Assembly: GCA_012523975.1 (NCBI GenBank)
Contig: JAAYSF010000051.1
Location: 1-44,084 of the forward strand
Reading direction: 5' to 3'
Origin: Veillonellaceae bacterium
GTDB lineage: Bacteria; Bacillota; Negativicutes; JAAYSF01
DNA: 44,084 bases
Both the position numbers and the translations under genes were made by a program. Numbering within the stretch: position 1 is the stretch's first letter; every line of letters starts with the position of its first letter. Positions 1-44,084 of the stretch are shown here, piece by piece. Under the pieces are notes generated by a model. That model saw nothing but the letters and a program-made list of their open reading frames with translations, searched no databases and was not told where the DNA came from.

Positions 1-354
1 ACCGCGCTTGGTTATGACCGGTTATCACCTGTCGATCCCCGTTTTGGCCGGGCTGATTATTTTGTCCTTTATGACCAGGAAAGCGATACCTGGGAATCAG
101 TTCCTAATACGCAAAATCTCCAAGCCGCGCATGGAGCTGGCATTCAAGCCGGGCAATCGCTGGCTAAAACCGGGGCGAAAATACTCATAACCGGTCATGT
201 CGGACCCAAGGCTTTTAAAGTGCTGCAGGCAGAGCAAATTGCCATGTATTCTTTCGGCGACAACGCCAGTACCGTCGAAGAGGCTCTTGCAGCTTTCAAT
301 GACGGCAAACTATCTGCTATTGATGTTCCCGGCGCAATAGGACATGGCAGGTAA
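1..354 (+). CDS. NifX/NifB-type dinitrogenase iron-molybdenum cofactor domain protein (5' truncated)
   Basis: An open frame runs from base 1 to a TAA at 352-354, giving 117 C-terminal residues; the start lies outside the window. The visible protein has the small cofactor-binding fold signatures: PVDPRFGRADYF near its start, a NLQAAHGAGIQAG segment, then AKILITGHVGPKAF and a C-terminal VEEALAAFNDGKL. These match the family of NifX, the NifB C-terminus and stand-alone NifB/NifX-like proteins that bind iron-sulfur or FeMo-cofactor precursors. In anaerobic Firmicutes such stand-alone members often sit beside Mrp-type ATPases and ferredoxins and need not mean nitrogen fixation. No other nif gene is in the window, so its exact role is open. 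The gene converges on the polyferredoxin gene and shares a hairpin at 363-407. Confidence 0.85.
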   Translation, partial: TALGYDRLSPVDPRFGRADYFVLYDQESDTWESVPNTQNLQAAHGAGIQAGQSLAKTGAKILITGHVGPKAFKVLQAEQIAMYSFGDNASTVEEALAAFNDGKLSAIDVPGAIGHGR

Positions 355-362
355 TATGTTGC

Positions 363-407
363 AAAAGGCGCTGCCACAATATGCATCTTAAAACGACAGC
401 GCCTTTT
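363..407. terminator. Hairpin between convergent genes
   Basis: AAAAGGCGCTG (363-373) and CAGCGCCTTTT (397-407) form an 11-bp perfect stem with a 23-nt loop. It follows the plus-strand stop codon by 8 bases and ends in a T-rich arm, so it can terminate the plus-strand gene. The right arm is also the last codons of the minus-strand polyferredoxin gene. The long loop makes it a moderate rather than strong terminator. Confidence 0.55.
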
Positions 408-1020
408 GAGGGCATTTTTCTACGCAGCGGCGGCATTTTAAACAATCGCTATGGGTAAACCCCGCTGCGCTTCCTTTTGCATCATAGGGCGATAATTGCA
501 TAGGACATGCAGTCGTACATAATTTACAGCTAACGCACGAATTTTCTACCTTTAAAGGCAGAGGCTTGGACTTAGCGCTAAACCAGCTCGCCATCGTACC
601 CATCGGGCAGAAGGAACACCATGCACGCTGATGATATACAACCCCTAGCACAATACCGACGATTGTTGTTATTAAAATAATCCGCACAAACACCGCTCCC
701 ATTGCCGAGACATCACCCCATGCGTAGTACATCTGGATGGCAAATACGCCCATGATAAATACAACCATAAATATTCGGAATCCAGTACTGCGGAAAACAG
801 CAGGGATAGATTTCCGAGGAGAAAATTTTGCAATTACGTTATCGTAAAAACTGCCTCGCGGGCAAAAATTGCCGCACCAATATCTCCCTTTGAACGGAGC
901 CAGTATGACCGGCGCAAGCATACATATTATCGCAAGCAGGCCAATCGCGGGATAAACCAGACCTACTACCAAATATACCACTAAAATCCAGAATAGATAT
1001 TTTTGACTACTATTTCTCAT
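388..1020 (-). CDS. Membrane-bound 4Fe-4S polyferredoxin (NapH/YccM-like)
   Basis: This is a 210-residue integral membrane electron carrier. Hydrophobic segments near residues 5-45, 70-95 and 105-130 are interleaved with two FCP motifs (CGNFCPRGSFYDN and CSFCPMGTMASW), typical of NapH, NosR and FixG/YccM proteins. The C-terminus carries two 4Fe-4S clusters (CVSCKLCTTACP and CLKCRRCVEKCP). Such proteins pass electrons between the quinone pool or ferredoxin and periplasmic or membrane redox partners. I chose ATG at 1020 because an AGGAG-type ribosome site sits just before it; an in-frame ATG at 1056 lacks one. The partner enzyme is not in the window. The promoter is overlapped by a G/C-tract palindrome resembling CsoR/RcnR operators, so metal control is possible. 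Confidence 0.85.
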   Translation of the reverse strand: MRNSSQKYLFWILVVYLVVGLVYPAIGLLAIICMLAPVILAPFKGRYWCGNFCPRGSFYDNVIAKFSPRKSIPAVFRSTGFRIFMVVFIMGVFAIQMYYAWGDVSAMGAVFVRIILITTIVGIVLGVVYHQRAWCSFCPMGTMASWFSAKSKPLPLKVENSCVSCKLCTTACPMQLSPYDAKGSAAGFTHSDCLKCRRCVEKCPQKALSF

Positions 1021-1081
1021 ACCTGTTACTCCTTTCCCCAAAATTGAATAAATCATATCAATCTTTGTTTAAATCTCTTGT

Positions 1082-1105
1082 TACCCCTCCCCTAGGGGGG
1101 GTGTA
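1082..1105. promoter_or_regulatory. CsoR/RcnR-like operator palindrome
   Basis: A 24-bp imperfect palindrome is centred on CCCCTAGGGG (1089-1098), with TAC at its left end and GTA at its right end; 10 of 12 base pairs match. The layout (TA-rich ends, C-tract, central TA, G-tract) resembles operators bound by CsoR/RcnR/FrmR-type repressors. It overlaps the predicted start of transcription, the expected position for a repressor site. No CsoR gene is visible here, so the assignment rests on sequence form alone. Confidence 0.45.
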
Positions 1106-1108
1106 TTA

Positions 1109-1137
1109 AATATACCCTATTATTTAGCTAAAATCAA
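1109..1137 (-). promoter_or_regulatory. Sigma-A-type promoter of the polyferredoxin gene
   Basis: On the minus strand TTGATT (1132-1137) is followed after exactly 17 bases by TATATT (1109-1114). Transcription would start about 1101-1103, inside the downstream palindrome and about 80 bases before the chosen ATG. Confidence 0.6.
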
Positions 1138-1239
1138 CTCATTAATCCAAACTATAAATGGGAAATTATTGTAACTGCACATGACCGAAGTTACACAAAC
1201 CCTTCGTATACGCAAGATACTTTTCAGTCATCATCTTTT

Positions 1240-1302
1240 AAAACGCGACAAAGACGCTATAAAACTCCACCAGAAAAGATGGAATCCTACAGCGTCTTCG
1301 TC
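1240..1302 (-). terminator. Terminator of the tad operon
   Basis: Arms at 1247-1268 and 1281-1302 pair over most of 22 bases; the core GACGCT/AGCGTC is flanked by matching GAC/GTC ends. On the minus strand the stem is followed by CGTTTTAAAAG. It lies about 50 bases past the tadC stop. The stretch 1138-1240 holds nothing else I can support. Confidence 0.65.
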
Positions 1303-1349
1303 ATCGGTTAATTTATTAATATTGAGAACAACTAACATCTCTATGAGCT

Positions 1350-2276
1350 TTATCTATCCATTAATACTGCCATTATTTGGATGATAGCCGGACCTAAAAG
1401 CACGATAAATATAGTTGGAAAGATAAACAATACCAACGGAAGCATCATTTTAATAGGAGCTTTCATAGCCTTTTCTTCGCACCGCTGCTGGCGCTTTTCC
1501 CGCATGCTTGCTGATTGGACCCTCAGCACATTGCCGATTCCTACCCCTAATTGATCGGCTTGGACAAGCGAGGTCGTAAATAGTGACACATCGGGGACAT
1601 CACACCTTAGTCCCATTGCAGTCAGGGCCTCCCGGCGCGGTATGCCCATCCGGATTTCCTGCAGCAGTCGGGTGAACTCGTCGACAAGCGCCCCTTTCAT
1701 TTTTTCCGAAAGTTTGGCTAAGGCTCCGTCAAAACTTAGCCCGGCTTCGACACTTACTGTCAATAAGTCAAGCACGTCGGGTAAGTCACGCTGAATACTT
1801 AGCTTACGCTGGGCGATATTTCGGCTAAGCAGGACAAAAGGCGCTATTAATCCGATAAGTCCGAAGATTATGGCCAGCGCAAAAGTTTTTCCGGCCGGTG
1901 TTTGTAACACCATGGCTAAAGAGCAAACAACGGACGACAGCGCAACAGCTAATATTATGCAAAACAGCAGAAACTCTTCAACGCCTAATCCAGCGAAGCC
2001 GCCGGCCATAGCCAGCCTATCGGCCACCACTTTCTTGACTGATGCCGGAGCAAGCCGGTCGACGGCCGAAGCTAAATTACTGGTAAGCGGTGCTAAAATC
2101 CTTTCTTTAAAAGGTTTATCCAACTCATGATCAATATCGGTCCGGCTGCCGCCATAGTTCTCCAAGGCCTTAAGGCGCATCTCAACTGGGTCACGTACCG
2201 GCAGAAATGCATTCAGTGCTAAATAAGACAAGATGAAAAACATTGTGAACGTTAATAGCGTAATAGCGATAAGCAT
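1350..2276 (-). CDS. tadC: Tad pilus inner-membrane platform protein TadC
   Basis: A 308-residue type II secretion F-domain protein. It has an N-terminal membrane helix (about residues 1-25), a charged linker, two further helices around 90-140, a cytoplasmic F-domain containing RDLPDVLDLLTVSVEAGLSFDGAL, and a C-terminal hydrophobic pair ending in ...IIQIMAVLMDR. TadC pairs with TadB to form the platform that the ATPase TadA acts on to extrude Flp pilin. I prefer ATG at 2276, preceded by GGGGGTGA; a GTG at 2303 overlapping the tadA stop is possible but has no good ribosome site. It is the last gene of the operon, directly after tadA, and is followed by a hairpin terminator. Confidence 0.9.
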   Translation of the reverse strand: MLIAITLLTFTMFFILSYLALNAFLPVRDPVEMRLKALENYGGSRTDIDHELDKPFKERILAPLTSNLASAVDRLAPASVKKVVADRLAMAGGFAGLGVEEFLLFCIILAVALSSVVCSLAMVLQTPAGKTFALAIIFGLIGLIAPFVLLSRNIAQRKLSIQRDLPDVLDLLTVSVEAGLSFDGALAKLSEKMKGALVDEFTRLLQEIRMGIPRREALTAMGLRCDVPDVSLFTTSLVQADQLGVGIGNVLRVQSASMREKRQQRCEEKAMKAPIKMMLPLVLFIFPTIFIVLLGPAIIQIMAVLMDR

Positions 2277-2299
2277 CACACTCACCCCCAGGCCTGTTC

Positions 2300-3664
2300 T
2301 CACTTAGACCAGAATATCTCATTAGGTACACTGATCCCGTTAGACGCTAACTTTTCCAGAAACTTTGGTCTGATCCCGGTCGGCTTAAACTGACCGATAA
2401 TTTTATTGTTTTTATCTTTACCCATCTGCTCAAAGATGAATATGTCCTGCAGGGTTATTACATCACCTTCCATACCCTGGACTTCCGTTAAATGGGTAAT
2501 TCGGCGGCTGCCATCCTGCAGTCGGGACTGCTGTACGATTAGGTCTATTGCTGAGGCAATCTGCTCACGGATAGCCCGTACCGGCAGGTCCATACCGGCC
2601 ATAAGCACCATTGTTTCCAAACGGCTGAGCATATCACGCGGTGTATTGGCATGGCCAGTTGTTAAGGACCCGTCATGACCGGTATTCATAGCCTGGAGCA
2701 TATCCAGCGCCTCACCACTCCGCACCTCGCCTACAACAATACGATCCGGCCGCATCCGCAGGCTGTTACGGACTAGATCACGCATGGTTATTGCCCCTTT
2801 ACCCTCAATATTAGCCGGCCTGGTCTCGAGGGTTACTACGTGATCCTGCCGCAATTGAAGTTCTGCGGCATCCTCGATAGTTACAATACGCTCATCGGAC
2901 GGGATAAATGAGGATAATATATTAAGTGTAGTTGTTTTACCTGAGCCGGTACCGCCAGAAACAACTATATTAAGCTTGCCTTCAACGCAAGCCTGGAGAA
3001 AGTCAGCCATTTCCCGGGTTATTGTCCCAAAATCGATCAATCGCTCAACAGTTAGCGGGTTTTTGGCAAATTTTCGAATAGTAAGCGACGGACCTTTAAG
3101 CGCCAGCGGCGGAATTATGGCATTAACTCGCGAACCGTCCGGCAGACGGGCATCTACCATTGGCGAACTCTCATCAATCCGCCGCCCTAACGGAGCAACA
3201 ATTTTTTCAATAACCTGCATAACATGGGCGTCATCGCGAAATTTAACATCTGTCAGCACCAACTTGCCTTTGCGTTCGACATAGACTTGGGAAGGGCTAT
3301 TGACCATGACCTCAGAAATGCTGTCGTCTTTAAGCAAGGGATCGATTGGTCCATAGCCTAATACTCCTTCGACCACCTCGGTAATGATTTTTGCCCTGTC
3401 AGCTCGCGAGATCGGCATATTTTCAAGATCCATTACGGCGTTGGCAATCTGCGCCACAACTTTTCCGAGGGCGGCTTTATCGACGTCTTTTTCGGTTAAC
3501 GCCTTATTTTCATCACTGCTCATCTCATCGACTATCTTGCGATGAATACGTGTTTTTAAGTTCTGGTATGGATCGGACCGCGCCGGGGCGGCTGTTTTAA
3601 CCGCTTCCCGCCCGCTCGGCTTCTCTGCTTGCTTTTGCATTTCCAGACGTTTTAACAGCGACAT
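2300..3664 (-). CDS. tadA: Tad pilus assembly ATPase TadA (CpaF family)
   Basis: A 454-residue cytoplasmic secretion ATPase that powers Flp pilin assembly. The Walker A motif is [12 protein letters not shown], and the family segments [42 protein letters not shown] (Walker B region) and the His-containing [14 protein letters not shown] are all present. The N-terminal ~80 residues are a charged, Ala/Lys-rich region usual for CpaF. Length matches the family. ATG at 3664 is preceded by GAGGTGAAGTT. It sits between the broken tadG-like gene and tadC, a common Tad order. No residue looks abnormal. Confidence 0.95.
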
Positions 3665-3674
3665 AACTTCACCT

Positions 3675-4507
3675 CTAACTAATTAGACGAACGTTGCGAA
3701 CGCCGTAGTCGGTAGCGCTCCCTTGTTCACCGACGATATACATGCGCATGAACCGCCCGGTGACATAGTTCTTATTACCACTGCCGCCTACGCTTTCCAG
3801 AAAAAACGCTCCGAAACCTACTATCTGTACCGGTTCCCGCCCATTAACATCCAAATTATCGATTATTGGAACAATGATGATACGGGGTGAATCATGGGTC
3901 ACAGTATCAAAGGTTGCGTAAGGATCAAGGCTGATACGGTAACGGACACCATCGCTCGTCGGGCCCGACATATTGCCCGGCTCGGTATCCACCCATTGGC
4001 CAACAGCAAGTCTTCCGTCATAACCATAACGGATATTATAATTATAGACATTGGCGCCGGTGCCCCCTAGCCCTAAACCGCCATAGTTGCCGTCACTGCC
4101 GGCACCGCTCCCGTAACACCGGTAACGACCTGGTTTGAAGCTTTGGCGGTAGCCGAAACCTCAGATGACATAAAGTTAAATACCTTGGCAAAAATGAGCG
4201 GCACCTGGCGCCTTACAGTTACGTTTATTACTGTATTATCGCCATTTACTGCCATCACTATTGTATCGCCGGGTTTGCCGTTTCTTTCGGCATAATTATT
4301 AGCTGCTAGCATAGCCTGTTCCTCCCCTTCGGGAAGGTCGCGGGCTCCGGCCAGCGCGGCGGCATCGGCCATATTGGCCAGCTGAGTTTTGTTAAGATAT
4401 AAATTACCGATGTCAACGGTAATTGCGGCCAATCCCAATAGTGCTGTCACGGCAACCGCTGTAAGCACCGCAACGGAACCTTTTTGCTCACGCAGTAGTT
4501 TAAACAT
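3675..4507 (-). pseudogene. tadG: TadG-like Flp pilus-assembly protein, interrupted by a frame change
   Basis: The gene reads in two frames. The first part (4507 to a TAG at 4073) starts MFKLLREQKGSVAVLTAVAV, with a membrane helix and the TadE/G-like segment NKTQLANMADAAALAGARDLP. It then stops soon after NQVVTGVTGAVP. The second part, readable in another frame from about 4110 down to 3675, gives GSGAGSDGNYGGLGLGG and later DTEPGNMSGPTSDGVRYRI, which is the typical C-terminal half of the same family. In relatives, roughly 15-25 residues (often including an aromatic YGQ-like stretch) separate these halves. So the junction looks like a small deletion that also shifted frame, or an assembly error. 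ATG at 4507 follows AGGTGA; a GTG at 4516 is the alternative. It lies between tadE and tadA in the operon. Confidence 0.75.
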
Positions 4508-4516
4508 AAGTTTCAC

Positions 4517-4921
4517 CTACTCTACCCGCATTACAGTTATCCCTTTAACGCGGTAATCTTCCGAGAAAAATGCGCCTATCAGCGGCGTAACCGGCTTAAA
4601 CGGATATGTAACAGTGACTGTCACCGGATCACCTTGCGTCCTAGTTGGTGTAGGCGATGGCGTAACGATAAGTTTAGCGCTGTCAAGTCCGGAGACAGCA
4701 TTCTGGACAGCTGCTTCAATATCGGCATCACTACCGCCCAGTGCCGCAGCTCTGGCCCCCTCACGAGATGCTCCCGCGACAACCATATATTGATGAATTA
4801 CCATGCTAAACTCCATAATTCCTAAAACCAGCAGCAGCAGTACCGGCACTATTAAAGCAAACTCCACTACGGCCTGCCCGCGATTGTCGCGAATATACTT
4901 TTTTATGCCTAGCACTACCAT
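4517..4921 (-). CDS. tadE: TadE-like pseudopilin
   Basis: A 134-residue protein with a short charged N-terminus, then GQAVVEFALIVPVLLLLVLG. This is the pseudopilin signature, with Glu five residues after the Gly cleavage site inside a long hydrophobic helix. The segment GASREGARAAALGGSDADIE is typical of TadE. TadE is processed by the prepilin peptidase and helps Flp pilus assembly at the membrane/periplasm. Two adjacent ATGs (4924 and 4921) follow GGGAG very closely; spacing favours the second. The gene follows flp after a hairpin and abuts the tadG-like gene. Confidence 0.88.
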   Translation of the reverse strand: MVVLGIKKYIRDNRGQAVVEFALIVPVLLLLVLGIMEFSMVIHQYMVVAGASREGARAAALGGSDADIEAAVQNAVSGLDSAKLIVTPSPTPTRTQGDPVTVTVTYPFKPVTPLIGAFFSEDYRVKGITVMRVE

Positions 4922-4945
4922 CATCTCCCTTCGGCGAGAAAGATA

Positions 4946-4971
4946 AGCCCCCTGGCTGGAAGCCGGGGGGA
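4946..4971 (-). terminator. Hairpin between flp and tadE
   Basis: GCCCCCTGGCT pairs with AGCCGGGGGG over a short loop, giving a GC-rich stem with one mismatch. On the minus strand it is followed by CTTATCTTT, a weak T-tract. The position right after the pilin gene suggests partial termination or mRNA protection, so that more pilin than assembly protein is made. That role is inferred. Confidence 0.55.
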
Positions 4972-4985
4972 TTATTGTGGTTCGT

Positions 4986-5177
4986 TTATTGAAGTCCTTC
5001 TGAAACAGTAGTAAACATCGTATTTAGTTGGTCGCCCATTGCTCCCAGTACACCTACAACTGCAACTGCAACGAGCGCTAAGATTAAACCGTATTCGACC
5101 ATCCCTTGGCCCTTCTCATTACGAACTGAGGCTTTGATATTCTGCCACCATAGCATCATGTTAACAAGCTTTTTCAT
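4986..5177 (-). CDS. flp: Flp-family type IVb pilin
   Basis: A 63-residue major pilin precursor. The leader (about 23 residues, ending NEKG) is followed by QGMVEYGLILALVAVAVVG. This has the Flp motif, with cleavage after Gly23, Glu at +5 and Tyr at +6, all inside one hydrophobic helix. The leader is longer than in many Flp proteins and contains the WW pair at 10-11. ATG at 5177 is preceded by GGGAGG. The gene stands alone upstream, with a 170-base gap to the kinase gene, and is followed by a hairpin before tadE. The prepilin peptidase needed to process it is not in the window. Confidence 0.93.
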   Translation of the reverse strand: MKKLVNMMLWWQNIKASVRNEKGQGMVEYGLILALVAVAVVGVLGAMGDQLNTMFTTVSEGLQ

Positions 5178-5351
5178 TAATAAAACCTCCCTGTATTGTT
5201 AATAGCTTTAGGCTCCGGTCTTGGAAATTGTTTCTGTCTTAATTTTACCAAAACCTTGTCCGTTTGCCATCGACCCTTGGTCTTATCTCAGTAGGTGCCA
5301 AGTCTCAACCAGTTATTGGGTAAGTGGTCATAACAATACGAGGATTTAGTC

Positions 5352-6488
5352 CTAGCGGAGGGGGACTTTAATTCTTACTCTAGTGCCCTTGCCTTTTCTA
5401 GATTTAATTTTTATTTCACCATGTAAGAGATTCATTCGTTCACGCATGCCTAATATGCCAAAACTTTCGGTACCAACACTATCAGCAGAATCAAAACCTC
5501 GGCCATTATCTTCAACGGCAGCTAAAATAAAGCTTGGTGTAAATTCAATTATCACCCGGACTGTATTAGCGGCAGCATGTTTTTCGACATTTTTGAGAGC
5601 CTCTTGAATGATGCGAAACAAACCAATTTCCAAATAAGAATCTAACCGTTTCTCTTCACCATGTACTTTTATATCAGCACTCAAACCGGTCCGGTCTTTC
5701 ATTGTATCCAAGAAGCGTTTAACGGTCGGAACCAGCCCCAAATCATCAAGTGTCATCGGCCGCAGATCGAAAATGATTTTCCGTGTTTCTTTCAAACAGC
5801 CCCTCACCTGTTCTCGTAGGTCTCGTAACTCATTTTTACAACGTTCGATATCAATATCAACCAGGCGCTCGCATACCTCAGCCCGAAATACGACATTGGC
5901 CATCGCCTGGGCCGGACCGTCGTGAATTTCCCTAGCTACGCGGCGCCGCTCCTCTTCCTGAGCTTTAATAATCTTTACCCCGAACAATTGGCTTTGCTGC
6001 AGTGATTCAATTTTAGTAACAACGCCGCCCATTTCACTGCCTAAATAGCCCAAGACAACTCCAATCTGCGATACCAGGTTTTCAGCCTTTTCAACAGTAT
6101 CTTTAAGCGACTTAAGGCGAATTTCAAGTTCATCACGCTGACGCCGCAGCTGTTGTTCCTGCTCACGGGCAACAGCCAGCTCAACTTGCAGGTTTTTGGC
6201 CTCATTATAAGCTGCCTCAATGTCCTCTTCTTTATATGCTTTAAAATTACGGCTGACCTCCATCAGACGCAGTTGAGCCCGCCGCTCGCGTTTTTCCAGT
6301 TCATCAACCGCAAAGATTGTATCAGCCGTTTTCTGTTTTACACGCTCAACATCTTTCTTTACATTTTCCATTTCATTACGAGCAGACTCATAAATATCGA
6401 AAATTTGACTCTTGCTCTTTTCGATGGCTACGAGCGTGTCTTTTACTATTTTATCAAGCATTTTTACATCAACCGTATTTGATTCCAT
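5352..6488 (-). CDS. DegS-like cytoplasmic sensor histidine kinase
   Basis: A 378-residue soluble kinase with no membrane segment. Residues 1-165 are highly charged and heptad-like (predicted coiled coil), as in Bacillus DegS. The HisKA_3 dimerisation box EEERRRVAREIHDGPAQAMA carries the phospho-acceptor His at about residue 189. The HATPase domain has ALKNVEKHAAANTVRV (N box), VEDNGRGFD and SFGILGMRERMNLLHGEI (G boxes). ATG at 6488 is used; GTG at 6500 is an in-frame alternative. The kinase lies inside the Tad locus between tadB and flp, and no LuxR-type response regulator is adjacent. The only receiver domain nearby is fused to TadZ. Its own promoter region contains a paired inverted repeat (6542-6592). 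Confidence 0.9.
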   Translation of the reverse strand: MESNTVDVKMLDKIVKDTLVAIEKSKSQIFDIYESARNEMENVKKDVERVKQKTADTIFAVDELEKRERRAQLRLMEVSRNFKAYKEEDIEAAYNEAKNLQVELAVAREQEQQLRRQRDELEIRLKSLKDTVEKAENLVSQIGVVLGYLGSEMGGVVTKIESLQQSQLFGVKIIKAQEEERRRVAREIHDGPAQAMANVVFRAEVCERLVDIDIERCKNELRDLREQVRGCLKETRKIIFDLRPMTLDDLGLVPTVKRFLDTMKDRTGLSADIKVHGEEKRLDSYLEIGLFRIIQEALKNVEKHAAANTVRVIIEFTPSFILAAVEDNGRGFDSADSVGTESFGILGMRERMNLLHGEIKIKSRKGKGTRVRIKVPLR

Positions 6489-6541
6489 ATTTACCTTCAC
6501 CTTATCAAGAATCTTGACATTTATTCGCCAGCGGTTTAGTT

Positions 6542-6592
6542 GTTTCTTGGCATATTATAACCAAACAGAGACTGACACACACTCCAAGAAAC
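6542..6592. promoter_or_regulatory. Inverted repeat pair flanking the kinase-gene -10 box
   Basis: GTTTCTTGG (6542-6550) and CCAAGAAAC (6584-6592) are perfect inverted copies, about 42 bp centre to centre. A minus-strand TATAAT lies just inside the left copy (6554-6559); no convincing -35 box is seen. The pair could be two protein half-sites on the same DNA face, or a long-loop hairpin. Confidence 0.4.
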
Positions 6593-6619
6593 CAAGGCAG
6601 AATGCATCAATCTCGCTTA

Positions 6620-7588
6620 TCAAACCTCAATGTTTATTATCCTTCTAATCATTATAATCCCAAGCAATTGGCTGACAACACCGGCAATCAGCATCATTCG
6701 GCCGATCGGGTGCGTAAATAGCACTTTAATATATTCAGGATTCATCATATATATAAGTATCCCGACAGCTATGGGAAGCAAACCGACAATTATTCCTGAA
6801 ATACGGCCTTGAGCAGTAAGGGTTCTAATCTTGCCCTTCATTTTAACTCTTGCTCTGATTGTAGCAGCAATATTATCCAGAATTTCGGCCAGATTACCGC
6901 CAACCTGCCGCTGAATAATTACGGCTGTGATAACTAAGTCCAGATCATTGCTATCAATTCGTTTGGCAAGATTATTCATAGCGTCTTCGGTTGAAACCCC
7001 TAGACTCATTTCTTTGAGGGCTCTTTCAAACTCTTCCGAAATCGGCTTAGGCATTTCCTTCGATACCATTTCGATTGCCTGCATAAAACTGTAGCCGGTC
7101 CTAAGCGAATTTGCAATTAAAACCAGTGAATCGCCAAGCTGATTGTTAAAAGCCGCCGTCCGTCGGTCAATCTTAACCCGGAGAAAGATGAGCGGAATAA
7201 CGAAACCTAATGCTAAACCTAGTGCCGCAACCACCAGCTTGCCGGTAAAAAGCATGAGAATTAACGCCGCTAATACAGCTGCGCCACTGCACACTACAAG
7301 AAATTCGGAACCACGTATCGGCAGCCCGGCCTGCATAAGTTGATGTTCCAACCAGGGTGTTATTCGGGGTGACTCAATATACTTGCTGATGCCCCGAATA
7401 ACCAGTCGAATCCCCCCGTGTTTTGCACCGTCAGCTTGCTCAACACGCTGATCGGGCACGGCTGGTTTTCGTATATACGTATCCAGCCGCTTGCTCACCA
7501 TTCTTTTTTCAGTTGTCAGCACCTTGTAGGCTGTTAATATTATTACGTTGGTTGCAAGAAATACCAATACTGAAATTAACAGCACCAT
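6620..7588 (-). CDS. tadB: Tad pilus inner-membrane platform protein TadB
   Basis: A 322-residue type II secretion F-domain protein, paired with TadC. The N-terminal helix starts MVLLISVLVFLATNVIILTA, helices lie near 95-140, and the F-domain has NNQLGDSLVLIANSLRTGYSFMQAIEMV, with further helices at the C-terminus. ATG at 7588 follows GGAGG with 7-base spacing; the in-frame ATG at 7609 would overlap tadZ and lacks such a site. It is transcribed 13 bases after tadZ, and 131 bases separate it from the kinase gene. Confidence 0.9.
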   Translation of the reverse strand: MVLLISVLVFLATNVIILTAYKVLTTEKRMVSKRLDTYIRKPAVPDQRVEQADGAKHGGIRLVIRGISKYIESPRITPWLEHQLMQAGLPIRGSEFLVVCSGAAVLAALILMLFTGKLVVAALGLALGFVIPLIFLRVKIDRRTAAFNNQLGDSLVLIANSLRTGYSFMQAIEMVSKEMPKPISEEFERALKEMSLGVSTEDAMNNLAKRIDSNDLDLVITAVIIQRQVGGNLAEILDNIAATIRARVKMKGKIRTLTAQGRISGIIVGLLPIAVGILIYMMNPEYIKVLFTHPIGRMMLIAGVVSQLLGIIMIRRIINIEV

Positions 7589-7601
7589 AATCTCGCCTCC
7601 G

Positions 7602-8810
7602 TTAACCAAACAGGCGTTTTAATTTCTCGACAACGCCTTTAGGCTGCTGCTTAACTTTCCACTCACCTGAAGCCAATGTCTTAGCTAAGTTAAATACCGA
7701 CTGGGATACTTGGGCATCAGGATCGGAAGCCACGAAAGGTATTCCGCGGTTGACCGAACCGACGACTACTCTACCGTCACTCGGCAGAGTAGCGATAAAG
7801 GTGCAGCGCAGACTTTCTTCAGCTTCGTGCGGCTCCATGCCGCCTTCTGAATTGGCCCTGTTTAAAACGACCTTTACTTTGTCGGGGAGATAGTTCAGGG
7901 ACTCCATTATTTCCAAGCACAATTTAACATTCTTGATTGTCGGCAGATCCATTGAGGAAACTACCATTATCTGATCTGATACATCTAGGATGGATAATAT
8001 CGTGTCATTAAACATTGGCGCAGTATCAACTATCACGTAATCAAACATGGTCTGCATAGTTTCCAGGATGGCGGACAGGTGACTGCCGGTAATAGTTTCG
8101 GCTTGCTCAGGCCGAAACGGCGCCGGAAGCACTTTGACATTCTCATTATAAGCGGTGAGGTAACTGTTAATCAGAGTTGGGTCAAGATTGTCAATATCCC
8201 GCACCAAGTCAGCAATCGTTGCTTGCGGCAGCAAATTTAAAAATAGCGACACATCGCCAAACTGAAGGTCGGCGTCAACAATCCCAACCTTGGCACCCGT
8301 CCTATCAGCTAGCGCGACGGCCAGATTGGTGGCAATAGTTGTTTTGCCAATGCCCCCTTTAGTACTGAAGATCGTAATAATCTTACCTTTAGCCGGTGGC
8401 TTTGCCATGGCTACCACGTTGCGGCGTTTCTGCTCGTTTGCATAAACTTGTTTAACAGCCTGTAGCAGCTCATCGCCGGTGAAGGGCTTGACTAAATAAT
8501 TTTTTGCCCCGGCTAGCATGGCGCGGCGCAGATACTCCTGCTCGCCCTGAACACTCATGATAATTATAGCTGTCCCTGGCAGTTCAGTAGATATCACCTC
8601 AGTTGCCGTAATTCCATCCATGCCGGGCATGTTTATATCCATAAGGATAATATCAGGATTGGTGCTTTTAGCCTTTTCAATAGCCTCGTCTGCCGTAGCA
8701 GCCTCAGCAACTGATGTTATTTCGGGATGGAACTCCATCAGCTTGCCAATATTTATCCGGGTCGCCTCAATATCGTCAGCGATTAGTACCTTTATCTTCT
8801 CGGCCATCAT
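7602..8810 (-). CDS. tadZ: TadZ/CpaE: receiver domain fused to MinD-like ATPase
   Basis: A 402-residue pilus-localisation protein. Residues about 5-120 are a response-regulator receiver with all key residues: the acidic pair in VLIADD, the phospho-acceptor Asp in LMDINMPGMDG, Ser in IIMSVQG and Lys in YLVKPF. A short linker leads to a MinD/ParA-type ATPase with the deviant Walker motif STKGGIGKTTIATNLA, then VGIVDADLQFGDVSLFLNL and VDTAPMFNDTILSILD. TadZ family proteins mark the pole or site of pilus assembly. Many have degenerate receivers; this one looks phosphorylatable. ATG at 8810 follows GGGAGGG, with a second ATG at 8807. The start overlaps the end of rcpA. Confidence 0.9.
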   Translation of the reverse strand: MMAEKIKVLIADDIEATRINIGKLMEFHPEITSVAEAATADEAIEKAKSTNPDIILMDINMPGMDGITATEVISTELPGTAIIIMSVQGEQEYLRRAMLAGAKNYLVKPFTGDELLQAVKQVYANEQKRRNVVAMAKPPAKGKIITIFSTKGGIGKTTIATNLAVALADRTGAKVGIVDADLQFGDVSLFLNLLPQATIADLVRDIDNLDPTLINSYLTAYNENVKVLPAPFRPEQAETITGSHLSAILETMQTMFDYVIVDTAPMFNDTILSILDVSDQIMVVSSMDLPTIKNVKLCLEIMESLNYLPDKVKVVLNRANSEGGMEPHEAEESLRCTFIATLPSDGRVVVGSVNRGIPFVASDPDAQVSQSVFNLAKTLASGEWKVKQQPKGVVEKLKRLFG

Positions 8811-10035
8811 TTGTCCCTCCCCATGGATCCTCTTGGATAAAATCTTGCATTTCTTGCGTAGCCTGCGGTATATAGTCAGCCGGGTCAACAATAGAAGGTG
8901 TAATTAAGATAATTAGCTCAGTCTCGTTCTTGTTAAAAGCAGTGCTTTTGAACAAATTTCCAATAACCGGTAAATCACCAAGTAACGGAACTTTAGTAAT
9001 ATCCCGTGTTGCTTGGCTGGAAATCAAGCCACCAATAGCCATTGTCTGTCCTGAAGATAAGGCAATTGAAGTCTCGGCCTGACTTGATTTGATCGGCGGA
9101 ATCTTCATATTGTTACCCAACTCAATGCTTTTCCCCGAATCCCAATCTAATGAACTTACTTCAGCTTTAATTTTGCTATTAATTAAACCCTCGGCGTTAA
9201 CCATCGGCGCAACTTCCAGTTTAATACCATAATCCTTCCATTCTATGGCAATCTGTCCGTTTTGGACACTTACGGGAACAGGAATCTGGCCTCCTACTAA
9301 AATATCGGCTTTATCACCGCTAAGTGTTATGACATTCGGCTGTGACAGGATTTTTGCCGCCCCGTTCTTAATGAGCGCTTTAAGCTCGGCGTTAATTTCG
9401 GAATAGGTTCCCAAACTTCCAAATGCCTTAGAGGCTGTTTTGTTGATAGCGCTTTGGCCAAAACTAAACATTCCCGGAGCATCAGCTGCAGACCAATTAA
9501 TACCTAATTTTTTCTCTTTAGCGCGATCTATTTCAACTATCTTGGCCTCAATTTTCACCTGTACCGGCTTAGTAAGCTCCAGTAAATTGACGACCTTATT
9601 GCCATAGGCACCGGCAACAGCCTCTGCCCGGCCTTTTTGATATTGATCGCTTACTTTACCCTCAAGAATTATCGTTTTACCGACTTTACTGACCCGAATA
9701 TTCTCATAGCCTAAAATAGCTCTGATTTCATTGGCAATTGGCGCATCATCGGCCGCAACTTCTACCAGATAACTGGACCGGCCGGCATACGACCACACAT
9801 GAAAGGTCGTGGCGCCAGGCGCTTTTCCGAGCAGCAAAACTTCCGAGCCGGAAACCACCAAGACGTCAGCGATATCAGGATTTGCAATTGCAACCCGTTG
9901 AACGCCAGAAAAGTGCAGTACCCGTGACTGATTGACGGCGACTGACAGACTTTCAGCAGCCAAAGCTGACGGACTAACGATTATGATAAACGCAGCAAGT
10001 ATAACGGCCGTGAAGAAAGCGCGTATATAATACAT
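8776..10035 (-). CDS. rcpA: Flp pilus secretin RcpA/CpaC
   Basis: A 419-residue outer-membrane channel component. An N-terminal signal peptide (about residues 1-26, ending SALAAES) is followed by a pilus-secretin N domain with VAIANPDIADVLVVSG, a BON-like segment (ANEIRAILGYENIRV), and the secretin core with VKIEAKIVEIDRAKEKKLGINW, LSQPNVITLSGDKADILVGGQIPVPV and the C-terminal VPLLGDLPVIGNLFKST. A secretin implies an outer membrane, which supports a diderm host. ATG at 10035 follows AAGAAGGT. It overlaps tadZ at its 3' end and lies 34 bases after rcpC. Confidence 0.92.
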   Translation of the reverse strand: MYYIRAFFTAVILAAFIIIVSPSALAAESLSVAVNQSRVLHFSGVQRVAIANPDIADVLVVSGSEVLLLGKAPGATTFHVWSYAGRSSYLVEVAADDAPIANEIRAILGYENIRVSKVGKTIILEGKVSDQYQKGRAEAVAGAYGNKVVNLLELTKPVQVKIEAKIVEIDRAKEKKLGINWSAADAPGMFSFGQSAINKTASKAFGSLGTYSEINAELKALIKNGAAKILSQPNVITLSGDKADILVGGQIPVPVSVQNGQIAIEWKDYGIKLEVAPMVNAEGLINSKIKAEVSSLDWDSGKSIELGNNMKIPPIKSSQAETSIALSSGQTMAIGGLISSQATRDITKVPLLGDLPVIGNLFKSTAFNKNETELIILITPSIVDPADYIPQATQEMQDFIQEDPWGGTNDGREDKGTNR

Positions 10036-10069
10036 AAATAGCTACCTTCTTTCATTATTTTCGAGAGCT

Positions 10070-10927
10070 TTAATTTAGCGGTATTGTCTCAATCTCGGTG
10101 CCCCGAATCACGCTAACTCCTGGGCCGCCAGACGAGGGAACCGCATTAGCAGTCTCACTTGTTATATAGACCGGCTGTGGTGTGGATGGAACCTGTATCC
10201 CTACCAAATCTTTCGGCGTTACCACATTAGTTATTTCGATTCCGTTCAGCGGCAAGTACGGGCGCAGAGCTAAATTAATCTTGCCTTTTTCGTGGACCAG
10301 TGTTAATTTGGCAGCTTCATCGGGCGTAACGGCTAAAGTAATGGTCGAGGTTTTAATGGTCTCCTTAGCTCCTTGTTTATTCCCTTCTGCCGTAATACCG
10401 TCCTCAGCATCACGGTTAGCAGCCAGTACCAAGACATTTTGCAGAATAAGATGACTGACATCATCACCTACGGTAGACTGATCAAAGGTCGCAATGACGT
10501 CAACATAGTCGCCCGGCTTTATAAATCCGGCAACGCCGCTGACCTCATTTACCATTACTGTCAGAGCCCGTTTATCGCGGGGAATAATACCGGTAAATCC
10601 AGCTGCTTTATTTTCTCTCATTAATCGCTGTTCTGTAACCTGCTCGCCTGGCACAATATGCTCCCGGACAATTGTCCCAACTATACTGTTTAAATCCATT
10701 ACCGCTCCCGGCTGCACATACTCAGACGGAACCTTGGTCTCTTCGACCATACCCGGCGTTATCTTAGTCTTGGGCGGCATATCAGCTTTAGCTACAATGA
10801 CAGGCACGCTGTCCTTAGCGTCAGTACGGCCGCTAGCTTTTTGCAGGTAGTTATATACTAGCAGTGAAATCATAACACTTAAAATCAGCGCAATTGCCAG
10901 CAATCCTTTGTTTGAAAATTTTTGCAA
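10070..10927 (-). CDS. rcpC: Flp pilus assembly protein RcpC/CpaB
   Basis: A 285-residue periplasmic protein anchored by an N-terminal helix (LLAIALILSVMISLLVYNYL). It has a SAF/AFP-like domain beginning VPVIVAKADMPPKTKITPGMV and the RcpC segment KRALTVMVNEVSGVAGFIKPGDYVDVIATFD, followed by LILQNVLVLAAN. CpaB/RcpC interacts with the secretin and is the usual first gene of Tad operons. The start codon is TTG at 10927, after a GGGGGGAG ribosome site. The C-terminal 30 residues are Pro/Ser/Gly-rich. Confidence 0.9.
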   Translation of the reverse strand: MQKFSNKGLLAIALILSVMISLLVYNYLQKASGRTDAKDSVPVIVAKADMPPKTKITPGMVEETKVPSEYVQPGAVMDLNSIVGTIVREHIVPGEQVTEQRLMRENKAAGFTGIIPRDKRALTVMVNEVSGVAGFIKPGDYVDVIATFDQSTVGDDVSHLILQNVLVLAANRDAEDGITAEGNKQGAKETIKTSTITLAVTPDEAAKLTLVHEKGKINLALRPYLPLNGIEITNVVTPKDLVGIQVPSTPQPVYITSETANAVPSSGGPGVSVIRGTEIETIPLN

Positions 10928-11024
10928 TTATTCTCACTCCCCCCGCCTTCCTTATCTATATTTACATTGTACTAATTAGACAGGGTGTTTTCATCTGACC
11001 TTCTTCCTTAAATGACAGCCTTGT

Positions 11025-11067
11025 GCGGTCTGGTTTTTCTGGGACCACCGCCCCACTAAAGTGGGGC
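11025..11067. other. Two adjacent hairpins upstream of the tad operon
   Basis: GCGGTCTGGT pairs with ACCACCGC (11025-11051, A-rich loop on the minus strand), and GCCCCAC pairs with GTGGGGC (11050-11067, TAAA loop). They lie in the 220-base gap between rcpC and the decarboxylase terminator. A possible minus-strand promoter (TTGCAC, 17-base spacer, GATATT) lies upstream around 11107-11135, so both would be in the 5' leader. I recognise no riboswitch class. No T-tract follows them, so they are not simple terminators. Confidence 0.4.
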
Positions 11068-11149
11068 CTGCTTCGGATTGTTGTTAGCCCGGACATTATT
11101 GCAATATCCGACTAGATTCGCCGCAGTGCAATATATTACCTGCAAGTAA

Positions 11150-11173
11150 AAGGAGACACCGAAGTGTCTCCTT
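11150..11173 (-). terminator. Terminator of the decarboxylase gene
   Basis: AAGGAGACAC and GTGTCTCCTT form a perfect 10-bp stem with a CGAA/TTCG tetraloop. On the minus strand it is followed by TTACTTG; its T-rich end lies four bases past the decarboxylase stop. Confidence 0.8.
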
Positions 11174-11176
11174 GAA

Positions 11177-12337
11177 TTAACCTGCTAATATTATATTGTT
11201 TGTAAGCTCCAGTTCAATGTCTTCCCATATTAAAATCGGCGTTTTAGCAAAACCGTTGAAAACGGTAGCCGAAGCTGAAGTATATGAACCGCAGTTGGGA
11301 ACCAAGAGCACATCATCCATTTCCAGCGGTACTGTCAGCTTGTCGCGGAAGAGAATATCAAGCGAATCACAGCTTGGCCCGGCAAAAGTTGCCGGAATCT
11401 TAGGACCAGTCTTAAAAGTCTCTAGCTCGAAATCCCAGTGGTCGAAGATTATACCTGAAAAAGTTCCGTATAAACCATCATCAAGGAAATACCAAACTTT
11501 ATTATTGCGCTCCTGCACACCAATAACTCTAGTAATCAGGTTCATCGCGGTGCCGCAGATAAACCGGCCCGGCTCACACCACACTTCGATGTCAGGGAAA
11601 TACTTTCTTACTGCCGCGCCGATTGTTTCAATCATGCCGGAAATGTCAATATCTTCATTGAGGGCGGGAATCGGAAATCCGCCGCCGATATCGAGAATTC
11701 TTAGATCAAGACCTTGTTGTTTAGCCTCATCAAACAGCCTGCGGCTGATTTGCAAAGCTTGGATATAAGCGTCGGCATTAGGCGACTGACTGCCAACATG
11801 GAAACAAATCCCTGCGGCATCAAGCCCCTGGGCCTTAGCCATTTCTAAAAGGCGCAGCGCATCTTCCGGACGGGCGCCGAACTTTTTATTGAGGTCAACA
11901 TGAGCATCGGGATTGTCCACTCTGATGCGCAGCAGAGAAGTACCGCCTGGCACTAACTTCGCCATCTTGGCAATCTCGCTCTCACTGTCAAAGGTGAATT
12001 TATTTACACCGGTGCTTTTAGCGGCTTTAAGGCCTCCTGGAGTTTTTACAGGATTGGCATAAACCATACGGTCAGCGTCTACTCCCTGCGCGGAAAGCGC
12101 CAAAATTTCGCCGTCCGAAGCGACGTCGAAACAAGAACCGAGTTCATTCAGCTTTGCGATAATCCGCTCGTTTGGATTAGCCTTGACCGCATAATATATC
12201 TTAACGCCAGGCAGTCGCTTGGCGAGAAATTTATAATTGCGTTCGATTTGTTTCTCGGAAATAACCAGCAGCGGTGTACCATAGTTTTCGGCCAGATAAT
12301 CTACCGCCGGTTTTGTCAGTTTGAAGAACTTTTCCAT
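11177..12337 (-). CDS. PLP-dependent lysine/ornithine decarboxylase
   Basis: A 386-residue fold-III decarboxylase. The PLP lysine is in VKIYYAVKANPN (about residue 53), followed by the family blocks DVASDGEI, ICFHVGSQS, DIGGGFPIP (phosphate loop), WCEPGRFICG, and the catalytic Cys in GPSCDSLD. Length and motifs fit eukaryotic-like ornithine decarboxylases and the Selenomonas lysine/ornithine decarboxylase rather than DapDC (LysA), because the C-terminal motif is CDSLD. The product would be cadaverine and/or putrescine. In Selenomonas-type diderms, cadaverine is linked to peptidoglycan and helps anchor the outer membrane; transfer of that role here is inference. Substrate choice cannot be read from sequence. 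It is a single-gene unit with its own promoter and terminator. Confidence 0.85.
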   Translation of the reverse strand: MEKFFKLTKPAVDYLAENYGTPLLVISEKQIERNYKFLAKRLPGVKIYYAVKANPNERIIAKLNELGSCFDVASDGEILALSAQGVDADRMVYANPVKTPGGLKAAKSTGVNKFTFDSESEIAKMAKLVPGGTSLLRIRVDNPDAHVDLNKKFGARPEDALRLLEMAKAQGLDAAGICFHVGSQSPNADAYIQALQISRRLFDEAKQQGLDLRILDIGGGFPIPALNEDIDISGMIETIGAAVRKYFPDIEVWCEPGRFICGTAMNLITRVIGVQERNNKVWYFLDDGLYGTFSGIIFDHWDFELETFKTGPKIPATFAGPSCDSLDILFRDKLTVPLEMDDVLLVPNCGSYTSASATVFNGFAKTPILIWEDIELELTNNIILAG

Positions 12338-12383
12338 TTATCATCCCCCCGTCTAAATTATGACTTGTAAAAGGCATGATTAG

Positions 12384-12411
12384 ATTTTAACACAACTGGC
12401 CGAAAGTGCAA
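12384..12411 (-). promoter_or_regulatory. Promoter of the decarboxylase gene
   Basis: On the minus strand TTGCAC (12406-12411) is followed after 16 bases by TAAAAT (12384-12389). The start codon at 12337 is preceded by a GGGGGG ribosome site. Confidence 0.55.
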
Positions 12412-12439
12412 TGTTTGAAAAAAATATTTTTTTGGTCCT

Positions 12440-13570
12440 TTATGACAGCTTTTTTTGGAACTTAAGCACACTGGCCGTCAGCACAGCAATTATATAGGCC
12501 GAGAGGGCCACTACCGGCGCTAGCAGATAGTTGAGGCCAATGCCTTTTAGGATAATACCGCGGGCAATTTCCAGAAAATAAGTCAGCGGCAGTACATAGC
12601 CAATGTAATAGAAAAAGGTTGGCATAGCTTCGCGCGGAAACATAAAGCCTGACAACAGTACGCTTGGCAAAAAGATAAAGAACGACATCTGCATGGCCTG
12701 CATCTGGGTCTTGGCAATATTTGAAATGAGGATTCCGAGTCCCAGTGATGCGACAATAAATAATGTAGTCAAGCCGTATAGCAGCGCCAGACTGCCGCGG
12801 ACGGGCAGGTCAAACACGATGACACCTACCATCATCGCTAAGGTAGCCTGAACATAGCCGACAAAAACATACGGGATGAGTTTTCCCAGCATAAGTTCAT
12901 AAGAACGCATCGGCGTTACGATTAGTTGCTCTAAAGTGCCGCGTTCCCGTTCGCGGACAATGGCCATTGAGGTAATCATAACCATGGTCATTGTTAAAAT
13001 AACTCCCATAATGCCGGGCACCATATAATACGCCGAAATAAAGTCGGGGTTATACCAGGGCCGGATTCTGATATCATAGGGCATTTCAGCAGCATGACTG
13101 CCGGCCACCCCGCCTTGAAGGCGGTTTATAACAATTTCCTGGGATTCTTTTAAACCTATTATTTGAGCCGTACTTATTGCCGACGCAGCCGACATCGAGT
13201 CAGAGGCATCAACAATGACTTGAATCGCCGCTGACCGGCCGTGTTTCAAGTTTTGCGTAAAATCAGGCGGAATGATAATTCCGACCTTAGCTTTGCCGCT
13301 GTCAATAAGCTCGGTAACGGTCTGATAATTAGCCGCAACATACTTTATATCGTAATACTCGGTCGCCGACAGCGCTGACACGAAGTCCCGCCCATCTTGC
13401 TGCAGCGATTGATCGTAGACAACGGTCGGCAGATGTTTAACATCGGTATTGATGGCATAACCAAATAATAAGAGCTGAATAATCGGCATTACGACCATCA
13501 TGGCAAAGGTAAGCCTGTCACGGCGCATCTGGATAAATTCTTTAATTAATAAAGCTTTAAGCCGCCTCAT
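12440..13570 (-). CDS. ABC-2 type exporter permease (YbhR/YbhS-like)
   Basis: A 376-residue permease. One N-terminal helix (FAMMVVMPIIQLLLFGYAIN) is followed by a large extracytoplasmic domain (about 45-170) and five C-terminal helices. The cytoplasmic loop VRERERGTLEQLIVTPMRSYELMLGK is diagnostic of ABC-2 drug-type permeases. With the two ATPases and the HlyD protein upstream it would form a tripartite-type exporter, like YbhGFSR in Escherichia coli. Only one permease gene is present, so the membrane part is probably a homodimer. Its start overlaps the stop of the second ATPase by 4 bases. The substrate is unknown. Confidence 0.88.
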   Translation of the reverse strand: MRRLKALLIKEFIQMRRDRLTFAMMVVMPIIQLLLFGYAINTDVKHLPTVVYDQSLQQDGRDFVSALSATEYYDIKYVAANYQTVTELIDSGKAKVGIIIPPDFTQNLKHGRSAAIQVIVDASDSMSAASAISTAQIIGLKESQEIVINRLQGGVAGSHAAEMPYDIRIRPWYNPDFISAYYMVPGIMGVILTMTMVMITSMAIVRERERGTLEQLIVTPMRSYELMLGKLIPYVFVGYVQATLAMMVGVIVFDLPVRGSLALLYGLTTLFIVASLGLGILISNIAKTQMQAMQMSFFIFLPSVLLSGFMFPREAMPTFFYYIGYVLPLTYFLEIARGIILKGIGLNYLLAPVVALSAYIIAVLTASVLKFQKKLS

Positions 13571-14472
13571 TTTATCAACTCCCCGCGGCTTTTTTTGACG
13601 TAATTCACAAAGACATCTTCCAAGGACGGTGAAATCACCTGCGGCGAATAGTCTGTATAATAGCCTTGGTCGTTTTCTTGTACCAGTACTCTAAGGCTTG
13701 AACCGTATACATAGGCGTCCAAAAACGGGGCCTGCTCGGCGGTAATTCTAGCCAGCAGGGCCATTGGGTCATCGGCTCTTAATGAAAGCAGTTTGCCTGG
13801 TACACGCGCTTTAAGGGCTTGTGGGGTATCTGAGGCGATTAGTTTTCCTTCAAAGATAAATCCGATTTCATCGCAATGCTCAGCCTCGTCCATAAAATGC
13901 GTCGTTACCATAACGGTTGTGCCGCCGGCGGCTAAATCATAAATAATATCCCAAAACATGCGCCGTGACTTGGGGTCAACACCGCCCGTCGGTTCATCCA
14001 GAAAAACAATCGCCGGTTTATGCAAAATTGAGCAGCCAAGTGCCAGCCGCTGTTTCCAACCTCCCGATAGATTTACAGTCATTTCATGCTCACGTCCTGC
14101 CAGGTTAGCCATACCAATCATTTCTTTGATTCGCTGCTTGGCCTCGGCTCCGGCCAAACTGTAAATACCGGCATAGAAACGAAGGTTTTCAAGTACCGTC
14201 AAATCATCATACAAACTAAACTTCTGGGACATATACCCGATTTTGGTCTTTATCAGCTCGCTGTCGCGGGCAATGTCTAGTCCAAGCACCTCACCGTTGC
14301 CCGAGGTTGGGGATAATATTCCGCACAGCATTCTAATAGTCGTAGATTTGCCTGATCCGTTAGGACCGAGAAAGCCATATATTGATCCTTTTTTGACGGC
14401 CAAATCGACTTGGTCGACAGCGATAAACTCTCCAAACTTTTTTGTCAGTTGGGTTGTCTTTACGGCATACAT
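13567..14472 (-). CDS. ABC transporter ATP-binding protein (second)
   Basis: A 301-residue ATPase with Walker A GPNGSGKSTTIR, Q-loop IGYMSQKFSLYDDLT, signature LSGGWKQRLALG, Walker B AIVFLDEPTGGVDP and the switch His in VTTHFMDEAEHCD. The C-terminal ~80 residues (through SPSLEDVFVNYVKK) are the usual regulatory tail of DrrA-type subunits. It is a near-duplicate in layout of the ATPase upstream, so the two probably form a heterodimer equivalent to the two halves of YbhF. ATG at 14472 follows GAGGAGG, 1 base after the preceding stop. Confidence 0.9.
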   Translation of the reverse strand: MYAVKTTQLTKKFGEFIAVDQVDLAVKKGSIYGFLGPNGSGKSTTIRMLCGILSPTSGNGEVLGLDIARDSELIKTKIGYMSQKFSLYDDLTVLENLRFYAGIYSLAGAEAKQRIKEMIGMANLAGREHEMTVNLSGGWKQRLALGCSILHKPAIVFLDEPTGGVDPKSRRMFWDIIYDLAAGGTTVMVTTHFMDEAEHCDEIGFIFEGKLIASDTPQALKARVPGKLLSLRADDPMALLARITAEQAPFLDAYVYGSSLRVLVQENDQGYYTDYSPQVISPSLEDVFVNYVKKSRGELIK

Positions 14473-14473
14473 T

Positions 14474-15373
14474 TTAGACCTCCTCACCGGCTAGCGCGAC
14501 AAAAACATCTTCAAGACTCGGGCTGATAGGCTTGAGCGTTGCGTCAGTTATTCCCGCCTGGCCAAGTGCAGCCTTAATTTCACGCAACGCCTTGTTAGCA
14601 TCGCTTACAACCAGATGATAACTATCCCCGAACGAACTGATATCCATAATAGCGCAGTCTTTTAGTATCGGTTTTAGTCTTTTGACAGATGTTTTAAGCT
14701 CGATCAATTTGTGCGGATAAGCCGCGCAGAGCGCTTTTGGCGTGTCACAGGCAATAACCCGGCCGTCGTGCATAAACGCAATCCGACTGCACAGCTCGGC
14801 CTCATCCATATAGGGCGTTGACACAACGATTGTCATCCCCTCTTTATTAAGACCGTACAGCATTTGCCAAAACTCCCGCCTTGATACGGGATCTACACCG
14901 GTCGTCGGCTCATCGAGAAATAGTATCTTTGGCTTGTGGACAAGCCCGGCGGCCAACGCCAACTTTTGTTTCATACCGCCTGACAGATTATCAGCAAGCC
15001 GATCCTTAAAAGGCTTGAGCTTAGTCAAAGTCAAAATTTCTTCGGCAATTTTATCAATGTCGGCTTTATCTGCCCCGTACAAGGCCCCCAAGAGACTGAT
15101 GTTCTCCATAACCGTCAATTCACCGTACAAACTGAATTTCTGCGGGACATAGCCGATATTGCCCTTAATCTTTTCCAGTACATGCTCACCCAACACACTG
15201 ACAGCACCACTGTCAGGCGTCAGTATCCCGATAATCATCCTGATTATTGTAGTTTTACCTGCACCGTCAGGACCAACGAGGCCAAAGATTTCGCCGGTTT
15301 TTACCCCCAGCGACAAGCTATCGACAGCCGTTATCCTGCCGAATCTTTTTGATACATTATCGAGGCTGATCAT
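14474..15373 (-). CDS. ABC transporter ATP-binding protein (first)
   Basis: A 299-residue ATPase with Walker A GPDGAGKTTIIR, Q-loop IGYVPQKFSLYGELT, signature LSGGMKQKLALA, Walker B KILFLDEPTTGVDP and a variant switch region VSTPYMDEAELCS, with Pro-Tyr where a His is usual. The same variant occurs in the first half of YbhF-like double ATPases as I recall them, so this may be the non-hydrolysing partner. It starts with ATG overlapping the HlyD stop by 4 bases. The tail again ends SPSLEDVFVAL. Confidence 0.9.
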   Translation of the reverse strand: MISLDNVSKRFGRITAVDSLSLGVKTGEIFGLVGPDGAGKTTIIRMIIGILTPDSGAVSVLGEHVLEKIKGNIGYVPQKFSLYGELTVMENISLLGALYGADKADIDKIAEEILTLTKLKPFKDRLADNLSGGMKQKLALAAGLVHKPKILFLDEPTTGVDPVSRREFWQMLYGLNKEGMTIVVSTPYMDEAELCSRIAFMHDGRVIACDTPKALCAAYPHKLIELKTSVKRLKPILKDCAIMDISSFGDSYHLVVSDANKALREIKAALGQAGITDATLKPISPSLEDVFVALAGEEV

Positions 15374-16341
15374 TTAATTACCACATCGGCCGGCATGCCA
15401 GGCTTCAAGATCATTTCATCATTAGCAACCTTTACTTTTACTGCAAAAACTAAGTTAGCCCGCTCGTGCTGGGTTATGCTTTGCCGAGGCGTAAATTCAG
15501 CGTTTTGGCTGATTTCTTTTATCTGTCCCTTAAATACTCGGTCCGGGAAGGAGTCTACTTTGACATCAACTTGCTGGCCGACTTTAATTAACCCAAGCTG
15601 AGTTGATGAAACATAGATCTTTACCCAGCAATCCTTCATATCACCGATTGTCGCCACTGCCGTACCGGCGTTAACGAATTCCCCAGGTTCATAATTTTTA
15701 GTCAGTACCAGTCCATCCAACGGACTGGTCAGAATGGTATCATCCAGCGCCGTTTTCGCTAGCTCAACAACGGCCTTGGAGCGCTCGACTTCAAGCCGCT
15801 GGGCTTCAATAGCATCCTGCCGGCTGCCTTCTTCAACCAAGCTGGCACGGGCTGTCGCTGATGCAAGATTATTGGCGGCTACCTCATAAGCAGAACGGGC
15901 AGCATCGAGCTGTTGGGCAGAAATGGCGCCCTGTTGATGAAGGGTCCGATAACGATCAAAATCAGCTTTAGCTTTTTCATAAACAGCCGAAGCGCCTGCA
16001 GCGCTGCCCCGCGCCTCAACTATCTCCTGATTCCGCGCGCCTTTCTCTAAGTCGCGCAGCTGGGCAACAGCTTTTGCTAGCGCCGCCTCATCCCTTAACT
16101 TCTGGGCCTCTAAATCGGGACGGCTAATCGTAGCAACGACCTGACCGCGTTTTACACTATCACCCTCAACAATTTTTAGCTCTTTAAGATAGCCGCTAGT
16201 CTTGGGGGTGATATCAGCGCGCGTCACCTCGATGGTGCCCGTTGCCGTTATGCCGTCCGTCTTATTGAAATATAGCTTATATACCGTAACTGAGCCCGCT
16301 AATAATAAAATAATAATAGCCGCAATGATTCTTCTAGGCAT
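15370..16341 (-). CDS. HlyD/YbhG-like membrane-fusion protein
   Basis: A 323-residue periplasmic adaptor. One N-terminal membrane helix (IIAAIIILLLAGSVTVYKLYF) is followed by a biotinyl-lipoyl half domain (GYLKELKIVEGDSVKRGQVVATISRPDLEAQ). A long Ala/Glu-rich alpha-hairpin spans about residues 75-190. The second lipoyl half (TSPLDGLVLTKNYEPGEFVNAG) and a beta-barrel domain ending LKPGMPADVVIK complete it. The adaptor would join the ABC pump to an outer-membrane exit duct, again pointing to a diderm envelope. No TolC-like gene is in the window. It is the first exporter gene, 20 bases after the TetR regulator. Confidence 0.9.
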   Translation of the reverse strand: MPRRIIAAIIILLLAGSVTVYKLYFNKTDGITATGTIEVTRADITPKTSGYLKELKIVEGDSVKRGQVVATISRPDLEAQKLRDEAALAKAVAQLRDLEKGARNQEIVEARGSAAGASAVYEKAKADFDRYRTLHQQGAISAQQLDAARSAYEVAANNLASATARASLVEEGSRQDAIEAQRLEVERSKAVVELAKTALDDTILTSPLDGLVLTKNYEPGEFVNAGTAVATIGDMKDCWVKIYVSSTQLGLIKVGQQVDVKVDSFPDRVFKGQIKEISQNAEFTPRQSITQHERANLVFAVKVKVANDEMILKPGMPADVVIK

Positions 16342-16361
16342 CTTTTTCCCACCACCTTATC

Positions 16362-16967
16362 TTAATTACGGCGAATGCCGCTTAAAAACACTTCCATGGC
16401 TTGCACGATATATTGTCGTGAGTGCCTGTGACTGCCGTCACTTGCCAAAAAGGCATTAGCTAGCGGAGACACCAGAAAGAAGAAATTTACTGTACCAGCA
16501 AGCTGCAAGGCTGCCAGCAAAGGGTTGATATCTTCTCTAAATATTCCTGCCGCTATTCCTTGAACAATTGCAGCAGTAATATCATCGGCTATCTTACGAA
16601 TGCGTGGCCTAACAACTGACTCAAAGCATTCGGTTGGATTAGTTAGCTCGGCGCTGATTAATCTTAGCAGCGAGGGGCGCTCAATATGAAGTTCAGCCAA
16701 ACCTACCGCATAACCTCGTAAAAAGGTACAGGGATCAGGGTTGGTTTGCTTAAGTCGGTCAAGCATTGCAAGCACTAGTGATATTTCAATCTCAAGAACT
16801 GCTTGGTACAGACCTTGCTTGCCATTAAAATAATATGATATCAGAGCGCTGTTAACGCCTGCCGCTAGTGCAATTTCCCTAATGGAAACGGCCGCGTATC
16901 CCTTACGGGCAAATAACCCAGCGGCAATTTCAAGTAAGCGCTCTCTTGACTGTAAGTCTTTATCCAT
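16362..16967 (-). CDS. TetR-family regulator of the exporter operon (CecR-like)
   Basis: A 201-residue repressor. Residues 8-55 are the TetR helix-turn-helix (LLEIAAGLFARKGYAAVSIREIALAAGVNSALISYYFNG split as two helices and recognition helix). The C-terminal ligand domain contains SLLRLISAELTNPTECFE, like the CecR/YbiH group whose E. coli member controls ybhGFSR. ATG at 16967 follows CGGAGTGG; GTG at 16976 is the alternative. The gene leads the operon and is followed after 20 bases by the HlyD gene. A palindrome over its own start of transcription suggests autorepression. Confidence 0.88.
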   Translation of the reverse strand: MDKDLQSRERLLEIAAGLFARKGYAAVSIREIALAAGVNSALISYYFNGKQGLYQAVLEIEISLVLAMLDRLKQTNPDPCTFLRGYAVGLAELHIERPSLLRLISAELTNPTECFESVVRPRIRKIADDITAAIVQGIAAGIFREDINPLLAALQLAGTVNFFFLVSPLANAFLASDGSHRHSRQYIVQAMEVFLSGIRRN

Positions 16968-16983
16968 TGGAACCACTCCGTTT

Positions 16984-16999
16984 AATTAATCGATTGATT
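16984..16999. promoter_or_regulatory. Probable TetR operator
   Basis: AATTAATCGATTGATT is a 16-bp palindrome centred on ATCGAT with one mismatched pair. It lies between the -10 box and the ATG of the TetR gene, overlapping the expected transcription start. Confidence 0.55.
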
Positions 17000-17001
17000 A
17001 A

Positions 17002-17030
17002 TATATAGCATAATAATAAGCTGCAGTCAA
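17002..17030 (-). promoter_or_regulatory. Promoter of the TetR-exporter operon
   Basis: On the minus strand TTGACT (17025-17030) and TATATA (17002-17007) are separated by exactly 17 bases, a strong sigma-A promoter. Confidence 0.75.
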
Positions 17031-17158
17031 CCTTCGCAGCTGTGGTCCATTCCTTGATACTATCAGTAGAACTTGCCGGTACCTAAGTCTCTTCGTTGCT
17101 TAACAATCTATCCTGCCGGGGTCTAGGCCCTATCTTCCAAAAGCCTTGGAAAACCGCA

Positions 17159-17221
17159 CAGCTTACTAAAATCCCTAAACTCGACTTCGGCTCAGACAAC
17201 GGGATTTTTTAACGTAAGCTG
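17159..17221. other. Nested inverted repeat in the hemL-TetR gap
   Basis: An outer stem CAGCTTAC/GTAAGCTG (17159-17166, 17214-17221) encloses an inner stem AAAATCCC/GGGATTTT (17168-17175, 17201-17208). The rest of 17031-17300 shows no gene. A plus-strand T-tract (17205-17210) sits inside the outer stem. No plus-strand gene needs a terminator here, so the purpose is unclear. Confidence 0.45.
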
Positions 17222-17300
17222 CACGATTTCCCGTCCTACGGAACGGCTTTTTCCAGAATGGGCCGATAAGGCACGGAAGCACGGGGAAACAAGTATCGAT

Positions 17301-17330
17301 AAAAAACAAAACCCTTTTTAAAGGGTTTTG
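17301..17330 (-). terminator. Terminator of the hem operon
   Basis: CAAAACCCTT and AAGGGTTTTG form a stem that overlaps the last hemL codons. On the minus strand it is followed by TTTTTT. Confidence 0.8.
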
Positions 17331-18631
17331 TAATACTCAGCCACTTTGGCAAATGCTCTGGCGCTGGCCGCAATAGTTGCAGCGATATCTTCATCGGAAT
17401 GTGCTGCTGACATAAAGCCGGCTTCAAATTGCGATGGTGCCAGATAAATACCCTGCTCTAGCATGGCGTGGAAGTAGGTATTAAAGGCTCCGACATCTGA
17501 CTGCTTGGCGCTGTCATAATCGTAAACAGGCTTATCACTAAAGAACATCCCGAACATCGAGCCGGCCTGATGATACTGCAGCTTGAAACCAAACTTTTCG
17601 GCCTGAGCCGAAATGCCGGCATTCAAAATGGCTGCCTTCTCGGTTAGTTGTTTATACATATCAGGAGTGGTCGACAATACTTTTAAGGTCGTAATTCCGG
17701 CAGTCATGGCCAGCGGATTGCCGCTTAAGGTTCCGGCTTGATATACCGGCCCAGCTGGCGCAATATGTTCCATAATGTCGCGGCGTCCGCCGTAAGCACC
17801 GACCGGCAGTCCGCCGCCGATTACCTTGCCGAGACAAGTCAAGTCCGGCTTAATGCCGAATAACGCTTGCGCTCCGCCGTATGCGGCTCGGAAGCCTGAC
17901 ATAACCTCATCAAAAATCAGCAACGCGCCATACTTGGCGGTAATTTCACGAACTTTGGCCAAGTAGCCTTCCTTAGGCAGTACTAAGCCCATGTTGCCGG
18001 GAATAGGCTCGATGATAACGGCGGCAATTTCCTCGCCCTGCTTGGCAAAAACCTGCTCTAGACCGTCTGCATCATTATAGTTTACGGTAATTGTACCGCT
18101 GGCAATATTTTCAGTCACGCCAGGGCTATCTGGTACCCCCAGTGTTGTTGCCCCCGAGCCGGCTTTTACCAGCAAACTATCATGATGTCCATGGTAGCAG
18201 CCGGCGAATTTTACAATCTTACCGCGTTTTGTATAGGCCCTAGCCAGCCTGAGGACGCTCATGGTAGCCTCGGTTCCGGAGTTGACCATCCTGACCAGTT
18301 CCATTGACGGTACAGCTTCGGTGACCAGTTTGGCAAGTTCGGTTTCCAGGAGAGTAGGCGCGCCATAGCTTGTGCCATAATAAAGAGCCTCCCGCAACGC
18401 TTCGGTTACAGCGGGATGAGCATGACCTAAAATCATTGGTCCCCATGACAAAACGTAATCGATATACTCATTGCCGTCGATATCGTACATTTTGCTACCG
18501 GCCGCTCGGGTTATGAACGGTGGTGTGCCGCCAACCCCTCTAAACGATCTTACCGGACTATTTACGCCACCCGGGATATAGTTTTTAGCCTCAGCGAATG
18601 CCTGAGCTGATTTTTCTAAAGAAAAGGGCAT
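17318..18631 (-). CDS. hemL: Glutamate-1-semialdehyde 2,1-aminomutase
   Basis: A 437-residue PLP enzyme that converts glutamate-1-semialdehyde to 5-aminolevulinate, the second step of the C5 pathway begun by HemA. The family start [20 protein letters not shown] is present, followed by [39 protein letters not shown] and the PLP-lysine block [20 protein letters not shown] at 18631 follows AAAGGAGG; an upstream in-frame start would overlap hemB without a ribosome site. It is the last gene of the cluster, 13 bases after hemB. Confidence 0.96.
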
Positions 18632-18644
18632 TTTAGTACCTCCT

Positions 18645-19619
18645 TTACTCCTTAAGCCATCTTGCCGCATCAAGGGCATGGTATGTAATAATTATATCCG
18701 CGCCGGCTCTCTTCATACCCAAGAGTGTTTCCATGACGGTGCGCTTCTCATCAATCCAGCCTTTGGCGGCAGCCGCCTTTACCATAGCATATTCGCCACT
18801 AACATTATAAGCCGCAATTGGAACAGTAAAGCTGTCCCGCACCTGACGCACAACATCCAGATATGCTAGCGCCGGCTTAACCATTACAATATCAGCGCCC
18901 TCAGCGATATCGAGCTCGGCTTCCTTGATAGCCTCACGGGCATTAGCCGGATCCATTTGATAGGAACGGCGATCGCCGAATTGCGGTGCTGAATCAGCAG
19001 CTTCCCGGAACGGACCATAATAGGCCGATGCATATTTTACGGCATAGGACATTATGGAGATATCTTTAAAACCGTTTTCATCTAGATGGTCGCGAATGGC
19101 TTGCACCCTGCCGTCCATCATGTCTGAGGGAGCGACCATATCGGCCCCGGCTAAGGCATGGCTTAAGGCAGTTTGGGCCAGCAGTGGCAGCGTGGAATCA
19201 TTGTCGATTTTCTCATCAATGGGCACGCCACAATGCCCATGAGATGTATACTCGCACAGACATACGTCACTCATTACTATCAAATCAGGCACAGCAGCTT
19301 TGATTTGAATAATTGCCTGCTGGACAGGACTATTCATATCCCATGCGCTTGTACCGCGCTCATCTTTATACTCCGGCAGCCCAAAAACCATTACTGCCGG
19401 AATGCCTAAGGCATATACTTCCTCGGCCGCTTTCACCGCCATATCTGCTGACAAGTGATAGCTGCCTGGCAATGAGCTTATTTCACGCTTTACGCCCTTG
19501 CCGGGCACTATAAACAGCGGATAAACAAAATCATCTGCACTTAAACTTGTTTCCCGCACCAGTCTGCGAATGCCTTCCGAAGTTCGCAGCCGCCGCGGAC
19601 GAATGAAGGGAACCGGCAT
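18645..19619 (-). CDS. hemB: Porphobilinogen synthase (ALA dehydratase)
   Basis: A 324-residue enzyme that condenses two 5-aminolevulinates to porphobilinogen. The Cys cluster [14 protein letters not shown] marks a zinc-dependent form. The Schiff-base lysines are in [21 protein letters not shown] and [16 protein letters not shown] at 19619 lies directly after the cobA-hemD stop, with a GAGGA ribosome site inside that gene's last codons, so the two are likely translationally coupled. Confidence 0.96.
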
Positions 19620-21140
19620 TTATAATTCCTCCCCGTACATTTTGGCAATCTCCTTAACAAGACCACTGATGGTGAATTCCTCGGCAATAATATCAGACTC
19701 AATGCCATTTTCCAGACAAGTAGCGGCCGTAATCGGGCCAATACAGGCAACTTTGGCGTTAGCTACTAATTTAGCCCCGTCTTCACCTAATAACTTAAGG
19801 AGATTAGTTACCGTTGACGAGCTTGTAAAGGTCACCATTTCGATTTGGTTATTCTTTAGTTGCTCAGCAATATACGCGCCATTAGCCTCGCCGGCTATTG
19901 TTTGGTATGCCGGCACAACGTCGACAGCAGCCCCGATTTCCCGGAATTTTTCCGGCAATATGTCACGAGCGACAAGGGCGCGAGGAATCAAAATTTTCAT
20001 TCCCGGCTCAATTAAATCCTGCATGACTTCAATTATGCCTTCGGCTCTGAATTCAGCAGGCACTAGGTCGGCAACAATACCGTATTGTCTAAGCCGCTCA
20101 GCGGTCTGGATGCCGATCGCCGCAACCTTGGCACCGGCCAGAGCCCGGGTGTCGCGTCCGGCAGCATGCAGGCGTTTGTAGAAATATTCAACACCATTAA
20201 CGCTGGTAAATATCAGCCAGTCATAAGTATGTAAGTTGGTTATTGCTTCATCAAGCGCCGCAAAACTATCTGGCGGCACTATTTTAATAGCCGGTGCTTC
20301 AGAACAATCTGCACCAAGCTTTTCTAGTTTGGCCGTTAAAGCGCTGGCTTGTTCCCGCGCCCGGGTAACCAGTATCTTCTTGCCGAACAGCGGTTTGCGA
20401 TCAAACCAGGCTAATTCTTTGCGCAGCTTGACTACCTCGCCGACAATAAAAATCGCCGGCGGCGTAATGTTATGCTGTTCAACATCTGCCGCGGCCTGGC
20501 CGACAGTTGTTACTAATACGCGCTGCTCAGGTTTCGTGCCCCACCGGATAACAGCCGCCGGTGTATCAGCAGGACGACCGAATTCGATCAGTTTGCTTGT
20601 GATATGCGGCAGATTCTCAACGCCCATTAAAAAGACAAGAGTGTCAACACCTGTTGCCAACTTGTCCCACTTGATTGTGGACTCAGCCTTGGTTGGATCT
20701 TCGTGACCGGTAATTACGGCAAACGATGTCGCGATGCCGCGATGGGTTACCGGTATTCCGGCATAGGCCGGCACTGAAATTGCCGAGGTAATACCTGGGA
20801 TAACTTCAAACGGCAGGTCATGTTCAACGAGTTTTAGTGCTTCCTCGCCGCCCCGTCCGAATACAAACGGGTCGCCGCCCTTGAGTCTAACAACCGTCTT
20901 GCCTTCTTTAGCTTTATCAACCAGCAGTTGATTGATATCGTCCTGCTTCATCGTATGGGCACTCGATGCCTTACCCACATATATCATTTCGGCATCAGGA
21001 CGAGCGTGCGACAGCAGTCTGTCATCAGCCAACCGGTCATATACGATTGTATCGGCTATTTTTATGCATTCCAGCGCTTTAACACTGATAAGTTTATAAT
21101 CGCCGGGACCTGCGCCGACCAAATAAACTAAACCTTTCAT
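19620..21140 (-). CDS. cobA-hemD: Fused uroporphyrinogen-III methyltransferase / uroporphyrinogen-III synthase
   Basis: A 506-residue two-domain enzyme. Residues 1-245 are the SAM-dependent methyltransferase (GLVYLVGAGPGDYKLISVKA, VVRLKGGDPFVFGRGGEE, PGITSAISVPAYAGIPVTHRG), which makes precorrin-2. Residues from about 250 are uroporphyrinogen-III synthase (FGKKILVTRAREQASALTAKL ... DWLIFTSVNGVEYF ... VTFTSSSTVTNLLKL), which closes hydroxymethylbilane. This fusion is common in Clostridia and Negativicutes. It channels carbon to siroheme and cobalamin. ATG at 21140 follows GGAGG; a start 12 bases upstream is less likely. A structured 100-base gap separates it from hemC. Confidence 0.95.
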   Translation of the reverse strand: MKGLVYLVGAGPGDYKLISVKALECIKIADTIVYDRLADDRLLSHARPDAEMIYVGKASSAHTMKQDDINQLLVDKAKEGKTVVRLKGGDPFVFGRGGEEALKLVEHDLPFEVIPGITSAISVPAYAGIPVTHRGIATSFAVITGHEDPTKAESTIKWDKLATGVDTLVFLMGVENLPHITSKLIEFGRPADTPAAVIRWGTKPEQRVLVTTVGQAAADVEQHNITPPAIFIVGEVVKLRKELAWFDRKPLFGKKILVTRAREQASALTAKLEKLGADCSEAPAIKIVPPDSFAALDEAITNLHTYDWLIFTSVNGVEYFYKRLHAAGRDTRALAGAKVAAIGIQTAERLRQYGIVADLVPAEFRAEGIIEVMQDLIEPGMKILIPRALVARDILPEKFREIGAAVDVVPAYQTIAGEANGAYIAEQLKNNQIEMVTFTSSSTVTNLLKLLGEDGAKLVANAKVACIGPITAATCLENGIESDIIAEEFTISGLVKEIAKMYGEEL

Positions 21141-21154
21141 AAATACCTCCAAGG

Positions 21155-21219
21155 GGAGACCGACGCAAAACGCCCATCTATTTCGCGCCTGAGCATCTGA
21201 ACATTTTGACCCAGTCTCC
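21155..21219. other. Possible structured RNA between hemC and cobA-hemD
   Basis: GGAGAC (21155-21160) and GTCTCC (21214-21219) can pair, with an inner CAAAA/TTTTG pair, enclosing about 30 bases just upstream of the cobA-hemD ribosome site. It resembles no riboswitch I know; no cobalamin-box sequence is visible. Confidence 0.3.
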
Positions 21220-21255
21220 GGTTTAATATATTTTCATAAATTTTTTCAATTAATA

Positions 21256-22176
21256 CTATTTTAATTCTGCGAGAATTTCGCGGCCGCCGGCGGCCAGCAT
21301 TCTATTAGCTAGACTTTGACCGAGTTCTTCGGCTTCAGCAGGGCTGCCTTTTATGCTGTCCTCAACTTTTCTTACACCGTCAACTGATAATATGACAGCT
21401 CGAACTTGTAAGCTATCCTGCTCAACTTGGCCGTAAACCCCGACTGGAACCTGACAACCGCCTTCTACTACACGTAGAAAGGCCCGCTCGGCCTCTACTG
21501 CTCGGCGGGTATCATCATCATTCAAGAAATCTAAAATCGCTAAAACCTCGGCATCGTTACTTCTGGCCTCAATCGCCAAAGCCCCTTGGCCAACAGCCGG
21601 CAGGCAGATATCGTCCGGGATAATTTGTGTGATGTGCTCGTCCCAGCCAAGCCGCTTTAGGCCAGCCACCGCCAGCAAAATTGCGTCAAATGTGTTGTTC
21701 TCAAGTTTTTTCAGCCTAGTATCAAGATTGCCGCGTAAGTCGGCAATTTCCAGATCAGGCCTGTAATTTAACAGCTGGGCTTTACGTCTTAAACTCGACG
21801 TCCCGATCTTTGCTCCCTGAGGGAGGTTGTCGATTGTCTGATATTTAGGACTGATTAAGGCATCACCGGGATGAACCCGCTCAGTAATAGCCGCAAAGGT
21901 CAGTCCATCGGGCAGCTCGGTTGGCATATCTTTTAGGCTGTGCACGGCCAAATCAATGTCTCCGGCTAGCATCTCTGTTTCAAGCTCCTTGGTAAACAGC
22001 CCCTTGCCGCCAATCTTAGCCAACGGAACATCGAGGATTCTATCCCCTGTTGTTGTTACCCGTTTAATGGTTACCTCTAGCTCAGGATACCGCTCTGCTA
22101 TTTTAGCGGCAATGTAATTCGCCTGCCACAGCGCCAATTTACTGCCGCGCGTACCGATAACGAGATTTTTTTTCAC
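21256..22176 (-). CDS. hemC: Hydroxymethylbilane synthase (porphobilinogen deaminase)
   Basis: A 306-residue enzyme that polymerises four porphobilinogens. Motifs are IGTRGSKLALWQA, VHSLKDMPTELPDGL, IGTSSLRRKAQLL, LRGNLDTRLKKL and the dipyrromethane-cofactor Cys in VEGGCQVPVGVYG. The start is a GTG at 22176, after GGGAGAG, and lies inside the hemA 3' end (38-base overlap). Confidence 0.96.
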   Translation of the reverse strand: MKKNLVIGTRGSKLALWQANYIAAKIAERYPELEVTIKRVTTTGDRILDVPLAKIGGKGLFTKELETEMLAGDIDLAVHSLKDMPTELPDGLTFAAITERVHPGDALISPKYQTIDNLPQGAKIGTSSLRRKAQLLNYRPDLEIADLRGNLDTRLKKLENNTFDAILLAVAGLKRLGWDEHITQIIPDDICLPAVGQGALAIEARSNDAEVLAILDFLNDDDTRRAVEAERAFLRVVEGGCQVPVGVYGQVEQDSLQVRAVILSVDGVRKVEDSIKGSPAEAEELGQSLANRMLAAGGREILAELK

Positions 22177-23455
22177 GACTTTTGCTCTCCCTTATTGTCT
22201 CAAGTTTGAATAATTCGCAGATTGCATCAAGATAATAATCTTCCCGGTCAGTTCCGGCAGCCTCATTGATGCGGACCATCGGGTCACGCAACATCTTGCG
22301 GATAATCATCTTGGAAAGACTCTCGATGACCTTGCGTTCGTCCGCCGTTATATCAGTAAGTTTCACTAAGGCTCGTTTTAGCTCACGCTGCCTGATTTTC
22401 TCAGCCTTATCGGTTAGGCGAGCTAAAATCGGCCGAAAAGAAAGATAGCGAAACTTATCAAGAAGCTCATCCATTTCCTCGGCTATAATCTTTTCCGCGT
22501 CTTTGGCTTCCTGCTCTCTAAGGCGCATGTTTGATTCGACTACAGCTTCCAGGTCATCAATATTATATAAACTTACGCCATTTATCGCCGCAACCTCAGG
22601 TTCAACGTCCCGTGGCACCGCAATATCAATAAAAATAATCGGCTTACCATTACGCTTAGGTATCAGATGCGCGGCATCCCAGGATCTGATTATATAGTGG
22701 GGAGCCCCTGTTGAAGTTATCACTATATCGGCCTCAACAGCGCACTTCATGAAGTCTTCAAACGGCACAGCGATACCGTTGAACTTTTCCGCTAAAATTT
22801 CAGCCCGTTCTAAGCGGCGGTTAGAAACAAATACCGTTTTAACTCCATTGGCAACCAGATGCTTAGCAGTAAGCTCGCTCATTTCACCTGCCCCAAGAAT
22901 GAGGACATTGGACTGAGATAGGTCGCCGAAAACCTCTTTTGCCAGTTCGACCGCGGCATAACTTACCGAAACTGCACTATGGGCAATGCGGGTGACCGTC
23001 CGCACCTTTTTACCGACGGCAATAGCTCGGTGAAATAATGTATTAAGCACCGTGCTGGTAGTCTCAGCATCACGGGCTATCGAGTAAGCCTTCTTAACCT
23101 GACTCAATATCTGGCCTTCACCTATAACTAATGAATCCAATCCTGATGCTACCCGAAACAAGTGATTTATACACTGTTCTTCGGTATAAAAATAAAGATA
23201 TTCTTCGACATTATCATAATTAATAGCCGCTCGGCCTAAAATTTTCTGCATTAGTGGATAGGCTTCTTCAATGTCATCTACAACAGCGTACATTTCGGTT
23301 CGGTTACATGTCGATAATAGTACGCATTCATTAATATCATCATACCTATTTAAATGCTTCAGCGCTGATTTGACTTCTTCCTCCGAAAAGGAGAAGCATT
23401 CGCGCACTTCAACAGGTGCGGTTTTATGATTCAATCCCAATACTGCTAACTGCAT
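22139..23455 (-). CDS. hemA: Glutamyl-tRNA reductase
   Basis: A 438-residue NADPH enzyme that reduces glutamyl-tRNA to glutamate-1-semialdehyde, the first step of the C5 route. The N-terminal catalytic domain has LGLNHKTAPVEVRE and the active-site Cys in LSTCNRTEMYAV. Next come GEGQILSQVKKAY, the NADPH-binding fold (VLILGAGEMSELTAKHL) and a C-terminal helical dimerisation domain. It overlaps sirC by 32 bases upstream and hemC downstream, so the three are one transcript. Confidence 0.96.
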   Translation of the reverse strand: MQLAVLGLNHKTAPVEVRECFSFSEEEVKSALKHLNRYDDINECVLLSTCNRTEMYAVVDDIEEAYPLMQKILGRAAINYDNVEEYLYFYTEEQCINHLFRVASGLDSLVIGEGQILSQVKKAYSIARDAETTSTVLNTLFHRAIAVGKKVRTVTRIAHSAVSVSYAAVELAKEVFGDLSQSNVLILGAGEMSELTAKHLVANGVKTVFVSNRRLERAEILAEKFNGIAVPFEDFMKCAVEADIVITSTGAPHYIIRSWDAAHLIPKRNGKPIIFIDIAVPRDVEPEVAAINGVSLYNIDDLEAVVESNMRLREQEAKDAEKIIAEEMDELLDKFRYLSFRPILARLTDKAEKIRQRELKRALVKLTDITADERKVIESLSKMIIRKMLRDPMVRINEAAGTDREDYYLDAICELFKLETIRESKSREKKSRYRYARQ

Positions 23456-24068
23456 TTTTGACCCTATCCTCCGCCTCTTTAGTCTTACCTTGCCTTATGA
23501 GTTCAAGAATCTCTTGGTCAATGCTTTTCCGCCAAAAGTTCTCCCGGTCTTTGGAAGTTGCCAGCTGCGCTTTCATTTCACTGCGCAGCCTACCTAACAA
23601 ATCTATGAATAACCCATATTCCGGGCCATATGTTCTTGCTAGTTCTTCCCGAATGCGTCTGGCCATTACAGGTGTCTTTCCGCCTGTTGAGACCGTTATT
23701 AACAAATCGCCGCTCGTTACTTGAGCCGGTACGCTGAAATTACCCAGCTCAGCATTATCAACGACATTAAGCAGTGCCGACATTTGCTGTGCTTCTTCGG
23801 CAGCCTGCTCATTGACAATGCTGCTGTCTGTTGCGCAAATTACCAGAAAAGCGCCCTGCAAATCGCCGGATTTATAAAGCCTGGCAATATGAATAATACG
23901 CCGAGCTTCAGCTAACTGTGCTAAGCGCGGCGTCAACTGCGGACTGATTACCGTAACGTCGGCCCGAGCATTCAAAAGCGGCATTACTTTGCGTTCTGCC
24001 ACAGTTCCTCCGCCTACTACTATACACCGACGCCCGGCAAGCTGCAAATTAACCGGATAGAAAGGCAT
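23424..24068 (-). CDS. sirC: Precorrin-2 dehydrogenase / siroheme synthase N-terminal type
   Basis: A 214-residue protein with a dinucleotide-binding start (FYPVNLQLAGRRCIVVGGGTVAERKV), the Asn/Asp motif region NVVDNAELGNFSVPAQVTSGDLLITVSTGGKTPVMARRIREEL and a C-terminal helical domain. Met8/CysG-N/SirC proteins oxidise precorrin-2 to sirohydrochlorin with NAD; some also chelate iron. It is the first gene of the cluster and overlaps hemA. Together with CobA this gives the siroheme/corrin branch. The ribosome site is weak (AAGGGTGAGG). Confidence 0.92.
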   Translation of the reverse strand: MPFYPVNLQLAGRRCIVVGGGTVAERKVMPLLNARADVTVISPQLTPRLAQLAEARRIIHIARLYKSGDLQGAFLVICATDSSIVNEQAAEEAQQMSALLNVVDNAELGNFSVPAQVTSGDLLITVSTGGKTPVMARRIREELARTYGPEYGLFIDLLGRLRSEMKAQLATSKDRENFWRKSIDQEILELIRQGKTKEAEDRVKNAVSSIGIES

Positions 24069-24110
24069 CTACCTCACCCTTTCTCATCTGAAAGTATTTC
24101 GCTCTTAAAA

Positions 24111-24129
24111 TACCAAATCCTTTTTGGTA
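24111..24129 (-). terminator. Short AT-rich hairpin after PBP2
   Basis: TACCAAA and TTTGGTA form a 7-bp stem between the PBP2 stop and sirC start. On the minus strand it is followed by TTTTAAG. It is weak, so sirC may partly be read from upstream. Confidence 0.4.
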
Positions 24130-24148
24130 GATTGATTTTCTTGCCTAG

Positions 24149-25975
24149 CTAATCTGTTGTTCCCTTGGGCGGCGTTTTAACAGGCTGAGGGTTATTTATT
24201 CCAAAATAGGCCTCCAATATCCTGCGTACGGCCGGCCCCGCCGCAGCCGAGCCTTCACCGCCTTCATCAACCAGCACGGATACCACAACAGCCGGATTAT
24301 CAGCCGGGGCGTAGGCTGAAAACCAAGAATGCGTTGCATCCCTCCCGGTTTCTGCTGAACCTGATTTTCCGACTACCTGATAAGGGAAACCGCTAAACAC
24401 AGCAGTACCAGTGCCGTTTGTTGTAACACCTATCAACCCCTGGCGAATAGTATCCCAATCCTGTGGCTTAAGATAAACAGTTCTCAGCACCTCCGGCTGT
24501 AAATCATTTTTTATAACGCCCTCGGGTGTAATTACCTTATCAACCAACATAGGACGGTATATTACACCGCCGTTGGCTACCGCCATCAGAATAAGCGCTT
24601 GTTGGAGCGGCGTTACCAAGTAGTAGCCTTGCCCGATGGCCGCAATCAGCGTCTCACCCGAATACCACCTTTCCTCGAAGTTTTCCAACTTCCAATTTTT
24701 CGTCGGCACTATCCCGGCTGCTTCGCCCCGCAGTCTGATACCGGTTTTTTGTCCTAATCCGAATGTCAAGGCATAACTTGCGAGATTTTCGATACCCAAG
24801 CGATAACCCAGTTCATAGAAAGCCGGGTCGCTTGACCATGCTAGGGCGTCGGCAATGTTAAGCCTCCCCAGACCTTTGGTATTCCAACCGTAAAAACTCC
24901 AGCCATCAAGTACATAAACGCCCTTGTCATCAAATATCTCCTCGGCTGTTGTATATCCCATATCCAAAGCGGCCGCTGCCGTAACAATTTTGAATACCGA
25001 AGCTGGCGGGTAGAGGCTTTGTATAGTTCGGTTGGTTAGCGGATAATTTGGGTCTTCAATAAGCTTTTTCCAGTCTTTAGCCGATATGCCGGCCGCAAAA
25101 AGATTGGGGTCATAATCTGGCAAACTGGCCATTGCCAGTATCCCGCCTGTTTTAGCATCTAAGACGACAGCACTACCGCCCTTGGTAGGCTGACCATTTT
25201 TTCGGCTGTTCTCAATATAATATTGAAGAGTGGCTTCAACCGCTTTCTGTAAACTAGCGTCAAGCGTCAGAACCAAGCCGTCCCCTTGTACAGCCGGCAT
25301 CATACCCAATCTTTGCAATTCTTCGCCTTGCGCATTAACCTCAACCTGCACACCGCCGTCAACACCCCGCAATACTTCTTCCCACTCAAGTTCCAGTCCG
25401 TCTTTGCCAATAAGGTCATTCGGCCGATAGCCTTTCTCTTTCCACAAGGCATATTCTTCGCTGCTAATCTTACCTACATAACCAAATATATGCGCAGCCA
25501 GATTATTGTAAACATAGTACCGTACCGGTATAGCCTCAATAATAACACCTGGCAGACTGCGCCGCCGCTCCTCGATTTTGGTTACAAGCGCGGCATCGGC
25601 ATCACGCTTGATTCTTACAGGTGTTAACGGAAAATCAGTTCCTTCGGCCAGCATGGTATCAATCTCTGCGACCGTAATACCGGTTAATTCGGCCAGAATA
25701 GGGGTGGCAGTCTCACGATTTGTATATTCAGCCGGTATAATTGAAATTGCAAAGCTAGGGCGATTGCCGACTAAAATCGCCCCGTTGCGGTCGTAAATGG
25801 TTCCGCGCGGCGCTTGTGTGACAATTTGCCGAATTCGATTTTGTTCAGCGATTTTCTTATACTGCGGCCCCTGAACAATCTGCAGCCAAGCAAGCCGGAT
25901 AATTAAAACCAAAAAGACCGCAATCACAATGCCAGCCATTATCTTGATTCGCCTCATCTGTTCAGTTTCCCACAC
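24149..25975 (-). CDS. mrdA: Penicillin-binding protein 2 (transpeptidase)
   Basis: A 608-residue class B PBP for side-wall elongation. One N-terminal membrane helix (IMAGIVIAVFLVLIIRLAWL) is followed by the PBP dimerisation domain (PRGTIYDRNGAILVGNRPSF). The transpeptidase domain has the SxxK motif in PPASVFKIVTA (Ser about residue 326), an SSD-type second motif (AWSSDPAFYELG) and KSGSAETG as the third motif. All motifs are intact. The chosen start is GTG at 25975 after AAAGGAG; a TTG at 25993 is in frame but has no spacing for a ribosome site. No mreBCD or rodA is nearby. It is preceded by the LCP-gene terminator. Confidence 0.9.
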   Translation of the reverse strand: MWETEQMRRIKIMAGIVIAVFLVLIIRLAWLQIVQGPQYKKIAEQNRIRQIVTQAPRGTIYDRNGAILVGNRPSFAISIIPAEYTNRETATPILAELTGITVAEIDTMLAEGTDFPLTPVRIKRDADAALVTKIEERRRSLPGVIIEAIPVRYYVYNNLAAHIFGYVGKISSEEYALWKEKGYRPNDLIGKDGLELEWEEVLRGVDGGVQVEVNAQGEELQRLGMMPAVQGDGLVLTLDASLQKAVEATLQYYIENSRKNGQPTKGGSAVVLDAKTGGILAMASLPDYDPNLFAAGISAKDWKKLIEDPNYPLTNRTIQSLYPPASVFKIVTAAAALDMGYTTAEEIFDDKGVYVLDGWSFYGWNTKGLGRLNIADALAWSSDPAFYELGYRLGIENLASYALTFGLGQKTGIRLRGEAAGIVPTKNWKLENFEERWYSGETLIAAIGQGYYLVTPLQQALILMAVANGGVIYRPMLVDKVITPEGVIKNDLQPEVLRTVYLKPQDWDTIRQGLIGVTTNGTGTAVFSGFPYQVVGKSGSAETGRDATHSWFSAYAPADNPAVVVSVLVDEGGEGSAAAGPAVRRILEAYFGINNPQPVKTPPKGTTD

Positions 25976-26019
25976 TGCGCTGCTCCTTTCCAAGTCATCT
26001 ATATTATTACAATATAGAC

Positions 26020-26046
26020 AAAAAAATAGCCCCTATGGGCTATTTT
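26020..26046 (-). terminator. Terminator of the LCP gene
   Basis: AAAATAGCCC and GGGCTATTTT form a perfect 10-bp stem with a 4-base loop. On the minus strand it runs into seven T residues. Confidence 0.88.
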
Positions 26047-26081
26047 CGCTGTAGACACAAGGTAGGAAAAAATGGCCTATA

Positions 26082-27470
26082 TTACTTAATATAGTCCTTG
26101 CCGATTACGATTGTCGCCTGCGTACCGGCAGCTTCATCCTTGTTAACCTGGAGTTTGTACTTAAACGGCAGCCCGCTGAACTTATTCAACACGTTGCTGC
26201 TGGTACTGTTTGAAATAATTACTGTATTCGGGTAAGGTGTAGTCAGCGTCGATACCCCTACCACCTCAAAACCTTGGCTCCGCAGCACGGCAGCTGCTTT
26301 AGTGCCGGCGTCGGCTGAACCACTGGCATTAATCACTTCAACTTTCACCTTGCTTGGCGAAGCTTTGGGCTGCTTTTTAGTAGTTGCCTCAGCAGTGTCG
26401 GCTTTTTTAGTTTGCTTAGGCTTATTCGATTCAGTTGTCACCTTGGGCTGCTGAACAGCCTTAGGCACTTCAACAACTTTCATTTCTTTCGGAATTGATG
26501 TCTCATATTCGGTAGCCGCAATGCGCGATGCAGTGACATACTTGTCTTCCATTTTAACATCCAACGTATTGGCCATATGGTTTCTAAGCGCCATTAAATC
26601 AGGCAACCAATAGCTTACTTCATTGATATAAGCAGGTTTACCCGGTACCATGTCGGTTTTGAGACCTTGCTTATAGGCTTCGTTGAGAATTTGCGCAAGC
26701 TTCAGCATCTCACTTGTAGATAGGTCTGTATCGATTGTCGCGCTAACCTCCCGGATAATTGCCGGTATTTTGGTAATTACTGCCGGGCTGGCGACTTCAT
26801 CAAACAACGCCCTCATAAATTGCTGCTGACGCTGGATACGGCCAATGTCACCATCGCCGTCACGATAGCGTACATATTTGATAGCTGTTTCGCCGTCCAT
26901 ATGCTGCAGGCCAGGCTTAATGTTAATTACCAGACCGTCACCGTCGTAAGGATCTTCGTAGTACATCCGTTTTTCCACGTTAATGTCAACCCCGCCGACA
27001 GCATCGACAATCTTTTGGAAACCGTTAAAATTAACAATTACATAATGGTCAATAGGAATACCCATCAAGCCTTCTACAGCTTGCTGAGTCAGCTTATGAC
27101 CGCCTGTAGCATAAGCATGGTTAATCTTGTCCCAACCGTTGCCAGGTATTCTAACCCTTGTATCGCGGGGAATTGACAAAAGCGCTACCGATTTCGTGTC
27201 AGTATCAACAGTAACCACAAACATAGTATCTGATCGGCCAACATCTTCTGAACGTTGGTCAACACCCATTACTAAAATATTTACCTTATCCTGAGCTGAA
27301 ATAAAACCGGATTCGGTTCGTTTGGTTGTATTCTTATCTAAAGCGTTTGAGAACATAAAATAGGAAGCAGCCGTAACCGCCAAAAACGCAATTAAGATAA
27401 GAAGTATGGAGAATGTGCGCCGTTTACGAGCCCGTCGCTTTAGTGTCAGGCGTTCTTCCAATCGCGGCAT
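26082..27470 (-). CDS. LytR-CpsA-Psr family cell-wall ligase with LytR_C domain
   Basis: A 462-residue membrane-anchored enzyme. A basic N-terminus (KRRARKRR) and one helix (TFSILLILIAFLAVTAASYFM) are followed by the LCP domain (NILVMGVDQRSEDVGRSDTM, LLSIPRDTRVRIPGNGWDKINHAYATGG, KYVRYRDGDGDIGRIQRQQQF). A Lys/Thr/Pro-rich linker and a C-terminal LytR_C domain (VKVEVINASGSADAGTKAAAVLRSQGF) complete it. LCP proteins attach glycopolymers to peptidoglycan from undecaprenyl carriers. The Asp and Arg residues that bind pyrophosphate are present. ATG at 27470 follows AAAGGGG. Confidence 0.9.
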   Translation of the reverse strand: MPRLEERLTLKRRARKRRTFSILLILIAFLAVTAASYFMFSNALDKNTTKRTESGFISAQDKVNILVMGVDQRSEDVGRSDTMFVVTVDTDTKSVALLSIPRDTRVRIPGNGWDKINHAYATGGHKLTQQAVEGLMGIPIDHYVIVNFNGFQKIVDAVGGVDINVEKRMYYEDPYDGDGLVINIKPGLQHMDGETAIKYVRYRDGDGDIGRIQRQQQFMRALFDEVASPAVITKIPAIIREVSATIDTDLSTSEMLKLAQILNEAYKQGLKTDMVPGKPAYINEVSYWLPDLMALRNHMANTLDVKMEDKYVTASRIAATEYETSIPKEMKVVEVPKAVQQPKVTTESNKPKQTKKADTAEATTKKQPKASPSKVKVEVINASGSADAGTKAAAVLRSQGFEVVGVSTLTTPYPNTVIISNSTSSNVLNKFSGLPFKYKLQVNKDEAAGTQATIVIGKDYIK

Positions 27471-27526
27471 AAAGCGCACCCCTTTCTATTTTACCTAGTT
27501 AGCAAGTTATAGCTCCAAAAGTGCAA

Positions 27527-27550
27527 CAAGCCCCCGATTTTGGGGGCTTG
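27527..27550 (-). terminator. Terminator of the copper-chaperone operon
   Basis: CAAGCCCCC and GGGGGCTTG form a perfect 9-bp stem about 40 bases after the chaperone stop. The T-tract that follows on the minus strand (TTGCACTTTTGG) is poor. Confidence 0.65.
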
Positions 27551-27589
27551 TAATAGTATAACAAAATGCTACACAATCAGTCAAGGTTT

Positions 27590-27793
27590 TTAGGGTACCT
27601 CAAAGCCGGCATCTTCAACGGCGGCTCTAACTTGATCAATATCGGTCTTAGTCTCATCGAAATCGACTGTAAGTTTCTTGGCCACCAAATCTACTTCGGC
27701 AAAAGTAACTCCCGGTAAAGATTTAACGGCCGTTTCAACAGCGTTTTTGCAGTGGCTGCAGCTCATTCCTTCAACTATAAGCGTTTGCTTCAT
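27590..27793 (-). CDS. copZ: CopZ-like heavy-metal-associated (HMA) chaperone
   Basis: A 67-residue stand-alone HMA domain with metal site GMSCSHC at residues 9-15 and the usual VKSLPGVTFAEVDLVAKKLTV strand region. It would bind Cu(I) and hand it to a P-type ATPase or repressor; no such partner is adjacent. ATG at 27793 follows AAAAGGAGG, and longer in-frame extensions upstream lack support. It is 13 bases after the MTH1187-family gene, so the two form a small operon. Confidence 0.88.
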   Translation of the reverse strand: MKQTLIVEGMSCSHCKNAVETAVKSLPGVTFAEVDLVAKKLTVDFDETKTDIDQVRAAVEDAGFEVP

Positions 27794-27806
27794 ATATAGC
27801 CTCCTT

Positions 27807-28106
27807 TTAAAGCTTTTCCTCGACAGCTCTGATCTTTCCTTCCATTGTAAGTGCTTTATCACGCCGATCATCGACTCGAATCGATGTTGATACTCGCGGC
27901 GCTCCGGCAGCAAACGGAACTTCATGCATTTGCTGAATAACTTCAAAAATCCGTTTAAGATCCCCTTCGATAATTGTTGCCATTGGCGTCAGTTGGAACT
28001 TCAGATCATTGGCTTCATGCAATACTTTATGACAGGCAGCCACATAATGACTGATGCTGGCTGAACCCGTTCCCATCGGCACTACCGTTACCTCAACAAT
28101 TGCCAT
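27807..28106 (-). CDS. MTH1187-family thiamine-binding protein
   Basis: A 99-residue protein of the UPF0045/Thiamine_BP family: MAIVEVTVVPMGTGSASISHYVAAC, then FQLTPMATIIEGDLKRIFEVIQQMHE and VSTSIRVDDRRDKA. Members bind thiamine or a related small molecule and form tetramers; the physiological role is poorly defined. ATG at 28106 follows GGGAGG; an in-frame start 24 bases upstream has no ribosome site. Pairing with the HMA chaperone is the only functional clue. Confidence 0.85.
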   Translation of the reverse strand: MAIVEVTVVPMGTGSASISHYVAACHKVLHEANDLKFQLTPMATIIEGDLKRIFEVIQQMHEVPFAAGAPRVSTSIRVDDRRDKALTMEGKIRAVEEKL

Positions 28107-28207
28107 TATAAATACCTCCCAAACTATCAATTATTATGCCCACTTCTATACAGTTAGCACACTCGCGTTCTTGAAATTTGTTATTTTATATATTCTAGTA
28201 TAGCCAG

Positions 28208-28237
28208 AAAAAACCCTGCCGGATAATTCCGGCAGGG
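28208..28237 (-). terminator. Terminator of the GH18 gene
   Basis: CCCTGCCGGA and TCCGGCAGGG form a perfect 10-bp stem with loop TAAT. On the minus strand it runs into six T residues. Confidence 0.9.
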
Positions 28238-28243
28238 AGCTTC

Positions 28244-29350
28244 TTACTGCTGCTTGGGGAACTTTTGCTCAACAAGCGGCCATATCTCTGGTTGTTCCTG
28301 ACCTAACCGCCAGATTGCGATTCCAGCCGGTTTATATTTTGCCACAATGTCCAACTTGGCGGCTGTACTCTTATCATTTTCAAACCAAGCTTCGCCGCCT
28401 TTATATTTGAAATACGGCGCTTGTTCTTTATCATCATACATTACTTTGGCGTCCTTTTTATGGGCTAAGACAATAGCATCCGCGTACTTGAGCGTCTCAG
28501 CTTCTTTTCCTTTTTCGGCCGGCCAATTATATCCATATGTGCTGATACCGGCGATTACCTTATTTGCACCTACCTGCTCAATAGCGTATTTTAAATTGGC
28601 CTCATACCAGCTAATCGGTGCTATAGCTCCCGGCTTAGAGGCTGCCCAGTGGCGATCGTAAAGCCTTACTTGAATAAAATCAGCATTTTTAGCCAGCTCA
28701 TTGTAATTATAAGCGGCATACACACTCTCATGCACATCGGTTTTTGGGGAAACTGAGACAATTACCGTCTTGTTAAGCTGCTTCAACTTAGGATAAAGTT
28801 CGGCCATAAATGCCGTAAGATTTTTTTCTTGCGCCGGTTTCAATAATTCAAAGTCAATATTGACACCGTCGTATGGTTTATCGTTTACCACTTTTACGAT
28901 ATTGTCAATAGTCTTAGTCCGAATAGCAGGATCACTTAGAATTATCTCAATGGCCCCGGTTTTATAAGTAATCAAGGGAAAAATTTTTAATCCGGCTTGT
29001 TTAGCCGTATCATAAACCTGTTGACTCTCCTTTGTTTCCAAGGTGCCCTCTTTTGTGGCTTTGTACCAGAAAGGAGCTACATGGCTCATACTCTTGGCAT
29101 GAGCTTTCATGCTAGGAAAGGAGCCTACCTGATCAGGTGTATTAGGCCACGGATTCTCATAATAGCCTATTACCATATTTGCCGGCAGCGGAGCTGCTGC
29201 ATCGCCAGACGCCTTAGACCCTTCATTGACCGGATCCATTGGCAGCGAAGGCTTAGGTGCCGGCGCTTGACTGCAGCCACCGAGAAGAATAGCAGTGGTC
29301 ATTATGAACATTATTAAAACAAGTATGGTAACAATTCTGCTTAAACGCAA
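28244..29350 (-). CDS. GH18-family glycosidase lipoprotein
   Basis: A 368-residue exported protein. The N-terminus is a lipoprotein signal with lipobox LLGGC (Cys about residue 26), then a Pro/Ala-rich linker. The GH18 barrel starts MVIGYYENPWPNT and carries the catalytic motif YDGVNIDFELL (DxxxDxE, Glu the proton donor). Later blocks are FIQVRLYDRHW, GISTYGYNW and the C-terminal AIWRLGQEQPEIW. This is like YaaH/SleL-type peptidoglycan glucosaminidases without LysM repeats. The likely substrate is peptidoglycan, but chitin-like sugars cannot be excluded. The start is a TTG at 29350, after GTGAAGGA. A small hairpin lies upstream (29366-29392). Confidence 0.85.
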   Translation of the reverse strand: MRLSRIVTILVLIMFIMTTAILLGGCSQAPAPKPSLPMDPVNEGSKASGDAAAPLPANMVIGYYENPWPNTPDQVGSFPSMKAHAKSMSHVAPFWYKATKEGTLETKESQQVYDTAKQAGLKIFPLITYKTGAIEIILSDPAIRTKTIDNIVKVVNDKPYDGVNIDFELLKPAQEKNLTAFMAELYPKLKQLNKTVIVSVSPKTDVHESVYAAYNYNELAKNADFIQVRLYDRHWAASKPGAIAPISWYEANLKYAIEQVGANKVIAGISTYGYNWPAEKGKEAETLKYADAIVLAHKKDAKVMYDDKEQAPYFKYKGGEAWFENDKSTAAKLDIVAKYKPAGIAIWRLGQEQPEIWPLVEQKFPKQQ

Positions 29351-29365
29351 GTTCCTTCACCCTTT

Positions 29366-29392
29366 CCAATACTTTTTGTTTTTTAGTATTGG
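29366..29392. other. Hairpin in the GH18 leader
   Basis: CCAATAC and GTATTGG enclose a 13-base A/T-rich loop, ending just upstream of the TTG start and its ribosome site. It has no T-tract after it. Confidence 0.35.
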
Positions 29393-29445
29393 CGGCGAGA
29401 GCTTTCTTATGCGAAAAAACTAGGACCGTCCTTTCGATTTATATA

Positions 29446-29486
29446 ATATAAACCGAGTCAATTCCTTGAACTGACTCGGTTTATAT
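29446..29486 (-). terminator. Terminator of the DAACS gene
   Basis: ATATAAACCGAGTCA and TGACTCGGTTTATAT are perfect inverted copies of 15 bases around an 11-base loop, starting 18 bases after the symporter stop. The T-tract is interrupted. Confidence 0.7.
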
Positions 29487-29503
29487 CATTTATTAACTAA
29501 TTT

Positions 29504-30751
29504 TTAATACTCTTGAGTATAAGATACCGCGAGAACCTCATCAGGAAGCTCCTTCTCCCAACGAGCCACAATTACAGCCGCAAAACAGTTACCTACTACG
29601 TTACAAGCTGTACGGGCCATATCAAGAACACGGTCAACACCAAGAATGATTGCGATACCTTCTACCGGCAGTCCGAACGCTGCTGCAGTACCGGCGATTA
29701 CAATAAGCGACGCGCCAGGAACGGCCGCAATACCCTTAGTGGAAAGCATGAGCGTAAGCACCATTAGAAGCTGAGTCTCTATCGGAAAATGAATGCCGTA
29801 TACCTGAGCGATGAAGACTACCGCCAAAGCGCTGTAGAGGGTTGAACCGTCAAGGTTAAAGGTGTAGCCGGTCGGCAGTACGAAGGTTACAATATGCTTA
29901 GGCACACCAAACTTCTCAAGTTTTTCCATAGCAATCGGGAGTGCAGCTTCACTGGCTGCAGTAGAAAATGCAAGCAGAACAGGTTGCTTGATCGCGCGAA
30001 GCAGATGGAGGAAATTAACGCGGGTAACAAGTGATGCGAAGATCGCAACAAGCGCGATAAAGAATATTAGCGCAAAGTACAATGAACCGATTAGTTTAGC
30101 AAGCGGAATAAGCATTACCAAACCAAACTTGCCTACAGTGTAAGCAATTGAGCCGAAAACACCGATCGGAGCGAGTTTCATAACATATTCAGTAAACTTG
30201 AACATAATTTCAGCAACGCTGATTGCTAGGTCAACAACAGGCTTGCCTTTTTCACCCATAGCAGCCGCCGCTACACCGAAGAAACAGGAGAACAAAATAA
30301 TTTGGAGCATATCACCGCGAGCTGCGGCATCAACAACGTTAGTCGGAACAATGTTAATCAACATCTGCATCATATCAACAGATTTCTTTGCTGCTGTTCC
30401 GACAGCACCGGCATCACTTGCAGTAATTGGTACCCCAACACCAGGCTGCAGGATATTTACAACAGCAAGACCAACGAATAACGCAATTGTTGTCGCTACT
30501 TCAAACCAGAGAACAGCTTTTGCGCCTAGCCGGCCAAGCTTTTTAAAGTCACCCGTACCGGCAATACCCATAATCAATGAGCTGAAGATCAATGGGACAA
30601 CAATCATCTTAATCATACGGATAAATATATCACCAACAGGTTTTAGGGCTTGTCCATAATTAGGGAACAAATAACCGAATATAACACCAAGAACAAGAGC
30701 GATAAAAATCTGGGTAGCTAAGCCGATTCCGCCTTTTTTTGGTTCTGCCAT
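29504..30751 (-). CDS. Dicarboxylate/amino acid:cation symporter (DAACS)
   Basis: A 415-residue transporter of the GltP/DctA family with about eight membrane helices. Diagnostic segments are FIRMIKMIVVPLIFSSLIMG, the hairpin with STAASEAALPIAME, and the substrate motif PTGYTFNLDGSTLYSALAVVF, then STKGIAAVPGASLIV and GVDRVLDMARTACNVVGN. It imports glutamate, aspartate or C4-dicarboxylates with Na+ or H+; sequence alone does not separate these. ATG at 30751 follows AAAGGAGG. It is a single-gene unit with a possible promoter (TTGACG, 17-base spacer, TAAGTA) at 30813-30841. Confidence 0.92.
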   Translation of the reverse strand: MAEPKKGGIGLATQIFIALVLGVIFGYLFPNYGQALKPVGDIFIRMIKMIVVPLIFSSLIMGIAGTGDFKKLGRLGAKAVLWFEVATTIALFVGLAVVNILQPGVGVPITASDAGAVGTAAKKSVDMMQMLINIVPTNVVDAAARGDMLQIILFSCFFGVAAAAMGEKGKPVVDLAISVAEIMFKFTEYVMKLAPIGVFGSIAYTVGKFGLVMLIPLAKLIGSLYFALIFFIALVAIFASLVTRVNFLHLLRAIKQPVLLAFSTAASEAALPIAMEKLEKFGVPKHIVTFVLPTGYTFNLDGSTLYSALAVVFIAQVYGIHFPIETQLLMVLTLMLSTKGIAAVPGASLIVIAGTAAAFGLPVEGIAIILGVDRVLDMARTACNVVGNCFAAVIVARWEKELPDEVLAVSYTQEY

Positions 30752-30812
30752 AATTAATCCTCCTTTGCAGTCTAAAGTCAATGCATTTAGTTAACATAAT
30801 GTGTTTATTTGT

Positions 30813-30841
30813 TACTTACGTAGTATAGCAAAAACCGTCAA
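30813..30841 (-). promoter_or_regulatory. Possible promoter of the DAACS gene
   Basis: On the minus strand TTGACG (30836-30841) and TAAGTA (30813-30818) are 17 bases apart. The -35 box is good and the -10 box poor. Confidence 0.4.
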
Positions 30842-30950
30842 GAAAATCTATATTAAAATTATTAGAAATTATGTATACAACAGTTCTGATTTAATAGCTT
30901 ATTACAACATCTTATTATCTCGGTTTTACACCTTTAATCCCCCTTATTCA

Positions 30951-31049
30951 GCGTCAACAACTGTAATATTGTGAAAATAGTCAGAATTTTGTGTTTTAAT
31001 TGCTAATCCTTCGTTTTTGACGCTCAGAATTTGCTACAGTTGTTTTTTT
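30951..31049 (+). ncRNA. Candidate structured RNA upstream of the small orphan gene
   Basis: Two inverted repeats interlock: GCGTCAA (30951-30957) with TTGACGC (31017-31023), and AACAACTGTA (30956-30965) with TACAGTTGTT (31035-31044), the latter running into seven T residues. The arms cross, so they would form a pseudoknot or two exclusive folds. The second could act as a plus-strand terminator. The surrounding 30842-31080 is AT-rich and holds no gene. I recognise no known class. Confidence 0.35.
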
Positions 31050-31082
31050 AGCCCTATTCATCTCAGGCATTCAAGCCTGTCC

Positions 31083-31093
31083 AATGGTATAAT
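31083..31093 (+). promoter_or_regulatory. Extended -10 promoter for the small gene
   Basis: TGGTATAAT (31085-31093) has a perfect -10 box and a TGn extension, 45 bases before the ATG at 31138. No good -35 box is visible, as is usual for extended -10 promoters. Confidence 0.55.
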
Positions 31094-31137
31094 CGAGTCA
31101 CAGAACCAAGTTACTATATACCGAAGGAGCGTATGCC

Positions 31138-31410
31138 ATGAATAACTCAATTATGTCCCAGGCACTTCCTTTAGACTGGATGTCAGTAAAAAAGATTGAA
31201 ACAGCGCTTCATAAGTCCCCAAGTAAGACGATACGATTAGAGATAAATAACTGCCTATATCAGCTCTCAATTGAAGGAAAATGGTTTAAGTTCTCCCGCC
31301 TTACAAAAAAACGGACAATTAAGCGGGCAACTATTTTTGAGACAATCGGCGAAATTTATAATAAAGCTATCCATGGCCAAAACTGGCGTATTGCCGAGTC
31401 ACCAATCTAA
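31138..31410 (+). CDS. Small protein of unknown function
   Basis: A 90-residue basic, soluble protein that I do not recognise. It has no signal peptide or membrane helix. It is Lys/Arg-rich in the middle (WFKFSRLTKKRTIKRATIFE) and carries two Trp residues near the ends. The case that it is a real gene: an AAGGAG ribosome site 8-9 bases before the ATG, an extended -10 promoter, a strong terminator after it, and typical codon use. It is the only complete plus-strand gene in the window, between the DAACS and NUDIX genes. Function cannot be inferred. Confidence 0.7.
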   Translation: MNNSIMSQALPLDWMSVKKIETALHKSPSKTIRLEINNCLYQLSIEGKWFKFSRLTKKRTIKRATIFETIGEIYNKAIHGQNWRIAESPI

Positions 31411-31430
31411 AAGAAAATTACCTTCTATAA

Positions 31431-31472
31431 CATAAAATCAGCCCTCCGCACACACGGAGGGCTGATTTTATG
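31431..31472. terminator. Bidirectional terminator
   Basis: CATAAAATCAGCCCTCCG and CGGAGGGCTGATTTTATG are perfect 18-base inverted copies around loop CACACA. It serves both the plus-strand small gene and the minus-strand NUDIX gene, which converge here. Confidence 0.9.
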
Positions 31473-31485
31473 TTACCTAGACTGT

Positions 31486-32130
31486 TCAAAAACGAGCATA
31501 GTCAGGCGCATCTTTTATCATATTGACAAATTTATTAAGTACATAGGCGGTAATCCCCCAAATTACATAATTATTATATTGATAGAAAAGTACCGGATAC
31601 GTCCTGCGTGCCCGCCATGTAGCCGGATATTCAGGCAAAAGTTCAAACGGAAAATCCTTCAGCGGTTTTGTTCCCATTTCCATGATAGCTTCTTTTGGCT
31701 TAGCGTCTAGCAGCCACTTTATCGGAACAGTAAATACTTCAGCAACCTCTGCCTTATTTAGGGAAAGGCTGTCTGCTCTCAACTGACCAACAGCCGGATA
31801 CAGCCTAACACCAATCGGGCTGATTATTTCATCAAGACTGCCAATTATTTTAATTTGTTCTTTGCGCACTCCCAGTTCTTCAACAGTTTCACGAACAGCA
31901 GCGTCAACCGGCGAACAATCCATTCTATCAATTTTACCGCCGGGAAAACATATTTCACCTGGCTGCCAGTTGAGTCGCTTAGATCTTACTTCAAACAATA
32001 TTTGTAACTCACCCTTATTAACTATCAGGGGAATTAGAACAGCGGCGCGAAAGAAGGCGTAGCTGTCTGCATCATTTTTTCTATTTTGAGACAATGCGTA
32101 CGATAAAGCCGTAATAAAACCGTCTGTCAT
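31486..32130 (-). CDS. NUDIX hydrolase, CoA-pyrophosphatase type
   Basis: A 214-residue hydrolase. The segment LQILFEVRSKRLNWQPGEICFPGG resembles the UPF0035/NudL signature preceding the Nudix box. The box GGKIDRMDCSPVDAAVRETVEELGV keeps REtvEElG and has the one-residue-longer spacing typical of this subgroup. Members hydrolyse CoA and oxidised CoA to phosphopantetheine and 3',5'-ADP. ATG at 32130 follows GGGAGGG. It stands alone between terminators. Confidence 0.85.
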   Translation of the reverse strand: MTDGFITALSYALSQNRKNDADSYAFFRAAVLIPLIVNKGELQILFEVRSKRLNWQPGEICFPGGKIDRMDCSPVDAAVRETVEELGVRKEQIKIIGSLDEIISPIGVRLYPAVGQLRADSLSLNKAEVAEVFTVPIKWLLDAKPKEAIMEMGTKPLKDFPFELLPEYPATWRARRTYPVLFYQYNNYVIWGITAYVLNKFVNMIKDAPDYARF

Positions 32131-32222
32131 ATCATTTCACCCTCCCGCTTAAGCCAATCGAAATGATTATACTACACCCGCCTTGCTGGCACAACTTTGT
32201 ACAGCGCATATCAGCGCTAATA

Positions 32223-32258
32223 AAAACCGCGCCGCAATTATTTATGCGGCACGGTTTT
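32223..32258 (-). terminator. Terminator of the leu operon
   Basis: AAAACCGCGCCGCA and TGCGGCACGGTTTT pair with one mismatch around an 8-base loop. On the minus strand the stem ends in GGTTTTTATT. It starts 10 bases after the leuB stop. Confidence 0.85.
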
Positions 32259-32267
32259 ATTACCAAC

Positions 32268-33335
32268 TTATAAGTATTTCATTACTTGCTCGCCCATTTC
32301 CTGCGTTGTGACTTTGATACAACCCGGTCTATAAAGATCGGACGTACGATAGCCTGCCTCTAATACCTTTTCCACCGCCTGCTCAATTTTATCAGCTATT
32401 GCCGCTTGATCAAGCGAATAGCGAAACATCATTGCTGCAGATAAGATCGTCCCCAGCGGATTGGCAATACCCTGGCCGGCAATATCAGGCGCTGAACCAT
32501 GAATTGGTTCATATAGGCCAGGCCCATCTCCAATACTGGCTGAAGGCAGCATACCAATTGAGCCGGTAATAACCGCCGCTTCATCACTTAGAATATCACC
32601 AAAAAGATTGCCGGTAACAACAACATCAAAGTTTGACGGAGCCAAGACTAACTGCATCGCGCAGTTGTCGATATAAAGGTGGTTTAAGCGGACATCAGGG
32701 AAGGCCTTGACCGTTTTCTCCGCAGTCCGACGCCATAATCTTGATGAGGCTAGAACATTAGCTTTGTCGACTGAAACTACCGATTTACGTCTCATTTCAG
32801 CGATTCGGCAGGCCATTTTGACAATCCGGCTTACTTCTTGGTCATTATAGATTTCTGTATCCCAGGCTTGCTCTACATCTCCAACAAGGCTGGCTTCCGA
32901 CCGAGGACCATAATAGATGCCACCGTTTAACTCCCGGACTATTACCATATCAACATCAGTCACAACCTCAGGCTTTAGCGGCGAAAAGCCCGCAAGAGCA
33001 GGAAAAACCCTGATGGGACGGAGATTGGCATACAATCCAAGTGCTTTTCTTAGTCCTAGAATGGCCTTTTCGGGCCGCAGTTCCGGCGCAACATTATCCC
33101 AAGCCGGCCCCCCAACTGCCCCTAGAAGAATAGCATCAGCAGATAGGCAGCTATTTACAGTGTCCTCAGGCAAAGGCTTACCATAACGGTCAATGGCGTC
33201 GCCGCCCGCAGCTTTAGTTTCGAAGTTCAAACTAACCCCGCTATTGCGGACGGCTGCCTGACAAACCTTTACTGCTTGTTCAGTTATCTCAGGTCCAATA
33301 CCATCGCCCGGAATTACTACGATGTTCTTATTCAC
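32268..33335 (-). CDS. leuB: 3-Isopropylmalate dehydrogenase
   Basis: A 355-residue NAD enzyme that oxidises and decarboxylates 3-isopropylmalate to 2-ketoisocaproate. It starts NIVVIPGDGIGPEITEQAV. Substrate residues lie in LGLYANLRPIRVFPAL and VRELNGGIYYGPRSE. The metal-binding Asp are in LFGDILSDEAAVITGSIGMLPSAS, followed by the NAD motif EPIHGSAPDIAGQGIANP. The start is a GTG at 33335, after AAGGAGGAG, sharing one base with the leuD stop. It is the last gene of leuACDB. Confidence 0.97.
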   Translation of the reverse strand: MNKNIVVIPGDGIGPEITEQAVKVCQAAVRNSGVSLNFETKAAGGDAIDRYGKPLPEDTVNSCLSADAILLGAVGGPAWDNVAPELRPEKAILGLRKALGLYANLRPIRVFPALAGFSPLKPEVVTDVDMVIVRELNGGIYYGPRSEASLVGDVEQAWDTEIYNDQEVSRIVKMACRIAEMRRKSVVSVDKANVLASSRLWRRTAEKTVKAFPDVRLNHLYIDNCAMQLVLAPSNFDVVVTGNLFGDILSDEAAVITGSIGMLPSASIGDGPGLYEPIHGSAPDIAGQGIANPLGTILSAAMMFRYSLDQAAIADKIEQAVEKVLEAGYRTSDLYRPGCIKVTTQEMGEQVMKYL

Positions 33336-33823
33336 TACCGCTCCTCCTTTACAAAATTGATCAAGCCCCCGGCTTGAGCAATTTTCTGAATAAACGGCGG
33401 CAATGAAGGAGCCTGGAATACTTCACCGGTTGTAACATTTTCTACTTTTCCGGCTGCAGCGTCGACTCTTATCTGGTCACCGTTGTTAAAATGATTAACC
33501 GCATCGCCAAGTTCAATAAGCGGCAAGCCAATGTTGATGGCATTTCGATAGAATATCCGCGCAAAACTATCGGCAATCACGCAGGTAATGCCCGCAGCTT
33601 TGATTGCCACCGGCGCGTGCTCCCGTGATGAACCGCAGCCGAAGTTCCGGCCTGCAACAATAATTTCACCTTGCTGCACCGCATCGGCAAACGAGGGATC
33701 GATATCCTCCATACAGTGCTTAGCCAGTTCAGCTGGATCTGAGGTGTTCAAATACCGAGCCGGAATTATAACATCAGTATCAACATTGTCGCCATAACGC
33801 CAGATTTTCCCTTCAAGAATCAT
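33335..33823 (-). CDS. leuD: 3-Isopropylmalate dehydratase small subunit
   Basis: A 162-residue swivel domain. Motifs are [43 protein letters not shown] and [14 protein letters not shown]. The short length is the type paired with the ~420-residue LeuC found in Clostridia and archaea. ATG at 33823 overlaps the leuC stop by 4 bases and follows GGGAGG. It isomerises 2- to 3-isopropylmalate together with LeuC. Confidence 0.96.
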
Positions 33824-35082
33824 GCTAATACCTCCCATGGAGCAGCGATCCGTCCGAGAACTGCACTTGCCGCCGCTACGGCCGGCCCTGCCAAATAAAC
33901 TTCACTGTCAACATGGCCCATCCGGCCCCTAAAATTGCGGTTTGTTGTTGAAACCGCCCGTTCCCCGGCTGCCATGATTCCCATATAACCGCCTAAACAC
34001 GGTCCGCAGGTAGGGGTGCTGACGACGGCGCCGGCCTTGATAAAGGTCTCAATATAGCCTGCTTCCATAGCCTGCAGGTAAACTTGCTGACTACCCGGGA
34101 TAATTATAGCCCGCACATCCGGGTGGACAGCTTTTCCCTTCAGTACTGCTGCTGCCTGAGCCAAGTCTTCTAATCTCCCGTTGGTACAAGAGCCAATGAC
34201 CACCTGTTGAATTATCACCTCATCAATTTCAGTAACCGGGTGAACGTTCTCGGGTAAATGCGGGAAGGCTACCACTGGTTTTAGTTCACTTAAATTAATT
34301 TTTACTGTTCGACAGTAACGGGCATCATCATCAGCTGTTACCGGCTGGTAATCCTTCTTAACTCTAGTCTTTATATATTCCATTGCTATCTTATCAACTG
34401 GGAATATCCCATTCTTCGCCCCGGCCTCAATTGCCATATTAGCAATCGTCAGCCTGTCGGCCATCGTCAAAGCGGCTACACCGTCGCCGCAGAACTCCAA
34501 AGACTGGTACCGGGCGCCATCTACTCCGATTTCACCGATAAGCGTTAAAATAACGTCCTTGCCGGTCACCCATTGGGGCAGCTCTCCGGTTAGCTCTACT
34601 TTTATGCTGGGAGGTACCTTAAACCAAGCTTTGCCTGTTGCCATTGCCGCTCCGACATCGGTAGATCCAACCCCGGTGGCAAAAGCCCCAACCGCGCCAT
34701 AGGTACAGGTGTGAGAATCGGCGCCGATAATCACCTCACCGGGCGCTACCAAGCCCTGCTCGGGCAGAAGCACATGCTCTATTCCCATTCTGCCGACCTC
34801 AAAGTAGTTGTTGATTTTGTGTTTCTTGACAAACTCCCGCATAATTTTAGCCATCTCAGCGGATTTAATATCTTTGTTAGGCGTAAAGTGATCGGGAACC
34901 AGGACAATCTTGTCAGTATCAAATACCGGTTTGCCGATTTTTTCAAACTCTTTTGCCGCTGGCGGAAAGGTAATATCATTAGCTAACACTACATCAACGC
35001 TGCACTCAATTAATTGGCCAGGCTCGACTGCCGGCAGCTGTGCATGACGAGCCATGATTTTTTCGGTCATTGTCATTCCCAT
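33820..35082 (-). CDS. leuC: 3-Isopropylmalate dehydratase large subunit
   Basis: A 420-residue aconitase-family subunit binding a 4Fe-4S cluster. Cluster Cys are in [13 protein letters not shown] and [35 protein letters not shown] is the other family block. It belongs to the oxygen-sensitive short LeuC type. ATG at 35082 follows GGGGGGAA, 2 bases after the leuA stop. Confidence 0.96.
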
Positions 35083-35084
35083 TC

Positions 35085-36632
35085 TTATATTCCCCCCACT
35101 GCTTCATTCTGCTTCGGGCACCCGCAGACAGCCATAATCCTATTAACGGCATTGATATACGCCCGGGCGCTTGCTTCTATTACATCAATACTGAGACCGC
35201 GTCCGATAAATGTACGGCCGTCTTGCTCCAGCCATACTGTAGCCTCGCCAAGCGCGTCCTCACCTGAAGTAACAGCTTTTAATTGATAATCTTTAAGACG
35301 AATTGTAAAACCGACAGCTTTCTCGATTGCCTTGAATGTTGCATCAACCGGACCAAAACCGCAGCTGGCCTCCTCAACGACACCACCATCTGTTTCTAAC
35401 CGTACCGAAGCTGTTGCGACCATCTGATTGCCGCTCGCAACATGGTGATAAGCCAGCCGGAAATGTTCATCAATGGCATGCTGATAATCAGCAATTAGGG
35501 CTTCAATATCACGGTCATAGACAACTTTCTTACGATCAGCAAGTTCCTTAAACTCTTTAAAGATGGCGCTAATCTCTTTGTCGGTTAATTCGTAGCCAAG
35601 ACGGGTAACTTTATCCTCAAAAGCATGCCGGCCTGAGTGTTTTCCAAGCACGATGGCGTTTTGGCTGACCCCAACCGTTTCCGGTCTGATAACCTCATAA
35701 GTGAGAGGATTGTTTAAAACTCCATGTTGATGAATGCCTGATTCATGGGCAAAAGCATTATCACCTACAATGGCTTTATTAGGCGGAACGACCACTCCGG
35801 TATAGCCGCTCACTAGACGCGAAGTGCGGTATAGCTGACGAGTATCGATATTAGTCACGGCCTGGTAATACTCTTTTCTGGTTGCTAAGGCCATTACTAA
35901 TTCTTCCATCGCGGCATTTCCGGCCCGTTCACCGATTCCGTTGACAGTGCACTCAATCTGCCTGGCGCCGTTAGCGATAGCAGCCAGCGAATTTGCAACA
36001 GCCATCCCCAAATCATCATGACAGTGGACACTGATAACCGCCTTGTCGATATCACTAACAGTATTCTTCAAATGAGCAATCAGTGCGCCGAATTCGCCCG
36101 GCGTCGAATAACCAACGGTATCGGGGACATTAATTACATTAGCACCTGCCGCAATAACGGCGCTATAAACTTGGGTAAGGAAATTCCAATCCGACCGTGA
36201 GGCATCCTCGCATGAAAATTCAATGTCTGAGGTGAACTTCTTTGCATAACGAACAGCTTCTACTGCTCGCGCCAGCATTTCGTCTCTGGTCATTTTGAGT
36301 TTATATTCAAGATGAATATCACTCGATGCTAGGAAAACATGAATCCTAGGATTTTCAGCCTGACGCAGTGCCTCCCTTGCAACATCGATATCTTTCTTGT
36401 CTGCTCTTGCTAAACCCGCTACTACTGTACCTTTCACAGCCGCCGCTATTTGGCTGACTGCAGCGAAATCACCGGGCGAGGCAACAGGAAAGCCAGCCTC
36501 AATTACATCAACCCGCAGTTTTGCTAATGCCTGAGCCAGTTCAATTTTCTCGCGTACATCAAGGCAAACACCTGGTGTTTGTTCGCCATCGCGTAATGTC
36601 GTGTCAAAAATTTTAATTACTCTAGTATCCAT
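35085..36632 (-). CDS. leuA: 2-Isopropylmalate synthase
   Basis: A 515-residue enzyme that condenses acetyl-CoA with 2-ketoisovalerate, the committed step to leucine. The catalytic barrel has [14 protein letters not shown], metal His in [19 protein letters not shown], and [18 protein letters not shown]. The C-terminal regulatory domain (from about residue 390) is complete and normally binds leucine for feedback control. ATG at 36632 follows TAGGAGG. Its leader carries two tandem RNA switches. Confidence 0.96.
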
Positions 36633-36674
36633 AAAAATCGCCTCCTAATTATTAGTGCTGGGGTAGAAAAGGTA

Positions 36675-36940
36675 AAAAATAAAACGCCCCTATTGGCAGT
36701 TTCCTGCCAATAGGGGCGTTAACAACGCGGTACCACCCTACTTGAATCTCATTGCGCCGAATATCTTCGGCTGGCTGTAACGGAACCACCGCTTTTGCCT
36801 AAAATATACCACACTTAGTATGCAATATACATTCAGCAAAAGAGTTCATGGGCGAGCGTTCAGTAAAGGATCGTACCGATTTCCACCAGCCATCGGCTCT
36901 CTGTTACAATCCCGTCACCAATGTTCCCAATCATAACTTT
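36675..36940 (-). promoter_or_regulatory. T-box leader (leucine specifier) of leuA
   Basis: On the minus strand the conserved stem I piece AGAGAGCCGATGGCTGGTGG is followed by the apical AAATCGG arm. The T-box bulge sequence AGGGTGGTACCGCG lies at 36726-36739. A terminator with arms ACGCCCCTATTGGCAG / CTGCCAATAGGGGCGT (36684-36699 / 36704-36719) is followed by a T-rich tract. A CTC triplet (minus strand 36856-36854) sits in the expected specifier loop, next to the TGGG/CCCA lower stem, and is followed by G, fitting tRNA-Leu(GAG). Uncharged tRNA would stabilise the antiterminator and turn leuACDB on. Confidence 0.93.
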
Positions 36941-36971
36941 TTACGTTTCATATTCTGATTATTTTCTAACT

Positions 36972-37102
36972 AAAAAAAACCTCACGAAAAATCCATGATG
37001 GAACTTTCCGCAAGGGTCTTTTATACCCACGGTGTTGGCTCATTTAAGAGCCCTGTGCCGCTTGGACCTGCGCTTTTCAGCCGGAACCCTAGGCACACTT
37101 CC
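36972..37102 (-). promoter_or_regulatory. ykkC subtype-2 riboswitch, probable ppGpp class, with terminator
   Basis: On the minus strand the leader has GTGCCTAGGGTTCCGG (37096-37081), then CAGGTCCAAGCGGCACAGGG, ACACCGTGGGTATAAAAG and ACCCTTGCGGA. These are the conserved blocks of the ykkC RNA family, and the GCGGCAC...GTGGG form fits subtype 2 (ppGpp/PRPP binders) rather than guanidine-I. A GGAA/TTCC pair can close P1 (37099-37102 with the GTTCC end near 37000). An intrinsic terminator follows: stem 36980-37015, then eight T (36979-36972). Its 5' arm is the 3' end of the aptamer, so ligand binding should prevent termination (an ON switch). The leu context favours ppGpp over PRPP. Confidence 0.85.
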
Positions 37103-37132
37103 ATTATACAAAGTAATAACTGATTTTTGTTT

Positions 37133-37161
37133 ATAGTAACAGATTAAGTGGCGGGGGTCAA
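37133..37161 (-). promoter_or_regulatory. Promoter of the leu operon
   Basis: On the minus strand TTGACC (37156-37161) and TACTAT (37133-37138) are separated by exactly 17 bases, just past the glpC stop. The start of transcription near 37125 would include the full riboswitch. A TATAAT at 37103-37108 is too close to the aptamer and lacks a -35 box. Confidence 0.6.
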
Positions 37162-37173
37162 GACTTTTTTATA

Positions 37174-38382
37174 CTAAGTTTGATTATTTTTCTCATATGC
37201 TCTCCGTAAAACCGATAGCGGATGACATGTCGTTGCTCCTGAACCATGCTCGATTTGCAGCCGGCATGTTCCGCACTCTGAGATAACAGCGTCTATTTTG
37301 CTGGCCTTAATCTTATCAAAAAGCTTTCGGCCAATCCTCATTGCAATGTCATATTTATCTGCTTTAAGTCCATAACTGCCGGAAATCCCACAACAGCCGG
37401 CATCAACATCTTGAGTTGTAGGGCCCGGTACCATTCCCAGCAAATCAAGCGCTGGCAGACCCATTCCTTGAACTCGCAGATGGCAAGGCGCATGGTATAG
37501 ATACCGCTCATTTAATAGGCTGAAATTAGTATTCAGCCGCCCTTCGTCATGAAGTTTTAGTAGAAATTCTGACGCATCATATAAATGTTTGGCATTCTCA
37601 TTAACCTGTTCAGAAGCGAATAATTCCTGATATTCCTGCTTCAACATTAAAAGACAGCTCGTGCAACCCATAATAATCGGATAGCCAAGATCGATCCACT
37701 TTTGTAAAGTTTGAGTATTCTGATGAACATTTTGCTTAGCTTCGTCAAAAAAGCCGTTTACAATCAAGGGCGACCCGCAGCATGCGAAAGCTTCGTCAAC
37801 TATCACCTCGTATTTATTGGCCTGCATTACCGCTACAATATCCAAACCAACTTGCGGATCATTAAAATTTATATAACAACCAACATAAAACACCACTTTA
37901 TCAGGATAGCTTTGCTGGCGCAGCATTTTAAACTGTTTTATAAACGACTTGCCGACAAAATGGGGTATTGGCGCTTTATCGGAAATACCGACTAAGTCCA
38001 TCAGCCCTAACTTACGCCCAATTGCCATTCCCATATTCGTAAAAACAGCCGGGAGAGATTCACTTAGTTTGCCCATGCGCTCCCCATGCGAAAGCAGACG
38101 GTCTCTCAGCTTAGGTTTAAAACTTTTATAATATTTTGCTCTGGCCAGCATATTAAGTGTTGAAATCGGTACACCGGACGGACAAGCTATATCACAATTC
38201 TTACAGTTTGTGCAATAATCTAATGACGGCTCATAGTCATCCTGCGATAACCGCATCCTCTCTAAGGCTGGCCCAACCATTTTCGGGCCGCGGAAATTAG
38301 GAGTCGCTGCTGCTACAGGACAATGAGCAACACAAACAGTACAAGCTGTGCATTTATCCGGATTATTCAGATGTTTCTTCAT
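37174..38382 (-). CDS. glpC: Anaerobic glycerol-3-phosphate dehydrogenase subunit C
   Basis: A 402-residue iron-sulfur subunit. The N-terminus has two 4Fe-4S motifs (CTACTVCVAHCPV and CTNCKNCDIACPSGVP). Two CCG-type domains follow (VGCYINF ... ACCGSPLIVNGF and HAPCHLRVQGMG ... GCCGISGSYG), as in HdrB-like electron carriers. It links the GlpAB catalytic dimer to the membrane quinone pool. ATG at 38382 follows GGGGAGAGG. It is the last gene of glpFKABC. No terminator is evident before the leu promoter, so some read-through into the leu leader is possible. Confidence 0.93.
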   Translation of the reverse strand: MKKHLNNPDKCTACTVCVAHCPVAAATPNFRGPKMVGPALERMRLSQDDYEPSLDYCTNCKNCDIACPSGVPISTLNMLARAKYYKSFKPKLRDRLLSHGERMGKLSESLPAVFTNMGMAIGRKLGLMDLVGISDKAPIPHFVGKSFIKQFKMLRQQSYPDKVVFYVGCYINFNDPQVGLDIVAVMQANKYEVIVDEAFACCGSPLIVNGFFDEAKQNVHQNTQTLQKWIDLGYPIIMGCTSCLLMLKQEYQELFASEQVNENAKHLYDASEFLLKLHDEGRLNTNFSLLNERYLYHAPCHLRVQGMGLPALDLLGMVPGPTTQDVDAGCCGISGSYGLKADKYDIAMRIGRKLFDKIKASKIDAVISECGTCRLQIEHGSGATTCHPLSVLRRAYEKNNQT

Positions 38383-38395
38383 TGTACCTCTCCCC

Positions 38396-39637
38396 TTAGA
38401 CCGACATAGCTGCTTTATATCCTGATGAAACAGCGACTCCATTCCCGGACTTTTCGAAACAATAGTCGTAGCCGGCTAAAGTACGACCGGCGATACAAAC
38501 ATTTGATAAAATCGTCGTTCCTGTTTCATCAATCGGCCGCATTCTCTGGTCGACTGCTATGCCAATCTTAGCAAATGGCTGTTCCCGATTTGAAAATAAT
38601 GTCTGATTCGTCCAATTATCCCGCTCTAAAGGAGTTTTAACCGGCAGGTTGAAAATCGGTTCTATCACCTGATCAGAGTTGGCAATAAGTCCGCCGCCAT
38701 AAATTCCGCCGGTTGCCAGGATAAAACTTTTTGCATAATAAGAACGCTGACGGTCAGCACTCTCAGTCACTACAGCTAGGCATCTGCCGTTTTCAATCAC
38801 CGACCCGGTTACCACAGCCTGCTCAATAACTTTTACACCTAGCTTTTTCACATGATTGATAAGCAAACTGCGCAGCCTTAGTCCGGTTATTGCTGGCGGT
38901 ATCGTCACAGTTTCCAGCAAATAGCACTCAAGGTTCTTTTTAAGCCAATTAAGAATCCTATAATCAGGACTTGTACCGAGCACCGGCGGCATGATTAGCA
39001 AACTGCCCCGCTTCACTTTTTGACTAAGCTGAACAGCAAATTCTTTGAGTCCTTCATCTGTTTCCAGCCAACGCGCAATATCAAGGTTGCTTAAATCGCG
39101 GCCGCCAAATGGAGGAGTTATCGTTACGATTTCATAATTGCCGCCATAACCAGGCATAGCAGCTAGATTTTGGGCAATTAACCGGGGATAAAAGTCTTTG
39201 AGATATTTAAAGCCTACGATTATTCTGTTTGTTGTTTTTTCAAGACTACTGATATCCATGGTTCTAGGCACTATGCAAGTCGGTTTCAAGGTCCCCGCTG
39301 CAGTCGGTATCCATTGTATCTGATTACAGCTGCCAATTTGCGGATAACCTTCTTCTTGGCATATCTTAAGGAAATAATTAATAGCTTCTTCTACTGTTTC
39401 AACACCAATCTTACGATAGGGATGCTCTTGTGCCAGTCTGGGAATGGCGGCAATCGGATTATTTGCCGGGCTTCCATCACCCAGGCAGCCAAGAATATCG
39501 ATTATACCTCCGGCAATTGTGAGTGTCCCTGCGCCTTGCGCTAAAAGAGTAACCTTTTTGCCCTGCCCTGCCGCTGTCGAGGCTGCAACAAGACCTGCTA
39601 AACCACTGCCAATTACAACAATGTCACTCTTCCGCAT
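38396..39637 (-). CDS. glpB: Anaerobic glycerol-3-phosphate dehydrogenase subunit B
   Basis: A 413-residue flavoprotein subunit. It begins with the FAD-binding motif SDIVVIGSGLAGLVAASTAA and has later blocks FILATGGIYGGGLIAN and the C-terminal NVCIAGRTLAGYDYCFEKSGNGVAVSSG. Length is close to Escherichia coli GlpB. I chose ATG at 39637, which gives the family-like N-terminus; a GTG overlapping the glpA stop (39724) would add 29 residues that run through a hairpin. The ribosome site GGGGCG is weak, so translation may depend on the upstream hairpin or on coupling to glpA. Confidence 0.88.
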   Translation of the reverse strand: MRKSDIVVIGSGLAGLVAASTAAGQGKKVTLLAQGAGTLTIAGGIIDILGCLGDGSPANNPIAAIPRLAQEHPYRKIGVETVEEAINYFLKICQEEGYPQIGSCNQIQWIPTAAGTLKPTCIVPRTMDISSLEKTTNRIIVGFKYLKDFYPRLIAQNLAAMPGYGGNYEIVTITPPFGGRDLSNLDIARWLETDEGLKEFAVQLSQKVKRGSLLIMPPVLGTSPDYRILNWLKKNLECYLLETVTIPPAITGLRLRSLLINHVKKLGVKVIEQAVVTGSVIENGRCLAVVTESADRQRSYYAKSFILATGGIYGGGLIANSDQVIEPIFNLPVKTPLERDNWTNQTLFSNREQPFAKIGIAVDQRMRPIDETGTTILSNVCIAGRTLAGYDYCFEKSGNGVAVSSGYKAAMSV

Positions 39638-39660
39638 TATCTTATCGCCCCATTTATCGC

Positions 39661-39699
39661 CTAGCCCGATTCCGACGCTTAAGCTCGGAATCGGGCTAG
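39661..39699 (-). other. Perfect hairpin between glpA and glpB
   Basis: CTAGCCCGATTCCGA (39661-39675) and TCGGAATCGGGCTAG (39685-39699) are perfect 15-base inverted copies with a 9-base loop containing CTTAAG. On the minus strand no T-tract follows; the sequence continues GCGATAAATGGGGCG into the glpB ribosome site. It is therefore an intra-operon stability or translation element rather than a terminator. Confidence 0.6.
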
Positions 39700-39720
39700 G
39701 CTTTAAAATATTTCGGCTAG

Positions 39721-41307
39721 TCACTGTATATTCAGACTGCCTCCATAAATTCCGCGCATGAGTTCGGCCTCGCGGATGGCATTACCCCATAAAACCGGCC
39801 GAATGCCCTTCCAACGTTCTTCAAGGATTTCTTTAAACAACGTGGTGGAATCCTGGGCAAAGCCAAGCTCACTGGCTTCGCCTACACTGCGGTAAGTACA
39901 GAAAGCACTCTGACAGGTTCCCATTCCAATTCGCGTTTTTCGGCGAACGTCGCTTAGCGAATAGGTGAAACTATCCGAAGCCGCCTCAATCATCTCTGCT
40001 ATTGTTACATTCTCGCACTCACATAATAATTGGCGGGTTTCGGGGTGGTCTTGCATGCGCTTGACCACCCTTTCCAAACCGCTTGTTCCCAATCGTGAGG
40101 CAGCGAGATTAGTTCCGTAAGCCGGAAAATAGGATCGGGCTTTCGTAATCAGCTCTGGCGGCGGGTCCTCAATCAACGGCTCAAGCGCAGTACGACATGC
40201 TGCATTTATCTTTAAATATTTGCAAACAGCATCGGTCATCTTTTCAGCCATCAGTCGGAAAGTTGTTAGTTTACCGCCAACAATGCTGAAAAAACCGCTA
40301 AGCCCATCATTACTATGGTCAAGGATAACAAAATTACGTGAGGCGCCCCGTCCTGTAGCATTAGGGTCGGCGCTATACAGCGGACGTGTCCCGGTAAAGG
40401 CCCGCAAAATGCGATAGTCTTTTAAATCATCAAACAAAGCCTCGCCAATATCCAGCATCTTCAGAACTTCTTCAGTTGATGGTACTGTATCGTCCGGTTG
40501 TTCGGCTGGTGAGGAAGTCGTACCTAATATAGTTATCGAACCATGCGGCACAAAAATGTCTCCATCCCCGGCCGGTCGCAGCCGGTTTATTACCCGACTT
40601 GTAATTCGATGATTAAAAGCTACCAGCGTTCCTCGATCAGGCTGAACATGTACGTTGATTCCAGCGAGGGCTGCTATCTTTCCGGCCCATGAACCGGCTG
40701 CACTTACAATACTGTCGCACTCAATATTCTCTGTCTCGCCTGTTAACACGTTACGGATTTTCACCCCGCTTATTTTGCCATTGCTGTGCTCTATACCAAG
40801 CACTTCGCAATAGGTTTTAATCCGTCCGCCGTATTTTTGCGCCGAAGCCGCATTCTGCCATACAAGCCTGAAACCGTCAATGGCTGCATCAGGTACACGA
40901 TATATAGCTTTTATTCTTGAGCTTAAATTTGGTTCAAGCCGCAATGCTTCACTCGGGGAAACTTCCGCAGCCGGTATGCCGACCTTATGGCAAGCTGCAA
41001 CCCACTTTCTCTCGAATTGAGCATCATCATCAACGGTTCTAACGAAAAAGCCTTCGGTAGCTTCTACGCAATGTTTGCCAATCCTTCGTAAAATACTATT
41101 CTCTTCGATGCATTCTTTGGCTGCCTCCGCGTCTTTTACGGCATAACGTCCGCCACTGTGTAACAGGCCATGAAATCGCGAACTTGTTCCATGCGCTAAA
41201 TCTCGCTGCTCTATCAGCAGCGCATCAACACCCCGCATGCATAAGTCACGCAGAATCCCGATCCCAGTCACACCCCCGCCGATAACTACTACGGATGCCT
41301 TTTCCAT
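39721..41307 (-). CDS. glpA: Anaerobic glycerol-3-phosphate dehydrogenase subunit A
   Basis: A 528-residue FAD enzyme that oxidises glycerol-3-phosphate to dihydroxyacetone phosphate. The FAD start is VVVIGGGVTGIGILRDLCMRG, with FHGLLHSGGRYAVKD, DGFRLVWQNAASAQKYGG and SIVGGKLTTFRLMAEKM. The C-terminus carries a BFD-like [2Fe-2S] domain (LLCECENVTIAEMIEA ... GMGTCQSAFCTYR), which separates it from aerobic GlpD. ATG at 41307 follows GAGGAGA. Confidence 0.94.
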   Translation of the reverse strand: MEKASVVVIGGGVTGIGILRDLCMRGVDALLIEQRDLAHGTSSRFHGLLHSGGRYAVKDAEAAKECIEENSILRRIGKHCVEATEGFFVRTVDDDAQFERKWVAACHKVGIPAAEVSPSEALRLEPNLSSRIKAIYRVPDAAIDGFRLVWQNAASAQKYGGRIKTYCEVLGIEHSNGKISGVKIRNVLTGETENIECDSIVSAAGSWAGKIAALAGINVHVQPDRGTLVAFNHRITSRVINRLRPAGDGDIFVPHGSITILGTTSSPAEQPDDTVPSTEEVLKMLDIGEALFDDLKDYRILRAFTGTRPLYSADPNATGRGASRNFVILDHSNDGLSGFFSIVGGKLTTFRLMAEKMTDAVCKYLKINAACRTALEPLIEDPPPELITKARSYFPAYGTNLAASRLGTSGLERVVKRMQDHPETRQLLCECENVTIAEMIEAASDSFTYSLSDVRRKTRIGMGTCQSAFCTYRSVGEASELGFAQDSTTLFKEILEERWKGIRPVLWGNAIREAELMRGIYGGSLNIQ

Positions 41308-41325
41308 TTTAGTATCTCCTCTGTA

Positions 41326-42858
<1,533 letters not shown>

Positions 42859-42889
42859 TTACATTTGCAATTTTTTATTAACCTCTTAT

Positions 42890-43618
42890 CTACACTATAC
42901 CAGCTGCTCGAGCTATGACAAATGCAATTCCACCGCCAATCATCGGGCCAACCACAGGTATCCAGGAATAACCCCAATCCGATCCGCCCTTACCGGCAAC
43001 CGGCAGAATAGCATGAGCGATACGAGGTCCCAAGTCCCGAGCCGGGTTAATAGCATATCCAGTAGGACCACCCAAGCTTAGGCCAATGGCCCATACCAAT
43101 ACACCTACTAAATAAGGCCCTAAACCTGCAGGAATTGCGCCAACCGATTTAGAGAATATGCAGAATATCCCAAAAACGAGTACAATAGTTCCAATAATTT
43201 CGCAGAGCAGGTTAGCGGGAGCTTTGCGAATTGCCGGAGCTGTACAAAAGACAGCTAGTTTTGTTGCTTTATCCTCAGTAATTTCCCAATGTGGTAAGAA
43301 CGCCAGCCACACAATAATTGCGCCTACAATACCGCCTGCTAATTCAGCAAACATAGTCATAATAGCCTGCGGCAAAGTATAGATACCGCCCATCAAGTAT
43401 TTTGCTAATGTAACCGCCGGATTAAGATCAGCTTGAGGAGCGCCTGTTGCTACAGCTACAAATACCCCCATGATAACTCCAAATCCCCAGCCCGTTGTTA
43501 TAACCATCCACCCGGAGCCTTCTGACTTAGTTTTCTTCAATAAACAGCTCGCAACAACACCACAGCCTAAAACCATTAGCATCATAGTTCCCATAAATTC
43601 ACCAAATAAGTTCGTCAT
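42890..43618 (-). CDS. glpF: Glycerol uptake facilitator (aquaglyceroporin)
   Basis: A 242-residue membrane channel with six helices and two NPA motifs (ADLNPAVTLAKYLMG and GYAINPARDLGPRIAH). The Asp after the second NPA-Arg (NPARD) marks the glycerol-permeating subgroup. ATG at 43618 follows GGGAGGG. It is the first gene of the glp operon. Its long leader (43619-43860) has a strong terminator-like hairpin. Confidence 0.95.
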   Translation of the reverse strand: MTNLFGEFMGTMMLMVLGCGVVASCLLKKTKSEGSGWMVITTGWGFGVIMGVFVAVATGAPQADLNPAVTLAKYLMGGIYTLPQAIMTMFAELAGGIVGAIIVWLAFLPHWEITEDKATKLAVFCTAPAIRKAPANLLCEIIGTIVLVFGIFCIFSKSVGAIPAGLGPYLVGVLVWAIGLSLGGPTGYAINPARDLGPRIAHAILPVAGKGGSDWGYSWIPVVGPMIGGGIAFVIARAAGIV

Positions 43619-43786
43619 CTCTAACCCTCCCAATTAATTAATGGATCACCAAAAATGATATTGGCAAATCTTAATCTTTTTGGCCTCCCCCCTTCCAAGC
43701 AAACTTCCACTCGGCACCTTATAGGATGCTTTGTATCCCTCTCCAAACTTATAAGTCCGCAGAATAGTTTAAATGTTTATATTAAG

Positions 43787-43841
43787 ACAAAAAGAGAACC
43801 CAAATCAGAACACCTAGGTGTGTTCATGCTTCGGATTCTCT
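43787..43841 (-). promoter_or_regulatory. Attenuator-like terminator in the glpF leader
   Basis: On the minus strand AGAGAATCCGAA pairs with TTTGGGTTCTCT, enclosing a second hairpin GAACAC/GTGTTC around CCTAGG, and the structure ends in TTTTTGTC. It is a complete intrinsic terminator about 170 bases before glpF and downstream of the likely promoter region (43860-43915). It would stop transcription unless an antiterminator acts; GlpP, which responds to glycerol-3-phosphate, is the known type for glp genes. GlpP itself is not in the window. A palindrome GTAATACTATTAC (43897-43909) lies upstream. Confidence 0.6.
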
Positions 43842-43938
43842 AAATTTCTCTCTCCGCTTAATTCAATTTATCTGCTATAAATATACGTGACCAAGCGTAA
43901 TACTATTACAAATATTTCTAAAATATTTTATGGAACGC

Positions 43939-43967
43939 AAAAAAGCACTTACCATAAGGCAAGTGCT
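43939..43967 (-). terminator. Terminator of the rRNA operon
   Basis: AGCACTT (43944-43950) and AAGTGCT (43961-43967) form a 7-bp stem that runs into six T residues on the minus strand, just after the 5S gene. Confidence 0.8.
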
Positions 43968-43972
43968 AATTA

Positions 43973-44084
43973 ACCAGCGACTCTCTATCCTCCCAGGCCG
44001 TTTCCAGCCAAGTACTTTCGACGTATATGGGCTTAACTACTGTGTTCGGTATGGGAACAGGTGGAACCCCATAGCTATCGCCAC
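43973..44084 (-). rRNA. rrf: 5S ribosomal RNA (5' end cut by window edge)
   Basis: The minus strand reads GTGGCGATAGCTATGGGGTT, CACCTGTTCCCATACCGAAC, then ACAGTAGTTAAGC and GTACTTGGCTGGAAACGGCC, which are universal 5S segments. The 3' end GTCGCTGG pairs with the visible GTGGC of helix I. Only about 3-5 bases of the 5' end are missing. The operon is transcribed toward the glp genes. Confidence 0.95.

Follow-up and report, generated by a model that had tools for sequence, protein, structure and literature searches.

The leucine biosynthesis operon leuACDB of a Veillonellaceae bacterium is preceded by a leader in which a first-pass annotation, made from the DNA letters alone, had placed two RNA switches in a row, and the locus thus raises the question of which signals the operon would answer to and whether both of them would be needed for its expression. 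The leader lies on a contig of 44,084 nucleotides (GenBank JAAYSF010000051.1, positions 1 to 44,084), the whole of which is referred to here as the window.

Organisation of the leuACDB leader

The leader is encoded by the minus strand, with glpC (37174-38442) upstream of it and leuA (35085-36632) downstream, the latter being followed by leuC, leuD and leuB; the gene order leuA-leuC-leuD-leuB was upheld by NCBIfam, and these amino acid biosynthesis genes provide the gene context of a ppGpp riboswitch. Close relatives of LeuA were from Sporomusa (72% identity), and the window is accordingly placed in a relative of that genus, in the class Negativicutes. All elements named in the first-pass annotation were found on the minus strand at or near the positions given there, and its central description, of a ykkC block with its own terminator followed by a CTC T-box with a second terminator, all between one promoter and leuA, was borne out. 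It had also placed the aptamer correctly, with a minor correction to the extent, as the aptamer together with helix P0 reaches approximately 37104. From 5' to 3' the leader comprises a promoter-like site, a ykkC-type aptamer, terminator 1, the T-box, terminator 2, an AGGAGG sequence and the leuA ATG. The features are:

37133-37161, minus strand: promoter-like site, TTGACC, 17 nt, TACTAT, with TG before the -10 (extended -10); 9/12
36998-37104, minus strand: helix P0 closing the aptamer, ATGGAA (37104-37099) with TTCCAT (37003-36998); covariation in 38 related aptamers and in-silico fold
37006-37103, minus strand: core of the ykkC subtype-2a (ppGpp-type) aptamer, assigned by sequence; RF00442 45 bits, ppGpp-type model 102.3 bits (window held out), PRPP-type model 54.0 bits
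36972-37015, minus strand: intrinsic terminator 1, stem 37014-36981, U-tract 36979-36972 (eight U)
36709-36943, minus strand: T-box leader, RF00230 106.4 bits
36854-36856, minus strand: specifier codon CTC (Leu), from the covariance alignment, an alignment of 25 T-boxes and the tRNA-Leu(GAG) gene in the genome
36726-36739, minus strand: T-box core AGGGTGGTACCGCG, read from the sequence, with the TGGT bulge (36735-36732) complementary to the ACCA of tRNA-Leu(GAG)
36674-36720, minus strand: intrinsic terminator 2 (hairpin 36720-36683), the T-box expression platform; z -6.4
36641-36646, minus strand: ribosome-binding site AGGAGG before leuA, read from the sequence
35085-36632, minus strand: leuA, 2-isopropylmalate synthase (NCBIfam)
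33820-35082, minus strand: leuC, 3-isopropylmalate dehydratase large subunit (NCBIfam)
33335-33838, minus strand: leuD, 3-isopropylmalate dehydratase small subunit (NCBIfam)
32268-33335, minus strand: leuB, 3-isopropylmalate dehydrogenase (NCBIfam)

Other weak Rfam matches in the leader, to snoRNA, sRNA and miRNA families, were taken as chance. Elsewhere in the window, a 5S rRNA gene cut by the contig end was observed at 43972-44084.

Promoter and transcript layout

One promoter-like site lies upstream of both elements (TTGACC-17-TACTAT, extended -10). Taken alone, this promoter does not stand out from chance, with 3 sites detected where 2.1 would be expected, and its score of 9.5 was the weakest of 25 leaders, at the usual distance. 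Across the 25 ykkC-then-T-box leaders of the class, the best promoter in the 80 bases before the aptamer had a mean score of 11.3, compared to a mean of 7.6 for shuffled sequences, and a near-consensus promoter (score of at least 9.75, reached by 3.6% of mono-shuffled controls) stood ahead of the aptamer in 24 of 25 homologous leaders. Between the two elements, promoter scores in the 25 leaders equalled those of shuffles, except in one leader with a 638-base spacer, and an internal promoter between aptamer and T-box was rejected on these grounds. The leader holds two separate expression platforms, with two terminators and one promoter-like site ahead of both.

The genes glpF, glpK, glpA-like, glpB-like and glpC are co-directional and lie upstream of the leu leader. 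The minus strand shows no terminator-like site from the glpC stop to the leader (37103-37174). Polymerases that read through the glp genes could therefore pass into the leader, where terminator 1 may end glp transcripts as well and where both gates would still have to be passed.

The T-box and its tRNA

The identity of the T-box is beyond doubt. RF00230 matched 36943-36709 over the whole model with 106.4 bits (gathering score 93; E 1e-22), including Stem I, the specifier and the antiterminator core. The T-box is therefore complete, as had been claimed, with the CTC specifier at 36856-36854, and the genome encodes tRNA-Leu(GAG), whose anticodon fits the CTC specifier and whose ACCA end fits the TGGT bulge. 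Terminator 2 was computed at -34.1 kcal/mol, in a stretch with a folding z of -6.4, terminator 1 being much weaker. It is predicted that uncharged tRNA-Leu(GAG) would pair with the specifier and the TGGT bulge, by which the antiterminator would be stabilised over terminator 2.

Class of the first aptamer

The only Rfam family to match the aptamer with a convincing E-value was RF00442, which is named Guanidine-I (45.0 bits, E 7e-7, 37103-37006); this score is below the gathering score of 63, so that default annotation misses the aptamer of the window. Taken by its name, the match would make the first element a guanidine-I riboswitch and the operon one that answers guanidine and uncharged tRNA-Leu, as has been proposed for 'T-box plus guanidine' pairs in a 2025 survey, where tandems named 'T-box Guanidine' are described for leu and ilv operons, with guanidine stress raised as a speculation (PMC12452182). 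In a search of 120 related genomes with RF00442, ykkC RNAs were found in 51, while the source genome itself holds four. Clear guanidine-I RNAs in the related genomes scored approximately 76-92 bits and a second group mostly 45-63, so it is with the latter that the window aptamer falls by score. Both PRPP and ppGpp aptamers have a pyrimidine in place of the guanidine-I adenosine (PMC6031431), and in the window the conserved A is replaced by C at the A46 equivalent, in GGTCCAAGCGG, and the S-turn position is without G; moreover, no guanidine binding is reported for ykkC RNAs that precede branched-chain amino acid genes (PMC7266159). A guanidine-I identity was rejected by score (45.0 < 63) and by signature (C at the A46 equivalent), and is scarcely credible for this leader. 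In the 25 tandems collected here, the guanidine-I signature was present in 0 of 25 aptamers, and the 'T-box Guanidine' reading in PMC12452182 therefore very probably stems from the name given to RF00442.

From the lower-scoring group, 88 ykkC RNAs were taken and sorted by downstream gene. Those before NCS2 purine permeases, together with single purE and xpt cases, had CCC-N-G-RCGG, with the G invariant, in agreement with published descriptions of PRPP aptamers, while those before leuA, ilvN, livJ, gltB-type glutamate synthase and paaK-type ligase genes had CCC-N-GCGG or CCC-N-A/T-GCGG, without that G. According to PMC6031431, G96 distinguishes PRPP from ppGpp aptamers, being absent or replaced by A, C or U in the latter. 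Position 96 of the window aptamer, mapped by motif and not by structure, is U (CCC-T-T-GCGG).

A PRPP riboswitch (subtype 2b) would have the fold in common with the window aptamer, along with P0 and the pyrimidine at the A46 equivalent, and the window did score 54 bits on a PRPP-type model. When it was compared on covariance models that we built from the two groups of leaders with the window excluded, the group labels resting on gene context and the published signature, the aptamer scored 102.3 bits as ppGpp-type and 54.0 bits (48 bits lower) as PRPP-type. Held-out members other than the window went to the side predicted for them, L062, L080 and L007 to ppGpp and L079 to PRPP (154.7 versus 59.5). 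The G that is invariant in the purine-context group is U in the window, and a distinct PRPP-type RNA, which scored 143.5 bits on the PRPP-type model as a training member, stands before an NCS2 purine permease in this genome. The PRPP identity was accordingly rejected by score (54.0 versus 102.3) and by signature (U at position 96), and is very improbable.

The covariance search proposed in the first-pass annotation placed the T-box above its cut-off and matched the ykkC core, which is sub-threshold in Rfam, with 102.3 bits on the ppGpp-type model. A best score as guanidine-I or PRPP, which that annotation had named as the outcome that would count against it, was not obtained (102.3 bits ppGpp-type, 54.0 PRPP-type, 45.0 guanidine-I), and its subtype 2a assignment is supported by the score and by the agreeing signatures at the A46 equivalent and position 96. 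By sequence and covariation, the first element is thus a ppGpp-type (ykkC subtype 2a) aptamer, and binding of ppGpp is predicted.

Some further contexts of ykkC RNAs were observed. A PRPP-type RNA was located at L006:5372-5523, upstream of an NCS2-family purine permease, and 21 PRPP-type leaders before NCS2-family permeases were fetched from the class, the described contexts of PRPP riboswitches being mainly purine synthesis. The aptamer of the window (37103-37006) was closest in sequence to those before paaK-type (phenylacetate-CoA ligase-like) genes (L116, L090, L099, L113 and L128) and not to those of other leuA leaders, which suggests that the leuA aptamer of the window was replaced or recombined. 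Three ppGpp-type RNAs (L096, L076 and L068) were found directly or one gene ahead of LarA-like (nickel-dependent lactate racemase-type) genes. To our knowledge, LarA-like genes are not a described context for ppGpp riboswitches.

Helix P0 and the first switch

Helix P0 marks ykkC subtype 2 apart from guanidine-I. Among 38 related aptamers, 6 of the 7 P0 pairs change on both sides, with 37 such compensatory cells compared to 13.5 in shuffles, and 87% of P0 cells were paired, compared to 57-59% when the partners were slid by one column. The window has the core fold with P0 of ykkC subtype 2a, as seen in the held-out score of 102.3 bits and the P0 covariation.

Terminator 1 (-17.1 kcal/mol, folding z -4.3) takes its 5' arm from the aptamer, namely from the 3' strand of helix P3 and part of P0. 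In minimum-energy folding of growing transcripts, P3 with P0 was kept at nearly every tested transcript end from 36998 to 36982 (the exception being 36984), and the fold flipped to terminator 1 at transcript end 36980. This strand sharing, together with the modelled folding, is the layout expected of an ON switch. With ppGpp bound, P3 and P0 would hold the sequence that otherwise forms the 5' arm of terminator 1 and RNA polymerase would continue, while terminator 1 would form without ppGpp; a bound ligand would keep the aptamer in place over the short stretch from 36998 to 36982.

Related tandems and their specifiers

A second ykkC/T-box tandem was found in the same genome, on contig C16 (L005:6645-7678), ahead of ilvN-ilvC-ilvB and with the specifier GTC (valine). 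In the T-box alignment of the 25 tandems of the class, the specifiers were CTC (15), GTC (7), ATC (2) and TTC (1); covariance alignments agreed, giving GTC for another two leaders and ATC for a third. The leuA leaders had CTC in 7 of 7 cases, the ilv leaders GTC, CTC or ATC, and the livJ transporter leaders CTC, ATC or TTC; the TTC of the single leader may be a point change from CTC. It is somewhat probable that, within a single class, the ppGpp gate can take different second inputs (Leu, Val, Ile and, once, TTC), matched to the operon, in which case one genome could run several starvation gates with a common alarm input while reading different tRNAs.

No leader with the T-box first was encountered in the window's own class, while both orders were found in other classes of the phylum, for example a T-box followed by a ppGpp-type aptamer ahead of ilvE. 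Among the best 80 of a leuA scan of named genomes, no leuA-adjacent ykkC/T-box pair was found; in Sporomusa, the nearest named relatives, the tandem apparently stands ahead of ilvN, outside the flank covered by that scan. A further T-box was observed at L104:2743-2989, on the opposite strand to, and divergent from, the ilvN tandem leader of that relative.

Comparison with known systems

In Table 2 of PMC9481103 two tandems are entered as AND gates, ppGpp/T box-Leu with 15 examples and T box-Leu/ppGpp with 16, and essentially the same account is given in PMC5912903 and PMC6031431; the tandem is traced through these three papers to Sherlock, Sudarsan and Breaker 2018. The published tandem resembles the window in its elements, ppGpp-first order, separate platforms, inferred AND logic and branched-chain amino acid genes, and no essential difference was seen. 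The leader of the window is thus a further member of this published kind and, as the tandem is published in both orders, is less novel than the first-pass annotation implied. Related leaders, including that of ilvN-ilvC-ilvB in the same genome, have Val or Ile T-box partners whereas Table 2 of PMC9481103 lists T box-Leu only; the comparison being with that one catalogue, partners of the Val and Ile type may have been described before.

The ppGpp riboswitch of Desulfitobacterium hafniense ilvE, which served as a reporter in PMC12373219, is likewise a ykkC 2a aptamer controlling a terminator before a branched-chain amino acid gene but, unlike the window, that reporter has one riboswitch without a T-box. 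The ilv-leu operon of Bacillus subtilis (PMC12452182) has a Leu T-box on leu genes, as in the window, but differs in having a single T-box, CodY control and a leader without a ppGpp aptamer. In the guanine/PRPP tandem riboswitch (PMC5912903), a ykkC subtype-2 aptamer is also part of a two-input leader, but with one common expression platform and IMPLY logic, while the platforms of the window are separate.

A proposed two-input gate

In the leuACDB leader, a single promoter would be followed by two transcription-attenuation switches that act independently, one after the other. Taken as a whole, it is very likely best explained as a ppGpp riboswitch and a Leu T-box in series, with both signals needed for full expression. 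Full expression would then require the stringent-response signal and leucine shortage: under starvation for another amino acid, ppGpp would rise while tRNA-Leu stayed charged, and transcription would stop at gate 2, while mild uncharging of tRNA-Leu without ppGpp would end in a stop at gate 1. We infer this AND outcome because the layout is conserved across homologues. In keeping with a ppGpp input, the genome carries a Rel/SpoT-type gene.

Uncharged tRNA-Leu can itself trigger ppGpp synthesis via Rel, so the two inputs overlap and are not independent; when leucine runs short, the leader may behave less as a clean AND than as a raised threshold. It could be argued that the aptamer binds ppGpp without AND behaviour, one gate being leaky or both redundant, so that the leader gives a steeper threshold for one signal, leucine starvation. 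Uncharged tRNA feeds both signals, as is established for Rel. In addition, terminator 1, at -17.1 kcal/mol, falls far short of the stability of terminator 2, at -34.1 kcal/mol, which makes a leak at gate 1 plausible. Against this, both expression platforms are intact, a terminator after the aptamer was detectable in most homologues by strict scan, and gltB leaders carry the ppGpp-type switch alone, so that the switch is kept without a tRNA gate; we regard such a threshold as possible but rather unlikely. The absence of CodY, considered as a reason for the ppGpp riboswitch, was rejected, as CodY is present in the genome.

The two-signal gate makes the distinct prediction that starvation for another amino acid should leave the leu operon closed. 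Default Rfam annotation hides such switches or labels them guanidine, a label which the 2025 survey accepted for branched-chain amino acid operons. The leader would be a clean example from nature of an amino acid operon under two-signal RNA logic, and the leader with a different tRNA specificity in the same genome offers a contrast in which gate 2 varies while the class of gate 1 is constant.
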